A DNA stretch of 64,000 nt from NCBI GenBank assembly GCA_014762645.1, contig JABURP010000108.1, positions 23,267-87,266 on the forward strand. Direction: 5' to 3'. This stretch comes from Crocinitomicaceae bacterium (GTDB taxonomy: Bacteria; Bacteroidota; Bacteroidia; Flavobacteriales_D; Crocinitomicaceae). Position 1 is the stretch's first letter; each line of letters begins with the position of its first letter. A program made the translations under genes and the position numbers. Of the stretch, positions 1 to 64,000 are shown one piece after another. Below the pieces are notes generated by a model. That model was not told the origin of the DNA. It searched no databases and saw nothing but the letters and a program-made list of their open reading frames with translations.

Positions 1-2
1 CC

Positions 3-149
3 ACTGATCCATCAGAAGCTGAAGAAGGTACTATTCGTAAGAAGTTTGCTAAATCTAAAGCAGAAAATGCTGTACACGGCTCTGATTCGGACGAAAATGC
101 AATTATTGAAAGCAACTTTCACTTTGCTCAGGAAGAAGTAGTAGCTTAA
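3..149 (+). CDS. ndk: Nucleoside diphosphate kinase, C-terminal end (partial)
   Basis: The first 49 codons of the window, open from the left edge, end at TAA. They read [16 protein letters not shown] and then [12 protein letters not shown], the conserved C-terminal signature of nucleoside diphosphate kinase, which moves the gamma-phosphate of ATP to other NDPs in the cytoplasm. The HGSD element lies near the nucleotide site in the family. The active-site His is outside the window. A terminator hairpin follows about 30 bases after the stop. The ORF track misses this gene because its start is not in the window. The family assignment is secure; only the tail can be judged. Confidence 0.93.
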
Positions 150-177
150 CAAACATATTTTATTGTATAACCAGAAA

Positions 178-207
178 AGCTGTTCATTGTAATGAGCGGC
201 TTTTTTT
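178..207 (+). terminator. Rho-independent terminator after ndk
   Basis: The stem agctgttcatt pairs with aatgagcggct, using two G-U pairs and a two-base loop, and is followed by seven T residues. It lies between the end of ndk and the convergent gene ending at 214. Confidence 0.8.
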
Positions 208-213
208 GTGGAT

Positions 214-786
214 TTATTCTGATGTCATACCTCTTTCCAGTTGCTTTTTTCGTTTCATTACTCTAAATGAAAAGCGATAGCCTAGTTTTATATTTCCAAA
301 TATGGTAAACGGGAGCGTGGTATTGGTGCCGTACGAATAATAATACGGGGTGAAACTGGAATAACTGTGTATATATGATATACCGGCATCTATACCAAAG
401 TTAATTCGTTGAACTGCAAAATGGGTGAAACCAAAACCAAGATAGTGGTTGATTCCTTTCCAAAAAGTTGCCAATTGAACTGAGTTTCTCAAATTGATTC
501 TGAAGCGCATGGTTTGACGTTCAATTTTCCATGGGAAATAATCAAAACCGAATCCAAAACCCGCGTATCCTATTCCGCTCTCTAATCTCCAGTGGTTTGT
601 AATAAAATAATCATAGGTAACCCCGAATATTCCCGTCACCCCTCCAGCATTAAAAGATACTGCTCCACGGTACATATTTCCCATTTGCGTTGCCTGTAGT
701 TTAGCTGTAGTAGCACTGTCTACTTCTACCTGTGCAAAGGATAAAACTGTGCAAAAAGTTAATAATGATAAGAACAGGGGCTTCAC
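214..786 (-). CDS. Hypothetical secreted protein, possibly an outer-membrane beta-barrel
   Basis: This 190-residue protein has an N-terminal signal peptide (KPLFLSLLTFCTVLSFAQ). The rest has alternating aromatic/Gly stretches such as GIGYAGFGFGFDYFPW and ends in strand-like segments before a basic tail (MKRKKQLERG), compatible with a small outer-membrane barrel. The start is GTG, overlapping the stop of the upstream gene by four bases (GTGA), so it is the last gene of an overlapping minus-strand operon with two related exported proteins, an ABM protein and a SAM hydrolase. I do not recognise a named family. The barrel reading is inference from composition; export is well supported. Confidence 0.7.
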   Translation of the reverse strand: MKPLFLSLLTFCTVLSFAQVEVDSATTAKLQATQMGNMYRGAVSFNAGGVTGIFGVTYDYFITNHWRLESGIGYAGFGFGFDYFPWKIERQTMRFRINLRNSVQLATFWKGINHYLGFGFTHFAVQRINFGIDAGISYIHSYSSFTPYYYSYGTNTTLPFTIFGNIKLGYRFSFRVMKRKKQLERGMTSE

Positions 787-1409
787 AACTCCGGAACCTC
801 CTTGTATTTTGCTTTCACTTCAAATCTTTCTCCCGTCCACTGCAATTCGAGAATAGGAAACTCTATTTTGTTTCTATCCATGGATATATGCACCCCTAAA
901 ACCCCTGAATTATGTGGTAAAACAAACTTAAATTGCGCTTCTTCATCATCCATATTTCCACGTGAACCAATGACCTTTGCCTTCATTTTCTTCATATGTT
1001 TTACCATTTTCTTGAGCGGCATTACTTGTGAAGAAACTTCTACCGAGTCATCTTCTGAAAATTCATAAAAACTACACTCATAAAGGCAATTTGCCTGGCA
1101 ATTGTAATGCGTAACTCCGATCAGGTCATTTCCGTTGCTCATCTTCCAGTAAGCAAAAAAGTAATCACCCATATACCCACCGGAAACATGAACGTAGTTT
1201 CCAATCAAGTCCCTCTCTTTGTAATAGTATAATGTCCCTTTTCTTAGATCTACATCTTCTTTACGGTCTACAATTTTAGTACCCAACATACGTTCTGCAT
1301 AATGATGAATGGACGCATAGGGCTTTCTGGAATAATCCTGAGAATATCCAATCAATGGCATCAGTAATAGAAGATAAAGCAGCACTTTCATTTCAGAAGT
1401 GTTTATCAA
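783..1409 (-). CDS. Hypothetical exported protein, paralogue of the upstream lipoprotein
   Basis: This 208-residue protein has a signal peptide (KVLLYLLLLMPLIGYSQ). If the ATG six codons in (base 1391) is used the signal is cleaner, but the ATG at 1409 overlaps the preceding stop as ATGA, which favours coupled translation from there. The middle region, with GTKI, then YYY, YVHVSGGYMGDYFFAYWKM, SNGNDLIGV and paired cysteines, aligns with the neighbouring lipoprotein (YAHVTGPYEG, MKDGNDLLGT and paired cysteines). The two are therefore tandem paralogues. No enzyme motif is visible and the family is not recognised. Both probably act in the envelope. Confidence 0.75.
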   Translation of the reverse strand: MINTSEMKVLLYLLLLMPLIGYSQDYSRKPYASIHHYAERMLGTKIVDRKEDVDLRKGTLYYYKERDLIGNYVHVSGGYMGDYFFAYWKMSNGNDLIGVTHYNCQANCLYECSFYEFSEDDSVEVSSQVMPLKKMVKHMKKMKAKVIGSRGNMDDEEAQFKFVLPHNSGVLGVHISMDRNKIEFPILELQWTGERFEVKAKYKEVPEL

Positions 1410-2137
1410 ATTCGTTCGTAAAGTTCTGTATATTTTTTTTCTACTGAGAACTTCTCCTTATCCCAGGATAATAAGATAATCGGAATGCGTACTTCATCTG
1501 CCCCTACTATGATATCAACTTCCATTGATGTTCCCTGTTGTGGAAAATTATAGTAAAACTGATAATCCTCTTTATACTCTATAGCTTCAAATTCTTCAAG
1601 GATCTGAGGCATTAAACTTGCACCAAAATCTTCGATTTCCATTCGGGGTATAAGTCGATTCCCATCTCCTATCTTTTCTCCATTGTTCATGATATAAAAA
1701 TCAAAGTTGTAATCGCATGCCGGGCCACATCCTGCAGACATTGTTCCCAGAAGGTCATTTCCGTCCTTCATTCTCCAAAGTACATATTCACTCCATCCCT
1801 CATAAGGACCTGTCACATGCGCATACCCTCCTTTGGTATCAAGCGTAAGGTAATAACTACCATAACTCAATGCATCCTCCGGCACATCCTTCTGTGATTT
1901 ATAGATTTTCGTACCGGTAAACAGTTCTGCATAATCGTCTATTTGCCAGATACCATCAATGTTCTCTGGCGTGTAGGTTTCATTTTCTTCTTCTAAAACT
2001 GTACCTTCTTCAGAAAGTTCAACGGTTTCCTCTGTTAAAGATTCTGATTCCGTACTTTCTGTATTAGTTTCATTATCACTACTACCGCACGAGAACAGTA
2101 GCGCAACTACTCCCGGAATGAGAAATACTTTTTTCAT
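1406..2137 (-). CDS. Hypothetical lipoprotein, tandem paralogue
   Basis: This 243-residue protein has a lipoprotein signal (KKVFLIPGVVALLFSCGSSD) with a Cys lipobox. A linker very rich in Glu, Ser and Thr (about residues 20-58) is typical of surface or periplasmic Bacteroidota lipoproteins. The globular part shares GTKI, YAHVTGPYEG, NGNDL-like and CxxxC-like (CGPAC) elements with the next gene downstream. It starts three bases after the ABM gene stop and overlaps the next gene by four bases. No known domain was recognised. Localisation is well supported; function is unknown. Confidence 0.78.
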   Translation of the reverse strand: MKKVFLIPGVVALLFSCGSSDNETNTESTESESLTEETVELSEEGTVLEEENETYTPENIDGIWQIDDYAELFTGTKIYKSQKDVPEDALSYGSYYLTLDTKGGYAHVTGPYEGWSEYVLWRMKDGNDLLGTMSAGCGPACDYNFDFYIMNNGEKIGDGNRLIPRMEIEDFGASLMPQILEEFEAIEYKEDYQFYYNFPQQGTSMEVDIIVGADEVRIPIILLSWDKEKFSVEKKYTELYERI

Positions 2138-2140
2138 AAT

Positions 2141-2437
2141 TTATGCTTTACTAATTAATTCAGTGCTCCAGGCCTCTGGTTTAGCCGCAAACCATTCTTT
2201 TACCGTCGGCCAAACTTTTGCAAAGAGATCCGTATGACGGTATGCATCAAGGGATTTCTGATCATCCCAAACGCTATAGGTAAAAAACACACCACTCGCC
2301 GCTTTATCTTTCAATAATCTCACCTCATGACATCCCGGTTGATTCTGAATCTGATCCTTGATCTCCGTAAAAAAGTTTTGAAAATCATCACATTTATCCA
2401 ACTGAAAAGTCATTTTTACTATTCTCTGTATCGCCAT
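2141..2437 (-). CDS. Antibiotic biosynthesis monooxygenase (ABM) domain protein
   Basis: This 98-residue single-domain protein fits the ABM (dimeric alpha/beta barrel) fold: an N-terminal strand (QRIVKMTFQLDK), a helix carrying FFTEIKDQI, a central PGCHEVRLLKD strand, then YSVWDDQKSLDAYRHTDLF. Members include quinol monooxygenases and haem-degrading enzymes, but many are uncharacterised, so the substrate cannot be assigned. The start ATG overlaps the stop of the SAM hydrolase gene by one base (TAATG), implying translational coupling. It is a cytoplasmic protein in an operon with exported ones. Confidence 0.85.
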   Translation of the reverse strand: MAIQRIVKMTFQLDKCDDFQNFFTEIKDQIQNQPGCHEVRLLKDKAASGVFFTYSVWDDQKSLDAYRHTDLFAKVWPTVKEWFAAKPEAWSTELISKA

Positions 2438-3306
2438 TATTCTTCTTTGACAAATAAGTCTTCAATATTGTTCTTTGATCCTTTGGGATGAAATTCCACG
2501 CGTATGAGATCCTTTACTTCCAACCCCAGCAGTGAGGCCGCTCCTCCTCCACTTCCTTGCACACCTTTGTTAATAGCAATCTCAAGAAAACCGCTATCAT
2601 TAAACAAGGCTAATTTCTCACCTGGCGCAACGTCATAATAATTACTTGATATCTTTTCAATGAAATACTCTGTACTCTTGAAGTAGATCGTAAAAGGATT
2701 ACCCATTCCCACTTCATTAAAGAGCTTCTCAGTGATGTTTATAATTACATTGCCGTATTTGTCCTTATGAATAACCGCGCCTTTAATGAGGTCAGTTTCT
2801 ATTATGGGTTGCGGGGTAAATGCTTTTCTGATGGATTTTACTGGTTCGCCAATATCTGCAAGTTTCTTGCCTTCAGATAACGCCACAATCGTGGGAATAT
2901 AAATATTTCTGGTAGGAAATCGCAAGGCTGACTTGGCACTAAAATTATCTATCCGGATAATTTCTTCTGCTTCTTCATAACCGTTAATCAAAGAAAACAA
3001 TCCATTGTCACAACCTACAAAATATTGTCCTTTAAGTTTCATGACAATTGGATAAAGGTTATTTTCTGCAGATGCTATAGATATAAAAGGCAAGTGGTCC
3101 ACACCAATAAAGTGAATGGTTCCCTCCGGAAAATCTTCTAATACATTGTTGATATAATAGGCGGCTTCACTCAAGTTAAACGGCTGAACATCATGTGAAA
3201 TATCTACAATATTCCCCCCTTGAATTTGAGACAGCAATTGTCCCTTAAGACTGGCCACATAGTGATCTTTCAATCCAAGATCTGTTGTTAGGGTAATAAT
3301 ACGCAT
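2437..3306 (-). CDS. SAM hydrolase/hydroxide adenosyltransferase family protein (DUF62)
   Basis: This 289-residue protein of the SAM hydroxide adenosyltransferase/fluorinase family is expected to split S-adenosylmethionine with water to adenosine and methionine. The signature ITLTTDLGLKDHYVA is at residues 4-18, CDNGLFSL at 99-106, and a DKYGNVIINI element lies in the second half; length and two-domain layout fit. Odd point: the usual VDPGVGxxR region reads VDHLPFISIASA (69-80) with no Arg, so one member of the Asp-Arg-His set known from characterised enzymes seems absent. It is first in a minus-strand operon, divergent from phoH. The family is secure; catalytic competence is less so. Confidence 0.9.
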   Translation of the reverse strand: MRIITLTTDLGLKDHYVASLKGQLLSQIQGGNIVDISHDVQPFNLSEAAYYINNVLEDFPEGTIHFIGVDHLPFISIASAENNLYPIVMKLKGQYFVGCDNGLFSLINGYEEAEEIIRIDNFSAKSALRFPTRNIYIPTIVALSEGKKLADIGEPVKSIRKAFTPQPIIETDLIKGAVIHKDKYGNVIINITEKLFNEVGMGNPFTIYFKSTEYFIEKISSNYYDVAPGEKLALFNDSGFLEIAINKGVQGSGGGAASLLGLEVKDLIRVEFHPKGSKNNIEDLFVKEE

Positions 3307-3439
3307 GTTACTTCAACCAATTTGATTAAATGCAAATTATCATTAAAACGCACATTCAACCTAGATTTTCCTTATTTTTAACCAAAAATAAACCTATTTT
3401 TTACTCGATTTGACCGAGATAAATTAATTAATTAACATT

Positions 3440-4378
3440 TTGCACGAAAAAGTCATTGAAATTGTAGGTATTGACCCTGTCACGGTATTTGGTGTCAACG
3501 AGCAAAAGCTCAAATTAATCCGCAAGCATTTTCCGAAACTCAAGCTAATTTCCCGTGGAAATACTATAAAGGTGATGGGTGAACCGGAGGAAGTTGAGCA
3601 GTTCGAAAAAAAGTGGGAGCTTCTGATGAAGCACATGAACCGTTATAATACATTAACGGAAAACAATATTGAAAACCTCTTACTGCAGGAGGAAGAAACA
3701 ATTCCTTTTAAAGATCACGGCGAAACAATCGTTCACGGTAATGGTGGATTAAAGATTAAAGCGCGAACTGCAAATCAACGCAAGCTAGTTAAAGCCTCAC
3801 AAGACGACGATATGGTATTTGCCATAGGACCGGCTGGTACGGGTAAAACGTACACAGCTGTTGCACTTGCGGTCAGAGCATTAAAGAATAAGGAAGTAAG
3901 ACGTATTATTTTAACGAGACCAGCAGTAGAAGCAGGAGAAAATCTTGGATTCTTACCCGGTGATCTAAGGGAGAAACTGGACCCGTATATGGCTCCACTT
4001 TACGACGGATTGAGAGATATGATTCCGGCTGAAAAACTCGCCGAATACATTGAAAATGGCATTATTGAAATTGCCCCATTGGCTTTTATGCGTGGACGTA
4101 CATTGGATAATGCTTTTGTTATTTTGGATGAAGCTCAGAACGCAACCACTTCACAAATGAAGATGTTCCTGACGCGAATGGGACAATCGGCAAAATTCAT
4201 TATTACCGGAGATATTACGCAAATTGACTTACCGCGTAATCAAAAATCAGGTTTGGTGACGGCAATAGATAGCCTAAAAAAAGTTGAAGGTATTTCTGTT
4301 GTTAAATTGGACGAGAATGATGTGATACGCCACAAACTGGTGAAGAAGATCATTGAGGCGTTCAAAGATGTAAAATAA
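3440..4378 (+). CDS. PhoH-like ATPase
   Basis: This 312-residue cytoplasmic ATPase of the PhoH family is thought to act in RNA metabolism, often near ybeY. An N-terminal KH-like segment contains GNTIKVMGEPEEVEQ. Walker A (GPAGTGKT) is near residues 130-137 and Walker B (FVILDEAQN) near 226, followed by FLTRMGQSAKFIITGD, typical of the family. The only sensible start is TTG at 3440, because the frame is closed by a TAA just upstream. It is transcribed divergently from the SAM hydrolase operon across 133 bases. Identification is firm; the physiological substrate is not. Confidence 0.94.
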   Translation: MHEKVIEIVGIDPVTVFGVNEQKLKLIRKHFPKLKLISRGNTIKVMGEPEEVEQFEKKWELLMKHMNRYNTLTENNIENLLLQEEETIPFKDHGETIVHGNGGLKIKARTANQRKLVKASQDDDMVFAIGPAGTGKTYTAVALAVRALKNKEVRRIILTRPAVEAGENLGFLPGDLREKLDPYMAPLYDGLRDMIPAEKLAEYIENGIIEIAPLAFMRGRTLDNAFVILDEAQNATTSQMKMFLTRMGQSAKFIITGDITQIDLPRNQKSGLVTAIDSLKKVEGISVVKLDENDVIRHKLVKKIIEAFKDVK

Positions 4379-4445
4379 CCGCTACAATTCACAGTTTATA
4401 TCAGTATTGTGAATAAGTTTCTCTCAGATTTATTCCTTATTCGGC

Positions 4446-4453
4446 TAAATTTG
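4446..4453 (+). promoter_or_regulatory. Putative -7 box TAAATTTG upstream of purC
   Basis: This is an exact match to the Bacteroidota -7 consensus TAnnTTTG, 11 bases before the GTG and 20 before the ATG of purC. No clear TTG -33 element is seen at the standard spacing. Confidence 0.4.
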
Positions 4454-4473
4454 AAGCCCAAATCGTGCCATTA

Positions 4474-5421
4474 ATGAACGCAATTAAATCTACTACCTTC
4501 AATTTCCCGGGACAAACAGCTATTTACAACGGAAAAGTCAGGGATGTCTACACTATTCAGGACGACCTTTTGGTTATTGTGGCTTCCGACAGGATTTCTG
4601 CCTTTGACCATATCCTGCATGAGGCTATACCCTATAAAGGTCAAGTACTCAATCAGCTGGCAGCTAAGTTTCTAAAAGAGACATCCAACATTGTACCGAA
4701 CTGGTTAATAGATACACCAGACCCCATGGTAGCTTTTGGACATAAATGCGAGCCTTTTAAGGTAGAAATGGTGATACGCGGATATCTTGCCGGACATGCA
4801 GCTCGTGAGTACAAAGCAGGTAAAAGAACGCTTTGTGGTGTGCAAATGCCAGAAGGAATGAAAGAAAACGATAAGTTTCCACAGCCTATCATCACACCGG
4901 CAACAAAAGCAGAAGAAGGTCATGATGAAGATATTTCCCGAGAAGAGATAATCAACCAGGGTATTGTATCTGAAGAAGATTACATACAACTGGAAAATTA
5001 TACCCGTGCACTTTTTGAACGTGGAACACAGATGGCTGCTGAAAAGGGCCTCATCCTGGTAGATACCAAATATGAATTTGGAAAAAAGAATGGAAAAATC
5101 TATCTCATTGACGAGATACACACACCCGATTCTTCACGTTATTTCTATGCAGATGGTTATGAAGAAAGACAGGCAAAAGGTGAAAGACAAAAGCAGCTTT
5201 CAAAAGAATTTGTTCGGGAATGGCTCATAGCACATGATTTTCAAGGATTAGAAGGTCAAACTCTGCCGCACATGCCTGAAGAATTCGTCAACTCTGTCAC
5301 TGACCGATATATCGAACTCTATGAAAAAATAACGGGTGAAAAATTTGAGAAAGCTGACAATTCAAACATTGAACAACGGATTGAAAAAAATGTGTTGGCC
5401 TGCCTGGCAAAAGTGCATTGA
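4474..5421 (+). CDS. purC: Phosphoribosylaminoimidazole-succinocarboxamide synthase
   Basis: SAICAR synthetase joins CAIR and aspartate with ATP in purine biosynthesis. Diagnostic motifs are GKVRDVY near the N-terminus, SDRISAFD, the [19 protein letters not shown] stretch, DTKYEFG and [12 protein letters not shown]. The length, about 315 residues, is that of the longer family form. The track begins at GTG 4465, but ATG 4474 gives a natural N-terminus ([11 protein letters not shown]) and I prefer it. A TAAATTTG box lies just upstream. It is a stand-alone gene between phoH and a T9SS protein rather than in a pur operon. Confidence 0.96.
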
Positions 5422-5508
5422 TTAGACCGAAAAAATTAATTTTTTCTTTCTCGATCATTTATTGGATATTTGCAGTACTCAAAAACTGTGTTCAAAATAA
5501 TTTGAACA

Positions 5509-6465
5509 ATGAAAACTACTTTACTTCTTACCCTGTCGTTACTGGCAATTACTTCCTACACACAAATAAACCTTGATTCAGGCTTAGTAGCACATTACGC
5601 TTTCGAAGGCAACGGTAACGATTCAAGTCCCAACGCTTTTCATGGTGCGGTTTCAAATGTCACCTATTCTGTTGGGGTATACGGAGCACCGAATTCATCA
5701 GCCCTCTTTAACGGTTCTGATTCTTCTTACATTGATTGTGGGCCGGATAACCGTGGAATTTCTGATACAATAGCCATATCAGCTTTTATTCGAACAACGT
5801 TTAATGGTATTGGTGATGTGGTTAGCAAGTACGACCCGGGAAATGACCGGGGATATCACCTTCAACTAAGTCTTGGAAAAATCAGATTTGCTGGGAGAGA
5901 CGGTGGAGGGAACTACCGTTCAACAGGTTTCTCACTCTCTACGATAAATGACAGTTTGTGGCATCATGTTTTGGGAGTTGTTCGGGGCAATACATGGTTA
6001 TTATATATAGATTGCTCACTGGAAGGTGCACAGTCTAACGCAACGGTTGGACCCGACATATCCTCTAATGCGGAATTAGGAATAGGAAAAGATGTCTTTG
6101 GCAATGCAAAATTTTTGGATTGTGAAGTGGATGAAGTACGCATATATAACCGTGAACTTTGGCCGGACGAGATGGATTCACTTTGTGCAACTGCCGTATT
6201 TGCTGAAATAGAAACCCTTCCTAACAACCTCCCACACATTCAGGTGTATCCTAATCCTGCTCAAAATGAAATTGCTATTGTTGCAGATCAATCCCTTGAA
6301 AACGCAAACATAGCTATCTATGATTTAAGTGGGAAACGAGTCCTGTCAGTGGTGAATAATACGGCAACAGCTCTTGTCAATGTCTCCGATCTACAACAAG
6401 GAAACTATATCATTCACATCACACAATCAGATCAGGTTTTTACATCTAAATTTGTAAAACTTTAA
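5509..6465 (+). CDS. LamG-domain secreted protein with T9SS type A sorting domain
   Basis: This 318-residue protein has a signal peptide (KTTLLLTLSLLAITSYTQ). A LamG/concanavalin-like jelly-roll domain spans about residues 22-225 (GLVAHYAFEGNGNDSS near the start, VDEVRIYNRELWPDEM at its end). The C-terminal T9SS domain contains VYPNPAQNEIAI and ends SKFVKL. LamG domains usually bind or act on glycans; no catalytic motif is visible, so the protein may bind rather than cleave. It is expected to be exported by the Sec system and then the T9SS. Monocistronic in appearance. Domain calls are secure; ligand unknown. Confidence 0.9.
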   Translation: MKTTLLLTLSLLAITSYTQINLDSGLVAHYAFEGNGNDSSPNAFHGAVSNVTYSVGVYGAPNSSALFNGSDSSYIDCGPDNRGISDTIAISAFIRTTFNGIGDVVSKYDPGNDRGYHLQLSLGKIRFAGRDGGGNYRSTGFSLSTINDSLWHHVLGVVRGNTWLLYIDCSLEGAQSNATVGPDISSNAELGIGKDVFGNAKFLDCEVDEVRIYNRELWPDEMDSLCATAVFAEIETLPNNLPHIQVYPNPAQNEIAIVADQSLENANIAIYDLSGKRVLSVVNNTATALVNVSDLQQGNYIIHITQSDQVFTSKFVKL

Positions 6466-6467
6466 AC

Positions 6468-6500
6468 GCTAATTGTGCTGCGATAAACACAAATTAGTGC
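6468..6500 (+). terminator. Weak hairpin after the LamG gene
   Basis: The arms ctaattgtg and cacaaattag form a nine-pair stem with a bulge and an AT-rich loop just after the stop codon. There is no T-tract, so termination is uncertain. Confidence 0.3.
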
Positions 6501-6534
6501 AAGCTTGCGATTAGAAAATTGCTAACTTTCGCAG

Positions 6535-7032
6535 GTGAAATTACACTTACGACCATTTACTGAAAACGATCTGGAAGCATTGGTGAATTTAGCCAACAAC
6601 CCTAAAATTGCAGCTAATTTAACAGATCAGTTCCCGTACCCCTACACGCGGGAGCATGGTGTAAGATTCATAGAGATGGTCACCCAGCACGAACCCACCC
6701 GGATATTTGCCTTAGAGTTTGAAGGTGATTTTTGCGGAGCAGTTGGTCTACATCCTCAAACTGATATCATGCGAAAAAATGCTGAACTTGGATATTGGGT
6801 CGCAGAACCGTTTTGGGGCAAAGGGATCGCTACGCATGCCATTCGAAGAATGATTGATTATGGCTTTCAAAACTTTGACATTGTGCGTATTTTTGCACGG
6901 CCGTATGGGCCAAATATTGCCTCACAAAAAGTCCTGGAAAAGGCCGGGTTCAAATTAGAAGCCAGACTGAGTAAGACGATTTATAAAAATGAAGAGTTCC
7001 TTGATGAACTCATTTATGCTATTCGCAAATGA
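6535..7032 (+). CDS. GNAT family N-acetyltransferase (RimJ/RimL-like)
   Basis: This 165-residue acetyltransferase of the GNAT_3 type opens with LHLRPFTENDLEALVNLANN. It carries the acetyl-CoA loop region (ELGYWVAEPFWGKGIATHA) and the C-terminal signature PNIASQKVLEKAGFKLEA. Such enzymes acetylate protein N-termini, amino acids or small molecules; the substrate cannot be read from sequence. The start is GTG at 6535, four bases after a TAACTTTC promoter-like box, suggesting little or no leader. It overlaps the following small membrane protein gene by four bases (ATGA). Confidence 0.92.
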   Translation: MKLHLRPFTENDLEALVNLANNPKIAANLTDQFPYPYTREHGVRFIEMVTQHEPTRIFALEFEGDFCGAVGLHPQTDIMRKNAELGYWVAEPFWGKGIATHAIRRMIDYGFQNFDIVRIFARPYGPNIASQKVLEKAGFKLEARLSKTIYKNEEFLDELIYAIRK

Positions 7033-7217
7033 TCAAAAAATATTTACCTCATATCTTTTTAGCTGCCGGAATTATCATGATTTTTATTATGATGTATGGC
7101 ATTAATCAAAATGAACGGTTGGGAAGATCAATCATGGAAAGAGATCTTATCCTTAAAGCGATTGCAGCTGCAATCCTTAGTACTGCAGGAATCGCCATGT
7201 TTTTGAAGCGCATGTAA
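7029..7217 (+). CDS. Small two-helix membrane protein
   Basis: This 62-residue protein has two hydrophobic segments (about 5-24, IFLAAGIIMIFIMMYGI, and 43-60, LKAIAAAILSTAGIAMFL) joined by a polar loop containing NQNERLGRS and MERD. Its ATG overlaps the acetyltransferase stop as ATGA, so the two are co-translated. Both termini carry basic residues, suggesting a hairpin with cytoplasmic ends. No family was recognised; as a membrane protein it is well supported by composition and operon position. Confidence 0.72.
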   Translation: MIKKYLPHIFLAAGIIMIFIMMYGINQNERLGRSIMERDLILKAIAAAILSTAGIAMFLKRM

Positions 7218-7361
7218 ACCACAAGTCCCTCTAATTGTCGAACATGAGATAATTTACGGAGCCTCTCCATTTTACTAGATTTAAATAATTAAACATCAAT
7301 AAACGAGTTGATTTTTACATAATAATGCTAATTATATTAGTTTTTTTCTTATATTAGTAGC

Positions 7362-7631
7362 ATGGGTGGAGAAGGAAGTATGGCCGGAGCGAATATTTCG
7401 CTAAAGATGAATAGGAAGGGATTACCTTCTAAGCGTGGTGGTTATAGATCTAATTACGACGGTAAAACTTTGTCTTCAAAGGAATTCGTTTCTAAAAAGG
7501 TTTCACCAGAAAAACTGGCAATCCTCAAAACACAAATTCGAGAAAAGGCTCGAAAAGAGAGAAGAAACAAAACACTAATTTTTATTGGCTGCATGCTTGT
7601 ATTATCCTCTCTGTTTTGGTTATTAATTTAA
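7362..7631 (+). CDS. Small basic tail-anchored protein with MGGEGSM start
   Basis: This 89-residue protein opens with a Gly-rich MGGEGSMAGANISLKMNR, then a strongly basic middle (LPSKRGG and REKARKERRNK), and ends in one hydrophobic helix (LIFIGCMLVLSSLFWLLI), so it should be inserted by its C-terminus. From memory, short proteins beginning MGGEGSM occur in Bacteroidota, which would make this a conserved unknown; that has not been checked. It is followed three bases later by a membrane-anchored TPR-like protein, and the two are probably one transcript ending at the hairpin near 7961. Confidence 0.72.
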   Translation: MGGEGSMAGANISLKMNRKGLPSKRGGYRSNYDGKTLSSKEFVSKKVSPEKLAILKTQIREKARKERRNKTLIFIGCMLVLSSLFWLLI

Positions 7632-7633
7632 TT

Positions 7634-7957
7634 ATGTTTCATCATAAGGACAAAATATGGCAACTGGTGTTTACTGTGTGCTTTACAGGGTTCATCATCT
7701 TTATATCCTTGCATGCCGTCAAACGATTCATGGTGTATGAAAATAGTTATCCCAGAGTAAACGCTATTGAAGAGAAAAGAAAAGCAAGATTAGAAAGCTA
7801 TAATTTTCTTATGGAATCTGGGGCTTACAACATGCGGGTAGGTAATTACGACGCAGCATTAACAGATTACGAATTAGCCATAGACCTTTTCCCAAAAGAC
7901 AGTGCTGCTCACAAAAAGTTGTTGGAGTGTACGCAATTGCTCTTTAACACCAAATAA
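7634..7957 (+). CDS. Membrane-anchored protein with one TPR-like motif
   Basis: The track starts at TTG 7616, but ATG 7634 (MFHHKDKIWQ) is the better start; it avoids overlap and leaves 107 residues. One transmembrane segment (LVFTVCFTGFIIFISLHAV) is followed by a helical region holding a single TPR-like unit (YNMRVGNYDAALTDYELA and IDLFPKDSAAHKKL). It is likely a scaffold or partner of the basic protein just upstream. A strong terminator follows directly after the stop. Confidence 0.72.
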   Translation: MFHHKDKIWQLVFTVCFTGFIIFISLHAVKRFMVYENSYPRVNAIEEKRKARLESYNFLMESGAYNMRVGNYDAALTDYELAIDLFPKDSAAHKKLLECTQLLFNTK

Positions 7958-7960
7958 AAA

Positions 7961-7985
7961 AGGACCTTTACAGTAAAGGTCCTTC
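7961..7985. terminator. Hairpin between convergent genes
   Basis: A perfect nine-pair stem (ggaccttta / taaaggtcc) with a three-base loop has an A-tract on the left and a pyrimidine-rich right side. It can terminate the rightward TPR gene and, read on the minus strand, the exported protein gene ending at 8005. Confidence 0.75.
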
Positions 7986-8004
7986 CAAATTTTCCTATTT
8001 AAAT

Positions 8005-8475
8005 TTATTTTTTCTTGCCTTTAGAATGAGAAGTTCCTTTAGTTGGTTTTCCACTACTTCCCTTACTAGATTTTGCTTTATCTTTTTTATTCTTCGCTTT
8101 TCCTTTAAGTGCATGAAATTCAGGAGATCCTGGTTTAATACCCATTTCCTTGGCAATATACCCCCAACCTTTATCTTTATTGGATTTATAACAAGCCAAA
8201 ACATCATCAATTGGTTTGCCACCAATATTTGAAATCTCCAGCGTTAAATAGACCTCTCCGGCTTTCATACCAATTGAGAACATATAATCTAACTTCTTCA
8301 GTGAAATATTATAATCGGATACCAGGTCAGCCTTAAACCCGCCTAAATCTCTTTCTGCTTCAACCGTTATAAAACCAAGGTCCGCATCCAGCTCTTTCGA
8401 ACCAGTGTCGTAGTTAAATTGTGAAAATGTAAAAAATGATACTAGTGTGAAAATAATCGCAATTGAAGTTTTCAT
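8005..8475 (-). CDS. Exported protein with Lys/Ser/Gly-rich tail, unknown
   Basis: I place the start at the internal ATG 8475, giving MKTSIAIIFTLVSFFTFSQ as a clean signal peptide; the track start at 8499 adds eight residues with no clear role. The mature part (about 100 residues) includes ELDADLGFITVEAERDL and a helical GWGYIAKEMGIKPGSPEFHALKG. It then ends in about 30 residues of Lys, Ser, Gly and Thr (KKDKAKSSKGSSGKPTKG), a very basic low-complexity tail. The family is not recognised. The tail could bind polyanions such as DNA or LPS; that is inference. Confidence 0.75.
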   Translation of the reverse strand: MKTSIAIIFTLVSFFTFSQFNYDTGSKELDADLGFITVEAERDLGGFKADLVSDYNISLKKLDYMFSIGMKAGEVYLTLEISNIGGKPIDDVLACYKSNKDKGWGYIAKEMGIKPGSPEFHALKGKAKNKKDKAKSSKGSSGKPTKGTSHSKGKKK

Positions 8476-8557
8476 AGGGTAAAGTTTTAAAGTTTTCAAT
8501 TAAGGTACAAAAATTAAACCAAATATTTTCTAGCGTTTTTTCACAGAATATTAAATT

Positions 8558-8588
8558 TTGTGCATTACTCAACTTTTTTCTATCTTTC
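8558..8588 (+). promoter_or_regulatory. Putative promoter of the PorP/SprF-like gene
   Basis: TTG at 8558-8560 and TATCTTTC at 8581-8588 are 20 bases apart and resemble the Bacteroidota -33/-7 pair (TTG, TAnnTTTG). The leader to the ATG would be about 70 bases. Confidence 0.4.
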
Positions 8589-8664
8589 AGAACGTTTTAG
8601 CAACCGTTCATTTTATTTGAACGTTATCTACTACAAACCATTGGACGCCTGAATACCATAGAAT

Positions 8665-9708
8665 ATGAAAAGAATAGTTTTACTATCAGTTGTACTGGCA
8701 AGTAGTTGGGGATTTGGACAAGACATCCACTTTTCGCAATATTGGACACAGCCAATGACTCAAAACCCAGCATTAGTAGGGGTAAATTTTGATTTTGCCG
8801 TTTATGCGAACTATAAAGATCAATGGCGCCAAATTGGGTCTCCCTATAAAACATTTGGAGCATCAATTGACTCCAGACTAAATAGAAAGAGGGCTGAATA
8901 CGGCTATTTTGCAGCTGGTGTCAACTTTTTTTCAGATAAAGCTGGTGATTCACAAATGGGTACTTCACAAGGAAATGCTTCCTTTGCTTATCACATTAAA
9001 GTTGCCCCGCATCATCACCTGGGACTTGGATTGATGGCCGGCTTTGCGCAAAGAAGTATAAATTATACCTACCTGACCTGGGGAAATCAGTATGATGGTA
9101 CAAACTATAATCCGAACCTATCAACAGGAGAAAATTTTGGTGCCAGTCAATTTACACATGCCGATTTTGCCGCAGGCTTCCTTTGGTCATACAGTAATTC
9201 TGATGGGCTCATTAGTGTAACAGATATCAATACCACCAAGTTCAACGTTGGTTTTTCAGTTTACCACCTATCGCGTCCAAAGTATTCATTCCTGGGAACG
9301 GATCAGCGTTTATATATGAAATATGTTTTACATGGTAGTGGTATAATCCCGATCGAAGAGACAAGATATGCCTGGATTCCTGGTATCATGATGTATTACC
9401 AGGGAAAGGCAAAAGAATTGTTAATTGGAACAATGTTTAGGATAAAACTCCAACAAGACGCAAAATACACAGGATACAAGAATGGTGCAGCCTTATCATT
9501 TGGTGCTTACTTTAGAGCCAGGGATGCCATATCTCCAATGTTAATGTTCGAATTTCATCAATTCGCTGTTGGAGTAAGTTATGATGTAAACATCTCTAAT
9601 CTCAAAGCAGCTACTAATACACGTGGTGGACTAGAAATATCACTGAGGTTTACAAATAAAAATCCTTTTATGGATGGGCAGATAAAACCTATTTCCAGAT
9701 TTAATTAA
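8665..9708 (+). CDS. PorP/SprF family type IX secretion system membrane protein
   Basis: This 347-residue outer-membrane protein opens with a signal peptide (KRIVLLSVVLASSWGFGQ) and then DIHFSQYWTQPMTQNPALVGV, the hallmark start of the PorP/SprF family. DQWRQIGSPYKTFGASID and many beta-strand-like segments follow. Members help the T9SS deliver or anchor particular cargo, often an adjacent large protein with a type B C-terminal domain. Here the cargo candidate is not adjacent; the nearest type B protein lies about 30 kb away. The family call is secure; its cargo is unknown. Confidence 0.93.
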   Translation: MKRIVLLSVVLASSWGFGQDIHFSQYWTQPMTQNPALVGVNFDFAVYANYKDQWRQIGSPYKTFGASIDSRLNRKRAEYGYFAAGVNFFSDKAGDSQMGTSQGNASFAYHIKVAPHHHLGLGLMAGFAQRSINYTYLTWGNQYDGTNYNPNLSTGENFGASQFTHADFAAGFLWSYSNSDGLISVTDINTTKFNVGFSVYHLSRPKYSFLGTDQRLYMKYVLHGSGIIPIEETRYAWIPGIMMYYQGKAKELLIGTMFRIKLQQDAKYTGYKNGAALSFGAYFRARDAISPMLMFEFHQFAVGVSYDVNISNLKAATNTRGGLEISLRFTNKNPFMDGQIKPISRFN

Positions 9709-9747
9709 AAAAACGTAACTTTCCTTCGATCAAAGAATTATAGTTGC

Positions 9748-10170
9748 GTGAATTCAGGAAAAACGATACTTAAAGTTATTACGGTAACAAGCTCGGCTGC
9801 TTTGATAGTCGGGTTTGTTGCGTTTAAAGCAGGCGCCTTTAAGGGTGGATATGAAAGTAGGAGCGACTCGAATGATTATAACAGTCTGAATACATTTCCA
9901 CCGGACAGTATAAAAAAAGATACAAGTAATACCCAACAGGACGCCGAAGCAAAAAAGGACAGTAATATCAATGATTTAATTATTCCCAGTTCCAAATCAA
10001 CCATCATGTTTGACCCGGATGAAATGCCGTATATAGGGAGTTCGAAGTCCCTCAGAATTTTTGAACCAAATGATTCGAACTTGTTGAACTCAAAAGATTC
10101 AACAAGTAATGACTCCTTGAAAGCGACGAAGTCCAAACCTACCCATCAGGTCAATCCTAATCAAAAGTAA
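9748..10170 (+). CDS. Hypothetical single-pass membrane protein
   Basis: This 140-residue protein starts with GTG. One N-terminal hydrophobic segment (VITVTSSAALIVGFVAFKAGAF) precedes a polar, disordered-looking region rich in Ser, Asp, Asn and Lys (DSIKKDTSNTQQDAEAKKDS, SNDSLKATKSK). A TATAGTTG box ends one base before the GTG, so the transcript may have no leader. The next gene, a desaturase-type enzyme, starts two bases after the stop, suggesting a shared transcript. No family is recognised, and the composition suggests a linker or tether more than an enzyme. Confidence 0.65.
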   Translation: MNSGKTILKVITVTSSAALIVGFVAFKAGAFKGGYESRSDSNDYNSLNTFPPDSIKKDTSNTQQDAEAKKDSNINDLIIPSSKSTIMFDPDEMPYIGSSKSLRIFEPNDSNLLNSKDSTSNDSLKATKSKPTHQVNPNQK

Positions 10171-10172
10171 TC

Positions 10173-11081
10173 ATGGAAATGATGGGGTCCTTAATAGCAG
10201 TTGGATCTAGCCTGATCTTTCTTATGTGGGTATTTACACCCTTAGAAAAAGCTTTTCCTGCAAAAAAAAATCAGAAAATTTTTCGTCAACACTGGTTACT
10301 GGACCTGACCTATTGTATAGGGCAGTATCTTCTTTTGGGATCACTGGTTTTATTGGTCCTTAGTAAATTCAGCATAGTTTTGGTAGGGATAATACCTGCA
10401 GGATTTAGAGAGTTAGTCAGCAGTCAACCTTTCTGGTTACAACTAATTGAGGTGGTCATCTTAAGTGATGTACTCATTTACTGGGGACACCGACTGCAGC
10501 ACAGAGTGGGATTCCTTTGGCGCTTTCACAAAGTTCATCATTCTGCCAAACATTTGGATTGGTTAGCCGCATACCGAGAGCATCCATTGGATTCTATCTA
10601 CACCATTGGTCTGATAAACTTACCTGCATTTATACTAGGATTTGATCTTGGAGCCTTGGCGGGATTAATAGCATTTAGGGGAATTTGGGCCATTTATATC
10701 CATTCCAATGTACGGATGAATTTCACGCCAATTAAATGGTTGATTGGTGCGCCACAACTGCATCACTGGCATCATTACCTTGACAGGGACGCCGGGAATT
10801 ACGCAAACATTTCCCCATTAATGGATCTGATTTTCGGTACATACATCTGCCCGGATCACGAACCAGAAGAATTTGGCATCCGGGAAGAATTTCCACAAAA
10901 TTACGTTGGACAAATGATCCATCCACTTTTACCGTACCGGGTGGCTGAAAAACTGGGTCACCTAAAACTTCCTCATGAACTGAAGGAGTCCTATGGGGAT
11001 GATCATGAAATACTAGATCAACCTATACTCATAAAGTCCGTTCAAACAGAACGTCAGGAGCAAAACAAAGGGGTACAATAA
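10173..11081 (+). CDS. Sterol desaturase / fatty acid hydroxylase family protein
   Basis: This 302-residue integral membrane di-iron enzyme of the fatty acid hydroxylase superfamily has several transmembrane segments and the family His clusters: HRLQHR, then FHKVHHSAKHLDW, and HHWHHYLDRDAGNYA late in the protein. These bind the two irons used for oxygen-dependent hydroxylation or desaturation of lipids such as sterols, carotenoids or ether lipids. The substrate cannot be named. The His set appears complete. It sits two bases after a small membrane protein gene, and a hairpin overlaps its stop codon. Confidence 0.93.
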   Translation: MEMMGSLIAVGSSLIFLMWVFTPLEKAFPAKKNQKIFRQHWLLDLTYCIGQYLLLGSLVLLVLSKFSIVLVGIIPAGFRELVSSQPFWLQLIEVVILSDVLIYWGHRLQHRVGFLWRFHKVHHSAKHLDWLAAYREHPLDSIYTIGLINLPAFILGFDLGALAGLIAFRGIWAIYIHSNVRMNFTPIKWLIGAPQLHHWHHYLDRDAGNYANISPLMDLIFGTYICPDHEPEEFGIREEFPQNYVGQMIHPLLPYRVAEKLGHLKLPHELKESYGDDHEILDQPILIKSVQTERQEQNKGVQ

Positions 11082-11097
11082 CAATGTATTGCACCCC
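11070..11097. terminator. Hairpin between convergent desaturase and htpG genes
   Basis: ggggtacaata pairs with tattgcacccc apart from one mismatch, with a six-base loop. Read on the minus strand it is followed by a T-rich run (ctttgttttg), so it probably ends htpG transcription and may serve both genes. Confidence 0.5.
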
Positions 11098-11125
11098 ATA
11101 TCTAAGCTAAGTAAAACCAAAGGTA

Positions 11126-13018
11126 TTAATTCATCAGATCCACTGATCGTTTTATGAATTTGGTGAGCTCTTGGCCCTGAAGCATTCCTTGTGACAACAT
11201 TGCCAAGTCACATAATTGTTTGGCCATTTTTTGTCGGTTGTCTTTCTTCTTATTCAGGATACTCCCAACTAACGGATGATTTGTATTTACTTTAAGTTCA
11301 TACATCTCCGGGAAGGCACCAACCATTCCTGCTCCGCCCAATTTTTGTTGCTCCTGCATTCGGCGCATAAACTCAGGCTGGGTAATTACAATCGGCGCAT
11401 CTTTTTCGCTCATATTTTCAAATGCAATCTGGAATTTGTCTTTTTCCACAACCTCTTCAAAAATAGGTTTGAGCTTTTCTTTTTGTTCGTCTGTAAGTTT
11501 TGACGGTAATTCATCTTCCTTTTTAATCAAATTATCCAACGTATCAGAATCAACGCGCGCAAATGACACATTATCCAGTTTAGTCTCTAACTTCTGCAAG
11601 TAATGCGGTGTTAAAGGGCTATCAAAAATCAAAACGTCATATCCGCGATCTTCTGCTGACTCAATAAATTGATGATGAGCATCCTTACTATTCGCATAAA
11701 GAATGACCAATTTGTCATTTTTATCCGTTTGTATCGGCGCTATCTTCTCTTTGTACTCGTCAAAAGTGAAGTACTCCTCTTTTGCATTTTTAAATAAGGC
11801 AAACTTCTCGGCTTTATCGTAGAATTTATCTTCTGTCAACATGCCGTATTCTACAAATACTTTAAGATCATCCCATTTGGATTCAAAATCCTTTCGATCA
11901 TCCTTAAACATCTGAGAAAGTTTATCTGCCACCTTTTTGGTGATGTGCGCAGATATCTTTTTCACATTGTTATCCGACTGTAAATAGGATCTGGATACAT
12001 TCAACGGAATATCCGGTGAATCAATAACACCGTGTAATAAGGTGAGGAATTCCGGAACAATCTCTTCAACAGAATCCGTAATAAATACCTGATTGGAATA
12101 AAGTTGAATCTTGTTCTTTTGAACTTCCATGGTTTCTTTTAACCTCGGGAAGTACAGAATACCGGTTAGATTAAACGGATAATCTACATTCAAATGGATA
12201 TTGAAGAGCGGCTCTTCAAAAGACATAGGATAAAGCTCCCTGTAAAATGCCTTGTAATCTTCATCCTTTAAATCAGATGGTGATTTAACCCAGGCAGGTG
12301 CTGTGTTGTTGATAATGTTATCAACCTCTACCTCTACCCTTTTGACATTCCCATCTTCGTCCTTTTCTCCACTTGGGTCCTCTTCAAAAGTCGTTTTGGT
12401 TCCAAACTTAATTTCAACTGGTAAAAATTTACAGTATTTGTTCAGGATACCTTCAATCCTGGCCTCTTCAAGAAACTCTTTTGAATCATCTGCAATATAC
12501 AGGACGATATCCGTTCCACGATTCTCCTTTTCAATGTCTGTAATTTCAAACTCAGGATTTCCTTCACTCTCCCATTGCACCGGCTGGGATCCCTCCTGGT
12601 AACTTAATGTTCGAATCTGAACTTTGTCTGCTACCATAAATGCAGAATAAAATCCTAATCCAAAATGACCGATTATTTGCTCGGCTCCTTCTTTACCTTC
12701 ATATTTCTTTACAAACTCCTCAGCACCTGAAAAGGCAATCTGGTTGATATACTTCTGAATTTCTTCTTCGGTCATACCAATTCCTTTATCTCGAACGGTC
12801 AGGGTACCCTTTTCTTTATCCAGGATCACCTCTATTTTAAGGTCTCCCAGGTCTCCTTTAACTTCACCTGACCCACTGAGAACTTTAAGTTTACTCGTAG
12901 CATCCACTGCATTGGAAATCAACTCCCGTAAAAAGATCTCATGATCCGAGTACAGGAATTTTTTGATCAGTGGAAAAATATTTTCGGTTTGTACATTAAC
13001 TGTTCCTTTTGTCGCCAT
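11126..13018 (-). CDS. htpG: Molecular chaperone HtpG (Hsp90)
   Basis: This 630-residue full-length Hsp90 is a cytoplasmic ATP-dependent chaperone for stress-denatured or client proteins. The N-terminal GHKL ATPase pocket is intact: ELISNAVDA (32-40), DKGIGM (77-82) and GHFGLGFYS (118-126). The middle domain carries RGTDIVLYI and NVSRSYLQ, with its catalytic Arg present. The C-terminal dimerisation part ends in NTNHPLVGS and SVDLMN rather than the eukaryotic MEEVD. It is monocistronic. A short palindrome lies about 40 bases upstream of its start. Confidence 0.97.
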   Translation of the reverse strand: MATKGTVNVQTENIFPLIKKFLYSDHEIFLRELISNAVDATSKLKVLSGSGEVKGDLGDLKIEVILDKEKGTLTVRDKGIGMTEEEIQKYINQIAFSGAEEFVKKYEGKEGAEQIIGHFGLGFYSAFMVADKVQIRTLSYQEGSQPVQWESEGNPEFEITDIEKENRGTDIVLYIADDSKEFLEEARIEGILNKYCKFLPVEIKFGTKTTFEEDPSGEKDEDGNVKRVEVEVDNIINNTAPAWVKSPSDLKDEDYKAFYRELYPMSFEEPLFNIHLNVDYPFNLTGILYFPRLKETMEVQKNKIQLYSNQVFITDSVEEIVPEFLTLLHGVIDSPDIPLNVSRSYLQSDNNVKKISAHITKKVADKLSQMFKDDRKDFESKWDDLKVFVEYGMLTEDKFYDKAEKFALFKNAKEEYFTFDEYKEKIAPIQTDKNDKLVILYANSKDAHHQFIESAEDRGYDVLIFDSPLTPHYLQKLETKLDNVSFARVDSDTLDNLIKKEDELPSKLTDEQKEKLKPIFEEVVEKDKFQIAFENMSEKDAPIVITQPEFMRRMQEQQKLGGAGMVGAFPEMYELKVNTNHPLVGSILNKKKDNRQKMAKQLCDLAMLSQGMLQGQELTKFIKRSVDLMN

Positions 13019-13057
13019 TTGATCTTTTCATTTATAATACGCTTAGTAGTTGACAAG

Positions 13058-13072
13058 ACCTGTGCCACAGGT
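13058..13072. promoter_or_regulatory. Perfect palindrome upstream of htpG
   Basis: ACCTGTG-C-CACAGGT is a 7-bp perfect inverted repeat with a single-base spacer, 40 bases upstream of the htpG start. It is not the CIRCE element. It could be an operator for a dimeric regulator; there is no direct evidence. Confidence 0.35.
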
Positions 13073-13207
13073 ATACAACTGCCACTTTGACCGAATCACA
13101 GAAAAATCCTGCCTTTTATCGCTTTTTTAATCCTGAAATTCTGACAGATCGTAGATCGATTACGGTCTCTGAACCTATCTTGTATATAGAATTAAAACAC
13201 GATAAAT

Positions 13208-13564
13208 ATGACAGAAACGATCATTATTTCAGGTATTTCAGCCCTCGTTGGCGGACTTATTTCATTTGCACTTCAGTACTTGAAATTCAAGCAGGAAATT
13301 CGTAAATTACAATTAGCCCACAAGACGGATTTTATGGCTGAAACTACAGCTATACATTTTCTCAGTCACAAATCTTATACGGACAGGTCATTTGACACCT
13401 TGAAACAACATCTGGGTGGTTTTGATGATGATGAACTGAGAAAAATTTTGGTTCGTGCAGGTGCCATCCGCGTTTATAGAGATGGTGATGATCAGGATGA
13501 ATGGTGGCGTTTATTGAGTAGAAATGAAGAGTACATCAATCGTAAAAAAAGTGCTGATGAATGA
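13208..13564 (+). CDS. Hypothetical membrane-anchored protein
   Basis: This 118-residue protein has an N-terminal transmembrane helix (IIISGISALVGGLISFAL), a short coiled stretch (KFKQEIRKLQLAHKTDF) and a compact C-terminal domain. That domain reads DRSFDTLKQHLGGFDDDELRKIL, then VRAGAIRVYRDGDDQDEWWRL, which looks like a small winged-helix or effector-type fold facing the cytoplasm. No family is recognised. It is divergent from htpG and followed by a separate coiled-coil gene. It is accepted as real because it is compact, has a plausible start and is preceded by an AT-rich leader. Confidence 0.7.
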   Translation: MTETIIISGISALVGGLISFALQYLKFKQEIRKLQLAHKTDFMAETTAIHFLSHKSYTDRSFDTLKQHLGGFDDDELRKILVRAGAIRVYRDGDDQDEWWRLLSRNEEYINRKKSADE

Positions 13565-13691
13565 TTCAATTTCTAAAAAAATGTGAAGATCATCCTGATA
13601 ATCAGTATAAAAATTGATATTCATCATCACAACAACGAAATTTCATATTGAAATTTGTACAAGACATTTAGTAATCAAAATAATAAGATAA

Positions 13692-14300
13692 ATGGAAACT
13701 GAAAAAACAACATTCACCGATTATATTGTAGATGCACTGAGAAAAGCAGCCACTGAATTAGAAGAACTTCAGGTTCAGGCTTCGCTAGGTAAAAAGGAGG
13801 CCCTGGATAAATACGAAGAGTCTAAAAAGAAATTCAAAAGCTTTATCCATGACACGAAAGTGAAAATGGAGAAAGGGAAAGATTCACTTGGCGATCTTCA
13901 CCAAAAATTTGATGAGTTAAAAGTACAACTTGCTCTTGGAAAAGCGGAAACGCTTGAATCTTTTCAAGAACAAAAGAAAAAGATTTTGAACTCTTTACGC
14001 GAAATTGAATCAAAAATCAAATCAAACGCAACTGTTAACAGAGTTTACGCTTCTCTATTAATAGAAATTGAAAAGTTCAAAGTTCGTTTGGAGTGGCTAG
14101 AAGCCAAATTTAAAGAAGGATCACAGGACTTTGCAGATTCTTTTAATAAACAAAAAGAAGAATTCAAGGCATTTGTAAATAGAATGTCTGATAAGTTTTC
14201 TTCTGATAAAGAGGAGGATGATACAAGCAGATGGGATAATTTCCAGAGCGAAATGTCGGAAGCCTTTGATCACGTTAAAAAAGCTTTTTCTAAAAGTTAA
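13692..14300 (+). CDS. Coiled-coil protein with three internal repeats
   Basis: This 202-residue, soluble, almost entirely helical protein is rich in Lys and Glu. A unit recurs three times: EELQVQASLGKKEALDKYEE (from residue 24), DELKVQLALGKAETLESFQE (from 74) and EWLEAKFKEGSQDFADSFNK (from 134), a spacing of 50 and then 60 residues. Each unit has a central Gly hinge (33, 83, 143). There is no signal peptide. The pattern resembles apolipoprotein-like or stress-associated helical bundles; I cannot name a family. The gene converges on the UbiB-like kinase operon across a strong terminator. Confidence 0.75.
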   Translation: METEKTTFTDYIVDALRKAATELEELQVQASLGKKEALDKYEESKKKFKSFIHDTKVKMEKGKDSLGDLHQKFDELKVQLALGKAETLESFQEQKKKILNSLREIESKIKSNATVNRVYASLLIEIEKFKVRLEWLEAKFKEGSQDFADSFNKQKEEFKAFVNRMSDKFSSDKEEDDTSRWDNFQSEMSEAFDHVKKAFSKS

Positions 14301-14325
14301 CAATAGATATAGATTAAACGAAAGA

Positions 14326-14358
14326 AGCGGGCCGTTAAATTAACAGCCCGCTTTTTTT
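14326..14358. terminator. Strong terminator between convergent genes
   Basis: gcgggccgttaa pairs with ttaacagcccgc with one mismatch and a three-base loop, followed by seven T residues on the plus strand and preceded by an A-rich stretch. It ends the coiled-coil gene and probably also the ABC1 kinase gene from the other side. Confidence 0.85.
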
Positions 14359-14377
14359 ATGCTATAGTTTTTAAGGA

Positions 14378-16099
14378 TTACTTATCCTTCCACCCTTTCC
14401 AGTTGTCATGATCTCCTTTTCGGTAATCCCTTAACATTCCGTAGGCGATTATACCTGCCAGGATAAAGCCAATAATTCCAGGAGCTGATTTATCACCCCA
14501 ATGTGGACCAATATCATTGATAATGAACAAAGTTGCGCCAATCAACAGTGCTGCAATTATCATGGCTGAAGTCAGTTGTTTGGATATACGGTGCAAGGTA
14601 TGAACCAAAGGGTCAACGCCTTTGTGCTGAAGATCTACTTTTATTTCACCACGATTGATCTTCGCCATTGCATTTCTGAAATCACGTGGAAAATCTTCCA
14701 TGTAATTACCGAATTCATAAAAGGTGTTCAGAAGTTTCTTCCCAATATTCAACGGGTTGAACTTTCTTGCCACTGTCTTGATAAGATAAGGTTTTACCAT
14801 TTCAAACTGGTCCAAATCAGGGTCCAGATTGCGAATCACCCCTTCTACAGTTACTAATGATCGTACGAAAAGGAAAAAATGCGTGGGTACTTTCAAGCCA
14901 TGTTGAACAATAATATCTTTCATTTCCAACATAAGTGTACTCATCTCATTTTCCTGCAAACTGCGCACGTAGTACTTTTCCAAAAATTCGTTGATGTCAA
15001 ATTCAAGTGCTCTCATATCCTTGATAGTGACATTGTTTGACATGCGCTGTAAAGCACGAATAATTCGCTTTACGTCCCGCTCGGTTATGGCTAAAAACAA
15101 GTGACCAAACACTTCAATATCTTTCTTAAGAATACTTCCCATCATCCCAAAATCCAGGTAACAGATATGAGCATTTGGAAGTACAATTAAATTACCCGGG
15201 TGAGGATCAGCATGAAAGAAGCCATATTCAAATATTTGTTTGAAGTAACTTCTGGCTAAGCGTTCAGCAATAATTTTCGGTTCAATTCCTTTTTCCTGCA
15301 GAAGGTTTAAACGATTAATTTTTGTCCCGGAGATGAATTCCATGGCCAACACTTTTGACGTGGTATAATTTGCATACACCTTTGGCGCGTGAACAAAGTG
15401 TTCTTCTTTGTCGGTCACCAGGTTAGCCGTAAAACGTTGAATATTTATCGATTCATGAATAAAATCCATTTCTTTGAGGATACTCTCTTCGAAGTTTTGA
15501 ACAAGCCCAATAGGATCAAAACTGGCTATAGAAGGCACACGCCTTAATAGAATGTCTGCTACCTGATACATCACCTTAATATCCTCGGTAATCATTTCAT
15601 AAATTCCTGGACGCTGTATTTTTAATGCTACTTTTTCTCCTGAGTGTAAGGTGGCCTTATGAACTTGTGCCATGGAGGCTGATGCAAACGGCGTTGGTTC
15701 AAACCAGGCAAAAAGTCTGTCCACTGAATCTTTTAATTCACCTTCAACCACTAATTTTGCCTGTCGTTCTGGCATTGGCGGAACATTGTCCTGTAGTTTT
15801 TCAAATTCCAACAAGAGATCCATGGGAATCAGATCAGGACGATTACTGAGGATTTGCCCAAACTTGACAAATGTTGGACCCAGTTCTTCACAGACTTTAC
15901 GCATGCGTTCCCACTTGGTATATTGCGCAGCTCTTCTACGGGTGCGCTTGGGGATCATCTTACGAATAAAACCAAATCGTTTTTGTTCGTGCATGTATTG
16001 CACAAGGTCCTCAAACCCATACCTCAATAGCACCCGAATGATCTGATTGTACCTCTTTGCTGCTTTATATCGCCTACCTATTCCAGAAAAAACGCCCAT
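14378..16099 (-). CDS. ABC1 kinase family protein (AarF/UbiB-like)
   Basis: This 573-residue protein of the atypical ABC1/UbiB kinase family is linked in other bacteria to ubiquinone or menaquinone-related lipid metabolism. It shows the family KxGQ-type motif (KFGQILSNRPDLIP), the Ala-rich loop (ASMAQVHKA), the VAIK-like Lys (VALKIQRPGI), the catalytic segment HADPHPGNL and the metal-binding YLDFGMMG. Two C-terminal hydrophobic segments (MIIAALLIGATLFII and PGIIGFILAGIIAYGML) anchor it in the membrane. All catalytic motifs are present. It lies eight bases after a phasin-like gene, probably an operon. Confidence 0.93.
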   Translation of the reverse strand: MGVFSGIGRRYKAAKRYNQIIRVLLRYGFEDLVQYMHEQKRFGFIRKMIPKRTRRRAAQYTKWERMRKVCEELGPTFVKFGQILSNRPDLIPMDLLLEFEKLQDNVPPMPERQAKLVVEGELKDSVDRLFAWFEPTPFASASMAQVHKATLHSGEKVALKIQRPGIYEMITEDIKVMYQVADILLRRVPSIASFDPIGLVQNFEESILKEMDFIHESINIQRFTANLVTDKEEHFVHAPKVYANYTTSKVLAMEFISGTKINRLNLLQEKGIEPKIIAERLARSYFKQIFEYGFFHADPHPGNLIVLPNAHICYLDFGMMGSILKKDIEVFGHLFLAITERDVKRIIRALQRMSNNVTIKDMRALEFDINEFLEKYYVRSLQENEMSTLMLEMKDIIVQHGLKVPTHFFLFVRSLVTVEGVIRNLDPDLDQFEMVKPYLIKTVARKFNPLNIGKKLLNTFYEFGNYMEDFPRDFRNAMAKINRGEIKVDLQHKGVDPLVHTLHRISKQLTSAMIIAALLIGATLFIINDIGPHWGDKSAPGIIGFILAGIIAYGMLRDYRKGDHDNWKGWKDK

Positions 16100-16107
16100 C
16101 CCAGAGT

Positions 16108-16479
16108 TTATTTGTTTTCAAGTTTATTCAACCGTGCTTCTAATAACGCAATTGTATTTTCAGCGGTAGTCAAACGCTCATTTAACCCTCGAATTTCATC
16201 TGTATGAGCAATGTTTATTTTTTTGTAGAATTCTGCAACGACCTCTTCGATTTTTGCTTCTAACTCATCTTTTGCCTGACCAGCTTTTCTAATGAGCTTA
16301 TCGATAAACTCCAACTCATTCCCCTCTTCATCAAACTCAGGAGCTGACATAGCCTTGTTCACTCTGTCCTTGCCCTTTTCTGCCATTTCTTTCAAGCGCT
16401 CCATCAATTCAGTATCTTTGGATAATACATAAAGGCTTGAGCTCAATGTCATTAGTTCTATTAATGTTTTTGCTTTCAT
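16108..16479 (-). CDS. Phasin-like helical protein, partner of the ABC1 kinase
   Basis: This 123-residue, mostly helical protein opens with a hydrophobic stretch (LIELMTLSSSLYVLS), has a central acidic linker (PEFDEEGNELEF) and ends in a leucine heptad coil (TTAENTIALLEARLNKLENK). It resembles the small phasin-like or poly(hydroxyalkanoate)-associated proteins found next to UbiB-like kinases. It is first in a two-gene operon with the kinase. The role is inferred from neighbourhood and composition only. Confidence 0.72.
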   Translation of the reverse strand: MKAKTLIELMTLSSSLYVLSKDTELMERLKEMAEKGKDRVNKAMSAPEFDEEGNELEFIDKLIRKAGQAKDELEAKIEEVVAEFYKKINIAHTDEIRGLNERLTTAENTIALLEARLNKLENK

Positions 16480-16594
16480 GAAATATTATTTTACAACGAA
16501 GTTAAGTTGACATTACTGTCCACAAACTGATAAAGATCACAATTAATGGAAACAAATAGTGATGTTCAACACTGATTTCTATCGAATTTACATC

Positions 16595-16602
16595 TAAATT
16601 TG
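16595..16602 (+). promoter_or_regulatory. Putative -7 box TAAATTTG before the CBS gene
   Basis: This is an exact TAnnTTTG match 21 bases upstream of the ATG at 16624. A weak CTG about 20 bases further up could be the -33 element. Confidence 0.4.
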
Positions 16603-16623
16603 ACAAAAATATAAATACGTATA

Positions 16624-17031
16624 ATGAATTTAAACGCTCCTATCTCTTCGATAATGACCAAAGATGTAGAATGTGTCAACCCTGAACAAAAGATTTTAGA
16701 TGTCAAACACATCTATGAAAAAAGGGATTTCCACCATCATATACCTGTTGTTGAAGATGGTTTTTTAGTAGGCATGGTTAGTCTTATTGATTTTATGAGG
16801 AAAATTCAGGATGCCACCCTAGATGACAACGAATCTGTCTATCACGACCTAACCGTTAGGGACATCATGTTTGGCAACCCATCTGCGGTTAGTTCAGACA
16901 CAACCATAAAGCTAGTGGCTGAAGAGTTAGCTCTTGGAAATGTACACGCACTGGTAGTTGCTGATGATAAAGTAGTTAAAGGAATTGTTTCAACTGCAGA
17001 TATTATTTCTTTCTTTTTAAATCCAAAATAG
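16624..17031 (+). CDS. CBS domain pair protein
   Basis: This 135-residue stand-alone Bateman module has two CBS repeats. The first runs from ISSIMTKDVECVNPEQKILD to GFLVGMVSLIDFM; the second from TVRDIMFGNPSAVSSDTTIK to KVVKGIVSTADIISFF. Such modules bind adenine nucleotides and regulate partner enzymes or channels. There is no fused effector domain, so the partner is unknown. It is transcribed divergently from the ABC1 kinase operon. The domain call is secure. Confidence 0.93.
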   Translation: MNLNAPISSIMTKDVECVNPEQKILDVKHIYEKRDFHHHIPVVEDGFLVGMVSLIDFMRKIQDATLDDNESVYHDLTVRDIMFGNPSAVSSDTTIKLVAEELALGNVHALVVADDKVVKGIVSTADIISFFLNPK

Positions 17032-17097
17032 GCCCGCCTGTAACGGGTTAAATAGTTGAATTATTAACTATATTAGGGAACACTTAGTTAATAAATT

Positions 17098-17562
17098 ATG
17101 CGTCTGTTTACTGTAATAATCCTATTCATCCCCGTCTTTTCAAGTGCCCAGATTTTTAGTAATGATGTAATATCCTCCAATGGAGATTATGGTACTTCAT
17201 CTACTGCTTCCCTTACCTGGACGGTTGGAGAAATTGCTGTAACATCATATGGATCGCTAACAGAAGGATTTCATCAGTGCTTAGCTTGTGAAACAACTGG
17301 GTTTGATGAAAATCAGGATCAGCATGACCTTACTTCCTACCCTAACCCTTTTGTGAAGGACATAACGATTAGCATCCCATCAAATACAGGTGTTTTGAAC
17401 CTTTATATTTACGACATGATCGGTAATTTGGTCTATTCAGACCAATACACCGGAAACGCTCCAAAAGAATACTCACTCCATGACCTGGCATCCGGAATGT
17501 ATACCTTACAAGTATGTTCCGAAACCGAAATAATACAAACAATTAAGATCCAAAAACAGTAG
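17098..17562 (+). CDS. Short secreted protein with T9SS type A sorting domain
   Basis: This 154-residue protein has a signal peptide (RLFTVIILFIPVFSSAQ) and a short mature segment with STASLTWTVGEIAVTSYGS, a motif seen in many small Bacteroidota T9SS proteins. The C-terminal sorting domain contains SYPNPFVKDITI and ends GMYTLQVCSETEIIQTIKI. The functional part is tiny (about 60 residues), so this is more likely a small surface protein than an enzyme. It is followed four bases later by another secreted protein, probably one transcript. Confidence 0.88.
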   Translation: MRLFTVIILFIPVFSSAQIFSNDVISSNGDYGTSSTASLTWTVGEIAVTSYGSLTEGFHQCLACETTGFDENQDQHDLTSYPNPFVKDITISIPSNTGVLNLYIYDMIGNLVYSDQYTGNAPKEYSLHDLASGMYTLQVCSETEIIQTIKIQKQ

Positions 17563-17566
17563 GAAA

Positions 17567-18556
17567 ATGAGAAAATTATTTGCGCTATTAGTTACATTAT
17601 CACTTACCTTATCAGGATACTCGCAAGCTCCTGATCAATTTAAATATCAGGCAATTGCAAGAGATGTAAGTGGAGGGCCATTGACCAATCAATCCATTGG
17701 TTTTGAAATTTCTATTCATCAAAACAGTTCAGGTGGAACGGTTGTTTACAGTGAAACCCATACAGTCACATCAAATAGTCAGGGGGTTGTAAACCTCAAT
17801 ATTGGTGGAGGAACAGTGACATCCGGAGATTTTAGTCTTATCGACTGGGGCGGTGCAATTTATTTCTTAAGTGTTGGGATGGACGAAACAGGAGGATCTT
17901 CATATACCCTCATGGGTTCCACACAATTACTGTCTGTTCCTTATGCGCTAAACGCCAAAACTGTTTCTGCTATTGACTGGACAGATGTACAAAACGTGCC
18001 GCCAGACATTGCTGATGGAGACGACGATTCAGATATTCTGGCAGGCTTACCTTGTTCTGCGAATGAAATTGCTTTTTACAATGGCTCATCATGGGCATGT
18101 ATGGCAATTCCAAATTCAACAGCCGGGCAAGATGCATCAGATGCTTATGGAACCGGACAAATGACCCTTACTATTTCCAGCACTACGTACACCACCATAC
18201 CTGGATTAACACAAACCATAAATGTTCCTGCTAACGCCAAGGTTTTTGTCAGCACCTATGGAGGTGTTCAAACCGTTGGAACCGGAACCGCCTATGGTAT
18301 AGCCGACATAGCCATATTTGTAGATGGTGCCTTAATGGGTGCAGGTGGTCAGCAACGAGTTGTTGCAGCAAATACTCAAGGGCTAGGTAATATGATTGAT
18401 GCATGGTCACTCAATAAATCTTACGCACTCAGTGCCGGATCTCACACTATCTCTGTAGTTGCTAGAGATGGTGGTGGATCTGCCGATATAAATGTTTCTT
18501 CGGGTTCAGCCCCATTAATTCAGGGCGTTTTATCCGTTCTCATTATTAATCAATAA
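17567..18556 (+). CDS. Secreted beta-rich protein of unknown function
   Basis: This 329-residue protein has a signal peptide (RKLFALLVTLSLTLSGYSQ). The N-terminal region (PDQFKYQAIARDVSGGPLTN, then VPYALNAKTV) is the conserved start of a large set of Bacteroidota secreted proteins that often carry tail-fibre-like or collagen-like C-termini. The C-terminal half is Gly/Ser/Thr-rich beta sandwich-like sequence. No T9SS sorting domain is visible, in contrast to the gene just upstream. It probably works with that protein, given four-base spacing. Function unknown. Confidence 0.82.
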   Translation: MRKLFALLVTLSLTLSGYSQAPDQFKYQAIARDVSGGPLTNQSIGFEISIHQNSSGGTVVYSETHTVTSNSQGVVNLNIGGGTVTSGDFSLIDWGGAIYFLSVGMDETGGSSYTLMGSTQLLSVPYALNAKTVSAIDWTDVQNVPPDIADGDDDSDILAGLPCSANEIAFYNGSSWACMAIPNSTAGQDASDAYGTGQMTLTISSTTYTTIPGLTQTINVPANAKVFVSTYGGVQTVGTGTAYGIADIAIFVDGALMGAGGQQRVVAANTQGLGNMIDAWSLNKSYALSAGSHTISVVARDGGGSADINVSSGSAPLIQGVLSVLIINQ

Positions 18557-18758
18557 AATTGACATTTGCCCGCCAATCTTCCGAAAGACAGTAACTGGCT
18601 GGCAGTTTGTTTCTTAGCGTCTTGTCAAGGGTTTACCTTAAAGGCGCTATTTTTTTATGATTTTATACCTTTGTCGGAACGCATTGGTATAAAATTCGTT
18701 ATATCTATTATCCCTTTTAACCGTAGTTGAAGTAGAATATTGATATGGAACCTTTGGT

Positions 18759-19337
18759 TTGAAGAAAAAATTCATCATACTGCTCATTATCCTTCTGGGT
18801 ATTCCTGCTAAGTTATTGCCTCAGGAGCAAAGGAAAATACACTTTGCCATTGGCTTTTTCACTGGTGCCCATTCACAAATGATTACGTATGCTTTTGTCA
18901 CCACCTTTAGAGGAAAAATTGTAGGATCCCAAATCGTGAGAAAAGACCGTTTTATTTACACTGCTCTGGGACACTGGCCACACAACATCAACCCAAATCG
19001 GGAAAACCTATTTGAAAAATTCGGAGTGGACAGTTGTTTCCTTGTCGTAAATGAAAGAAATAAAGTAGTGGGGTATTATGCCAAACCATTTGACGAGCTC
19101 TGGAAAATTCGCTTTTATGAACATCCATACGAATTTGATCGACCGGGCTGGAGTCAGGGACAATATGTTCCTTCCATTTATCAGAAAGAATTTCTCAAAA
19201 GAGAATATGGATTGAATAACATATTAACTGATTATATTTACGGTGATAGTTTATTTAAACTGCTGAGAAATGTACAAAATCCGGGATGGGTCGTACAATA
19301 TAAAACCGCATCCAGGGATACTACTTCAGGACCGTAA
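18759..19337 (+). CDS. Hypothetical exported protein
   Basis: This 192-residue protein starts at TTG and has a signal peptide (KKKFIILLIILLGIPAKLLPQ). The mature part includes FAIGFFTGAHSQMITYAFVTTF, SCFLVVNERNKVVGYYAKP and FDRPGWSQGQYVPS, a compact alpha/beta region with no catalytic motif I know. Its stop overlaps the meaB start by one base (TAATG), so it is translationally coupled to a cytoplasmic GTPase gene, which is odd for an exported protein. The family is not recognised. Confidence 0.72.
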   Translation: MKKKFIILLIILLGIPAKLLPQEQRKIHFAIGFFTGAHSQMITYAFVTTFRGKIVGSQIVRKDRFIYTALGHWPHNINPNRENLFEKFGVDSCFLVVNERNKVVGYYAKPFDELWKIRFYEHPYEFDRPGWSQGQYVPSIYQKEFLKREYGLNNILTDYIYGDSLFKLLRNVQNPGWVVQYKTASRDTTSGP

Positions 19338-20398
19338 TGTCAGAATCTAGTCAACCAAATAGCGATCAAATCAATAAGTTGCTGGCCAATAAAAAGGCCC
19401 ATGAAAAGCAACTAACACCTGAAATTCTATTCAAAAAGATTCGTTCCGGAGATAAATCCGGACTCAGTGAGGCTATTACGCTACTGGAAAGTCAACGTGA
19501 AAGTGATGTTCAAAAAGCACAGGAATTGCTTAAGATGGTACTTCCTCATACCGGGAATTCAATACGTATTGGTATAACTGGTGTGCCTGGCGTAGGAAAA
19601 AGTACATTTATTGAGACTTTCGGGAAATATTTGATTGATCAGGGAAAACGTGTGGCTGTTTTGGCTATAGACCCCAGCAGTGAACGTTCCGGAGGGTCCA
19701 TTCTTGGTGATAAAACCAGGATGACTGAGCTGTCCAACAAAAAAGATGCGTACATCCGCCCAACAGCAACAGGTGGCTCTTTAGGAGGGGTTGCCCGGAA
19801 AACAAGGGAAAGTATTCTGTTATGTGAAGCAGCCGGATTTGATGTGATTTTGGTGGAGACCGTCGGGGTTGGACAATCAGAAATAGCTGTTCATTCCATG
19901 ACCGATTTCTTTCTGCTGCTCATGTTAGCAGGGGCCGGAGATGAATTGCAAGGGATTAAGCGCGGTATAATGGAAATGGCGGATAGCATCCTGATCACAA
20001 AGGCTGACGGCGATAATATTAAAAACGCCAATGCTGCCCGAAGCGAATTTAAAGCCGCTCTTCATTTATTCCCTCCGCATGACAATAACTGGGTTCCTAA
20101 AGTGGAGACCGTATCTGCATTAGACGGAAAAGGAATGGATACAACGTGGGAAATTCTTAACGCATTTCAAGCGTTAGTAATACCTTCTGGATGGTTCGAA
20201 CAAAAAAGGCTCTCTCAACAGGAATTTTGGATGAAGGAAACCCTCAAAGATGTACTTTTATCCGATTTTTATTCTTTTCCCGGGATAAAGGAAAAAATTA
20301 AAGAGGTAACCAAAAAATTGAATCAATCTGAAATTACATCCTATCAGGCCTCTGAAATCGTAATGAAATTTTACAATGAGCAAAAAAAGAACCTTTGA
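19337..20398 (+). CDS. meaB: Methylmalonyl-CoA mutase-associated GTPase (MeaB/ArgK)
   Basis: This 353-residue G3E-type GTPase protects and reloads adenosylcobalamin-dependent methylmalonyl-CoA mutase. Walker A is GVPGVGKST (82-90), followed by AIDPSSERSGGSILGDKTRM, RPTATGGSLGGVARKT and VETVGVGQSE, all diagnostic. The ITKADGD motif gives guanine specificity. The mutase genes are not in the window. It is preceded by an exported protein with a one-base overlap and overlaps the S4 gene by 23 bases. Identification is firm. Confidence 0.95.
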   Translation: MSESSQPNSDQINKLLANKKAHEKQLTPEILFKKIRSGDKSGLSEAITLLESQRESDVQKAQELLKMVLPHTGNSIRIGITGVPGVGKSTFIETFGKYLIDQGKRVAVLAIDPSSERSGGSILGDKTRMTELSNKKDAYIRPTATGGSLGGVARKTRESILLCEAAGFDVILVETVGVGQSEIAVHSMTDFFLLLMLAGAGDELQGIKRGIMEMADSILITKADGDNIKNANAARSEFKAALHLFPPHDNNWVPKVETVSALDGKGMDTTWEILNAFQALVIPSGWFEQKRLSQQEFWMKETLKDVLLSDFYSFPGIKEKIKEVTKKLNQSEITSYQASEIVMKFYNEQKKNL

Positions 20399-20597
20399 AT
20401 TATCGGAGAATAACGAATTCATTGAATTGAACAAACTCCTAAAAATTGAGCAGATCGCACAAACCGGTGGCCATGCCAAACTATTGATTCAGGAAGATCA
20501 AATCACCGTGAATAACGAAATAGAGTCGCGTATTCGGCGCAAATTGCGCAAAGGAGATGTCGTACAGTTTGAAGACACGCTAATAGAAATAGTTTAA
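20376..20597 (+). CDS. S4 domain RNA-binding protein (YbcJ-like)
   Basis: This 73-residue single S4 domain reads FIELNKLLKIEQIAQTGGHAK, then LIQEDQITVNNEIESRIRRKLRKGDVV. The spacing and the TGGxAK-type and VNxExExRxRxKL elements match the YbcJ/YaaA-like group of small RNA-binding proteins, which resemble heat-shock or ribosome-associated S4 factors. The ATG lies inside the meaB gene and overlaps its end by 23 bases. The target RNA is unknown. Confidence is high for domain, moderate for subgroup. Confidence 0.9.
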   Translation: MSKKRTFELSENNEFIELNKLLKIEQIAQTGGHAKLLIQEDQITVNNEIESRIRRKLRKGDVVQFEDTLIEIV

Positions 20598-20614
20598 TTA
20601 TCTTGGAAGTCCCT

Positions 20615-21643
20615 ATGGATTACAACGAGGAAAAGTTCAAAGAGCATATCAAAGCTGTCGTTGAAGCCAGTCAAAGCACCGACGACACACTTGAGGAGCG
20701 ACCCTTAACGTTAAAAGAGCTGAAAGAACTGGCCATCAGTATGGGTTTGACTGAGGAACAGTGGAATGATTTACAAACGAAAGCGCATGAACACCTCAAA
20801 GCCGCAGATGACCATTTAAAGGCTAGAAACTTCAGAGAAGCAATTACTGAAGCGGAGAAAGCAACGGCGATAAATCCCTACATAGAGAATAGTAATGCGG
20901 TTCTGGCGAAGGCGTATATGATGCTTTGGCTGCAAACACACGAAGATCTTCACCGGGATAAAGCCGAATTTCATGCCCGCAGAGAATTGAAGGTCGATCC
21001 ACGTGATCAAATTGCGGTAAATGTCCTCAGTACCATTGACAAAAAAAGACGAATTCTTGCTGGTGATTCAAACAATAGAAAGCGTCTTTTGATTATTGTC
21101 GGGGTGGTTATTGTGGCCATTATCTTGGCAGTAATTCTCTTTAACAGGGCTAGTGCTAAAAAGGAAGACGACCTGCAAACCACACAACTGACGCAGGAAA
21201 ATCAGTTCATCAAAGATCAACTTATAGAAGCAGAAGAAGAAGTTATTTCCAAGTGGGACATGGTTCAGATTCAAATTGACCGAAGAAATAACCTTGTCCC
21301 TGACCTGTTGAGCGTTATAGGCTCTTCAGATGAAGACGCAACGGCATTAAATGAAAGCATAGAAAATCTTAAAGCTGAAATTGCACAAGCCGAGGGTGAA
21401 AGAAAATTCAAACTGATGAATGATCTGGATGCAAAGGTTCAGGAAATGAAGGAAATTGCTAACCAAAACCCGAATAGCGAAAATGTTAAAACACTCATGG
21501 TTCAAATTGAAGGATCAGAAAATCGCATAGCTTACGAAAAGAAGTTATACAATGATGCTGTGAAAGAATACAACATTCTCGTTAAAAAGCATGGAGAAAA
21601 ATTCCCGGAATATGAAATCAAGCCTTACTGGAGCAGTAACTAA
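20615..21643 (+). CDS. TPR-LemA fusion protein
   Basis: I prefer ATG 20615 (MDYNEEKFKEHI) over TTG 20603. The cytoplasmic N-terminal half has TPR-like helices (HLKAADDHLKARNFREAITE, AEKATAINPYIENSN). One transmembrane helix follows (LLIIVGVVIVAIILAVILF, about residues 150-168). The last part is LemA-like: VISKWDMVQIQIDRRNNLVP, then ENRIAYEKKLYNDAVKEYN and PEYEIKPYW. Standard LemA proteins have only a short N-terminus before the helix, so the TPR region is an addition. It overlaps the TPM-domain gene downstream, the usual LemA partner. Confidence 0.85.
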   Translation: MDYNEEKFKEHIKAVVEASQSTDDTLEERPLTLKELKELAISMGLTEEQWNDLQTKAHEHLKAADDHLKARNFREAITEAEKATAINPYIENSNAVLAKAYMMLWLQTHEDLHRDKAEFHARRELKVDPRDQIAVNVLSTIDKKRRILAGDSNNRKRLLIIVGVVIVAIILAVILFNRASAKKEDDLQTTQLTQENQFIKDQLIEAEEEVISKWDMVQIQIDRRNNLVPDLLSVIGSSDEDATALNESIENLKAEIAQAEGERKFKLMNDLDAKVQEMKEIANQNPNSENVKTLMVQIEGSENRIAYEKKLYNDAVKEYNILVKKHGEKFPEYEIKPYWSSN

Positions 21644-23066
21644 GCTTAGTCTGTTCTTAATATTGTTGAGCCCGGTATTTACCTGGAGCCAGGATGAAGA
21701 CTCAACCCTTGTTGATTCTTTGTTAGTTGAAGAAGAAATAACCAGCCCGTTTGCTTCTTATTTTGAGCCGTTAAGTGAAGAAGAAGTACAAAACGTAAAA
21801 GCCGGTTGGAATACGGCAGGTGTAGTAAACGCTGTTGAAGACGTTCCAAATAACCGCCTAACAACCGATAGTCGAGTATCTGACCCACATAACCTGCTAT
21901 CTGCTGATGGTATTGACACACTGAACAGAATTATCAAAATGGTTCAGGAGGATACAGACTTTGAGATTGCGGTTGTCATGTTAAATTCTATTGGAGATAA
22001 TGATCCTCACATGTTTGCTACCGACTTGTTTAACCACTGGGGTATTGGTGATGCCGAAACAGATAATGGCTTACTGATCATGGTGATCAACGATATTCAC
22101 AAGGCATCTATTATTACAGGAAGAGGAACAGAAGCTTATATTACAGACGCACAAACTGCAGAAGTAAGGGAAACTGAAATGATACCTTTCTTTAAACAAG
22201 AAGACTATACCACTGGAGTCATCAGGGGCGTTCAGGTTTTTGCAGAAATGCTGTATGGTATACCACCGGAATACTTGCAAGAGTCGGACGATTATACTTA
22301 TGAGTCAAATGATGACTACGCGTACGATTATTCTGCGTATGAAGAAGAAAGCGTACCATTTTTTCAACTTCCTTTAGTGAGATTTTACCTGAAAATTGCA
22401 GGAGTCCTAACAATTGCATGGCTCATCACACTAATTGTTTGCTTCTTTATAAAGAATTTGCATAAACGCTATCATGCACTAAAATTTTGGACCTTGCTGG
22501 TATTTCCAATTGCATTTCCGGTTCCATTTTTGGGCTTATACTTCCTCAACAGGTACTTCATGAACAAATGGCGAAATACGGAACGCTTTAGCCCAAATTC
22601 AGGTGAGTTTATGATAAAACTGAGTGAATCTGAAGATGATGAGCATCTGAAGAAAGGTCAAATATCAGAAGAAGTGATTAAATCCATAGATTATGATGTA
22701 TGGGTTACTCAGGATAGAACGGAGGTAATCATATTGGCTTATAAAAGATGGTTTTCTAAATTTCGAAAATGCCCTAAGTGCAAGTATAAGACCTGGCACA
22801 AAGAATATGACCGGGTGATTAGTGCGGCAACGTATTCAAGTTCAGGTACAGGTGAGCGTAAATACTCCTGTAAAAACTGTCATCATTCGAAAACCACACG
22901 TTATACCATTCCACGAAAGCAGAGGTCCAGCAGCAATTCTTCAGGAGGATACAGCTCTGGTGGTGGTTACAGCTCTGGTGGATCTTCTTACGGTGGAGGA
23001 AGTAGCGGAGGTTCATCATGGGGCGGAGGTTCGTCCGGAGGTGGTGGATCAACCGGAGGTTGGTAA
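21612..23066 (+). CDS. TPM-domain protein with membrane segment, zinc ribbon and Gly/Ser tail
   Basis: The start at ATG 21612 gives a signal peptide (KSSLTGAVTKLSLFLILLSP); the track start at 21591 adds seven residues. The TPM domain (about residues 95-205) contains DTLNRIIKMVQEDTDFEIAV and NGLLIMVINDIHKASIITGR. Two or more hydrophobic helices follow. A ribbon-like CPKCKYKTW with a later CKNCHHS suggests zinc binding, and a SSGGYSSGG-type tail ends the protein. TPM domains are linked to phosphatase activity and photosystem or envelope quality control. It is translationally linked to the LemA gene, with a 32-base overlap. Confidence 0.88.
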   Translation: MKSSLTGAVTKLSLFLILLSPVFTWSQDEDSTLVDSLLVEEEITSPFASYFEPLSEEEVQNVKAGWNTAGVVNAVEDVPNNRLTTDSRVSDPHNLLSADGIDTLNRIIKMVQEDTDFEIAVVMLNSIGDNDPHMFATDLFNHWGIGDAETDNGLLIMVINDIHKASIITGRGTEAYITDAQTAEVRETEMIPFFKQEDYTTGVIRGVQVFAEMLYGIPPEYLQESDDYTYESNDDYAYDYSAYEEESVPFFQLPLVRFYLKIAGVLTIAWLITLIVCFFIKNLHKRYHALKFWTLLVFPIAFPVPFLGLYFLNRYFMNKWRNTERFSPNSGEFMIKLSESEDDEHLKKGQISEEVIKSIDYDVWVTQDRTEVIILAYKRWFSKFRKCPKCKYKTWHKEYDRVISAATYSSSGTGERKYSCKNCHHSKTTRYTIPRKQRSSSNSSGGYSSGGGYSSGGSSYGGGSSGGSSWGGGSSGGGGSTGGW

Positions 23067-23160
23067 AAACGCACCGTACAGCTATGAACCTTTTCATGAA
23101 CGAATTGTTACTTGTGAACAAAGTTGTATTTACAGTCTAAGGTGAAAGAAAATTTGTAAT

Positions 23161-23168
23161 TAACTTTG
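23161..23168 (+). promoter_or_regulatory. -7 box TAACTTTG directly before surE
   Basis: This is an exact TAnnTTTG match ending four bases before the surE ATG. If it is the working box, transcription would begin at or next to the start codon, giving a leaderless mRNA. No clear TTG -33 element is seen. Confidence 0.45.
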
Positions 23169-23172
23169 AGGC

Positions 23173-23943
23173 ATGAGCAAAAAGCCGTTGATTCTTGTTA
23201 CCAATGATGATAGTATTGAAGCTAAAGGGATTGCTTCTCTTGTTGAAGCAGTTAAACCTTTAGGCGATATTGTGGTCATTGCTCCTGACACTGTTCAAAG
23301 TGGAAAAGGACATGCCATTACCATACATGACCCACTCAGGTTGAAAAAATCAAACGTTTTTCCGGGAATTGAGGCATACACTTGCTCAGGAACTCCAGTA
23401 GATTGTGTGAAGCTGGGTATTTATGAGGTATTAAAAGAACGACCAACCTTGTTGGTGTCTGGAGTGAATCACGGATCAAATGCAGCTACTAACGTACTTT
23501 ATTCAGGAACTATGTCTGCTGCAGTTGAAGGTGCTATTGAATCTATTCCCAGCATAGGATTTTCCCTATTGGATTATGATGCAGATGCAGATTTTGAAGC
23601 TTCAAAACTATATGCGCATAAAATTTCTGAAATGGTACTCAAATATCCACTTCAAAAGGGGGTTTGTCTCAACGTGAACATTCCTAAAGGGAAGATGGCA
23701 GATTTAGAGGGTATAAAGATCTGTCGTCAGGGAAGAGCCTACTGGGAAGATTCATTTGACAAAAGAAAAGATCCTTTTGGTGGAGAATATTACTGGTTAA
23801 CCGGAGACTACACTTACACAGATAAAGGTGAGGACACAGATCTCTGGGCTCTTTCACACAATTTTGTTTCAGTGGTGCCAACTCATTTTGACATGACGGC
23901 ACATCACTTAATTTCGAATTTAAACGAAGAATGGGATATATAA
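23173..23943 (+). CDS. surE: 5'/3'-nucleotidase SurE
   Basis: This 256-residue metal-dependent phosphatase removes phosphate from nucleoside monophosphates and is tied to stationary-phase survival. Metal-binding motifs are visible: ILVTNDDSIEAKGI (7-20), with DDS where the family usually has DDG; a Ser in DTVQSGKGHAIT; and SGVNHGSNA with the Asn ligand, followed by YSGTMSAAVEGAIES. GTPVDCVKLGI is also typical. The TAA overlaps the next ATG (TAATG). Identification is firm; the D-D-S variant leaves the metal ligands intact. Confidence 0.95.
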   Translation: MSKKPLILVTNDDSIEAKGIASLVEAVKPLGDIVVIAPDTVQSGKGHAITIHDPLRLKKSNVFPGIEAYTCSGTPVDCVKLGIYEVLKERPTLLVSGVNHGSNAATNVLYSGTMSAAVEGAIESIPSIGFSLLDYDADADFEASKLYAHKISEMVLKYPLQKGVCLNVNIPKGKMADLEGIKICRQGRAYWEDSFDKRKDPFGGEYYWLTGDYTYTDKGEDTDLWALSHNFVSVVPTHFDMTAHHLISNLNEEWDI

Positions 23944-24251
23944 TGCAGGAGAAACTAGCAAAAATTGACAAGCTATTCATTGGAATTGTAACGGGATCAC
24001 TATTGCCGATAGTTGGATTCCTTGTTTCCTTCCCAATTAAAACAAGAAGCAGTACAGTGACTTTTGATCAATACGTTGACCTGGCTTTGACGCAAAACCC
24101 AGAGCAAATGGACATTTTGATCTTCAGTTTGATCCCCAACCTGCTCTTATTCTATTTCACAAATTTCAGGTGGAAATTGAACAATTTTACCCAAGGTTTG
24201 GTTGGCGCAACCGTAGTAGGATTAATCGCCTTGATCTTCCTCACCTCCTGA
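23943..24251 (+). CDS. Hypothetical small membrane protein
   Basis: The track starts at 23931, but ATG 23943 overlaps the surE stop by one base (TAATG) and gives MQEKLAKIDKLFIGIV, which I prefer: 102 residues. Three hydrophobic segments are visible (IGIVTGSLLPIVGFLVSF, ILIFSLIPNLLLFYF and GLVGATVVGLIALIFL). It is translationally coupled to surE. Its 3' end overlaps the convergent flippase gene by 30 bases. The family is not recognised. Confidence 0.72.
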   Translation: MQEKLAKIDKLFIGIVTGSLLPIVGFLVSFPIKTRSSTVTFDQYVDLALTQNPEQMDILIFSLIPNLLLFYFTNFRWKLNNFTQGLVGATVVGLIALIFLTS

Positions 24252-25691
24252 TCGGATCAACAATTGCTTTATATCGGCAATTCTGAATAATCCCAGTACA
24301 ACAGCTAACACTACGCTCAACAAAATAAATATCATCATTTGTTGTAATGCCGTAATTCCTAAATCCACAAGCTGAGCACCCAGTAACAGACCTATGATGA
24401 TGGCAGGAAAAATTAGAATTCGCCAGAGGAGGTTGATGTTGATTTTCATTCTAAAGATGGCATAAACCAATACCATTTGAATCAGTGCGGTGACAATTTG
24501 GGTGATCAAAGTTGCCAACGCAGCTCCTTCTGCCTTCATGCTTTGAATAAGTATGAAATTGAGTATTATGTTGAGTACTACTCCGAAAACTGCCATTAGA
24601 TTGAGATGTCGTAAACTGCCATTAGCAGTAAGCAAGGTTCCAAAAACATACGTCACGGAAACCGGAATAAAACTGAGAATGAGGAATCCAAAGGTAATGC
24701 CTGATGCTTCTGTAACGCCAGGATACCTCAGCTGCATTAGCTCATGCTGATACCAAAAGCCAAAAATTCCTGTGATCATACTCACCACTATGAGTATTCT
24801 GAATGCCAGCTCCATCATTTCCCGTACATTTTCCTTTTGCTTTATTAATCTTGAAAAAATGGGCAATAACAATCCTGCAAACAACAAGGCAAACATGTTA
24901 ACAGCATCCAGAATTCGAAATCCTTGTGCATAAACACCTGACTGTACATTGCCGTCGGGCAAAAGCCGTTCAAGCATCACTGCATCCACCCGGTTGTACA
25001 TCATCATTAAAAAGATCAATAAGGCGTACGGAAAACTTTTCTTTAAAACTGCACGTGAGAATGTTCGCTTGATCTCCAAACGCATCCTCCCTACTTTATT
25101 GCTCAAAATCCCTAGTGAAATTAAAGCCGATAACCCATAAGCCAAGGTTTGTGCATACACGAACCATTCAATGCGAAACGTATCACCCATGAGGTTCGTC
25201 CACAGTAATACTGAACAGAAAACAATCAATAAACTCCTGTCCAGTATTGATATTACTGCATCTGTTTTAAATAAATGCAATCCGGCAAAGTTTGAACGTG
25301 AAAACTGTATAATCGCAACCAGAAATTGATTAACCATCAGTATACTCAACAAATAAAATTCATACTGTGAATAGCCCACCAACAGTCCGGACAGGAGGGT
25401 AAAAGTGGCATACAGAATAAACAGAGAGAGTCGTAGGGATAATATTTTAAAAAAGTGCTTTTGTAATAACTGGGGATGCTGCGCAATATTTCGTGTATTG
25501 TAATTGGTTATTCCCAGGTCGAGAAGAATATTGAGTAAGAACGAAAAATTAAGGAGGGAGAAGTAATTACCATACACCTCTTCCCCTACTCTTATCTGCA
25601 CTTCTGCATCAATTCCAAGGATATAGAATGGCTTAACCAGAAGGTTGAGCAAAACGATTAATGATAAACTGGTAAGAAATTTGCGTTGCAT
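24222..25691 (-). CDS. Polysaccharide/oligosaccharide flippase (Wzx-like, MOP superfamily)
   Basis: This integral membrane protein of about 489 residues has roughly 12-14 helices. I place the start at ATG 25691 (MQRKFLTSLSLIVLLNLLVKP); the track start at 25778 would overlap the divergent gene. The N-terminal helix and the later RAVLKKSFPYALLIFLMMMY and LLPIFSRLIKQKENVREM are typical of lipid-linked saccharide exporters. It probably flips undecaprenyl-linked sugar units; no glycosyltransferases are adjacent, so the polymer is unknown. Confidence 0.87.
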   Translation of the reverse strand: MQRKFLTSLSLIVLLNLLVKPFYILGIDAEVQIRVGEEVYGNYFSLLNFSFLLNILLDLGITNYNTRNIAQHPQLLQKHFFKILSLRLSLFILYATFTLLSGLLVGYSQYEFYLLSILMVNQFLVAIIQFSRSNFAGLHLFKTDAVISILDRSLLIVFCSVLLWTNLMGDTFRIEWFVYAQTLAYGLSALISLGILSNKVGRMRLEIKRTFSRAVLKKSFPYALLIFLMMMYNRVDAVMLERLLPDGNVQSGVYAQGFRILDAVNMFALLFAGLLLPIFSRLIKQKENVREMMELAFRILIVVSMITGIFGFWYQHELMQLRYPGVTEASGITFGFLILSFIPVSVTYVFGTLLTANGSLRHLNLMAVFGVVLNIILNFILIQSMKAEGAALATLITQIVTALIQMVLVYAIFRMKININLLWRILIFPAIIIGLLLGAQLVDLGITALQQMMIFILLSVVLAVVLGLFRIADIKQLLIRSGGEEDQGD

Positions 25692-25725
25692 AAAGCAGTA
25701 TTCCTTTAAAAATACGTAGAAACCG

Positions 25726-25733
25726 TATTTTTG
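25726..25733 (+). promoter_or_regulatory. Putative -7 box TATTTTTG
   Basis: This is an exact TAnnTTTG match 32 bases upstream of the ATG at 25766, in the divergent region with the flippase gene. Confidence 0.35.
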
Positions 25734-25765
25734 TTTTAAGTGGATTTTACTATGTTTAACCAGGA

Positions 25766-26419
25766 ATGATAAGGACACAGCACATATTATTTTTGTTTTT
25801 TGTATTCAATGCGTTGATCAGCAGTGCAGACTCGCCTCTGACCGATACGCCTTTTTGGTTAGCGTATGAAGACGATAAAAATGTGAGTTATGCGAGAGAG
25901 AACGGGCTGGATAAGAAAGTACTTAAGCTTTTAACCGGTAAAAAATTGACCTGTGACGTCAAGCTGGCCATTATCAATTCTTTTGGATGGGAATCTGGCT
26001 ACACGCAAACTTTTGAAGATTATTTACTTGAAAAAAGAAAGGGCCTGGACAGGGAAGTATTCAAATACCTTAAAAGTGATAGCCAGGAAATGCCTGAAGA
26101 AACAGAACAAACTGAATTATTGACCACAGACGATTTGGTGTGTTGGTCGTATTTAAGGGCAATGGACAACTATCAAAGTCCTCAACACTCTATGAAAGGC
26201 GCATTTTTAGCTTACTGGAGAGACACTACCAACATGAGCGCAGGAGTGGTATGGTGCCTTGTAGTTTCTCAAATGGCTCTGATGGCAGATTGGTGTAAGA
26301 TTTACGAAAGTGCGCAAACCTTTATCGTTGAACCGGAATATCAATCAAATGTGTTCAAAGACGAAGCTGTGACCATCATAATGGAATACATGAATTTGTA
26401 CAAGCAGGATTGTGAGTAA
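25766..26419 (+). CDS. Hypothetical exported protein; a remnant of a paralogue lies 1.5 kb away
   Basis: This 217-residue protein has a signal peptide (TQHILFLFFVFNALISSADS). The mature part is mostly helical with several Cys (LTCDVKLAIINSFGWESGY, DDLVCWSYLRAMDNYQSP, SAGVVWCLVVSQMALMADW) and a distinctive end (EYMNLYKQDCE). Its last 33 bases recur exactly at 27894-27926, where a truncated second copy sits in a scar. No family is recognised. The conserved Cys suggest periplasmic disulphides. Confidence 0.75.
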   Translation: MIRTQHILFLFFVFNALISSADSPLTDTPFWLAYEDDKNVSYARENGLDKKVLKLLTGKKLTCDVKLAIINSFGWESGYTQTFEDYLLEKRKGLDREVFKYLKSDSQEMPEETEQTELLTTDDLVCWSYLRAMDNYQSPQHSMKGAFLAYWRDTTNMSAGVVWCLVVSQMALMADWCKIYESAQTFIVEPEYQSNVFKDEAVTIIMEYMNLYKQDCE

Positions 26420-26470
26420 ATCAATGATATTCCATTAGTTATAAGCGAAACACCTATTTTAATAGAAAAA

Positions 26471-27739
26471 CTATTCCTTCACCACCTGAGCTCTGTATCT
26501 TCCTTTATTGGTTTCAACTACCATCAAATAAGTTCCTACTGGCCATTCTGAGATATCCAGGTTTATGGTATGTCCAGTTAGCTGCTGTGAAAGAACTTCA
26601 CGTCCATCTAAAGAATATACCCGAACAGCATGTAATTCATGTTCGTCGGCATCTAAACAAAGGACGTTTTGAGCCGGGTTAGGGTAAATTCCTACGTTAA
26701 TCCCTTTTTCTTCCTCAACAGAAAGGTCATACGGCCAAAAATAGACTTCTTGTTGATTAACCCCACCGGCATTCGTGGTTTTGTAAATACCGTCACCGCT
26801 TACTGCAAAACCCAGGGTATCATTCACAAAATAAATTTCGCGGAAAGCCTTAGACATACCCGTTCCCAAATCATCAATTTCTGTTTTGAACCAGGTATCT
26901 CCGCCATCTGTGGTACGCAAAGTTCCCCAAAATCCGCCTACCATAAAACCGGTTGTGTCGTTGACAAAAACAATATCTTCCAGGGTTCCTCCCATTTCAT
27001 ACGCTACCCAACTTTGGCCAAAATCTTCTGTATAGGAGTATAAACCTGCTGAGCCTGAACCCATTTTATTTCCTATGATAATGATCTTTCCATTTAGGTT
27101 TAAAGAATTTCTAAAGGAATAGGTGCCATAATTTAAGGGATCATAAACGCTGCTCCATTTTAATGAATCTACATTTAGTACCTGCCAAGCACCAGCACAC
27201 GACGTTATTTGACCATTATAGGAGTTAAAGTGCCGAACTCCCCATAAATTTACATCTTGCACCCAGGATAATCCACCATCAGTGGTCAAAAGCCCTCCGG
27301 CTCCTCCATCAGCCCAACCCACATAACCAGTATCGTTGTTCAGAAACAATATATCGACATCTGCAATCGTATTTGTATAAACTTCACCGGTATCAATTTG
27401 AAACCAATTTTCACCGCCGTCAAGAGTTTTAAACAATTTCCAGGTACATGCCATATACCCAACCGAGTCAGACGGAAATGTAATACTGTACGGATTACCC
27501 GGTACCCCTGTTGTGATATCAGCAATTCTCGTTGTATCCCAGGAGTTACCTCCGTCAAGTGTTCTGATAACAGTAGATAATCCGTCAAACTTCCCAACTA
27601 CAAATCCGGTATCTTTGTTAATGAAATGCAGGTTCTTGAAACTATTGGACATATAATCCACCGGTGGTGATATTATTTCCCACTGCCCCAAGCCCGTGAA
27701 GGGGAGAAAAAAAACTAATATGGCCAATACTTTATTCAC
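26471..27739 (-). CDS. Secreted beta-propeller (Ycf48/BNR-like) protein with T9SS sorting domain
   Basis: This 422-residue protein starts with GTG and has a signal peptide (NKVLAILVFFLPFTGLGQ). Repeated blades carry T-x-DGG motifs: VIRTLDGGNSWDT, LFKTLDGGENWFQ, LLTTDGGLSWV, LRTTDGGDTWF and TTNAGG near the end, as in Ycf48/BNR-like propellers. The C-terminal T9SS domain contains GIYPNPAQNVLCLD and ends AQVVKE. Such proteins bind partners rather than catalyse. The stop codon of a truncated T9SS remnant lies one base upstream of its GTG. Confidence 0.9.
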   Translation of the reverse strand: MNKVLAILVFFLPFTGLGQWEIISPPVDYMSNSFKNLHFINKDTGFVVGKFDGLSTVIRTLDGGNSWDTTRIADITTGVPGNPYSITFPSDSVGYMACTWKLFKTLDGGENWFQIDTGEVYTNTIADVDILFLNNDTGYVGWADGGAGGLLTTDGGLSWVQDVNLWGVRHFNSYNGQITSCAGAWQVLNVDSLKWSSVYDPLNYGTYSFRNSLNLNGKIIIIGNKMGSGSAGLYSYTEDFGQSWVAYEMGGTLEDIVFVNDTTGFMVGGFWGTLRTTDGGDTWFKTEIDDLGTGMSKAFREIYFVNDTLGFAVSGDGIYKTTNAGGVNQQEVYFWPYDLSVEEEKGINVGIYPNPAQNVLCLDADEHELHAVRVYSLDGREVLSQQLTGHTINLDISEWPVGTYLMVVETNKGRYRAQVVKE

Positions 27740-27740
27740 G

Positions 27741-27863
27741 CTATGTCCTCACCAATTTTGAAACAAATACCTGATCACCTGCATACAACTTAATAATGTA
27801 TGTTCCTGATGCCAAGGTACTGATATTAACGAAATTACTGGTTATTTGGTTGAGAATATTAGC
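27741..27863 (-). pseudogene. Truncated T9SS C-terminal domain remnant
   Basis: Forty open codons on the minus strand end at a TAG one base before the start of the propeller gene. They read like a complete T9SS sorting-domain end (NISTLASGTYIIKLYAGDQV, then SKLVRT). There is no start codon, and an in-frame TAG closes it upstream. It is a decayed gene end, probably of a neighbour in the former operon. It lies in the 373-base stretch between genes (27740-28112). Confidence 0.75.
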
Positions 27864-27866
27864 CTA

Positions 27867-27926
27867 ATAGAAATTCTCGGCATCATGTTGCAGTACATGA
27901 ATTTGTACAAGCAGGATTGTGAGTAA
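27867..27926 (+). pseudogene. Truncated C-terminus of a paralogue of the 25766 gene
   Basis: Nineteen codons plus a TAA stop read EILGIMLQYMNLYKQDCE in the frame of the paralogue, whose end is EAVTIIMEYMNLYKQDCE. The last 33 bases (27894-27926) are identical to 26387-26419. Its missing front meets the missing front of the T9SS remnant at about 27864. The remaining 186 bases to 28113 hold nothing I recognise beyond a possible promoter. Confidence 0.75.
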
Positions 27927-28112
27927 CTTGATTGGGTAACGCCTGCTATTGTAGTTTATCAACCTTGTTAGATATCTATCTTATCATAAAAATATATAGA
28001 AAGGACGGTTTTGCGTATTTTGCACCTGCTCCTAAAATTCCTTAAATTCACCCTTTACCTGGTTGAAAATTAAACCAATGGGGGTAATACATGTCCTATT
28101 ATCACGTATATT

Positions 28113-29315
28113 ATGAAAATCTTCTTCTTACTACTTTTACTTAGTCCAACTTTGAGCATCTCGCAGAACTTACTGTTTAGCTCGGGATTTGAAGACACTG
28201 TTCAATTGTATCCTCCGGTTGCAAGCGGTGGACAATGGTACCAATATTTCTCTGGAACAGATCTCTCCACTGGTTATCAATGGCCGAATGATTTACCCAC
28301 ACAGACTCCGCTAGATGCTTACTGGACCTTTAAAGTTCCCGACACCGTCTTGTTATCTGACTATGCAAAAGTTGAACTGGACAGCAACGTTACACATAGT
28401 GGTGCTAAATCATTATACATGGAGGTTAGTGACTACAATAACGGTAATTTTGGTAATTCAATGGCAGGTTGGGTTAGGTGCGAATACCGCCTAAATCTAG
28501 ATACCAATCTGCGCCAGGCATATATCAGTTATTGGATGAAGGTGCAGCCTAACTTTTATACTATTATGCCCTTCGGTACAAATCGTTGGAGAATAATGAT
28601 GGAATGGTTTGAAACTGGACAATCTGGCTCCGATTATAGGTGGGGTTTATCACCTAGAGTGAGTTCATTGGCATCTGACAGCAGCTCAGCTTATTGGCTT
28701 TTTTTTCAGAATTATCAGGTTGGTTCAGGTGCAGCTGCCAGTTTCATTGATGATACATCATATTACCATCAAGATGTAGTTTCAACAAATGATTGGTTCA
28801 AAGTAGAAGTTTATTGGAATCAGGCGCCGGATAGTACCGGAAGGATTCTTGCGGCAATTAACGGACAAACTATTTTTGATGAATATGGTAGAAATATGAA
28901 CGATACAACGCCGTCTGTACTCAGTAATTGGCAAATATTCAAGCTCTATGTTGATGAACCTTCTATGGATGATGGTACCGTATTTCAATGGATAGATGAT
29001 GTCGAAATATGGGACAGTATTCCGAATGGCGCATTTCTATCAACAAATTCGAATACGAATGCTGGCAAAGTAGAAGAGCTGAACGTCTTTCCAAACCCGT
29101 CACATGGTAAGTACAGGATAAAATCATCCTGGACGATTGATCCTTCAAATGACAAACTCCGGATAATGAGCATAGATGGACAGGATGTTAAAGCTAAAAT
29201 TCGATATTTCAACAATTATCTGGAAATAGAAATACCAAATGCCCAAAAGGGATTGTATCTTTTACAAGTTGAACACGAAGGGCTGATCTATTATTCCAGA
29301 CTATTGTGTAATTGA
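28113..29315 (+). CDS. Secreted glycan-lyase-like/concanavalin-fold protein with T9SS sorting domain
   Basis: This 400-residue protein has a signal peptide (KIFFLLLLLSPTLSISQ). The N-terminal region, with LLFSSGFEDTVQLYPP, VELDSNVTHSGAKSLYMEVS and GWVRCEYRLNLDTNLRQAYI, then FQWIDDVEIWD, resembles the jelly-roll fold of polysaccharide lyases such as heparin-lyase I types. No catalytic set is confirmed. The C-terminal T9SS domain contains NVFPNPSHGKYRI and ends GLYLLQVEHEGLIYYSRLL. Probably exported and surface-bound; activity uncertain. Confidence 0.82.
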   Translation: MKIFFLLLLLSPTLSISQNLLFSSGFEDTVQLYPPVASGGQWYQYFSGTDLSTGYQWPNDLPTQTPLDAYWTFKVPDTVLLSDYAKVELDSNVTHSGAKSLYMEVSDYNNGNFGNSMAGWVRCEYRLNLDTNLRQAYISYWMKVQPNFYTIMPFGTNRWRIMMEWFETGQSGSDYRWGLSPRVSSLASDSSSAYWLFFQNYQVGSGAAASFIDDTSYYHQDVVSTNDWFKVEVYWNQAPDSTGRILAAINGQTIFDEYGRNMNDTTPSVLSNWQIFKLYVDEPSMDDGTVFQWIDDVEIWDSIPNGAFLSTNSNTNAGKVEELNVFPNPSHGKYRIKSSWTIDPSNDKLRIMSIDGQDVKAKIRYFNNYLEIEIPNAQKGLYLLQVEHEGLIYYSRLLCN

Positions 29316-29318
29316 AAT

Positions 29319-29341
29319 TTTAATTCCCGACAAGAATTAAA
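29319..29341. terminator. Weak AT-rich hairpin between convergent genes
   Basis: The arms tttaattc and gaattaaa are perfectly complementary around a seven-base loop, between the jelly-roll gene and the lipoprotein gene. The stem is AT-rich and there is no T-tract, so its strength is doubtful. Confidence 0.35.
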
Positions 29342-29375
29342 CGCACAAGCATAGAAATTTGCTTTTGAGTATACC

Positions 29376-30257
29376 CTATTTAAACGATTCCAGTTGTTCA
29401 GCACTATTCACCCATACGTCACCTGTAAAGCCTGTTCGAATTCTGGCAATACTGTCGATTACGTTATAGGTTTGTGTTTGCAAGTCTGCGCGCATAGTTA
29501 GCACCTCTTTTGAATATTGATCATTTCCACTGTTCTCCGGAATTCCGGCAAAATCCACTTCTTCATTGTTTTGTGCCAAAAATGGACTAATACAACTCAG
29601 CTCACCGGTTTCCCAATCGGCGAACATGATGTAGCCCATTACATATCCGGTTTCATATTCTGTATCACTGGTATAAGATGGCGGTAAATAATCCGTAATT
29701 GCAATTACACCAAATAATCCACTTTCAATCGCCCCTAACACCTGGTCTGCTTTTCGCAAGCATTCTTCGTTTGAAGTTTCATTGCCATCCTCATCTGTCA
29801 CCTTTTTGGGGATATTGGTCAAATCCGGATATTGGCAGTAAACATTAAACATATTGCTGTCCAGGCTATTAATATTCAACCAATTCAATTCTGTGAGTGG
29901 TGTTTCATTCTTAATTAATGCGGATGGCATTTTAAAATCGTTCTTGCCAAATTCATCTGCTGAGAAGTTATCCAACATATACGTGGTCATTAACCAGACA
30001 TTCATTTCTTCTTTACTGCCATAGTAAGGAACTGTGGCTCCTTCTTCGCACACGGTCTCTTCTACCTCTTTGTTGCCAATCTCCACAAAACTCGCCTGCA
30101 GGTAACCCAATTTTTTCTTTAATAATTCTGCGCTTAACACCCACTCGTTATCCACACTGTACAACGAATCTTCATTGGTCTGATGATCTTCAGATTCACT
30201 ACTTCCACCACATGAGAATAAAATAAACAAGGGAAGTACAAAAACTATCTTTTTCAT
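29376..30257 (-). CDS. Hypothetical lipoprotein
   Basis: This protein of about 293 residues starts at ATG 30257, giving a lipoprotein signal (KKIVFVLPLFILFSCGGSSE) with a Cys lipobox; the track start at 30296 would put 13 residues before it. A polar linker (ESEDHQTNEDSLYSVDN) precedes a globular domain containing AELLKKKLGYLQASFVEIGN, ETGYVMGYIMFADWETGEL and LRKADQVLGAIESGLFGVIA. Function not recognised. Localisation is clear. Confidence 0.78.
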   Translation of the reverse strand: MKKIVFVLPLFILFSCGGSSESEDHQTNEDSLYSVDNEWVLSAELLKKKLGYLQASFVEIGNKEVEETVCEEGATVPYYGSKEEMNVWLMTTYMLDNFSADEFGKNDFKMPSALIKNETPLTELNWLNINSLDSNMFNVYCQYPDLTNIPKKVTDEDGNETSNEECLRKADQVLGAIESGLFGVIAITDYLPPSYTSDTEYETGYVMGYIMFADWETGELSCISPFLAQNNEEVDFAGIPENSGNDQYSKEVLTMRADLQTQTYNVIDSIARIRTGFTGDVWVNSAEQLESFK

Positions 30258-30351
30258 GAATTGAGTTTTAAATTGGACAATTAACCTTGAAACCATGACT
30301 TAAGTTACTAGAGGTAATGCACCTAATATAACCAAATCAAAAATATTTTCG

Positions 30352-30930
30352 TCAATTCTTCGCTTCAAACCAAAGTTCAGTTCCCATTCGCTCTTTAATC
30401 GAATTCTTACAAGGCACCATGTCAACATGATCAAACACCACCCCAAATACTTTCATGTAGTCTTCTTTACATCCACCAAATGGCGGTCCGGCATCAAACG
30501 AACGATCAAACAACACACCGACAAGCTTTCCATCTTTTTTCAGCAATGACTTCATCTTTTGAGCGTAGTCAATTCTTCGGGATGGATACATAGAACAAAA
30601 AAAGGTCTGCTCAATAATGAGGTCATATTTTTCTTCTAACTTGAAAAAGTCCTTATTTATCGTATGTTCTTTCGGAAAACCCGGACAACGTTCCATAAAG
30701 GATTGCAACGCGTGTTCAGAAATATCTGCGACAAACACATTCGTAAATCCCTTGTTGTGAAGATATTCTGCCTCATATCCATTTCCTGCACCCGGAATCA
30801 ATATCTTGATTGATTTATCCTCAAGTGTATCAAAATATTCCTTTAACGGTTTTGATACTTTTCCAATATCCCAGCCTAATTCCTTATTAACCCAACGGTT
30901 ATCCCAATACTCTTTCTCCATTTGGCTCAC
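30352..30930 (-). CDS. SAM-dependent methyltransferase (thiopurine methyltransferase type)
   Basis: This 192-residue class I methyltransferase has an N-terminal signature (WDNRWVNKELGWDIGKVSKP) and motif I (KILIPGAGNGYEAEYLHNKGF), followed by NVFVADISEHAL, and late elements FDRSFDAGPPFGGCKEDY, matching the TPMT-like family. Members methylate thiols, halides or small thio-compounds such as thiocyanate; the substrate is not identifiable. A start at the ATG of residue 4 is also possible. It is divergent from the gene at 30972. Confidence 0.9.
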   Translation of the reverse strand: MSQMEKEYWDNRWVNKELGWDIGKVSKPLKEYFDTLEDKSIKILIPGAGNGYEAEYLHNKGFTNVFVADISEHALQSFMERCPGFPKEHTINKDFFKLEEKYDLIIEQTFFCSMYPSRRIDYAQKMKSLLKKDGKLVGVLFDRSFDAGPPFGGCKEDYMKVFGVVFDHVDMVPCKNSIKERMGTELWFEAKN

Positions 30931-30971
30931 AAATTGATAAACACTAAATTAGGAACCTATTTTAGAACACT

Positions 30972-31949
30972 ATGAAACTTTTTACTATTTCCTTCACTTT
31001 TTTTATGTCTACCCTCTCTTTTTCCGGCGGTTTTTTATGGCCAAACGTTGAATATGAGTATGCAAAGTTGTATTTATTGAACATTCCCTTTGAGGGAGCG
31101 GAAAAGCTTGATTATATGGTGTACGAAGATGGTGTGTATGCAAAATCCAAGTTGGGAAATGGTTTTGATCTCTCTCAAGATTTTCTAAATAAGCTACACG
31201 GTACTATGGCACGTGGTGTTGATGAGTTATTGCACGGATTATCGAAGTGTTTTATTCCAAGGCACGGAATCATTTACTTTGACAAAGAAGGTAATCCTGT
31301 GGCATCATTAACGGCTTGTTTTGAGTGTGAAAAAATTGAGCTTTGGAGTTCTAAAGAAATACTGCAGCACACTGTGGATCCCAATAATTTTGACCTGGAT
31401 AAGGCTGATCGGCAGATTAAAACTATCCTGACAGCAATGGATGAACAGGGTGTACCACACTTTGACCGGCCTGAAAGCTATGAAGCCTACGTTGATTCCA
31501 GTAAACGCTACAAAAACGCTGGAGTAATGAACATAGATATGAGTAAGAACGATACTCTGTTCAACAAACATTTCAACAAAGGTCAAATTTGGTTGTGGGT
31601 GAATTCCAAATTTCGGGGTAAAAATGAATTTACCGAATCACTTGAAGTGAAGATTACAGGTGGAGGTGATAAGATCATGTACAATCAATTGTCAGATGGG
31701 AAGGGAAGCCGTTTTATTTACTTTTCTGACGACAATCCGTACATGCATGAAGGAACTGTAGTTAGCAATAAAGTAATCTTGCCGAATGGTGTTCGTGTAG
31801 GCATGTCCCTGGATGACATTATTGGAACATTTCCTGTTTATGATGGCATTGCCTGGCCCGAAGTGATTAACGTGAAATATGGCAAATATGAAATCGCGTA
31901 TCATTTTGAAAAACAAACGCTCATTCGAATCGAGTTAAGGGCTAAGTAA
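30972..31949 (+). CDS. Hypothetical exported protein
   Basis: This 325-residue protein has a signal peptide (KLFTISFTFFMSTLSFSGG). The mature part includes a short cysteine pair (LTACFECEKIELW), SLEVKITGGGDKIMYNQLSD, then GVRVGMSLDDIIGTFPVYD, the last being like periplasmic/outer-membrane recognition motifs seen in Bacteroidota proteins. A TTG (30934-30936) and TATTTTAG (30958-30965) pair 21 bases apart may be its promoter. No named family is recognised. Confidence 0.75.
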   Translation: MKLFTISFTFFMSTLSFSGGFLWPNVEYEYAKLYLLNIPFEGAEKLDYMVYEDGVYAKSKLGNGFDLSQDFLNKLHGTMARGVDELLHGLSKCFIPRHGIIYFDKEGNPVASLTACFECEKIELWSSKEILQHTVDPNNFDLDKADRQIKTILTAMDEQGVPHFDRPESYEAYVDSSKRYKNAGVMNIDMSKNDTLFNKHFNKGQIWLWVNSKFRGKNEFTESLEVKITGGGDKIMYNQLSDGKGSRFIYFSDDNPYMHEGTVVSNKVILPNGVRVGMSLDDIIGTFPVYDGIAWPEVINVKYGKYEIAYHFEKQTLIRIELRAK

Positions 31950-31952
31950 TCC

Positions 31953-32054
31953 CTAAAGGACAAAAATAGCGGCAATAATAAAAATGATGATAATGACCAG
32001 ATATTGCCAAAAGTCCACAAAATATTTGCTGTATTTCTTTAAGCCGTTATTCAT
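31953..32054 (-). CDS. 33-residue membrane protein coupled to the rlmD-like gene
   Basis: A short ORF missed by the 60-residue cut-off encodes a basic N-terminus (MNNGLKKYSKYF) and a single hydrophobic helix (WQYLVIIIIFIIAAIFVL). Its ATG overlaps the TAA of the upstream methyltransferase gene by one base (TAATG), the coupling arrangement seen at several other junctions here. The sequence has codon-like structure and a clean transmembrane helix, so I consider it a real small protein. Function unknown; no family recognised. Confidence 0.7.
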   Translation of the reverse strand: MNNGLKKYSKYFVDFWQYLVIIIIFIIAAIFVL

Positions 32055-33481
32055 TACTTTTTGATGAAAAGTGCTACAGCTTCTATGTGAGCGGTATGTG
32101 GAAACTGATCAACCAATGAAATCTTTTGAAGTTGATACCCTGCCTGTGAAAGTTCTTTCGCGTCCCTGGCCTGGGTAGCAGGATTACAGGATATATATAC
32201 AATCTGTTTAGCACCAAGTGCAATTACTTTACGCAAGGTTTTTGGTGCAATTCCCGCTCTTGGAGGATCAAGCATCACTGTATGGATATTGCCGCTGTAT
32301 TGTGGATATTCATTTAGGAATTTACCTACATCTGCTGCAAAAAACTCAAGATTATTTATCTTATTTCTTGCTGCGTTCCTTTTTGCATCTTCTATAGCTT
32401 CCGGTACAATGTCTACTCCTATTACCTTTACATCTGGTATTTGGGAAGCCATGATCTGTCCAATAGTGCCGGTTCCGCAAAACAGGTCCATCAGGACCTC
32501 TCCTTTTAGTTCAAAATTTTCCAGGGCATAGGCAATGGCTTTTGCATATAACTTTTCTGCACTTTTCGGATTGGTCTGAAAAAAGCTCTCCATACTAATC
32601 TCAAAGTGTAAACCCAGCAGTTTTTCCAAAATAACAGGATCTCCGATCAGTAATTCATTGTTCCCCTTCTCTATTTTCGCCCGGTCAGATACATCATCAT
32701 TGATTGTGTGCTGCAAACCGGCTAATCGCTTTCCCAACAAATCCTGCATAAATGCTGCAAATGCATCCCTGCCAAACCTCTTCAAGCCCTGTGAGGATGT
32801 AACAAGATTGATCAACAAAGCATCCTGATCAAAGGATTTTCGAACGACCAGGTGCCTGAAAAACCCCAGCTTTTGAGGAGGATGCCAGGCAGGTAATCCG
32901 ATAGTTTGAAGATAGGCTCTTATTTCCTTCAACTTCGTCTCTAATTCCTGATCAAATAAGCCACTTTCTTTATCCAGATTTTCCACTTTCCACCAGGTTC
33001 CCCTGGTCTTAAATCCCAGTGCAAATGCGTCATCTTCTTCTTCTCCGGTTTCAAGATCCTGCCGAATAGATGAAAAAGAATACTCCATTTTATTCCGGTA
33101 ATTAAAATCCACCGGAGATGGAATATATTCATCAAACAGCTCATAAATATCCTGGATGTCTCCAATCCGTTTGTATTGCTCCAGCGTAGATGTCTGCTTC
33201 AACTCCCGTTGCCTATCAATCGGTAATTTAATATAAGGTGCTCCTGAAATTTCCTGATACCCCAAATCAACAGCATCCGGAGCGTCTTTTAATACGTTTA
33301 ATAGCTTGCACTCTGCATGTCTCTTTCGCTTCTTGGCTATTTTGGCCTGCACAGTCTGCCCGGGATAGGTGTTGTGAACAAAAACCACATACTGACCCTG
33401 TTCCGTATCAATCTTAGCAATTCCCTTTCCGCCAAACGCGTAATCAGTAATCTCAATTTCTATGATATCTCCTCTTTTCAA
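32054..33481 (-). CDS. rlmD: 23S rRNA (uracil-5)-methyltransferase, RumA/RlmD family
   Basis: This 475-residue RNA methyltransferase of the TrmA/RumA class probably makes m5U in 23S rRNA. An N-terminal TRAM domain (about 1-60, containing YVVFVHNTYPGQTVQAKI) is followed by the methyltransferase domain with DLFCGTGTIGQ, LDPPRAG and SCNPATQARD (nucleophile Cys). Unlike the usual RumA, the CxxFGxCGGC iron-sulphur segment after TRAM is not present (YQEISGAPYIKLPID in its place), so the cluster is probably missing. The stop overlaps the small membrane ORF. Exact target site not proven. Confidence 0.88.
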   Translation of the reverse strand: MKRGDIIEIEITDYAFGGKGIAKIDTEQGQYVVFVHNTYPGQTVQAKIAKKRKRHAECKLLNVLKDAPDAVDLGYQEISGAPYIKLPIDRQRELKQTSTLEQYKRIGDIQDIYELFDEYIPSPVDFNYRNKMEYSFSSIRQDLETGEEEDDAFALGFKTRGTWWKVENLDKESGLFDQELETKLKEIRAYLQTIGLPAWHPPQKLGFFRHLVVRKSFDQDALLINLVTSSQGLKRFGRDAFAAFMQDLLGKRLAGLQHTINDDVSDRAKIEKGNNELLIGDPVILEKLLGLHFEISMESFFQTNPKSAEKLYAKAIAYALENFELKGEVLMDLFCGTGTIGQIMASQIPDVKVIGVDIVPEAIEDAKRNAARNKINNLEFFAADVGKFLNEYPQYSGNIHTVMLDPPRAGIAPKTLRKVIALGAKQIVYISCNPATQARDAKELSQAGYQLQKISLVDQFPHTAHIEAVALFIKK

Positions 33482-33498
33482 AGCAAAATTTAGGGCGC

Positions 33499-33506
33499 CA
33501 AAGTTA
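33499..33506 (-). promoter_or_regulatory. Putative -7 box TAACTTTG before the rlmD-like gene
   Basis: This is an exact TAnnTTTG match on the minus strand, 17 bases upstream of the start at 33481. No TTG at standard spacing. Confidence 0.4.
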
Positions 33507-33521
33507 GCGATAAAAAATGCA

Positions 33522-33551
33522 TTGATCCTGATTTATAAATTGCTAGATTTG
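33522..33551 (+). promoter_or_regulatory. Complete Bacteroidota-type promoter of the CocE-like gene
   Basis: TTG at 33522-33524 and TAGATTTG at 33544-33551 are separated by 19 bases, an ideal -33/-7 pair. The -7 box ends seven bases before the ATG at 33559, so the transcript should be nearly or fully leaderless. Confidence 0.65.
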
Positions 33552-33558
33552 CCTCTTC

Positions 33559-35460
33559 ATGAATACGATAAATAAATTCAAGACAATCATTTGGTTAGGA
33601 GCAGTAATATTCCTCATTAATGCTTGTTCTGGCACTAGTGAATCGGTCGAATTTCCTCACAATAATTTTACTGAAGAAGATTATACCAAACAGGAGGTTT
33701 ATATTGAAATGAGAGATAGCGTAAAGCTCTTCACTGCTATCTACACCCCAAAAGATACTACTCAGGATTATCCCGTACTTATAAAGCGAACGCCTTATTC
33801 CTGCTATCCTTACGGAGCAGACAGCATTCCTGAACACCTTTCTCATAATCCCGACCTGGTAGCTTCTGGTTACATTTTTGTTTTTCAAGATGTTAGAGGC
33901 AGGTGGAACAGTGAAGGCGTATTTGAAAATGTAAAACCTCCCTACTCACTTTGGGATGACAACGCAACAGATGAAATTACCGACTCGTATGATACATTCG
34001 ACTGGCTGGTCAATAACCTGGATCATTTTAATGGCAACATAGGACAGTATGGGAATTCCTACCCCGGTTGGACAACGTTGATTGGCGCAAGAACAAATCA
34101 CCCCAACCTCAAAGCTGTGATGGCTATGGCACCCGTGACTAATTTTTACTTTGAGGACTTTTCCCGTTACGGACTTTGCGCCATGAACTATATTCCGGTT
34201 CTCAATGCTTTCGGTACTTACAAGGACAAACCCACGACAGAATCCTGGTACGACATGAAAGATTCTATCTTTTATACAGATGTTGAGAATAAAGTAGGAA
34301 GGCCTTATTATGAGTTTTTCAGAGACAGACTGGCGCTAACTAATTTTGATGATATTTTGGCTGACAACGTTTTTTGGGAACGCATTAAATCACATCCTAA
34401 TTATGATGAATACCAGGAAAAGAGAAACTGGCTCAACTATATCAACGAAGAGATGAAGGCTCAGATCATGATTGTTGGCGGCTGGAATGACGAACAAAAT
34501 CTCTATGGAATTTTGAATTCTTACAAAATAATCAAAGAGAAAAATCCTGAAACGCAATTTGTTATAGGCCCTTGGTCACACGGACACAACAAAAGAAGAG
34601 ATTCACTGTATTACCTGGGTAATGTTTGTTACGGGGAAGGAATTTCAGAAGAGTTCCAAAAGACCGTTGAGTACAATTATTTTGAATACCACTTAAAAGG
34701 AATTGGCAGTCCTCCTGATTTTAACGTCAAAGCATTTGACACGGGTGAAAAAGAGTGGAATGAATTCGAGAAATTTCCGGTTGAACCAGATGAAAGAAAA
34801 ACCCTTTACCTGGGCGTAAGCGGCCAATTAACTGCTGATAAGGAGCACCAGGAAGGCTGGAGAACCTATATTTCAGATCCGAAGAACCCGGTTCCTTATC
34901 TTGAGAAGAATGACTTTCAACGAATGGCTCCTAAATCCTATTTCACAGCAGATCAACGTTTTTTGCAAGGAAGAAAAGATGTCCTGAGTTATACCACCGA
35001 AATTTTGGATAAAGACTTAACGGTTTTTGGTGAAATAGAAGCTTATATAAACTTTGCTACCAACCTGGATGATGCTGATATTTACGTTAAGGTTATAGAT
35101 GTCTACCCGGACAACAGAACCACCGAAGAAACAGATGTGGAAGGAATAAATTATCAGGGGTATCAACAACTTGTACGTGCTGGTTATATTCGTGGTCGTT
35201 ACCGAGAGTCATTTGTAAAGGGAATTCCTTTTAAGCGAAATGAAAAGACAGAGGTGAAAGTACCATTGCTTGAAGTATTTCACACCTTTAAAAAAGGCCA
35301 CCGAATAATGGTACAGATACAGAGTTCTATGTTCCCTTTATTTGATATGAATCCTCAGCAATGGGTGGATGACATCTATAAAGCAACGAAAAGTGACTTT
35401 AAATCAGCTGAGCACCGGATTTATAATGACAGTAGAATTGTATTTCCTAGTCAAAAATAG
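33559..35460 (+). CDS. CocE/NonD family hydrolase (X-Pro dipeptidyl-peptidase-like), lipoprotein
   Basis: This 633-residue serine hydrolase has a lipoprotein-type signal (TIIWLGAVIFLINACSGTSE). The alpha/beta-hydrolase core has the nucleophile element GQYGNSYPGW (Ser near residue 167), the acid in GGWNDEQN and the His in GPWSHGHNKR. The C-terminal jelly-roll domain (FGEIEAYINFATNLDDADIY, then GHRIMVQIQSSMFPLFDMNP) is typical of the X-Pro dipeptidyl-peptidase/cocaine-esterase family. It is probably a cell-envelope peptidase or acyl esterase; the substrate is unknown. Preceded by a textbook promoter. Confidence 0.92.
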   Translation: MNTINKFKTIIWLGAVIFLINACSGTSESVEFPHNNFTEEDYTKQEVYIEMRDSVKLFTAIYTPKDTTQDYPVLIKRTPYSCYPYGADSIPEHLSHNPDLVASGYIFVFQDVRGRWNSEGVFENVKPPYSLWDDNATDEITDSYDTFDWLVNNLDHFNGNIGQYGNSYPGWTTLIGARTNHPNLKAVMAMAPVTNFYFEDFSRYGLCAMNYIPVLNAFGTYKDKPTTESWYDMKDSIFYTDVENKVGRPYYEFFRDRLALTNFDDILADNVFWERIKSHPNYDEYQEKRNWLNYINEEMKAQIMIVGGWNDEQNLYGILNSYKIIKEKNPETQFVIGPWSHGHNKRRDSLYYLGNVCYGEGISEEFQKTVEYNYFEYHLKGIGSPPDFNVKAFDTGEKEWNEFEKFPVEPDERKTLYLGVSGQLTADKEHQEGWRTYISDPKNPVPYLEKNDFQRMAPKSYFTADQRFLQGRKDVLSYTTEILDKDLTVFGEIEAYINFATNLDDADIYVKVIDVYPDNRTTEETDVEGINYQGYQQLVRAGYIRGRYRESFVKGIPFKRNEKTEVKVPLLEVFHTFKKGHRIMVQIQSSMFPLFDMNPQQWVDDIYKATKSDFKSAEHRIYNDSRIVFPSQK

Positions 35461-35540
35461 CTATCATTAAACGTTAGTTTTCACTTTAAATTAAGGATGC
35501 ATTTACGACGAGCCTAACGCTGATTTGTTCAGTAATGAAA

Positions 35541-36257
35541 TTAAAGGCTAAACCTGTCTTTAAATTTAATGGTTTGACGTCGGGATATTTCTACCTTGGT
35601 TCCGCAACTGAGTTCAATTTGTAAACCTCCGTTAAACCAACTTTCTACATTTACAATGTGATTTAAGTTGATTAGAAATTTCCGATTGGCGCGGAAAAAA
35701 AGTTTCTCATCCATTCGTTCTTCCAGACTATTTAGTGATCGTAAAATCAATGGCCGGAAATTGTCGAATTTGACTTTTACATAGTTCCCTTCAGATTCGA
35801 AATAGCGAATATCGTTGACATTAATGAACCATACTTTGTCACCGTCCTTGATCAACACCTTATCTCCTTCTCTCAATACATCTGAATTCTCTACAGATTC
35901 AGGTGTTTTATTTTCCTCTTGTAAACGCTTGTGTACCTCGGCAAGTCGTTCAGGATCAATTGGCTTCATCAAGTAGTCATAAGCATTTAACTCAAAGGCC
36001 TTGATGGCATGCTCATCATACGCCGTAACAAAAACAGTTCTCGGAGGATTAGACATCTTCTCCATCAATTGTAAACCGGTTTCTCCAGGCATTTGAATAT
36101 CGAGAAAAATCAGGTCAGGTGATTCTTTTTCTATTGCTTCCCTGGCTTCAATTGCGTTCTTATACTCACCTACAATCTCAATATCAGGATATTCCTTCAA
36201 TAAATCTTTCAACTCTTCTCTAGCGAGTCGTTCATCATCAACAATGATAGTTTTCAT
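35541..36257 (-). CDS. LytTR-family response regulator
   Basis: This 238-residue protein has an N-terminal receiver domain with DDER near the start, the phospho-acceptor Asp in DLIFLDIQMPGETGL, the switch region FVTAYDEHAIKAFELNAYDY and Lys in LMKPID. A C-terminal LytTR DNA-binding domain carries RYFESEGNYVKVKF and FFRANRKFLINLNHI. It is the second gene of a two-component pair whose start overlaps the kinase stop (ATGA). It should bind DNA as a dimer. Target genes are unknown. Confidence 0.95.
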   Translation of the reverse strand: MKTIIVDDERLAREELKDLLKEYPDIEIVGEYKNAIEAREAIEKESPDLIFLDIQMPGETGLQLMEKMSNPPRTVFVTAYDEHAIKAFELNAYDYLMKPIDPERLAEVHKRLQEENKTPESVENSDVLREGDKVLIKDGDKVWFINVNDIRYFESEGNYVKVKFDNFRPLILRSLNSLEERMDEKLFFRANRKFLINLNHIVNVESWFNGGLQIELSCGTKVEISRRQTIKFKDRFSL

Positions 36258-37315
36258 GAATAATCAATTTTTATTGTTGCCAAAACATTCCCTCCATTCT
36301 GGATAATATCAAATTTCCCCTTTTCACCATACAATATCTCAAGTCGCTTTTTTGTATTGGATAAGCCAATTCCATTTTCTGCAAGACCAGCGTCAATCTT
36401 CCCGGGATTTTCAACAAACAATTCCAGCTTGTCGTCCTTGTAATTAGATTTAAATACAATTTTCCCTCCATCAATAGACTTTGATATGCCATGTTTGATA
36501 GAATTTTCAACAACTGTCTGCACCATCAGTGGTGGTATCTCACAATTTAGTGATTCGGGGTCAATCTGGTACTCAACACTCAATCTTTCTTCAAACCTAA
36601 TTTTTTCTAACTCCAAATAATTCTTGACCAATTCAATCTCATCTTCCAGTCGCACAAGTTTTTGTTTACCCAGGTTTATAGAATGTCGGAGTAAACTGGA
36701 CAACCGTGTAATTGCAGTTTTGGCCTGATCGGGGTTTAAACCAACCAACGCACGAATAGAGTTTAAAGAGTTAAACAGAAAGTGGGGATTAAGTTGTGCC
36801 CGTAAATTTTTTAGTTCTATTTCTTTAGCAGAAGCATCTAATTTTAAACGTTGTATTTCCTGATTTCGGGATTGTTCTATTACAACGTAAGCATAATAAA
36901 ACCCCGTCCAGAGTAAGAATAAGAGAACAGAGCGGAAAGTGGCAAAGATAAAGTCAGCCCAAACCGAATAACCTTCAGGGACTGCTGCCATTTCTTGAAT
37001 AAAATCAACGGTAATAACATATTCCGTAACTGCAAACTGAACCAATTCGAGAATAGTTGCTGCAATTAAAGAGAACAGAAGGGTATAAAGTATTATTGAG
37101 GTCAAAGACCGTTTAATCAAGTCTTTCCTGATGATGAAATACCGAATGCTGTGTGATAAAAATATAGAAATGGCAATGGATGCAAAAATATAAATGGCGA
37201 GGTTGACAGTGAGACTGAGTTCATTTGTAGAATACAATAACAGCACTGAAAGCACGAAGTAAGCTCCCCAGCCTATCACCTGTGCTGACCAATACAACAG
37301 TGATTTTCTCTCCAT
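36254..37315 (-). CDS. LytS/YehU-type sensor histidine kinase
   Basis: This 353-residue kinase has four N-terminal transmembrane helices, a coiled segment (QSRNQEIQRLKLDASAKEIE), then the His_kinase domain with the phospho-acceptor in LNPHFLFNSLNSIRALV. N-box-like VENSIKHGI and ATP-lid GIGLSNTKKRLEILYG follow. It has no periplasmic sensor domain, so the signal is probably membrane-based. It is the partner of the adjacent LytTR regulator. A TAGTTTTG box lies 12 bases before its start. Confidence 0.93.
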   Translation of the reverse strand: MERKSLLYWSAQVIGWGAYFVLSVLLLYSTNELSLTVNLAIYIFASIAISIFLSHSIRYFIIRKDLIKRSLTSIILYTLLFSLIAATILELVQFAVTEYVITVDFIQEMAAVPEGYSVWADFIFATFRSVLLFLLWTGFYYAYVVIEQSRNQEIQRLKLDASAKEIELKNLRAQLNPHFLFNSLNSIRALVGLNPDQAKTAITRLSSLLRHSINLGKQKLVRLEDEIELVKNYLELEKIRFEERLSVEYQIDPESLNCEIPPLMVQTVVENSIKHGISKSIDGGKIVFKSNYKDDKLELFVENPGKIDAGLAENGIGLSNTKKRLEILYGEKGKFDIIQNGGNVLATIKIDYS

Positions 37316-37327
37316 AGATTAAATGTA

Positions 37328-37335
37328 CAAAACTA
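37328..37335 (-). promoter_or_regulatory. Putative -7 box TAGTTTTG before the histidine kinase gene
   Basis: This is an exact TAnnTTTG match on the minus strand, 12 bases before the kinase start, with a TTG 16 bases further upstream, slightly short of the usual spacing. Confidence 0.4.
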
Positions 37336-37409
37336 AGTCGCCTGCTGGCTCCAAAGATTTAAGTAAGGACAAACAAACAACCCAAAAGAACTATTTTCAG
37401 GATAAATGG

Positions 37410-38510
37410 CTACACATTATGCCGGAAATGCATAATATCTCCATCTTCTACAACATATCCTTTCCCTTCTACCTTCAGCTTTCCTGCTTCCTTCACAGCT
37501 AATTCTGAACCAAGTTCTACAAAATCATTGTACTTGATCACCTCTGCACGAATAAAGCCTTTTTCAAAGTCACTGTGTATTACTCCGGCTGCTTCTGGCG
37601 CAGTTGCACCAACCGGAACTGTCCATGCCCGCACCTCCTTCACTCCAGCCGTAAAATACGTCTGAAGGTCCAACAAACGATATGCTGCTCTGATCAATCG
37701 GTTTACACCAGCTTCTTCAAGTCCAAGCTCCTCCAGAAAAAGTTGTCTTTCCTCGAAGGTTTCAAATTCCGCAATATCGGCTTCGATCTTGGTTCCTATA
37801 ATAAGCATTTCAGCTCCTTCCTTATCTGCTATTTCCTGAACCTTGCTTGTATACTCATTTCCGTTCTTGACAGAAGCTTCATCCACATTACACAAGTACA
37901 ACACCGGTTTTGCCGTTAAGAGTTGTAGATTCTTCATCATCTCCTCTTCAACGTCACCTTCAGGAATAACAGTTCTGGCGGAATTTCCTGCTTCCAATGT
38001 AGTTTTAAGTTTCTCGCAGAATGCGTATTGTTTTACAATATCCTTATCTCCCGATTTCGCCGCTCGTTTAAGTGAATTGAGTTTATTTTCAACCGTTTCA
38101 AGATCTTTCAGCTGAAGTTCGAAATCAATTACCTCCTTATCTCTTATGGGATCAATTGATCCATCAACATGGACAATATTGTCGTCATCAAAGCATCTTA
38201 GGACATGTATAATTGCATCTGTTTCACGAATATTGGCAAGGAACTGATTTCCCAAACCTTCCCCTTTGTGCGCACCTTTTACTAATCCTGCAATATCAAC
38301 TATCTCTATTGTAGTCGGTACTACTCGCTCCGGATGTACGATCTTTTCCAGTTCAGACAATCGATTATCCGGTACGGTAATCACACCTATATTTGGTTCA
38401 ATCGTACAAAACGGAAAATTTGCCGATTGCGCTTTTGCATTTGACAAACAATTAAACAATGTTGATTTGCCAACATTCGGCAATCCTACTATCCCACATT
38501 TTAGAGCCAT
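37410..38510 (-). CDS. ychF: Redox-regulated ATPase YchF
   Basis: This 366-residue Obg-family P-loop ATPase binds ribosomes and affects oxidative-stress responses. G1 is GLPNVGKST (8-16), with DIAGLVKGAHKGEGLGNQFL (G3 region), and NVDEAS in place of the canonical NKxD, as expected for an ATP-preferring YchF. The C-terminal TGS-like domain has RAWTVPVGATAPEAAGVIHS and ends GDIMHFRHNV. It is monocistronic between the kinase gene and the big T9SS gene. Identification is firm. Confidence 0.96.
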   Translation of the reverse strand: MALKCGIVGLPNVGKSTLFNCLSNAKAQSANFPFCTIEPNIGVITVPDNRLSELEKIVHPERVVPTTIEIVDIAGLVKGAHKGEGLGNQFLANIRETDAIIHVLRCFDDDNIVHVDGSIDPIRDKEVIDFELQLKDLETVENKLNSLKRAAKSGDKDIVKQYAFCEKLKTTLEAGNSARTVIPEGDVEEEMMKNLQLLTAKPVLYLCNVDEASVKNGNEYTSKVQEIADKEGAEMLIIGTKIEADIAEFETFEERQLFLEELGLEEAGVNRLIRAAYRLLDLQTYFTAGVKEVRAWTVPVGATAPEAAGVIHSDFEKGFIRAEVIKYNDFVELGSELAVKEAGKLKVEGKGYVVEDGDIMHFRHNV

Positions 38511-38538
38511 CTATCCAGTTGATTTTATAAATGATCCG

Positions 38539-38546
38539 CAAAGATA
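38539..38546 (-). promoter_or_regulatory. Putative -7 box TATCTTTG before ychF
   Basis: This is an exact TAnnTTTG match on the minus strand, 28 bases upstream of the ychF start. No -33 TTG at regular spacing. Confidence 0.4.
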
Positions 38547-38557
38547 AGCTATTTCAA

Positions 38558-38586
38558 ACAAAAAAAGGCCGGTAAAAACCGACCTT
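38558..38586 (-). terminator. Rho-independent terminator of the large T9SS gene
   Basis: Read on the minus strand, aaggtcggt and accggcctt form a nine-base stem with one mismatch and a four-T loop, followed by seven T residues. It lies just after the stop at 38609 and upstream of ychF. Confidence 0.78.
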
Positions 38587-38608
38587 CATTTGTTAATGAT
38601 TTTTGTCT

Positions 38609-41600
38609 CTATTCTCGAATCAGGGTAACTGTTCCTTGCCCTTCTTCAGTTGTACCATTAGTATAAACAACACTGTATTTGTAGAAGTATGTACCATCAT
38701 TACATGGTTTTCCGGACATATTATTTCCATTCCACGCATCTGTAATTGAATTGAACTCATACACTACTTTCCCCCAACGGTCTAATACTAATGCTGAAAA
38801 CTCTTCAACCGCCTGTGACTTAAATTCAAAAGTGAATTCATCATTAGCACCATCTGAACCTGGTGTAAATATATTTGGTGGAGTAATTTCTGGTTGATCA
38901 TGAACAATAATCTCCTTACAAGTTGTATCAGTACAGCCGTTCTTATTAATAGCTACCAAACAAACTTCAAATACATTTTCTCCTGTGTACACAGTATCTA
39001 GCTGTTCATTCACATCATGCGAAATATACCATGGAACATTGTTGTAGTCCAGGTTCCAGAAGAAAGTCGTATCTGATTGCGGATTATTCGGGTTAGCAAA
39101 GTACTGTGATTCATTTGTATATGTTACGTATACGGGTGCAGTTCCTTCCAGATTTCCATCCAACTCAGCAGATAAAACAGTAAAGGCCGCTATCGGATTA
39201 ACACTATCCACATTGATGACCTGGACAAGTTCACATCCCACATCATCCACAACAGTTATCTGGTACGCTCCAGGATTTAATCCTCCCCAGGTGGTATTAT
39301 TAGTTTGAGCACCGGTTTGTAAGTTTGTCCAGGTATAGTCATAGTCAGGCACACCACCTATGGCAGCTGCTGACACTACACCATTTCCAGACTGATATCC
39401 GAATAATCTACAATATGCTGGTTGTGAAGCAAACTCTGACAATTCGATTGGAGAATTTTGTGTTAATGTCCACTGATACTCATTTGAGCACCCGTTATCA
39501 TCCAATAACGTTAATACATACGTTCCAGCTGGTAATCCAGATGCTGTAGAAAAGTTATTAGGTGGATTTGGCACTACCCCTTGAAGATTCCAGTTATATG
39601 TAACATTACCAAAATTACCTGCAACACTATCAACTATAATTCCACCAGTTGAATCTCCATAACAAAGTACATCTTTGATTGTAAAGAAGCCGTGTAGTGA
39701 ATCCGGTTGGCCAAGATTGATCTCTACAGAGTCCATACACCCATTGTCATCTGTAACATATGCCCAATAGATGCCTGCTGGAACCGTGTTAGCGACATCC
39801 CCTGTAAGTTGTGCATTATGAGACCAGGAAAAAGTCAAAGGTGATGTTCCTCCGGTAACTCCAACATCAATGGATCCATCACTAAAATTATAACATACCG
39901 GTTCATTTGAATTTTCAACAAAAATATCTAACTCTTGTGGTGCTGTAATATCTATCGGAATACAAACCTCACACCCTATGTCATCCGTTACACAAACGAT
40001 CCAGGTACCTGGCATCATTGCGTTTTGAGTTGTATTGGTTGCCGTACCCGGAAAGTCATTACCTAAAGGGTCTGTCCAAACAATTCCTGTAACAGTACCT
40101 GACGGTGTTGGAACTGCTGAAATTGTTGCTGTTCCGTTACCATCTCCGTAACACTCTTCACCTTCCAAATTAACAACAGTAATGATAATGAAATGTCCTG
40201 CCGAAGGAATAGTCACTGTAGAATCAGAAACACAGCCTTCAACATCTGAAACAATTATTGGAACAACGGTTCCTGCAATATCGGTATAGGAATCAGTTGT
40301 TCCAGCTGTTGGAGGATCATTAGCCATAACAATGGCGTAAGGACCACCCTGACCGGATGAACCTGAAATCGTTACGTCTACTGTACCTGTACCATTCATA
40401 GGACAATCCGGTGCCGGTGTTAGTGATATATTGGATATTACCGGAGCACTAAAGACGCCTGAAGCAGTTGTACTGCACCCTTCGACGTCTGTGATAGTAA
40501 TGTCCCAGGTTTGATTATTTGTAAGATCTGATACCGTAGCTGTACCGCCATTTGGTACGCTTGTACTGGCAAGATTACCTGATCCCTGATTAACGATTGT
40601 ATAGTTTCCAGAACCACCCGATATCATTATATCCACACCATTTACTACAGCTGGTGGGTTACAATTCACGGCGTTAGTTGTAGTAATCTGACAGGCATAA
40701 GTTACTTCTACGGCATTACCAAGATTGTAGCAGCCGTTACCATCCTTATCCCAATCAAGGCCTCCATTGTCATTCGTACCGTTTGCCACGTTATTATTTC
40801 CTCCAATTCCGTCGTCACCCGCTACTGGCACAAACCAATATGTACCGCAACCAAATGTTTGAATGATCGGTGAACTCCCGTCATTAATATCCATGATATC
40901 TTCAGAAGGAATAATATAGTTCAAAAATCCTGGATCGGAACTTGGATCACCAGAAACTGGTGCTGCATCATATACTAACCACATTAACTGTGCTGAGTAA
41001 ATCCCGTCACCAATTGGCTGGGCAATAGTATCATTAGGCAAGGTATAATCTCCATTAGAAATTAATGAAAAGGCATCTCCCTGACATAAGTAAATAGGTG
41101 CAGTAGTTAAAGAAGATGGTGCCGGACCTGCAGGATCTTTTTCATAGACAAATGTACCTGGGTCTGAAACACAAGGAGGCTGTGTAACAATATTACAATC
41201 AGTAGAACCCGTACCACCAGTTTGTGCAAACGTAATATCCTGCACAGTATTGGCGTAGTTCGTTATAAGTAAAACATATACCTCTCCCGCTACTGCATTT
41301 GGTATAGATGGCGTCTCGCTATTTGTTGCCGAGTAACTACAGTCAATAACGCTTCCTCCTGACCCTCCATTTCCATAATTATTACAACCGGCCTGAGCTG
41401 CAGCAGAATCTGCAAAGGGACCGTAAATGATAAAATCAATATCCTGTGGTGCGCTTAATGAAAAATCTATATTACCAGTTTGAGATACTTCCATATAATA
41501 CCAGGTCGGGTTTGGAGAAGTAAACAAACAGTCATAATTGTTTCCAGGATTTGTAATTGAGGCAGCTGTTACACCAGAGGATGCAGTAAATTGTAAACCT

Positions 41601-41716
41601 GCATTACCGCAAATCGGTTGCAAGGGATCATTACAATCAGAGCTTCCCTGAGCAAATGATTGGACACCACAAAGAGTAAATCCAATAGTAATAAAAAAAC
41701 TGAGTATTCTAGACAT
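38609..41716 (-). CDS. Large secreted multi-domain protein with gliding-motility/T9SS type B C-terminal domain
   Basis: This 1035-residue protein has a signal peptide (SRILSFFITIGFTLCGVQSF). An N-terminal module (about 25-180) contains DCNDPLQPICGNAGLQFTA and WYYMEVSQTGNIDFSLSAPQ. Several SprB/PKD-like beta repeats follow, each with CYGD or a similar Cys element (ECYGDGNGTATIS, CYNFSDGSIDVGV, VLCYGDSTGGIIV) and DDNGC-type ends. The type B C-terminus starts PPNIFTPGSDGANDEFTF and ends with DGTYFYKYSVVYTNG. It is a likely surface adhesin exported by the T9SS. Second in a two-gene operon. Confidence 0.92.
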   Translation of the reverse strand: MSRILSFFITIGFTLCGVQSFAQGSSDCNDPLQPICGNAGLQFTASSGVTAASITNPGNNYDCLFTSPNPTWYYMEVSQTGNIDFSLSAPQDIDFIIYGPFADSAAAQAGCNNYGNGGSGGSVIDCSYSATNSETPSIPNAVAGEVYVLLITNYANTVQDITFAQTGGTGSTDCNIVTQPPCVSDPGTFVYEKDPAGPAPSSLTTAPIYLCQGDAFSLISNGDYTLPNDTIAQPIGDGIYSAQLMWLVYDAAPVSGDPSSDPGFLNYIIPSEDIMDINDGSSPIIQTFGCGTYWFVPVAGDDGIGGNNNVANGTNDNGGLDWDKDGNGCYNLGNAVEVTYACQITTTNAVNCNPPAVVNGVDIMISGGSGNYTIVNQGSGNLASTSVPNGGTATVSDLTNNQTWDITITDVEGCSTTASGVFSAPVISNISLTPAPDCPMNGTGTVDVTISGSSGQGGPYAIVMANDPPTAGTTDSYTDIAGTVVPIIVSDVEGCVSDSTVTIPSAGHFIIITVVNLEGEECYGDGNGTATISAVPTPSGTVTGIVWTDPLGNDFPGTATNTTQNAMMPGTWIVCVTDDIGCEVCIPIDITAPQELDIFVENSNEPVCYNFSDGSIDVGVTGGTSPLTFSWSHNAQLTGDVANTVPAGIYWAYVTDDNGCMDSVEINLGQPDSLHGFFTIKDVLCYGDSTGGIIVDSVAGNFGNVTYNWNLQGVVPNPPNNFSTASGLPAGTYVLTLLDDNGCSNEYQWTLTQNSPIELSEFASQPAYCRLFGYQSGNGVVSAAAIGGVPDYDYTWTNLQTGAQTNNTTWGGLNPGAYQITVVDDVGCELVQVINVDSVNPIAAFTVLSAELDGNLEGTAPVYVTYTNESQYFANPNNPQSDTTFFWNLDYNNVPWYISHDVNEQLDTVYTGENVFEVCLVAINKNGCTDTTCKEIIVHDQPEITPPNIFTPGSDGANDEFTFEFKSQAVEEFSALVLDRWGKVVYEFNSITDAWNGNNMSGKPCNDGTYFYKYSVVYTNGTTEEGQGTVTLIRE

Positions 41717-41717
41717 C

Positions 41718-42029
41718 TTATTTTTTGCTTTTTAATTCTTTAATTCTTGCTTGTAATTCCTGACGGTTTTTTTCAGCTTGTTCAAACCATCCATTTTCTT
41801 CTGCAATTTTAATTTGCTCCTCTGATTCGCGAATCTTAGCCTCTTTTGTATCTAGAGCCTCAATTTGTGCTTCACAATTAGCTATCTCCTGTTCAGGAGT
41901 TATAGTGTTTGAAGAAGGTGTGTACGGGTATAGTTCTACCCTTTCCGGTTTTGAAGTGTTGTTCTCCTGTGAATAACTGGTTACTGAGATTCCTAAGAAA
42001 ACAAGGACAAACAATGTGATACTTTTCAT
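41718..42029 (-). CDS. Small exported coiled-coil protein
   Basis: This 103-residue protein has a signal peptide (KSITLFVLVFLGISVTSYSQ), a polar segment (ENNTSKPERVELYPYTPS) and a charged helix (CEAQIEALDTKEAKIRESEE, EQAEKNRQELQARIKELKS) that should form a coiled coil. It is upstream of the large T9SS adhesin with a one-base gap, so the two are very likely co-expressed and may work together at the surface. Family not recognised. Confidence 0.75.
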   Translation of the reverse strand: MKSITLFVLVFLGISVTSYSQENNTSKPERVELYPYTPSSNTITPEQEIANCEAQIEALDTKEAKIRESEEQIKIAEENGWFEQAEKNRQELQARIKELKSKK

Positions 42030-42218
42030 GTAGTCTATTTATAGGTTTTTTGTTCTGTGTAGTTTCAAACGAGTTAGCACCACATAAAGTTGCGTGCCAC
42101 TTTTACAAAATTGTGATTTTTTTTTCAGTTTTCAGATGGATCGTTAATATTCATGGTTTTTGTGCATAACTTTAGGATTAAAAGAGGGCTTCAAAATTCT
42201 ACCTATTTCAAATAACTT

Positions 42219-42226
42219 TAATTTTG
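42219..42226 (+). promoter_or_regulatory. Putative -7 box TAATTTTG before transketolase genes
   Basis: This is an exact TAnnTTTG match 22 bases upstream of the ATG at 42249, in the 219-base divergent gap. The rest of that gap shows nothing I recognise. Confidence 0.4.
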
Positions 42227-42248
42227 TGAACTCTAATTCATAAAAACA

Positions 42249-43091
42249 ATGGAAGTAGCAACCACAACAGAGATAAGTTCGCAAATCAGAAGGGATATAA
42301 TTCGCATGGTAACGGATGTACAATCAGGGCATCCCGGAGGATCACTAGGATGTACGGATTTCTTTACCGTATTATTTTTTGAGATTATGAATATTGACCC
42401 TACCAATTTTACCATTGATGGTATTGGCGAAGACCTGTTTTTCCTTTCTAACGGACATATTTCCCCTGTGTATTATAGCACATTGGCACACAAAGGATAT
42501 TTTGATAAATCTGAACTTGCAACTTTTCGAAAAATCAACAGCCGACTGCAAGGACATCCTTCTCCGGCGAAAGGTCTTCCAGGTATAAGAGTTGCTACGG
42601 GTTCTCTCGGACAAGGCTTATCAGTAGCGATTGGAGCTGCACTTGCCAAAAAATTAAATGGTGACGAAAACATAGTTTACTCGTTACATGGTGACGGAGA
42701 ATTACAGGAAGGACAGGTATGGGAAGCCGCTATGTATGCCGCAGGAAACAAGGTTGACAATATCATTGCTACCGTTGACTATAACCACAAACAAATTGAC
42801 GGAGACATTGATGATGTTCTTCCGATGGGAGATTTGGCACAAAAATGGGAGGCATTTGGCTGGCAAGTACTTGAAATGGATGGCCACGACCACGCAGCCA
42901 TAAAAAACACATTGCAAAAAGCCAAATCAATGTGTGGTAATGGAAAACCGGTAGTCATCATTATGACAACTATTATGGGAAAAGGTGTCGACTTTATGAT
43001 GCACACCCATAAATGGCACGGATCAGCACCATCCGAAGAACAAGCCGAACAAGCACTTTCTCAGCTTGAAGAGACACTTGGAGATTATTAA
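42249..43091 (+). CDS. Transketolase, N-terminal (TPP-binding) subunit
   Basis: This 280-residue half of a split transketolase carries the thiamine diphosphate-binding part: SGHPGGSLGC (26-35), GSLGQGLSVAIG, GDGELQEGQVWEAAMYA (148-164) and VDYNHKQIDGD. It forms the active enzyme with the C-terminal subunit encoded at 44465, in the pentose phosphate pathway. The split is normal in Bacteroidota, but here an unrelated VWA gene separates the halves. All TPP-contacting motifs look intact. Confidence 0.95.
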   Translation: MEVATTTEISSQIRRDIIRMVTDVQSGHPGGSLGCTDFFTVLFFEIMNIDPTNFTIDGIGEDLFFLSNGHISPVYYSTLAHKGYFDKSELATFRKINSRLQGHPSPAKGLPGIRVATGSLGQGLSVAIGAALAKKLNGDENIVYSLHGDGELQEGQVWEAAMYAAGNKVDNIIATVDYNHKQIDGDIDDVLPMGDLAQKWEAFGWQVLEMDGHDHAAIKNTLQKAKSMCGNGKPVVIIMTTIMGKGVDFMMHTHKWHGSAPSEEQAEQALSQLEETLGDY

Positions 43092-43093
43092 TT

Positions 43094-44455
43094 GTGTATA
43101 AAATAGTAGTCATAATATTCCTCATCTTAGGATGTAGTTTGCGCACAGAAGCTCAAAAGCTGACACGTATTCTATTCATCTTTGATGCATCAAATTCCAT
43201 GAATGGAAAATGGGAAGGGTCTACTAAAATAAAGTTAGCAAGGGAAATTCTCGGAGATGCATTAACCGACCTGGAAGGCACGCCTAATCTCGAAATTGCC
43301 TTGCGCGTCTACGGACATCAATCTCCAGTAACTCCTACCTTTCAGGATTGTGACGATACCAAACTCGAAGTGCCATTTGGACCAAATAACTTCGCGGCTG
43401 TTCGCGGATTTATTAATACTGTAGAACCAAAAGGAACTACTCCCATTGCGCGTTCACTGGAAGCTAGTGCAGAAGATTTTCCGGATAAAAATGCCCGAAA
43501 TATCATCATCCTTATTACTGATGGATTAGAAGCTTGCGACCAATTTCCTTGTGAAGTTGCCCGTAAACTCAAAGAAAAAGGCATCAATGTCACCCCTTTT
43601 GTTGTAGGCCTCGGAATTGACCTCAAGTATTTAAATGAATTTGATTGTATTGGTCGATTCTATGAAGCATCTACTGTTGAATCATTCAAAAAAGTAATGA
43701 AATCAGTGATTTCTGATGCATTGAATAATACCACTGCTCAAATCTACCTTAAAGACATACATGGCGAGCCCACTGAAACAAATACTACTTGCTTTTTATA
43801 CAAAGCGGGCACAAAAGAATTGATGTATACTTTCATGCATACAATGAACTACAGAGGTATTCCCGATACCATTGTAGTAATTGACACCAAGTACAAATAC
43901 GATATGGTGGTAAATACCCTACCACAAGTGAAGGTGACCAATCTACAACTCTTTAAAGGACAGCATAACATTCTTCCGGCTGACTGTCCACAAGGAATTC
44001 TTAAGGTTCGAATTCAGGGACCTACCAAAACACGAAATGTTAAAGTTCGCGTAACACAAAAAGGATCCTCTGAAACCTTAAATGTCCAGGATATTGATGA
44101 GACACAACGGTATATCGTTGGATCTTATGACCTTGAAATATTAACCCTGCCAAGGATTTACAGGACGGTAGAAATCAATCAAAGTCAACGTGAGTATATT
44201 GACATTGAGGGATCAGGTTTGCTGAAGTACCGAACATTTAAAGCATTTGTTGGGCAAATATTCCTGACAAATACGGATAACGACTATTCAGAATGGGTGT
44301 GCGACCTGGACGGAACTGAACTTACAGGTCAGGTTTACTTGCAGCCGGGAAAATACAAATTAGTATTCCGGCCGACCACCGCTACATCCACAGATTATAC
44401 AAGCGTTAAATATTTTTCGATTAATTCCGGTTTAGAAACCGACTTAACCTTCTAA
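43094..44455 (+). CDS. VWA-domain protein between the transketolase halves
   Basis: This 453-residue protein starts with GTG. The N-terminal hydrophobic segment ends in a Cys (KIVVIIFLILGCSLRTEAQ), so it may be a lipoprotein. The von Willebrand A domain has a full MIDAS: DASNS (31-35), Thr in KGTTPIARSLEAS and Asp in LITDGLEACD. The remaining 250 residues are beta-rich and unrecognised. It starts two bases after the N-subunit stop and ends nine bases before the C-subunit ATG, so it is clearly part of the operon. Confidence 0.88.
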   Translation: MYKIVVIIFLILGCSLRTEAQKLTRILFIFDASNSMNGKWEGSTKIKLAREILGDALTDLEGTPNLEIALRVYGHQSPVTPTFQDCDDTKLEVPFGPNNFAAVRGFINTVEPKGTTPIARSLEASAEDFPDKNARNIIILITDGLEACDQFPCEVARKLKEKGINVTPFVVGLGIDLKYLNEFDCIGRFYEASTVESFKKVMKSVISDALNNTTAQIYLKDIHGEPTETNTTCFLYKAGTKELMYTFMHTMNYRGIPDTIVVIDTKYKYDMVVNTLPQVKVTNLQLFKGQHNILPADCPQGILKVRIQGPTKTRNVKVRVTQKGSSETLNVQDIDETQRYIVGSYDLEILTLPRIYRTVEINQSQREYIDIEGSGLLKYRTFKAFVGQIFLTNTDNDYSEWVCDLDGTELTGQVYLQPGKYKLVFRPTTATSTDYTSVKYFSINSGLETDLTF

Positions 44456-44464
44456 TTGCATAAG

Positions 44465-45421
44465 ATGAACAAAACCTTTGAAATCCAGGATTACAAAGAC
44501 ACGCGCTCAGGATTTGGCGCAGGTTTACAAGAATTAGGTAAATCACACCCCAATGTAGTAGCGCTCTGCGCAGATCTAACGGGGTCATTAAAAATGAATG
44601 CCTTCCAGGATGAAAATCCTGACAGGTTCTTTCAGGTTGGAATTGCAGAAGCTAATATGATGGGGCTTGCTGCAGGGTTAACAATCGGAGGAAAGATTCC
44701 GTTTACAGGAACCTTTGCTAACTTCTCAACTGGAAGGGTTTACGACCAAATTCGACAATCCATTGCGTATTCAAATAAGAACGTTAAAATCTGTGCTTCA
44801 CATGCCGGATTAACCTTAGGTGAAGATGGTGCTACCCACCAAATTCTGGAAGACATTGGCCTGATGAAAATGCTGCCGAACATGACCGTTATTTCACCCT
44901 GTGATTATAATGAAACAAAAGCAGCTACCATTGCTATTGCTGATTATGAAGGCCCTGTTTATCTAAGATTCGGAAGACCAAAAGTTCCTAATTTTACTGA
45001 TCCAAACAAGAAATTTGAAATTGGTAAAGCTGAAATACTAAACGAAGGCAAAGATGTAACTATCATTGCAACAGGGCATATGGTGTGGAAAGCTATTGAA
45101 GCAGGCAAGGAATTATTGGAGAAAGGTATTAATCCTGAAATAATAAATGTACACACGATTAAACCTTTTGACGAAAAGACAGTCATAGAATCTGTAAACA
45201 AGACAAAATGTGTTGTTACGGCTGAAGAGCACATGATGAATGGAGGCTTGGGTGACACCGTCGCTCAAACACTCGCCAAAAATCATCCGAGTCCTCTTGA
45301 AATGGTTGCTGTAAACGACACCTTTGGTGAAAGTGGAAAAGGTGAAGAACTCCTCGCGAAATACCATATCGACACAGCAGATATCGTTGCAGCAGTGCAA
45401 CGCGTCATCCAACGAAAGTAA
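44465..45421 (+). CDS. Transketolase, C-terminal subunit
   Basis: I start it at ATG 44465 ([20 protein letters not shown]), since the track's TTG at 44456 is weaker. The 318-residue subunit carries the pyrimidine-binding domain with the catalytic Glu in [48 protein letters not shown] and [11 protein letters not shown], then the C-terminal transketolase domain ([18 protein letters not shown]). It pairs with the N-subunit two genes upstream. Its 3' end would be overlapped by the track's long sigma-factor ORF. Confidence 0.95.
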
Positions 45422-45479
45422 GGCTGAGTTGGAACTGGTTGAGGAGACAACCGGCACAACTAAAAACAAAAAATCAATT

Positions 45480-46010
45480 GTGGATCAGGAGTTACTGGAC
45501 AAATACAAAGAAAATCCACAACTAGGATTCCAATTGATTGTCAAAAAATACCAGGAACGTATCTACTGGCAAATAAGACGTCTGACTAAAAATCATCAGG
45601 ACGCGGAAGATGTCATGCAGAATGTTTTTATTAAAGTATGGAACGGTCTTGAAAATTTCAGGGCAGATGCCAACCTGTATACATGGATGTATCGCATTGC
45701 ATTTAATGAAACCCATACTTTTTTAACCAAAAACAACAAGCGAAAAACAGTTGATCTTGATCCTCCTTTGTTTGAAAATAAAATTACAGTCGAAGGCGGT
45801 AAAGACCTTAGCGGAGAAGAAATTGAAGCACTGTTAAACAAAGCTTTGAACGAGCTTCCTGAAAAGCAAAGGCAAGTATTTGAACTAAAGTATTTTGACG
45901 AATTAAAATTTAAAGAAATTTCAGAATTGCTTGGAACAAGTGTCGGAGGGTTAAAAGCATCTTACCATCTGGCTGTGAAAAAGATTGAAGAATATTTAAA
46001 AGACAGTTAA
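45480..46010 (+). CDS. ECF-type RNA polymerase sigma factor
   Basis: This sigma-70 family protein has region 2 (QLIVKKYQERIYWQIRRLTK, then AEDVMQNVFIKVWNGLENF) and region 4 (LNELPEKQRQVFELKYFDEL, then ISELLGTSVGGLKASYHLAV). The track start at 45324 overlaps the transketolase gene by 98 bases, so I prefer GTG 45480 (MDQELLDKYKENP), preceded by an A-rich stretch; TTG 45429 is an alternative. The next two genes are candidate membrane and periplasmic partners. Confidence 0.9.
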   Translation: MDQELLDKYKENPQLGFQLIVKKYQERIYWQIRRLTKNHQDAEDVMQNVFIKVWNGLENFRADANLYTWMYRIAFNETHTFLTKNNKRKTVDLDPPLFENKITVEGGKDLSGEEIEALLNKALNELPEKQRQVFELKYFDELKFKEISELLGTSVGGLKASYHLAVKKIEEYLKDS

Positions 46011-46042
46011 ACCTTTTGTGCTGTTTTAAGTCAAAGAAGTAA

Positions 46043-46654
46043 ATGAAAGAGAAAAAGAACATATTAGATCACCTGAAAAAGCGTCAGAAGCCTGATGTTC
46101 CTAAGGATTTCTTTGAGAATTTCTCGGATGATTTAATGGCTAAAATTGAAGAAGAGGAAAGCGGTCTTAAAAACTTTCAAAAAACTACCAAACCAGATGT
46201 TCCGGCGGAATTCTTTGAGAATTTCGCTCAGAACATCACTCAAAAGGTCTCTAACTCAGAAGAAACCAACAAGCCACGTGTCATTCGCTTAAAAGTTATA
46301 GGTTTTGTTACAGCTGTAGCTGCGTGTTTATTGGTCTTTTTTCTAATTAAACCAGATAACACAACACCAACTGCAGATAATACACAGGATCAAAATAACA
46401 CGGAAAATGCAGAACCAATATCAGATGAAGTTTTAATGGCATTTGTTGACGAAAACGATATTGTTGACTTCATTCTGGAGGAAGAAATAGATCTTTCAGA
46501 AAATCAGGTTGAAGTAAACCTTGATGAAAATACGGAAGACAAAAATGCTTCCGGTGGTACAAATTCTGATTTGGATGAATTAGATCAGGATGACATTTAT
46601 CAGTACCTGGAAGAAGACCTTGACAATATTTATTTAGAAGATCTTGAATTATGA
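46043..46654 (+). CDS. Candidate anti-sigma membrane protein with duplicated KPDVP motif
   Basis: This 203-residue protein contains a tandem repeat in its cytoplasmic part: KPDVPKDFFENFSDDLMAKI and KPDVPAEFFENFAQNITQKV, about 35 residues apart. One transmembrane helix (VIGFVTAVAACLLVFFLI) is followed by a very acidic exported region (DLDELDQDDIYQYLEEDLDN). It lies 32 bases after the sigma gene and overlaps the next gene (ATGA), so an anti-sigma role is likely. No zinc-finger anti-sigma motif is present. Inference from position and topology. Confidence 0.7.
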   Translation: MKEKKNILDHLKKRQKPDVPKDFFENFSDDLMAKIEEEESGLKNFQKTTKPDVPAEFFENFAQNITQKVSNSEETNKPRVIRLKVIGFVTAVAACLLVFFLIKPDNTTPTADNTQDQNNTENAEPISDEVLMAFVDENDIVDFILEEEIDLSENQVEVNLDENTEDKNASGGTNSDLDELDQDDIYQYLEEDLDNIYLEDLEL

Positions 46655-47139
46655 TGAAGAATATATTCACACTCATAGCACTATTATTTGTCGGTGTGGC
46701 ATTTGCTCAACCTGACGAAGATCCAAGAGAGGAGAGAAAAGAGAAAATTAAGGCGCATAAAATTGCCTTTATTTCTACTGAACTAGACCTGTCTCCTGAA
46801 GAAGCCGAAAAATTTTGGCCAATCTATAATGAACTGGAAGATAAGATGGAGGAAATCCATACCCAGCGTCGCGCTTATATGAAAAAACTCAAAAATTTTG
46901 ATGAACTCTCCGACAATGAAGCGTATGAGATTACGGAAAAATTATTTGAACTGGAAGCTGAAGAACATGCTTTAAGGAAAGAATATTTAGGTAAATTCGC
47001 TACTGCTGTAGGTAAAAAGAAAGCCGCTAAGGTTTTCATGGCAGAAGAAAAATTTAAACGCGAATTGTTACGGAAGCTCAAACATCAACAAGAGCAAAGA
47101 CGTAACGGAGGACCAGGACATGGAGGACCACCTAGATAA
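46651..47139 (+). CDS. Periplasmic helical protein (Spy/CpxP-like)
   Basis: This 162-residue protein has a signal peptide (MKNIFTLIALLFVGVAFAQ) and a four-helix-type acidic/basic mature part with ELDLSPEEAEKFWPIYNELE, then DNEAYEITEKLFELEAEEHAL and FMAEEKFKRELLRKLK. The LSPEEAxKFWPxYNE element is characteristic of Bacteroidota Spy/CpxP-like proteins that sense or chaperone envelope proteins. It is coupled by ATGA overlap to the membrane protein upstream, completing a sigma/membrane/periplasm set. Ends in a Gly/Arg-rich tail. Confidence 0.8.
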   Translation: MMKNIFTLIALLFVGVAFAQPDEDPREERKEKIKAHKIAFISTELDLSPEEAEKFWPIYNELEDKMEEIHTQRRAYMKKLKNFDELSDNEAYEITEKLFELEAEEHALRKEYLGKFATAVGKKKAAKVFMAEEKFKRELLRKLKHQQEQRRNGGPGHGGPPR

Positions 47140-48316
47140 AGATGAATTCTTAACACTGTTGGCACAGACCAACACTGCTCCTTATTTAATCCCTGTAAAA
47201 CGTGCTGAAGGCATATATATCTGGGATAAAGATGACAAAAAGTATATGGACATGATCGCCGGTGTTGCTGTAAACAACATTGGCCACAGGCATCCCAAAG
47301 TGGTTAATGCGATTAAAGATCAAGCCGATAAATACCTTCATGTTATGGTTTATGGGGAATTCGTCCAAGAACCTCAAAGCCTACTTGCTAAACACCTCAA
47401 CTCTCTTCTACCCGACAGTTTAAACTGCACGTATCTGGTTAATTCTGGAACAGAAGCCAATGAAGGTGCTCTGAAGCTTGCTAAACGATATACCGGCAGA
47501 CAGGAAATCATATCCTTCAAAGGTTCTTATCATGGAAGTACACATGGTTCTTTGAGCGTTTCGGGAAATGAAACAAAAAAAGGTGCGTTCAGACCATTAC
47601 TACCAGGTGTTAAGTTCATAGAATTCAACCAAGCCGCAGATTTACAGCATATAACTCAACATACCGCAGCAGTAATCATGGAAACTGTTCAGGGGGATGC
47701 CGGGGTAAGAATTCCGGATAAAGCATTTATGCAAGCCCTCCGTGAAAAATGTAATGAAACCGGAGCCCTCCTCATTCTGGACGAAATTCAGTGCGGTATG
47801 GGAAGAGCCGGAAGTATGTTTGCCTTTGAGAAATTTGAAATTGTTCCGGATATACTTACACTTGGGAAAGCACTAGGTGGAGGGATGCCTATAGGTGCAT
47901 TCATTGCGAATAAGTCCGTAATGAACGTATTAACACATGATCCTATGCTGGGCCATATTACCACTTTTGGAGGACACCCGGTAATAGCTGCTGCTGCAAA
48001 TGCCTGTCTTGAGGTATTAAAAGAGGAAAGCTGGATGGCAGAAGTTGATGAAAAAGGTCAGGTTCTTGAAGAACTCTTGTCCGGTTGCACTGACATTAAG
48101 GCAATCAGAAGAGCCGGGTTGATGTTTGCCATTGATATGGAATCGGATGAAAAGGTAGCAAAAGTCGTAAATGAATGCCTTAAAAGAGGGTTAATCAGTT
48201 TTTGGTTTCTATCACATCCACATAGCTTCAGGTTGTCCCCGCCCCTTTCAATCAGCATGGATGAAATCCGTATTGCTGGTAAAATCATTCTTGATGCCAT
48301 TGAAGCCTCCAGGTAG
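47120..48316 (+). CDS. Class III PLP-dependent aminotransferase
   Basis: This 398-residue aminotransferase of the ornithine/acetylornithine/4-aminobutyrate type has substrate region YMDMIAGVAVNNIGHRHPKV, NSGTEANEGALKLAKRYTGR (PLP phosphate site), LILDEIQCGMGRAGSMFAFE and the PLP-binding Lys in LTLGKALGGGMPIGAF. The amino donor is not identifiable. The ATG overlaps the end of the periplasmic protein gene by 20 bases, so it is transcribed with the sigma-factor genes. The family is secure. Confidence 0.93.
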   Translation: MEDHLDKDEFLTLLAQTNTAPYLIPVKRAEGIYIWDKDDKKYMDMIAGVAVNNIGHRHPKVVNAIKDQADKYLHVMVYGEFVQEPQSLLAKHLNSLLPDSLNCTYLVNSGTEANEGALKLAKRYTGRQEIISFKGSYHGSTHGSLSVSGNETKKGAFRPLLPGVKFIEFNQAADLQHITQHTAAVIMETVQGDAGVRIPDKAFMQALREKCNETGALLILDEIQCGMGRAGSMFAFEKFEIVPDILTLGKALGGGMPIGAFIANKSVMNVLTHDPMLGHITTFGGHPVIAAAANACLEVLKEESWMAEVDEKGQVLEELLSGCTDIKAIRRAGLMFAIDMESDEKVAKVVNECLKRGLISFWFLSHPHSFRLSPPLSISMDEIRIAGKIILDAIEASR

Positions 48317-48321
48317 ATAAA

Positions 48322-48353
48322 TTGGTGCCGCGACCAGACATTTCATATATTTG
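48322..48353 (+). promoter_or_regulatory. Promoter before the 48371 gene
   Basis: TTG at 48322-48324 and TATATTTG at 48346-48353 are 21 bases apart, a near-ideal Bacteroidota -33/-7 pair. The -7 box ends 17 bases before the ATG at 48371. Confidence 0.6.
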
Positions 48354-48370
48354 GTAGAAATCTACTACTT

Positions 48371-48844
48371 ATGAAATGGCGTCTTTTACTCTCACTATCC
48401 ATTATTTTAACAACGCTAACCAATTCATTAGCCCAGGAAAACGTAAAGGTGACAATCGGCAATGAAAATACGAGTTTCAAGGCGTATGAATTACTCCCGG
48501 ACTCTACCGGTGAATGCTCATATTATACTATTGTAGGGGGTGTTTTCGATTACTTTTACATTAACCGCGTCAATGGAGAAACCAGGCAATACAAACACTA
48601 TTTCTGCCAAACCAAGCTGATTGATATTAAATCGGTCAGCTACAAGGAGAATCCCGACGGCACTTATATCATGTTGGTTTCTACAAAAAAAGAAGAGCCT
48701 GAAGTGATGTATGAAAGCTGGAACCTTTTTGAAGGAAAGGTAGACAAAATACAAGATTCCGGACCGGAGATGACATTGATCGTACCCAGCCCGGAAGCCG
48801 GGGATCAACTTTTAAAACTTATCAAAAAAGGGAAGGATCTCTGA
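48371..48844 (+). CDS. Hypothetical exported protein
   Basis: This 157-residue protein has a signal peptide (KWRLLLSLSIILTTLTNSLAQ). The mature domain contains NTSFKAYELLPDSTGECSYY, then YFCQTKLIDIKSVSYKENPD and ILLISTKKEEP-like strand segments. No catalytic motif is seen. It has its own promoter with a clean TATATTTG box and converges on the M1 peptidase operon, 13 bases apart at the stops. Family not recognised. Confidence 0.75.
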   Translation: MKWRLLLSLSIILTTLTNSLAQENVKVTIGNENTSFKAYELLPDSTGECSYYTIVGGVFDYFYINRVNGETRQYKHYFCQTKLIDIKSVSYKENPDGTYIMLVSTKKEEPEVMYESWNLFEGKVDKIQDSGPEMTLIVPSPEAGDQLLKLIKKGKDL

Positions 48845-48857
48845 TTTAAAACAGATC

Positions 48858-51155
48858 TTAATACCTTCTGTACCCACCACGACCTCTTTCAAAGATGTCG
48901 AACTTGCTTGGGATCGCTTTTCGCGGCCAGAAGTTATCTTCCATCTCACAATCCGCCGTTTCAAGGAATGGATCCAATTCAATCTGTTTAACTTCTTTTT
49001 GAAAGAAGAAAACCTTTGAAATATACTGGTGATCAAATCTCCAGATTTCTGCTGGAATATGAATTAATGAATCGGAACCATCCGTAAAAGTAAACCGCAG
49101 AATTAGCGGCATCACTAACCCACCAACATTTTCAAAATCCATTTGGTAGTAGTTGTACCCCAAATCCAGTAACTCTTTTTCACCTTCATTCAATGCGGCA
49201 ATGAAGTCTTCGTACTCTTCACGGTCTTTCTGAGTAATTGCGTAAGGATCTGCCGTGTTATACTTGTCGTTAAGGTTAGGATCAACTTCGTTTTGTGTTT
49301 GTTTGATCAACTCTTTATTACGTACCTCTGAAATGTTTTTATTCTCCATTTGATCCACCTGTTTTTCAAATTCTTTTTCTACGGTAGGATCATGCGTATC
49401 CATCTGATACCATTTCACAGATTTAATGGCGATATCACAGTGGTCTGTGGTAAAGAACCAACCTCTCCAGAACCAATCCAGGTCAACACCAGAAGCATCT
49501 TCCATTGTTCTAAAGAAATCTGCAGGTGTAGGGTGCTTAAACATCCACCGTTGCGCGTATGTTTTGAAAGCAAAATCAAACAACTCTCTTCCCAAGATGG
49601 TTTCTCTCAATATATTTAGTGCTGTCGCAGGTTTTCCGTAGGCATTGTTTCCAAATTGCCATAAAGATTCGGAATTGGTCATTATCGGAGCAATATTGTC
49701 CTTATCTCCCTTCATGTAATCCACAATCAAATGTGCTGGTCCTCTTCTGGATGGGTAATCCCTTTGCCACTCCTGTTCTGTCAAATACTGTAAAAATGTG
49801 TTTAAGCCTTCATCCATCCATGTCCACTGACGTTCATCTGAATTCACAATCATTGGAAAATAATTGTGCCCAACTTCGTGGATAATTACAGACTGCATTC
49901 CATATTTAGTTCGTTCCGAGTATGTACCATCAGCATTTGGCCTTCCACCATTAAAACAAATCATTGGGTATTCCATCCCAATATAGTTGGCGTGTACTGA
50001 AATGGCCACCGGATAAGGATAGTCAAAAGTGTGTTTACTGTAGGTTTTTAGTGTTTGTGCTATGACTCTTGTAGAATATTTCTCCCAAAGTGGATTTCCT
50101 TCTTTTGGGTAGAACGACATAGCCATAACCGTCTTTGTTTCCTGAACTACACGTTGGGCATCCCAAATAAACTTTCGGGAGGATGCAAAGGCAAAATCAC
50201 GTACGTTTTCGGCTTCAAAAACCCAGGTTTTCGTACTTGTTTCTTTGTTATTTTCAGCAGCCTTCGCTTCTTCTTCGGTAACAATAAAGACCGGTTCATC
50301 TGAAACTTTGGCCTTTTCCCATCTGGACCTTTGCTCTGAGTTTAATACTTTACTCGTGTTCTGCAACTCACCGGTAGCAGCAACTATATGATCAGAAGGC
50401 ACTGTAATCTCCACGCGGTAATCACCAAAAGGAAGCGTGAATTCTCCAGCTCCTAAAAATTGTTTGTTCTGCCATCCTTCCACATCATTATACACACACA
50501 TTCTTGGGTAATACTGCGCTATCGTGTATAAATAGTTGTCATCTTCTTCAAAATATTCATAACCTGATCGTCCACCAATCTTCATTCGGTCATTTATGTT
50601 GTACCACCAATCAATTTTAAAAGTGAACTTGTCTCCTGTCATCAAAGGTTTAGGAAGATCAATGCGCATCATAGTTTCTACGACATGAAAATCTACCGGA
50701 TCACCTGCAGCATCAGTTACGTTGGTGAGATTAAATCCACCTTCAAATTCCATACGATCCAAAACCCGACGCATCATGTAAGGAGATGAAATGTCCTGAA
50801 TAGTACTTGTTCTAATCTTTGAACTCGCCGAACCTGGACGCCGAACGTTTTGATCAAGTTGCAACCATATATAATCCAATTGATCTGGTGAATTATTTGT
50901 GTAAGTAATGGTTTCCGAACCCGTGATCTTTTGATTTTCATCATCTAATGTGATCTTCATATCATAATCAGCTTGCTGCTGATAATAATTTGGTCCGGGT
51001 GCACCTGAGGCGGTTCTGTAAACATTTGGTGTTGCCAGCTCCTCCTTTAATTGCTTGAATTTGTTGTTGTTGTAATTTGGTTGTGCAAATGCACCAATAA
51101 CTGAGAACAAAAGGGTTAACGTTAAAAACTGTGCTCTGTTAATCATGATTATCAT
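48858..51155 (-). CDS. M1 family metallopeptidase
   Basis: This 765-residue exported aminopeptidase of the gluzincin M1 class has a signal peptide (INRAQFLTLTLLFSVIGAFA). The zinc site HEVGH (about residues 426-430) is followed 18 residues on by the Glu ligand in WTWMDEGLNTFLQYL. The substrate-facing GMEYP replaces the usual GAMEN. The start ATG overlaps the DUF6702 stop (ATGA), placing it last in a four-gene operon. It probably degrades peptides in the periplasm. Firm identification. Confidence 0.93.
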   Translation of the reverse strand: MIIMINRAQFLTLTLLFSVIGAFAQPNYNNNKFKQLKEELATPNVYRTASGAPGPNYYQQQADYDMKITLDDENQKITGSETITYTNNSPDQLDYIWLQLDQNVRRPGSASSKIRTSTIQDISSPYMMRRVLDRMEFEGGFNLTNVTDAAGDPVDFHVVETMMRIDLPKPLMTGDKFTFKIDWWYNINDRMKIGGRSGYEYFEEDDNYLYTIAQYYPRMCVYNDVEGWQNKQFLGAGEFTLPFGDYRVEITVPSDHIVAATGELQNTSKVLNSEQRSRWEKAKVSDEPVFIVTEEEAKAAENNKETSTKTWVFEAENVRDFAFASSRKFIWDAQRVVQETKTVMAMSFYPKEGNPLWEKYSTRVIAQTLKTYSKHTFDYPYPVAISVHANYIGMEYPMICFNGGRPNADGTYSERTKYGMQSVIIHEVGHNYFPMIVNSDERQWTWMDEGLNTFLQYLTEQEWQRDYPSRRGPAHLIVDYMKGDKDNIAPIMTNSESLWQFGNNAYGKPATALNILRETILGRELFDFAFKTYAQRWMFKHPTPADFFRTMEDASGVDLDWFWRGWFFTTDHCDIAIKSVKWYQMDTHDPTVEKEFEKQVDQMENKNISEVRNKELIKQTQNEVDPNLNDKYNTADPYAITQKDREEYEDFIAALNEGEKELLDLGYNYYQMDFENVGGLVMPLILRFTFTDGSDSLIHIPAEIWRFDHQYISKVFFFQKEVKQIELDPFLETADCEMEDNFWPRKAIPSKFDIFERGRGGYRRY

Positions 51156-51649
51156 TGAAAAGTTATGCTATCCTCGCTTTTTGAAGCGACTAAAGTTACA
51201 CTTTTCGTACGATCTAAGTATTTGTAGTGAACAATATTTTGTTGTTGGTCAGATACACTGAAGAGTAGCTTATTTATAATACTAATGGTTGTCGGATCCG
51301 TGACATCTGTGAAGTAAAAGTAAAAATAGAGCTCATCTCTTTCATTAACTTCTCTTCCGAGGTAGGTCATTTCAAGTGGAATATCTTGTGAATAGATTTT
51401 GAAATTGTGCTTAAGATATTGTTTGATATACACATTCACCTCTGAAGAATCACTCACTGCTTCCAGATCGATACTGCGTTCAAATTTTCGTTGCAGCACC
51501 AATTCAAAATCATGTGCAGTAACCTTCAATGAAACATTAATCCTGTTATGGATTGTATCGTATTCCATATCCGCAATGGAAATGTAAAATTTATGGGAGA
51601 ATGCAGATCCCGCTAACAATACGAACAATATGGTAACTAGCTGTTTCAC
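51152..51649 (-). CDS. DUF6702 family exported protein
   Basis: This 165-residue protein has a signal peptide (KQLVTILFVLLAGSAFSHK). It then reads KFYISIADMEYDTIHNRINV, SLKVTAHDFELVLQRKFERS and later YLGREVNERDELYFYFYFTD, matching the DUF6702 pattern found next to M1 peptidases in Flavobacteriia. Function unknown. It is coupled by four-base overlaps both upstream and downstream. Periplasmic or surface location is likely. Confidence 0.85.
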   Translation of the reverse strand: MKQLVTILFVLLAGSAFSHKFYISIADMEYDTIHNRINVSLKVTAHDFELVLQRKFERSIDLEAVSDSSEVNVYIKQYLKHNFKIYSQDIPLEMTYLGREVNERDELYFYFYFTDVTDPTTISIINKLLFSVSDQQQNIVHYKYLDRTKSVTLVASKSEDSITFQ

Positions 51650-53592
51650 TGAGTAAGGTGTTTTTCAGGGATGACTTTCAAATACTGAAACTTTCTAAAT
51701 TTAATAATGGGAATTGTGCCGTCATACTTAGGACCTTGTACCAAAAACCGTTCCTCAGAGAAAATTATACGGTTAGGGTCTACCAATCCTTTCTTCATAA
51801 AGTCCTTTATACGGAACTGACTTTCCAGTGCACGTTCATAGGCTAAATAAATATTTGCCTTGCGCTTTTCAATAGGAATTTGTGATATAGAAGACTCCAT
51901 AATCAGATGAATGTAGCCGTTTTGTTCTACCTCAGCCGCAATATACTTAGCCAACTTGTTAAACACCCAGGAGGAAGTATCAATGCCATTGAAGAAATAA
52001 TCAAATTTTACCATATACGGATTAGCGGAGTGAGGATTATCGCCGCCTTTGTGATGTACAAGCGGGATAATATTGACGTATTCATACTGGGCATAATCGG
52101 TATAAGGTTTATTTCTCCAGTCATATTCAGGACCGTGAACATACGCTTCTACTGTTACATCCATTTCTCGTCCTGTTTCTTTTCTAAACTTTTCCTGGAG
52201 GATATCCTTTACTTTATTTCCGTCACGCCTGGCCAACATAATGAGATCGTCCTCACCTTTTCTGGGGATTTTAGATTTTGAAGACTCTATGAGAAGGGTT
52301 ATTTTTTTACCAGATTTATGGTTGAGAATGAGGTTTTTCCAGAAGTACTGAAATTCTTCAGATTGATCATCAATGCCGGTTGATAAAACAGTGGATTGCT
52401 TATACGTAGGCAAGAAAGGCGGAGTAATGTTGTCTGGTTTCACTTCGTACGTGAACTTCTGCTGTTCTTCTTCATCCGCTTTATCCCACAACATGAAACG
52501 GAATTTATCTTTTGGATGAACAATTAGTGAATCTATATCTACAACCAATTCTTTCTTTGACACACCCGTACTCTTTTTCAGCTGTTTGAAGATAGATTTC
52601 TCCAGTTTTTCCGCCAATTTTTCGCGCTCATGCTGCGACATACGTTTTGGAGACATGATCACTCCTTTAAGGTTGAGTTCTCCATTCATAAACAACTTCC
52701 CTTCAAGTCCGGGGAAATTAATTTCTGCCAGAATTTCGTCGATTGTAGGCCTTGAAAACCTATCGTAATTCAACATAAGGTTATCATTCTGAACGACATC
52801 ATCATCTGTAATTTTTATGATTGATTGATCCACCAAATCTGAACCAAAATTGACCGAATACACCTTCACACTTGCTTTCGACCAGATAGGTAATTCCACC
52901 TCTTTGAAAACGGGATCATCAAAAAAGACGGTATTGGGATCATACCCACGCAATCGGAATTCTCTGTATAACTTTTTCTGGGTGTATTTAATGAGTTGTT
53001 CCAATTGTTCAATGTCTTTACGGTCCTTCACTCCTATTTCAAATCCCACAGTGGTGAATTGATAAAAATCAATTTCATACGACAGGTCATTCACGAAGGA
53101 GATAAAGAAATTAAAGTCTAGATATGACGTATCGTAAGGCGTAATTGCATAATAGTTGATGGGCGCCACCAGGTATTCAATAAGTTCTGCATTCACTTCT
53201 CTCACGAGAGAATTCTCTGAAACCACATTACCTGATATTTTAAGAAAAAGGCGGTGTTGATCGTACACTCCAATACGCGAAATCACTTCAATACTTTTAG
53301 TAAATAAACCTGATCGGCCTTGTGGATCGTAACTAAACTTGAGTTCTGTTGAACTCATAGGCATTATCAGTGTGTCCTGAGACAGTATTACCGTGCAGCC
53401 GCAAGAGGTTTTAACGTCATAGATGCGGATGGTATCTTCCTTGTAAGGATTTTTAAGTTCAAACTTGGCGGTGACTTTCCCTCGGTTTTCGTAAATGTCT
53501 CCCAGATCCTTGGAAGGGTTATCCACCAGAATCTGAGCGTTTGCCCATCCTGCCAGAAATAGTATTCCTATGAAGACGGCACCTCTAATCAT
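51646..53592 (-). CDS. DUF1573 and OmpA-like exported protein
   Basis: This 648-residue protein has a signal peptide (RGAVFIGILFLAGWANAQ). An N-terminal DUF1573 immunoglobulin-like domain contains DTIRIYDVKTSCGCTVILSQ and SFDPQGRSG-like sequence. A long unrecognised region follows, with a LFMNGELNLKGVIMSP strand set. An OmpA-like C-terminal domain has RREGNKV-type helix and TVEAYVHGPEYDWRN, and a second partial such domain lies near the end (NIYLAYERALESQFRIKDFM). It is in an operon between DUF819 and DUF6702. Function unknown. Confidence 0.85.
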   Translation of the reverse strand: MIRGAVFIGILFLAGWANAQILVDNPSKDLGDIYENRGKVTAKFELKNPYKEDTIRIYDVKTSCGCTVILSQDTLIMPMSSTELKFSYDPQGRSGLFTKSIEVISRIGVYDQHRLFLKISGNVVSENSLVREVNAELIEYLVAPINYYAITPYDTSYLDFNFFISFVNDLSYEIDFYQFTTVGFEIGVKDRKDIEQLEQLIKYTQKKLYREFRLRGYDPNTVFFDDPVFKEVELPIWSKASVKVYSVNFGSDLVDQSIIKITDDDVVQNDNLMLNYDRFSRPTIDEILAEINFPGLEGKLFMNGELNLKGVIMSPKRMSQHEREKLAEKLEKSIFKQLKKSTGVSKKELVVDIDSLIVHPKDKFRFMLWDKADEEEQQKFTYEVKPDNITPPFLPTYKQSTVLSTGIDDQSEEFQYFWKNLILNHKSGKKITLLIESSKSKIPRKGEDDLIMLARRDGNKVKDILQEKFRKETGREMDVTVEAYVHGPEYDWRNKPYTDYAQYEYVNIIPLVHHKGGDNPHSANPYMVKFDYFFNGIDTSSWVFNKLAKYIAAEVEQNGYIHLIMESSISQIPIEKRKANIYLAYERALESQFRIKDFMKKGLVDPNRIIFSEERFLVQGPKYDGTIPIIKFRKFQYLKVIPEKHLTQ

Positions 53593-53595
53593 AAC

Positions 53596-54870
53596 CTAAA
53601 CTGGAGCTACTATCCTCATGATTTCAGTACATAATATTGCACCAACGGTACCAACAAAATACCCCAATACAGCTAATAATGCTCCGACAGTAGCAAGTGA
53701 AGGGTGAAATGAACCGGCGACTACCGGTGCTGTAGCTGCTCCTCCTACATTAGCCTGCGATCCAACCGCTAAAAAGAAGTACGGCGCCTTGATCAACTTT
53801 GCAACGAGCAATAACAAGCCAATGTGAATCAATATCCAAATTATACCAACTAAGATGAGTAATGGATTTTCTCCAATGCTATTCAGGTCCATCTTCATAC
53901 CAATCGTAAGTACTAAAACGTAGATGAATATTGAACCAAATTTTGATGCACCTACACCTTCTAGTCTCCGCACCTTTGTAAAGGACAATCCAAAGCCGAA
54001 AAAGGTTGAAAGAAGCACCACCCAAAACAAGTAGCTTGCCAGAACAGCTTCATCAGGGTTTTCTGCGATAGAAGCAAAATATTCTGAAAAATGCCCAGCC
54101 AAGAAATGCGAGAAACTTACCCCCACAAATGCAACTGAAAATATCTTCATATAATCACTTAACTCGGCTTTTCTTGAAACAGATTTTTCAAATTTTTCCA
54201 TTTTTCTTTGAAGCTCATCAATTGCAGATGTATCTGAATTGAGCCATTTATCAATTTTAGCTTTTTTACCTACGCCAATCAATAAACCTCCCATTAAAAG
54301 ACTGGCCACAACAATATCAACTGTCACCATTCCGGCATAGTTAGCCTTATTAAAACCATACACCTCTAACATGGCAGTTTGATTCGCACCTCCTCCGATC
54401 CAGCTTCCAGCTAGTGTAGATAAACCACGCCATGTTGCGTCTGCCCCAACACCACCAACAGTTTCCGGGGAAAAGGTAGATACAATCATTATCGCAATTG
54501 GCCCTCCTATTATTATCCCAATAGTTGCGGTTCCAAACATTACTAAGGCTTTAGGTCCTAGCTTTAGTATTCCGGGTAAATCAATACTTAATGTCATCAA
54601 TATTAAAGCCGCCGGAAGACAATAATATTTTGCCATGGTATACAAATCAGTATATTCAGGGTGAATGAGACCAACAGTTGTCAAAATTGCCGGTATGAAA
54701 TAGCATAAAAAAACGGCCGGTATAAATTTGTAAAACTTTTGCCAGCCTTTGCTTTTTTTAGAGGAGGTATAATAAATCAATCCAAGCACCCCCATTAAAA
54801 TTCCAAATACTATTCGGTCATCTGTAAAAATTGGTGCGTTTGGGTCGTTTGGGACAATATCTAGTAGCAT
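53596..54870 (-). CDS. DUF819 family integral membrane protein
   Basis: This 424-residue membrane protein has about ten helices. Its repeat halves contain GSWIGGGANQTAMLEVYGF and LAVGSQANVGGAATAPVVAG, the paired Gly-rich motifs of the DUF819 (YjcL-like) family, which resembles transporters with re-entrant loops. The substrate is unknown. It starts the M1 peptidase operon, with the DUF1573 gene three bases behind, and follows the repeat-protein gene by nine bases. The family is secure; the transport role is inferred. Confidence 0.9.
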   Translation of the reverse strand: MLLDIVPNDPNAPIFTDDRIVFGILMGVLGLIYYTSSKKSKGWQKFYKFIPAVFLCYFIPAILTTVGLIHPEYTDLYTMAKYYCLPAALILMTLSIDLPGILKLGPKALVMFGTATIGIIIGGPIAIMIVSTFSPETVGGVGADATWRGLSTLAGSWIGGGANQTAMLEVYGFNKANYAGMVTVDIVVASLLMGGLLIGVGKKAKIDKWLNSDTSAIDELQRKMEKFEKSVSRKAELSDYMKIFSVAFVGVSFSHFLAGHFSEYFASIAENPDEAVLASYLFWVVLLSTFFGFGLSFTKVRRLEGVGASKFGSIFIYVLVLTIGMKMDLNSIGENPLLILVGIIWILIHIGLLLLVAKLIKAPYFFLAVGSQANVGGAATAPVVAGSFHPSLATVGALLAVLGYFVGTVGAILCTEIMRIVAPV

Positions 54871-54879
54871 GATTTTGGT

Positions 54880-55347
54880 TTAGTAGGGCCCTACAATACA
54901 AGCAAGAAAGGCCAGTGATAATATATTTTCTCCTTCTATGGTAATTATGCAATCTGAACTGAAATTCGAGTCTCCGGCATATACTTTATTATCCTCATAA
55001 GTGAGTACGCAGCTGGTAGAAAAGGTAGAGTTACCACGGTACACTTTGTTATCTTCAATAGTATATATTATATCGTTGCTGAAGGTAGAAGATCCGCGAT
55101 ATACCTTGTTATCCTTAATTGTATATAGACAATCAAATGTCATGGTAGAATTTCCGTGGTACACTTTGTTGTCTTCTAAGCGGAGGATAACAATATTATC
55201 AAATACACCATCTCCCGAATAAACGAGGTTATCTTTAATGGTATAAGCAATATCGCTATCAAAGGTCGAATCTCCCATATACAGTCTGATTTGGGAGAAT
55301 GACACCGTGGCAAATACAGAAATGATAAGTGTTGATAGAATCTTCAC
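54880..55347 (-). CDS. Secreted protein made of six 20-residue repeats
   Basis: This 155-residue protein starts with GTG and has a signal peptide (KILSTLIISVFATVSFSQ). The mature part is six back-to-back copies of a 20-residue unit close to VYRGNSTFSNDIIYTIEDNK, covering about residues 20-140, and ends in a hydrophobic tail (LSLAFLACIVGPY). The pattern predicts a small beta-solenoid. A TACTTTTG box ends five bases before the GTG. It may be co-transcribed with the DUF819 gene nine bases downstream. Family not recognised with certainty. Confidence 0.8.
   Translation of the reverse strand: MKILSTLIISVFATVSFSQIRLYMGDSTFDSDIAYTIKDNLVYSGDGVFDNIVILRLEDNKVYHGNSTMTFDCLYTIKDNKVYRGSSTFSNDIIYTIEDNKVYRGNSTFSTSCVLTYEDNKVYAGDSNFSSDCIITIEGENILSLAFLACIVGPY
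54927..55290. repeat. Six tandem 60-bp coding repeats
   Basis: Diverged copies of a 60-base unit in the minus-strand gene at 54880-55347, each coding for a variant of VYxGxSTFSxDxIYTIEDNK. They are visible at DNA level as repeated tacactttgtt/tataccttgtt blocks. Confidence 0.8.
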
Positions 55348-55352
55348 GAACT

Positions 55353-55360
55353 CAAAAGTA
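55353..55360 (-). promoter_or_regulatory. -7 box TACTTTTG right before the repeat-protein gene
   Basis: This is an exact TAnnTTTG match on the minus strand, ending five bases before the GTG start, predicting a very short or absent leader. A TTG lies about 15 bases further up, short of consensus. Confidence 0.45.
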
Positions 55361-55429
55361 GCAAAAATTGAACCACAAAAAGTTGAGAGTTTTTCACAAT
55401 ACGGAACAGTTATACATGTAATTAGACAT

Positions 55430-55437
55430 TATATTTG
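55430..55437 (+). promoter_or_regulatory. Putative -7 box TATATTTG before the VOC gene
   Basis: This is an exact TAnnTTTG match 17 bases upstream of the ATG at 55455. No TTG at standard spacing. Confidence 0.4.
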
Positions 55438-55454
55438 CAAGCAAATTCAAAAAA

Positions 55455-56516
55455 ATGGAAAAGATCATATCAGGAATTCAGCAAATGGGAATTGGCGTAC
55501 CGAACGTACAGGAGATCTGGAAATGGTACCGGGAGATGTTTGGTATTGATGTACGTATTTTTGAAGAAGCAGCTGAAGCTCCTTTGATGATTGATTATAC
55601 CGGTGGCAAAGTACAGAGCAGAACTGCTACGCTTGCCTTGAGTATGGAAAGTGGCGGTGGAATGGAAATTTGGCAATACACCAGTAGAGATACAGAAAAA
55701 GCGGATTTTGATATTCAGTTGGGAGATTATGGTTTATACTCCTGCAGAATTAAATCCAGAGATGTTGAGGCATCCTACAATTTTCATAAATCTAAAAGTG
55801 TGAAGATCTTAGGTGGACTTCATAAAGCCCCTAATGGCGACCTCAATTATTTTTTAGAAGACCCGAATGGTAACATCTTCAATATTGTTCCGGGTGAAGG
55901 TTGGTTTGTAGATACAGGACACCCTGCTAAAACTGGAGGAGTAGCCGGTGTTATGATTGGCTGTAGTGATATTGATAAATCCCTTAAGTTATACCAGGAT
56001 ATTTTAGGCTATAACTGGAAAGTATATGATAGTAAAGGAGTATTTGAAGATTTTTCAGGATTGCCTGGAGGAGATCAAAACTTCAGAAGAGTATTACTGG
56101 CCCATGATGAAGAGCGCATGGGTCCTTTTTCCAAACTTCTGGGGCCGACCAAAATTGAATTGGTTCAACCCATAGACAGAACCGGTAAGAAAATCTTTGA
56201 AAACCGATTTTGGGGTGATTGGGGATTTATCCATCTCTGCTTTGACGTTCGTGGAATGGAAGCGCTCAAAAAAGAATGCGAAGCCGCAGGTTTTCCTTTT
56301 ACTGTAGATAGTGGTGATACCTTTGACATGGGTGAAGCAGGAGGAAGATTCTCATACATTGAAGATCCAGATGGTGCCTGGATTGAGTTCGTAGAAACTC
56401 ACAAGGTACCGGTAATGAAAAAGATCGGATGGTATCTAAACCTTAAAAACCGAAACCCCAAGAAAAGACTTCCGAACTGGATGTTGAAAGCCATGGCCAT
56501 GAACAGGGTCAAGTAA
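55455..56516 (+). CDS. Two-domain VOC family protein (glyoxalase/dioxygenase fold)
   Basis: This 353-residue cytoplasmic protein carries two vicinal-oxygen-chelate domains. The first starts GIQQMGIGVPNVQEIWKWYR and ends YFLEDPNGNIFNIV; the second starts [20 protein letters not shown] and ends FSYIEDPDGAWIEFVETHKV. The late Glu (WIEFVE) and His (FIHLCFDV) positions could bind metal. The architecture recalls extradiol dioxygenases and glyoxalase-like enzymes; the reaction cannot be assigned. It meets the channel gene with no gap between stops. Confidence 0.88.
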   Translation: MEKIISGIQQMGIGVPNVQEIWKWYREMFGIDVRIFEEAAEAPLMIDYTGGKVQSRTATLALSMESGGGMEIWQYTSRDTEKADFDIQLGDYGLYSCRIKSRDVEASYNFHKSKSVKILGGLHKAPNGDLNYFLEDPNGNIFNIVPGEGWFVDTGHPAKTGGVAGVMIGCSDIDKSLKLYQDILGYNWKVYDSKGVFEDFSGLPGGDQNFRRVLLAHDEERMGPFSKLLGPTKIELVQPIDRTGKKIFENRFWGDWGFIHLCFDVRGMEALKKECEAAGFPFTVDSGDTFDMGEAGGRFSYIEDPDGAWIEFVETHKVPVMKKIGWYLNLKNRNPKKRLPNWMLKAMAMNRVK

Positions 56517-58175
56517 CTAACGAAGTATCTTCCGAACAAAAGCAACGGTGAAGTAGGACATTAAAAATACTCCTACCCATCCTTCAACAGCTGAAATAAC
56601 CCTGCACCAATTGGTAGGGTAATAATCCCCGTAACCAATAGTAAAAAAGGTTATAGCACTATGGTACAAAGACTTTTGATGCATTGTGAGATTATCTGTT
56701 GCACCAACTGAATTGATTATTTCCCCCAGACCACCAAATTGCAGTACAACATAGATTCCTGCAAAGGCGAATATGGCAACCACCATACTTAAAAATACCC
56801 GGTTTGGACTCGTAGCAAATAGTCCCATCTTATCAAAAACGATCGATTTCAAGTAATAAAGGAACATGATGACAGGTTTCATGAACCCATATCTTTCCAT
56901 GCTACTCTTCCGCTTTGTCTTGTGTTCATAACGCTTGAAATACACGTATGCCCAATCTTCATCTGAGTATTGACCATTTTTGGTAAAGTTGTCTTTGATG
57001 ACATTGAACTGCTCCGCTATATCCTCATACGTCTCCTCCTTTTGACGTAAAATCAAATCCCTTACCTGATTTCTGCGCCAGTCAATAATGATTTTTCCAA
57101 GATTTTTAGTTCCCTTAAGTTTTAGAATTTTGAGTGATTCTCTCTTGGGGAAATTCAAATCAGTAATTGAATGTAAATACGAGTCTGAGAGATCAATTTC
57201 CTCCGCTTTTTTAACGCGGAGATCAAGCGTTGAACGCACATCTGAATTTGCTATGCTCAACTTTTCCGCAATACAGGATTCGAAAGATATGTTTCGGCAC
57301 CCAAAACTGATATGATCAAAATTTGCCTCTTCTTTCCCGAAGTCCGTTCGTCTGAACGTTAAATCCCCACCTTCAAACTTTGATAATCTAAAGGTAAGTT
57401 TACCGGTAGACATTTCAGACTCCTCAAAGGTAATGTGGCCCGAACCAAAAAGTGAACGCCTAAAATCAATCTTGCCCTCACCCCAAATCACACGTCTAAA
57501 ATCTAAAACAGGACCGTTAAATTTTATCTTCTCAAAAGCCTTGGTACCAGGCCCAAATTCTGCAAAATGAAACTTTACTTTACAAAAATTAAAGTTGACA
57601 CGTTTGAAATTAACTGTCTCAGCGAAGATAGATGCATTGATAAAAGACACTAATTCACCGTTGAAATTCGAATTTTCAAAATTCAATTTATCACATTCAA
57701 ACTCGGCATATTGAAAAAGTGTTTGGTGCGAATGGAATGCACAATCCGAGAAGTCCGTATATGAATTTCTGAACTCTGCATGTATGAAATTTAGTGAACC
57801 ATGCGAAAAAACGGCATGATCAAATGACACATCTGCATCAAAACGGACATAAGAAAAATCGGTATAGGCGTCACAATCAAAAAAAGCACTACGCGCTGAC
57901 AACCCATGAATAATAATAACCTCCTTATCTTCTAAATGTCGGGTTCTTCGGTATTCATTGATAGAAAAATCCTTGATATAGCAGTTATCAAGATGAAGCG
58001 CTCGTCCAGCATCCAGATGGTTGTAAATGGTTTCAACATCCACATAAGCCAAATATCGTTCGCGTATCTTTTTCTGGGCATAGAACTCCACCACCTTGAC
58101 AGATCGCTTATAATGGACACCATCAAAATCAATGGACTCGTCCAGGATTTCAATCTCGTAGAAAATTTGACTCAT
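56517..58175 (-). CDS. Beta-helix (pentapeptide-like) protein fused to a two-helix K+ channel pore
   Basis: The start is ATG 58175 (MSQIFYEIEILDESIDF); the track's TTG at 58205 adds ten residues. This gives 552 residues. Residues of about 90-330 are repetitive, with regular Phe and Asn (FSYVRFDADVSFDHAVFS, YTDFSDCAFHSHQTLFQYAE), the pattern of a pentapeptide-type right-handed beta-helix. The C-terminus has TM1 (VFLSMVVAIFAFAGIYVVL), a pore loop with FFTIGYGDYYP (about 511) and TM2 (GVFLMSYFTVAFVRKI). The GYGD filter predicts K+ selectivity. Confidence 0.85.
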   Translation of the reverse strand: MSQIFYEIEILDESIDFDGVHYKRSVKVVEFYAQKKIRERYLAYVDVETIYNHLDAGRALHLDNCYIKDFSINEYRRTRHLEDKEVIIIHGLSARSAFFDCDAYTDFSYVRFDADVSFDHAVFSHGSLNFIHAEFRNSYTDFSDCAFHSHQTLFQYAEFECDKLNFENSNFNGELVSFINASIFAETVNFKRVNFNFCKVKFHFAEFGPGTKAFEKIKFNGPVLDFRRVIWGEGKIDFRRSLFGSGHITFEESEMSTGKLTFRLSKFEGGDLTFRRTDFGKEEANFDHISFGCRNISFESCIAEKLSIANSDVRSTLDLRVKKAEEIDLSDSYLHSITDLNFPKRESLKILKLKGTKNLGKIIIDWRRNQVRDLILRQKEETYEDIAEQFNVIKDNFTKNGQYSDEDWAYVYFKRYEHKTKRKSSMERYGFMKPVIMFLYYLKSIVFDKMGLFATSPNRVFLSMVVAIFAFAGIYVVLQFGGLGEIINSVGATDNLTMHQKSLYHSAITFFTIGYGDYYPTNWCRVISAVEGWVGVFLMSYFTVAFVRKILR

Positions 58176-58227
58176 GAATTGGATTTGGCAACTAAATTTA
58201 GCCAAAATGAGGAATAATCAAAGGAAA

Positions 58228-59307
58228 TCAAAGCTTTACTGTCTTAAGACGAAGTAAATGATCAAGCATCACCAGTGCTGCCATAGCATCAACAATAGGA
58301 ACTGCCCGGGGTACGACACACGGATCATGACGCCCTTTCACCTCAAGTTCAACCGCATTTCCATTCTTATCTACCGTTTTTTGCTTTTTAATGATAGTTG
58401 CGACAGGTTTAAAAGCAACGCTAAATTCAATATTTTCCCCATTGGAAATGCCGCCTTGAATCCCTCCGGAATAATTGGATGAAGTTGTAATTTCTTCTCC
58501 ATCCATTTCAAACGAATCATTGTGTTCAGATCCTTTGAGATAGACACTACCAAAACCACTTCCAACTTCAAAACCTTTAACAGCATTAATGCTTAACATA
58601 GCTTTACCCAGATCTGCATGAAGTTTATCAAACACCGGTTCACCTAAGCCCACTATGGGGTTTGTAATCTTACAGCTTATAATTCCCCCCAGCGAATCTC
58701 CTTCTTTTCTCACTTCATCAATAAGCGCTATCATATCCTGAGCCAGTTCCTCACTGGGGCATCTCACAATATTATCTTCAATTCTTTCCAGGTCAAAATC
58801 GCGGTAATCATCCGTTAGTTCAAGGTGTGCAATTTGTGATACATAAGATTGAATTCGAACACCTTCTTTGGCCAGAATTTGTTGTGCGATTGCTCCGGCA
58901 ACTACTCTGCATGCAGTTTCTCTGGCACTGCTCCTCCCACCTCCACGGTAATCACGAATACCATACTTTTGTTCGTAAACATAATCCGCATGAGACGGAC
59001 GATAGACATCTTTAATATTTGAGTAGTCTTTCGACCGTTGATCTTTATTTCGGATGATAAACCCTATTGGTGCACCTGTTGATTTTCCTTCGAAAATACC
59101 TGATAAAAACTCAACCGTATCTTCTTCTTTTCGTTGGGTGGTAATTTTAGATTGTCCGGGTTTTCGTCTGTCCAATTGAACCTGAACATCTGCTATATTG
59201 ATTTCCACGTTTGCAGGGCACCCGTCAATAACTCCGCCAATAGCAGGACCGTGAGATTCACCAAAAGTGGTGAGTTTAAATATCGTTCCAAAGGTATTCC
59301 CTGCCAT
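58228..59307 (-). CDS. aroC: Chorismate synthase
   Basis: This 359-residue enzyme converts EPSP to chorismate using reduced FMN, the last step of the shikimate pathway. Motifs: [18 protein letters not shown] near the N-terminus, [40 protein letters not shown] and [20 protein letters not shown]. Full length with both catalytic His regions intact. Its ATG overlaps the stop of the upstream secreted-protein gene by one base (TAATG). Firm identification. Confidence 0.97.
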
Positions 59308-60233
59308 TACTTTTTCTTTATTTGCCCTTGTTTGTCAATGTAATAATTAAACGTTTCACTTTTAGGATCCCCTTCAAAATAAGTCGTTTTCACATCAACT
59401 TTAAATTCAAGGTCTTTTGTTAAACCTGGTGATGTATATACGGCTTTATCGAAGCTACCTTCTGGTCCAATTTCAACACCTGCGTACAATTGTGTACTTA
59501 TCTTCTTACCATTATGTCCTAATGTAACAATGAACCTACCATACGTATCATAAGGTTCAAACCAGGGTTTAACTGAACCCTGAAATTTACAGGCAAAAAC
59601 AAGAACAACAAAGTTTTCTCTGAGGATATACCCCATTGACTTAATATAATCTCCTTCATTCCACTCGGTTCTGGGTCCGTTATTAAAATCTGTTTTACTA
59701 TAAATCGAATATGCGTAAGATGGATCCGTAAGTGCAACTGGATAATAGGCCATTTTAAAATCCATCCGACTTTGCTTAACTGGCTTATCAAACTGGTATT
59801 TCTCTGCCCCTTTTAAAAATTCTTCTAACCAACGATAAAACCAGGTATCCTCACTTTTTTTAACACGGTGAATGTTGACTGTTAAAGGATCTGAATTCTT
59901 ATCCTTTTTCCAGCTCCCGGTCAGTACATCTCCATTATCAACATAATGAAGTTCGATTATTTCGGAGGCATCAACGTCTTTTTCGTGTAAGTAAATAGCG
60001 TACTCTTCTAATTTGCCTTCCAGTTGAATGGGTTTACGGTACTTTGTGTAGAAATAATAGCCCTCTACCCTATCTTCCGTATTCTCCCAATAAAATATTA
60101 CGTTATGCCCATCAATTTCACCTTGATAATAAGAGCCGTAAATATTGTATTCAGGCAATTCCAAATAATTAGGTTGTGAAAACCCGGTAAAAGTGAACAG
60201 GGACAGTATTATATATGCCCATGTTCTTTTCAC
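59307..60233 (-). CDS. Hypothetical secreted protein
   Basis: This 308-residue protein has a signal peptide ([19 protein letters not shown]). The N-terminal third ([20 protein letters not shown], then [13 protein letters not shown]-like strands) looks like a small beta-barrel or lipocalin-like domain. The remainder includes [20 protein letters not shown]-type strands. No catalytic motif is seen. It is in an operon between the phosphohexomutase (ATGA overlap) and aroC (one-base overlap). Function unknown. Confidence 0.75.
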
Positions 60234-61645
60234 GCGCCTATAGTTAATTTGCAGGCTTCCAGGATGGTTCGAACCTCTTCCAAAGTAGGAGCTTCTGCGT
60301 ATGTTCTCAATACCGGTTCCGTTCCTGAAGGTCGTATCATCACCCAGCGATTTTCATCAAAGTGATACTTGAACCCATCTAAATTGTCTACCTGGGAAAC
60401 TTTATACTTACCAAACATGTGGAAAGCATCTCCTTTACATTTCTCAATGATAGTTTGTTTCACATTTTCCGGGATATGAAGGTCACTACGCTCAAAAGCA
60501 AAAGGTCCAACAATCTCGTAAACTTCATCTATCAACTCTTCTAAAGATTTACCTGTTTTGGCCATGAACTCCCAAATGGTTAATCCCATCCAAATTCCAT
60601 CTCGCTCAGGAATAAATGTTTTTATCGCTATCCCTCCTGATTCTTCACCACCCAATAGTACGTCCTGACTTGAATCAGCCATCAGACCCGCAATATATTT
60701 AAATCCAATTTTGACCTCTTCATGTTCAAGGCCATAATGTTCACATAACTTTTTAATACGAGGTGTTGAACTGAAACCAGTTACCACCTTGCCGCTCATT
60801 CCTTTGTATTTCACCAAATAGTGAATAGTAAGTAAAATGATATGATGAGAATCAATGAATTCACCTTTGGAATTATAAAGTCCAATTCTATCTGCGTCTC
60901 CGTCGGTTGCCAATCCACAATTCAAGCTAACATTTGAGGCCATCAGTTTGGAGAATTCGCTCAAATTCTTGTGAATTGGTTCAGGAGCCTGCCCCATAAA
61001 TGACGGGTTTGGATCACAATGTAAAAACTCGATATTCGGAAGCAATTTTTTCATCACACTTTGCCCGGCACCATACATGGCGTCATAGGCCCAGCCAAAG
61101 TTGGAATTAGCAATGAGGTCCAAATCAAACGTTGATTTGACCTTTGCGATATACATGTCTTCCAAATCAATCAACTCCGTTAATCCCTCCTTTGCTGCTT
61201 TTTCCAGCGAGATGTTCTCCAGGTTTACAGTATTTGTATCCGGAATAATTTGTTCAATTTCATCTACCTGGTTAGGAAGAAGGGGTCCACCGAAATGTCC
61301 TTTTAATTTGTAACCATTGTATGATGGCGGGTTGTGACTGGCTGTAATGACTACCCCTAAAGAAGCTTTTAGTGCTATTGTAGCATAAGAGACCATTGGT
61401 GTTGAAACAAACCCTTTATCTGTGTAATAAACCTTAATCCCGTGTTGCACCAACACTTTTATAGCTGTTTCGGTAAACATAGCACCACCAAAGCGACAAT
61501 CGTGACCAATCACCACAGAAGGTGATTCAAAATTCTTTTTTAGCCACTGCGCAACAGCAATAGAAACTCTGGCTACATTTTCTACGGTATAATCTTTTGC
61601 TATAATGGCTCTCCAGCCGTCTGTTCCAAATTTAATTTTCGTCAT
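60230..61645 (-). CDS. Phosphoglucomutase/phosphomannomutase family protein
   Basis: This 471-residue alpha-D-phosphohexomutase has an N-terminal FGTDGWRAIIA and VVIGHDCRFGG. The phosphoserine loop TASHNPPSYNGYK is at 101-113, metal-binding DGDADRIGLY follows, the sugar-binding GGEESGGIAIKTF comes later, and RPSGTEPVLRTYAEAP is the phosphate-binding loop in domain 4. All four motifs are intact, so it is likely active in hexose-phosphate conversion; the preferred sugar is not decided. It begins the operon that ends in aroC. Confidence 0.94.
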   Translation of the reverse strand: MTKIKFGTDGWRAIIAKDYTVENVARVSIAVAQWLKKNFESPSVVIGHDCRFGGAMFTETAIKVLVQHGIKVYYTDKGFVSTPMVSYATIALKASLGVVITASHNPPSYNGYKLKGHFGGPLLPNQVDEIEQIIPDTNTVNLENISLEKAAKEGLTELIDLEDMYIAKVKSTFDLDLIANSNFGWAYDAMYGAGQSVMKKLLPNIEFLHCDPNPSFMGQAPEPIHKNLSEFSKLMASNVSLNCGLATDGDADRIGLYNSKGEFIDSHHIILLTIHYLVKYKGMSGKVVTGFSSTPRIKKLCEHYGLEHEEVKIGFKYIAGLMADSSQDVLLGGEESGGIAIKTFIPERDGIWMGLTIWEFMAKTGKSLEELIDEVYEIVGPFAFERSDLHIPENVKQTIIEKCKGDAFHMFGKYKVSQVDNLDGFKYHFDENRWVMIRPSGTEPVLRTYAEAPTLEEVRTILEACKLTIGA

Positions 61646-61723
61646 TTCAGCATTTCATTTCGGGTTACGAATGTACGATTTTTTTAAAGGAAAACTCCTT
61701 TGATACCGCGCGTTATCATCAAT

Positions 61724-62770
61724 TTAAAGTTCCGTTAAAAAGGCCATGGTATCGACCCCATCTGCATAATCCATTAAACGCGGAAGTTGGGTTTGTCCAA
61801 AAGGTAAATATCCGGCCCCTACTACTACTTGAATCTGATCCGCATGATCCTTTATAAATTGTTCTACTTCCGACTTATCATTATAGCGTTGATAATGCAA
61901 AACGGCTAAAGGCGAATACAGGGACCGCTCCTCCTTTAATAGGATGAAGCCATTATCTAACAATGTCTCCTGATTCATTAAAAATACAGCTTTGTTATAA
62001 TCGTAATTATTCGCGTATTTATTGTGATGGATGATTTCATTGTGTTCATAAATCCCTTCAAAAAACAGGTTCAGATTAAAATCTTTTGGAATCCAAATTT
62101 GACTCACGTTTCTGCATCCTAAGCCGAAATAATCAAAAATATCCTTGCCAAGCGCATAAAAATCCTCCTTACTCTCTTTACCAGTTAGTACGGCAATTGA
62201 AGTTCTGTTTTTACGGATGATACTGGGATATTTTCCAAAATAGGTTTCAAAATATCGAGCAGAATTATCTGAGCCGGTAGCAATGACAGCATCAAAATCA
62301 CGGATTGCTTCTTCAATCAATTCAACACGTTCCCATATACGCTCATCAAATAGAGCCATAATGTTTAGAATCGCAGGGAACAGGTGTTTATCTTCTGAAG
62401 ACATTTTCACAATCGCTTTGTGCCCAGACAGAAAAACAGATATGAAGTCATGAAAGCCTACCAACGGAATATTGCCCGCCATAATGATCGCCACCTTTTT
62501 GTCACTATGGTCTTTGAGGCTGTATTGAGACTGCCAGTTATTGAGGCTCTCTTCTGTCAACCAGGATGCTATTCCCTGTAAGGATTTTCGTACCTGCTCG
62601 TCTTTGAACCACCCGTTATAGATGTGTACTTTTTGAACAAGTTCTTCCAGATTTTGGTATTCGCTCTCATTAATTCCTATTTCATACCCGGGCCAGGAGC
62701 TTTTTTCTCCAATATGTTGAAGAATTATACCCAATCTGAGCAAAATGTTATTTTTTTCCTTTAAAGTCAT
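61724..62770 (-). CDS. Acyl-CoA reductase (LuxC-like)
   Basis: This 348-residue enzyme of the LuxC/acyl-CoA reductase family is of the aldehyde-dehydrogenase fold and makes aldehydes from activated acids. Signs: KKVAIIMAGNIPLVGFHDFI (NAD(P)-binding), FDAVIATGSDNSARYFETYF, KNRTSIAVLTGKESKEDF and GLGCRNVSQIWIPKDFN, where Cys is the likely nucleophile (about residue 219). It is transcribed divergently from a ferredoxin gene, with only 46 bases between the starts. Family secure. Confidence 0.9.
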   Translation of the reverse strand: MTLKEKNNILLRLGIILQHIGEKSSWPGYEIGINESEYQNLEELVQKVHIYNGWFKDEQVRKSLQGIASWLTEESLNNWQSQYSLKDHSDKKVAIIMAGNIPLVGFHDFISVFLSGHKAIVKMSSEDKHLFPAILNIMALFDERIWERVELIEEAIRDFDAVIATGSDNSARYFETYFGKYPSIIRKNRTSIAVLTGKESKEDFYALGKDIFDYFGLGCRNVSQIWIPKDFNLNLFFEGIYEHNEIIHHNKYANNYDYNKAVFLMNQETLLDNGFILLKEERSLYSPLAVLHYQRYNDKSEVEQFIKDHADQIQVVVGAGYLPFGQTQLPRLMDYADGVDTMAFLTEL

Positions 62771-62782
62771 ACGAAGACAGGT

Positions 62783-62790
62783 TATATTTG
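62783..62790 (+). promoter_or_regulatory. Putative -7 box TATATTTG before the ferredoxin gene
   Basis: This is an exact TAnnTTTG match 26 bases upstream of the ATG at 62817, inside the 46-base divergent gap with the acyl-CoA reductase. No TTG at standard spacing. Confidence 0.45.
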
Positions 62791-62816
62791 CAAAACTAAA
62801 ATGAATTAGACAAAAA

Positions 62817-63170
62817 ATGGCAATAATTATTACAGACGAGTGTATAAATTGTGGTGCATGTGAGCCGGAATGTCCAAATAATGCTATTTATGAAGGTGGT
62901 GCTGAATGGAGATATTCTGACGGAACATCATTAACAGGAATGGTTGATCTTCCTAACAGACCTGCTACGGTAGATGCGGATAAAGATATGGAACCAGTGG
63001 ATATGGATGTCTACTTCATAGTTCCCGATAAATGTACAGAGTGCCAAGGGTTTCATGACGAACCACAATGTGCTGCCGTATGTCCGGTTGACTGCTGTGT
63101 TGACGATCCTGACATTAGGGAATCAGAAGAAGAGTTATTAGCCAAAAAAGATTTCATGCACCTTGATTAA
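62817..63170 (+). CDS. 4Fe-4S dicluster ferredoxin
   Basis: This 117-residue electron carrier has two cluster motifs, [20 protein letters not shown] near the N-terminus and [20 protein letters not shown] in the second half. The second has a longer CxxC spacing with an inserted loop, as in the YfhL/FdxA type. It is divergent from acyl-CoA reductase and ends in a hairpin terminator. Cytoplasmic redox partner; the partner enzyme is not identified. Confidence 0.95.
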
Positions 63171-63199
63171 AAATCTGAATGTTGATAGAAATTCTACTG

Positions 63200-63226
63200 C
63201 CCTGGCGTCTGCGTCAGGGTTTTTTT
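63200..63226 (+). terminator. Rho-independent terminator after the ferredoxin gene
   Basis: ccctggcg pairs with cgtcaggg with one mismatch around a short loop, followed by seven T residues, 14 bases before the next ATG. Confidence 0.8.
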
Positions 63227-63239
63227 ATATTTTCGACCC

Positions 63240-63989
63240 ATGGATTCCTCTGATTCGCGCCATAAAGTAGAGGTTTGCTTTTCTCCATACCTATTTTCTC
63301 TCTACAAAGAAGAATTTGAGATTATAGTAGTTATTGATGTGTTGAGAGCAACTTCTGCCATTTGCACTGCCTTCCACAACGGCATTAAAGAACTTATTCC
63401 GGTTTCAACAATTGAAGAAGCCAGAGAATATCAGAAAAAGGGCTATTTAGTCGGAGCTGAAAGACAGGGCCGAGTTGTGGATGGATTTGATTTTGGGAAC
63501 TCTCCTTATCATTATATGAAAGAAGAGTTAAAAGATCAAACCCTGGTATTAAGCACAACAAATGGTACCAGATCAATCAACATTGCCAAAGAAGCTGGAC
63601 AAGTTGTAATAGGATCCTTATCTAACCTGGATGTACTGAAACATTGGCTCGAACGTCAAAATAAAAATATTCTATGTCTGTGTTCAGGCTGGCAGAATAA
63701 ATTTAACCTGGAAGATACGATTTGTGCCGGAGCTATTTTGGATCACCTTTTAGCCACTGGAAACTACAGAAGTGAAGAAGACGCCTCAATTGCTGCAAAG
63801 TACCTCTTCTTAAGTGCCAAAGACAATATCTTAGGGTATTTAAAAGCGTCGTCACACCGAAGAAGGCTAAAAAACTTAAACCTGAACGAAGATATCAAGT
63901 ATTGCCTGACACCCAATACCGCTCCGGTAATTCCAATTTTACAAGGAGATAGACTTGTCGAAATAAACTCCTTAGTTGAATCGGAATGA
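63240..63989 (+). CDS. 2-phosphosulfolactate phosphatase (ComB family)
   Basis: This 249-residue protein of the ComB family removes phosphate from 2-phosphosulfolactate in coenzyme M biosynthesis in archaea; in bacteria the role is less clear. Motifs: VVIDVLRATSAICTAFHNG, LVGAERQGRVVDGFDFGNSP and LSTTNGTRSINIAK, then LCSGWQNKFNLEDTICAGAI. It lies directly after the ferredoxin terminator. The family is secure; the substrate in this organism is not. Confidence 0.92.
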   Translation: MDSSDSRHKVEVCFSPYLFSLYKEEFEIIVVIDVLRATSAICTAFHNGIKELIPVSTIEEAREYQKKGYLVGAERQGRVVDGFDFGNSPYHYMKEELKDQTLVLSTTNGTRSINIAKEAGQVVIGSLSNLDVLKHWLERQNKNILCLCSGWQNKFNLEDTICAGAILDHLLATGNYRSEEDASIAAKYLFLSAKDNILGYLKASSHRRRLKNLNLNEDIKYCLTPNTAPVIPILQGDRLVEINSLVESE

Positions 63990-64000
63990 AAATACACAAC
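63986..64000 (+). CDS. Start of a further gene (partial, cut by the window)
   Basis: ATGAAAATACACAAC overlaps the comB stop as ATGA and would begin a coupled gene (MKIHN). Only five codons are visible, so nothing can be said about function. Confidence 0.35.

Follow-up and report, generated by a model that had tools for sequence, protein, structure and literature searches.

The stretch of DNA analysed here (the window), 64,000 nucleotides from a contig of a Crocinitomicaceae bacterium, carries on its reverse strand a complete gene for a predicted beta-solenoid channel of 552 residues (positions 56517..58175), with an intact open reading frame that is free of internal stops and whose two ends match those of its relatives. 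The start was placed at an ATG at 58175, where close relatives also begin, although the reading frame contains a TTG at 58205 as well. The gene ends in a TAG (56519..56517) that lies directly 3' of the TAA of a convergent glyoxalase/VOC gene (55455-56516), and the location of both stop codons bears out an earlier note on this DNA, according to which the two genes meet with no bases between their stops. An operon involving the VOC gene was rejected because the two genes are convergent; the abutting VOC gene is kept in immediate relatives only (at locus L017 another gene intervenes), and its adjacency is no evidence of a functional link with the channel. Upstream, on the same strand as the channel gene, lies aroC, at a distance of 52 bases, an arrangement also found at L017 (51 bases) and L018 (33 bases), and a scan for promoters and terminators returned none exceeding shuffled sequences. 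The possibility of a chance ORF or a mis-join was rejected, since relatives from many genomes share the same full-length layout. Elsewhere in the window (54880-55347, reverse strand) is encoded a small protein that matches the 6-fold beta flower family (Bflower_3, E 1e-36) and contains internal repeats of the form DNKVYxGxSTF.

The protein begins with a mixed alpha/beta cap domain (residues 1-95; 57891..58175, reverse strand, as are all features of the gene given below), defined from AlphaFold2 (AF2) models, which contains neither a signal peptide nor a transmembrane (TM) segment and has no match in the divergent paralogues L015 and L016. The region that follows (residues ~96-365; 57081..57890) is predicted by AF2 with high confidence to be a beta-solenoid, and Pfam matches Pentapeptide_3 (PF13576) over residues 130-181, above the cut-off (E 6.6e-9; 36.3 bits, cut-off 27). 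Structure prediction, which the earlier note had proposed as a check, indeed yielded a beta-helix, with a pLDDT of 94.2 and a pTM of 0.90 for residues 1-380 modelled alone, so that the first refuting condition of the note, an N-terminal region of another fold, does not apply. The full-length model, built with 48 relatives (pLDDT 89), predicts solenoid strands to about residue 363, helices at 371-450, TM1 at 457-481, a pore helix at 498-512 and TM2 at 523-551; this monomer model defines the fold of each domain with more certainty than the position of the solenoid relative to the pore (pTM 0.90 for the domain, 0.75 for the full length).

Period analysis of the solenoid reveals seventeen 12-residue units in a row (residues 103-306; 57258..57869), with the consensus xVxFxxAxFGxG and two Phe each, which in the first row fall close to positions 5 and 10 and in later rows to positions 4 and 9. 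The autocorrelation of Phe at lag 12 over residues 96-300 is 0.60, a value reached by none of 10,000 shuffles (highest 0.31), and in the family alignment lags of 12, 24 and 36 give 0.77, 0.76 and 0.70. Tandem five-residue A(D/N)LxX units with 20-residue coils are absent, the period being strictly 12; the unit is thus a dodecapeptide, in a region that is pentapeptide-like in its Phe stacking. The earlier description of a pentapeptide-like beta-helix of about 240 residues therefore stands with regard to the fold and requires amendment with regard to the unit (12 residues, not 5) and the extent, the 12-mers covering 204 residues within a predicted solenoid of ~270, preceded by the separate mixed domain of ~95 residues. 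In a Pfam scan of 48 members, 23 display a Pentapeptide match at E <= 0.01. The length of the solenoid is nearly fixed across the family (270-296 residues), which speaks for a definite shape and against a loose spacer, and the domain is net acidic, with a family mean of -8. When the solenoid domain alone was searched with Foldseek, the best match was MfpA, which it resembles, as it does Qnr, in its Phe-stacked solenoid and its Pentapeptide_3 match, and from which it differs by its 12-residue unit and its fusion to a membrane channel. This match is weak (E 0.039; TM 0.31 of the target), so that no solved structure can be matched with confidence to this particular subtype of solenoid.

After the solenoid comes a helical linker (residues 366-429; 56889..57080) with the nearly invariant pattern QF..LK..F...GxYxDEDxAYxxFKRxE, followed by an amphipathic, slide-like pre-TM1 helix (residues 430-456; 56808..56888) that ends in FDKxGLYATxPxRV. 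TM1 (residues 457-481; 56733..56807) was assigned from the AF2 model and the family alignment, while the pore helix and the selectivity filter TIGYGD (residues 498-517, with the filter at 512-517; 56625..56684) are supported by Pfam, AF2 and an alignment with KcsA. TM2 (residues 523-551; 56523..56609) bears the invariant pattern EGxxG..F.M.YF.V..VRK.LR, and the protein ends at its inner end; in essentially every relative the residue equivalent to R552, immediately after TM2, closes the chain. The Pfam match to Ion_trans_2 (PF07885) spans residues 465-550 (E 4e-10; 39.9 bits, cut-off 22.5), which together with the AF2 helices upholds the earlier claim of a linker followed by a two-helix pore with a TIGYGD filter. 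The two TM helices and P-loop with a T-[VI]-G-Y-G-[DE] filter, characteristic of a K+ channel pore, are thus present; Ion_trans_2 was matched in all 48 members scanned, and the filter reads [FL]T[IV]GYG[DE] in 47 of 48 relatives, the remaining one having GFGD. Across 48 sequences as divergent as 35%, invariant residues include Q389, G401, E406, D407 and Y410 in the linker, and E531, G532, G535, F537, M539, Y541, F542, V544, V547, R548, K549, L551 and R552 in TM2. No hydrophobic segment precedes residue ~435, there is no signal sequence, and basic residues lie at the C-terminal end; the solenoid is consequently predicted to be cytoplasmic, in keeping with the earlier suggestion that the beta-helix occupies the position of a cytoplasmic sensor or scaffold.

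In sequence-profile comparison the pore matches Kir7.1 best (E 2.5e-5), and resemblance to Kir7.1 and KirBac includes the interfacial helix before TM1 and a basic motif where TM2 reaches the inner side (FVRKxLR, compared with FVAKIAR in Kir); Kir channels, however, possess after TM2 their own C-terminal, immunoglobulin-like cytoplasmic domain, which is absent here. The KcsA and MthK pores share with the solenoid channel the 2TM architecture, the TxGYGD filter and the position equivalent to Gly99, an established gating hinge in KcsA. In an alignment with KcsA counted by hand, Gly535 falls at Gly99 and Arg525 at Arg89, whereas Ile508 takes the position of Glu71, and the solenoid channel also differs from KcsA and MthK in lacking a C-terminal helical bundle or RCK domain.

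A scan of genome contigs identified 309 loci encoding relatives, and the best 80 of the 309, which were retained, come nearly all from Bacteroidota metagenome-assembled genomes, with a few labelled Chlorobiota or Verrucomicrobia; the layout therefore recurs in Bacteroidota, a point that the earlier note had left to be checked. The channel is present in 14 of the 59 taxonomically nearest genomes and in each of the four genomes examined from the window's genus, its own among them, while among 297 well-completed genomes sampled evenly across the phylum the full-length protein was found in the window's own genome only, which indicates a patchy distribution centred on uncultured lineages. In a tree of 78 proteins, the branching agrees with taxonomic order (two changes for Flavobacteriales and one for Bacteroidales, against about 14 with shuffled labels), as fits mainly vertical descent. 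Many members of the Bacteroidales type follow an AddB-like gene and have housekeeping genes nearby, as assigned by reading the sequences, and no constant partner gene emerged across the neighbourhoods examined. Recent horizontal transfer, or residence in a mobile defence island, is not supported, given the agreement of the tree with taxonomy and the housekeeping neighbours. One relative (L014; G025:C18:23495-24997) contains two in-frame stops, one TGA and one TAA, and is apparently a decaying copy.

The family profile also matched, through the pore only, members of a cousin family in other Bacteroidota, represented by L106:2179-3849, L107:1978-3909, L108:1948-3735, L109:1871-3736 (-) and L110:826-2454 (+), and present in 7 of the 297 genomes of the phylum. 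These proteins, of 543-644 residues, begin with a hydrophobic, signal-peptide-like N terminus and a Phe/Cys-rich repetitive region, for which Pfam did not confirm a beta-helix. The same linker and TM1 follow; an insert with an extra hydrophobic segment, ~100 residues long but smaller in L110, separates them from a T-L-G-[YF]-G-[EN] pore and TM2; a profile comparison aligns them with the solenoid-channel family over residues 291-551, collinear except for the insert (E 5.5e-17). If the signal peptide is functional, the repeat domain would be periplasmic and the extra helix would restore the orientation of the pore, so that the sequences suggest a predicted periplasmic sensor with topology compensation. 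Two further Bacteroidota channels, both on the forward strand, retain the same YGxxP-TM1-pore core behind different N-terminal modules, L111:851-2245 with a possible short repeat region and L112:703-1935 with no repeat recognised. The linker and pore are thus common to families whose N-terminal modules differ, as expected of a module that couples an input to the channel. It is possible, although we consider it somewhat doubtful, that these proteins form a widespread and distinct class of K+ channels in prokaryotes, with a beta-solenoid that controls gating entirely from the N-terminal side, and with a sensor that is cytoplasmic here, periplasmic in the cousins of the same phylum, and has moved across the membrane during evolution.

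Outside the phylum, a tblastn search of plasmid records detected haloarchaeal and Aeromonas caviae proteins in which Ion_trans_2 comes after Pfam pentapeptide repeats (for example WP_226024059.1, WP_168654377.1 and WP_081461395.1), annotated, where an annotation is given, only as pentapeptide repeat-containing or potassium channel family proteins. One of the records concerned, NZ_AP026896.1 (L097), is 4.94 Mb long and filed as an Aeromonas caviae plasmid, and is probably a chromosome or mislabelled. The order of elements in these proteins is the same, with a repeat solenoid, a helical linker, a GYGExPxRV/ATSPxRV interface and a 2TM pore with termination at TM2; their pore and pre-TM1 interface are homologous to those of the Bacteroidota family (hhalign E 1.4e-19), with 25% identity to the Bacteroidota channel in the pore, and in BLASTP the Aeromonas protein is collinear with the Bacteroidota channel over about 250 residues. 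In contrast, their repeats are true pentapeptide repeats (PF00805), variable in number, and they have no such N-terminal cap. The general layout is therefore not unique and already lies in databases. The earlier statement that no characterised channel has this layout must be qualified to that extent, and also because the nearest solved structure is HalA, a structurally characterised channel of the Hailong anti-phage system that has a soluble regulatory domain; it otherwise holds, in that neither the open literature nor a PDB sequence search yielded a characterised channel with the exact layout, and no paper on a pentapeptide or solenoid-channel fusion was found in open full-text literature. 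As far as the open literature tells, this is a real channel class that is present in databases and has not been described.

Most characterised prokaryotic K+ channels, which are modular proteins, are gated C-terminally (by RCK, cNMP or Kir domains) or by voltage. Here nothing follows TM2, so no C-terminal domain of the RCK, cNMP or Kir type can gate the channel and, given the invariant linker and pre-TM1 interface, control must reach the pore from the N-terminal side. The reading that we favour, with somewhat better than even confidence, is that of a homotetrameric, K+-selective channel of the inner membrane whose N-terminal cytoplasmic beta-solenoid serves as a regulatory domain; the gene, the order of its domains, the K+-type filter, the lack of a C-terminal domain and the conservation of linker and TM2 are observed and the fold is predicted, whereas tetramerization, K+ conduction, the cytoplasmic location and gating by the solenoid are all inferred. 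Four solenoids would be suspended beneath the membrane, where binding of a cytoplasmic ligand, a nucleic acid or a protein, or a change in solenoid packing, could act as the trigger. The signal would then travel along the helical linker and, by way of the interfacial helix before TM1, reach TM1 and TM2, and a gate at the TM2 bundle would open or close around the Gly535 hinge. The solenoid is probably the part that opens or closes the pore; its conservation and that of the pre-TM1 region could equally reflect assembly or anchoring.

In another reading, the solenoid is a structural scaffold, either a clamp for the tetramer, a cap that covers the inner mouth from the cytoplasmic side or a docking surface, in a channel that is constitutive or regulated elsewhere. 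Pentapeptide-type solenoids of the Qnr/MfpA kind are established protein-binding or DNA-mimic surfaces, and both the weak MfpA match and the acidic character of the solenoid agree with such a role; yet the linker, invariant and charged, and the helix at the interface point to mechanical coupling, and N-terminal modules vary among relatives while linker and pore persist, which makes a scaffold rather unlikely. Compatible with solenoid gating, and about as improbable as the scaffold, is the proposal of a K+ homeostasis valve that works with cation/H+ exchange in osmotic or pH adaptation. It draws on a Na_H_Exchanger gene that is convergent with the channel gene and abuts it, with between -9 and 14 bases separating the two, at 11 of the 77 loci, in two separate subclades (L019, L020, L024, L025, L027, L033, L034, L040, L041, L045 and L062), one of the two exchangers scanned (that of L024) having a cNMP domain, and on the distant relatives in haloarchaea. 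Convergent genes, however, are not co-transcribed, the pairing occurs in a single part of the tree and is absent from the window, where the neighbours are aroC and the glyoxalase gene, and the same genome encodes TrkH and three other PF07885 channels.

A further possibility, the least likely of those weighed here, is an effector akin to HalA of the Hailong system, in which the N-terminal domain binds a nucleic-acid or nucleotide signal and the channel is held shut or opened in phage defence. HalA likewise combines a soluble domain with a K+-channel-like pore, and its crown domain reportedly binds DNA and gates the pore. When the full-length model was compared with the PDB, the best fold match was HalA with oligodeoxyadenylate (9nyi_A; E 9.3e-4, probability 1.00, 413 columns), ahead of plain K+ channels, for which E was at least 0.09. 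HalA has been described as a channel that is blocked by poly-dA, the product of HalB (PMC13275509). Against this stand the low TM-scores of the match (0.22/0.34) and its rmsd of 15 A, the absence of HalA from the 50 best fold matches of the solenoid alone and from the matches listed (best 60) in PDB sequence searches, and the failure of a motif search of 594 neighbouring ORFs to reveal a HalB-type nucleotidyltransferase beside the channel, its three matches, one of which is the window's glyoxalase, appearing incidental. PADLOC, whose library is older than Hailong, gave no defence match for the query and 48 relatives, and the housekeeping neighbours and the tree also speak against a defence role; a phage collection and a viral fold library contained no viral protein with the solenoid-plus-pore layout. 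Because the match to HalA is not recovered with the solenoid on its own and the neighbourhoods showed no HalB-like partner, the channel is not assigned to Hailong, and HalA may best be regarded as an analogy of function and a lead for testing rather than a sign of membership.

Should the solenoid-gated reading prove true, an N-terminal beta-solenoid would be the only possible controller of a channel whose chain ends at the inner gate, providing a clean system in which to study how force enters through TM1 alone, and pentapeptide-like solenoids would acquire a new role. The fold match to HalA makes gating by a nucleic acid or a nucleotide a directly testable idea. The design of solenoid plus pore is encoded by hundreds of uncultured Bacteroidota and, in a distant form, by salt-loving archaea.
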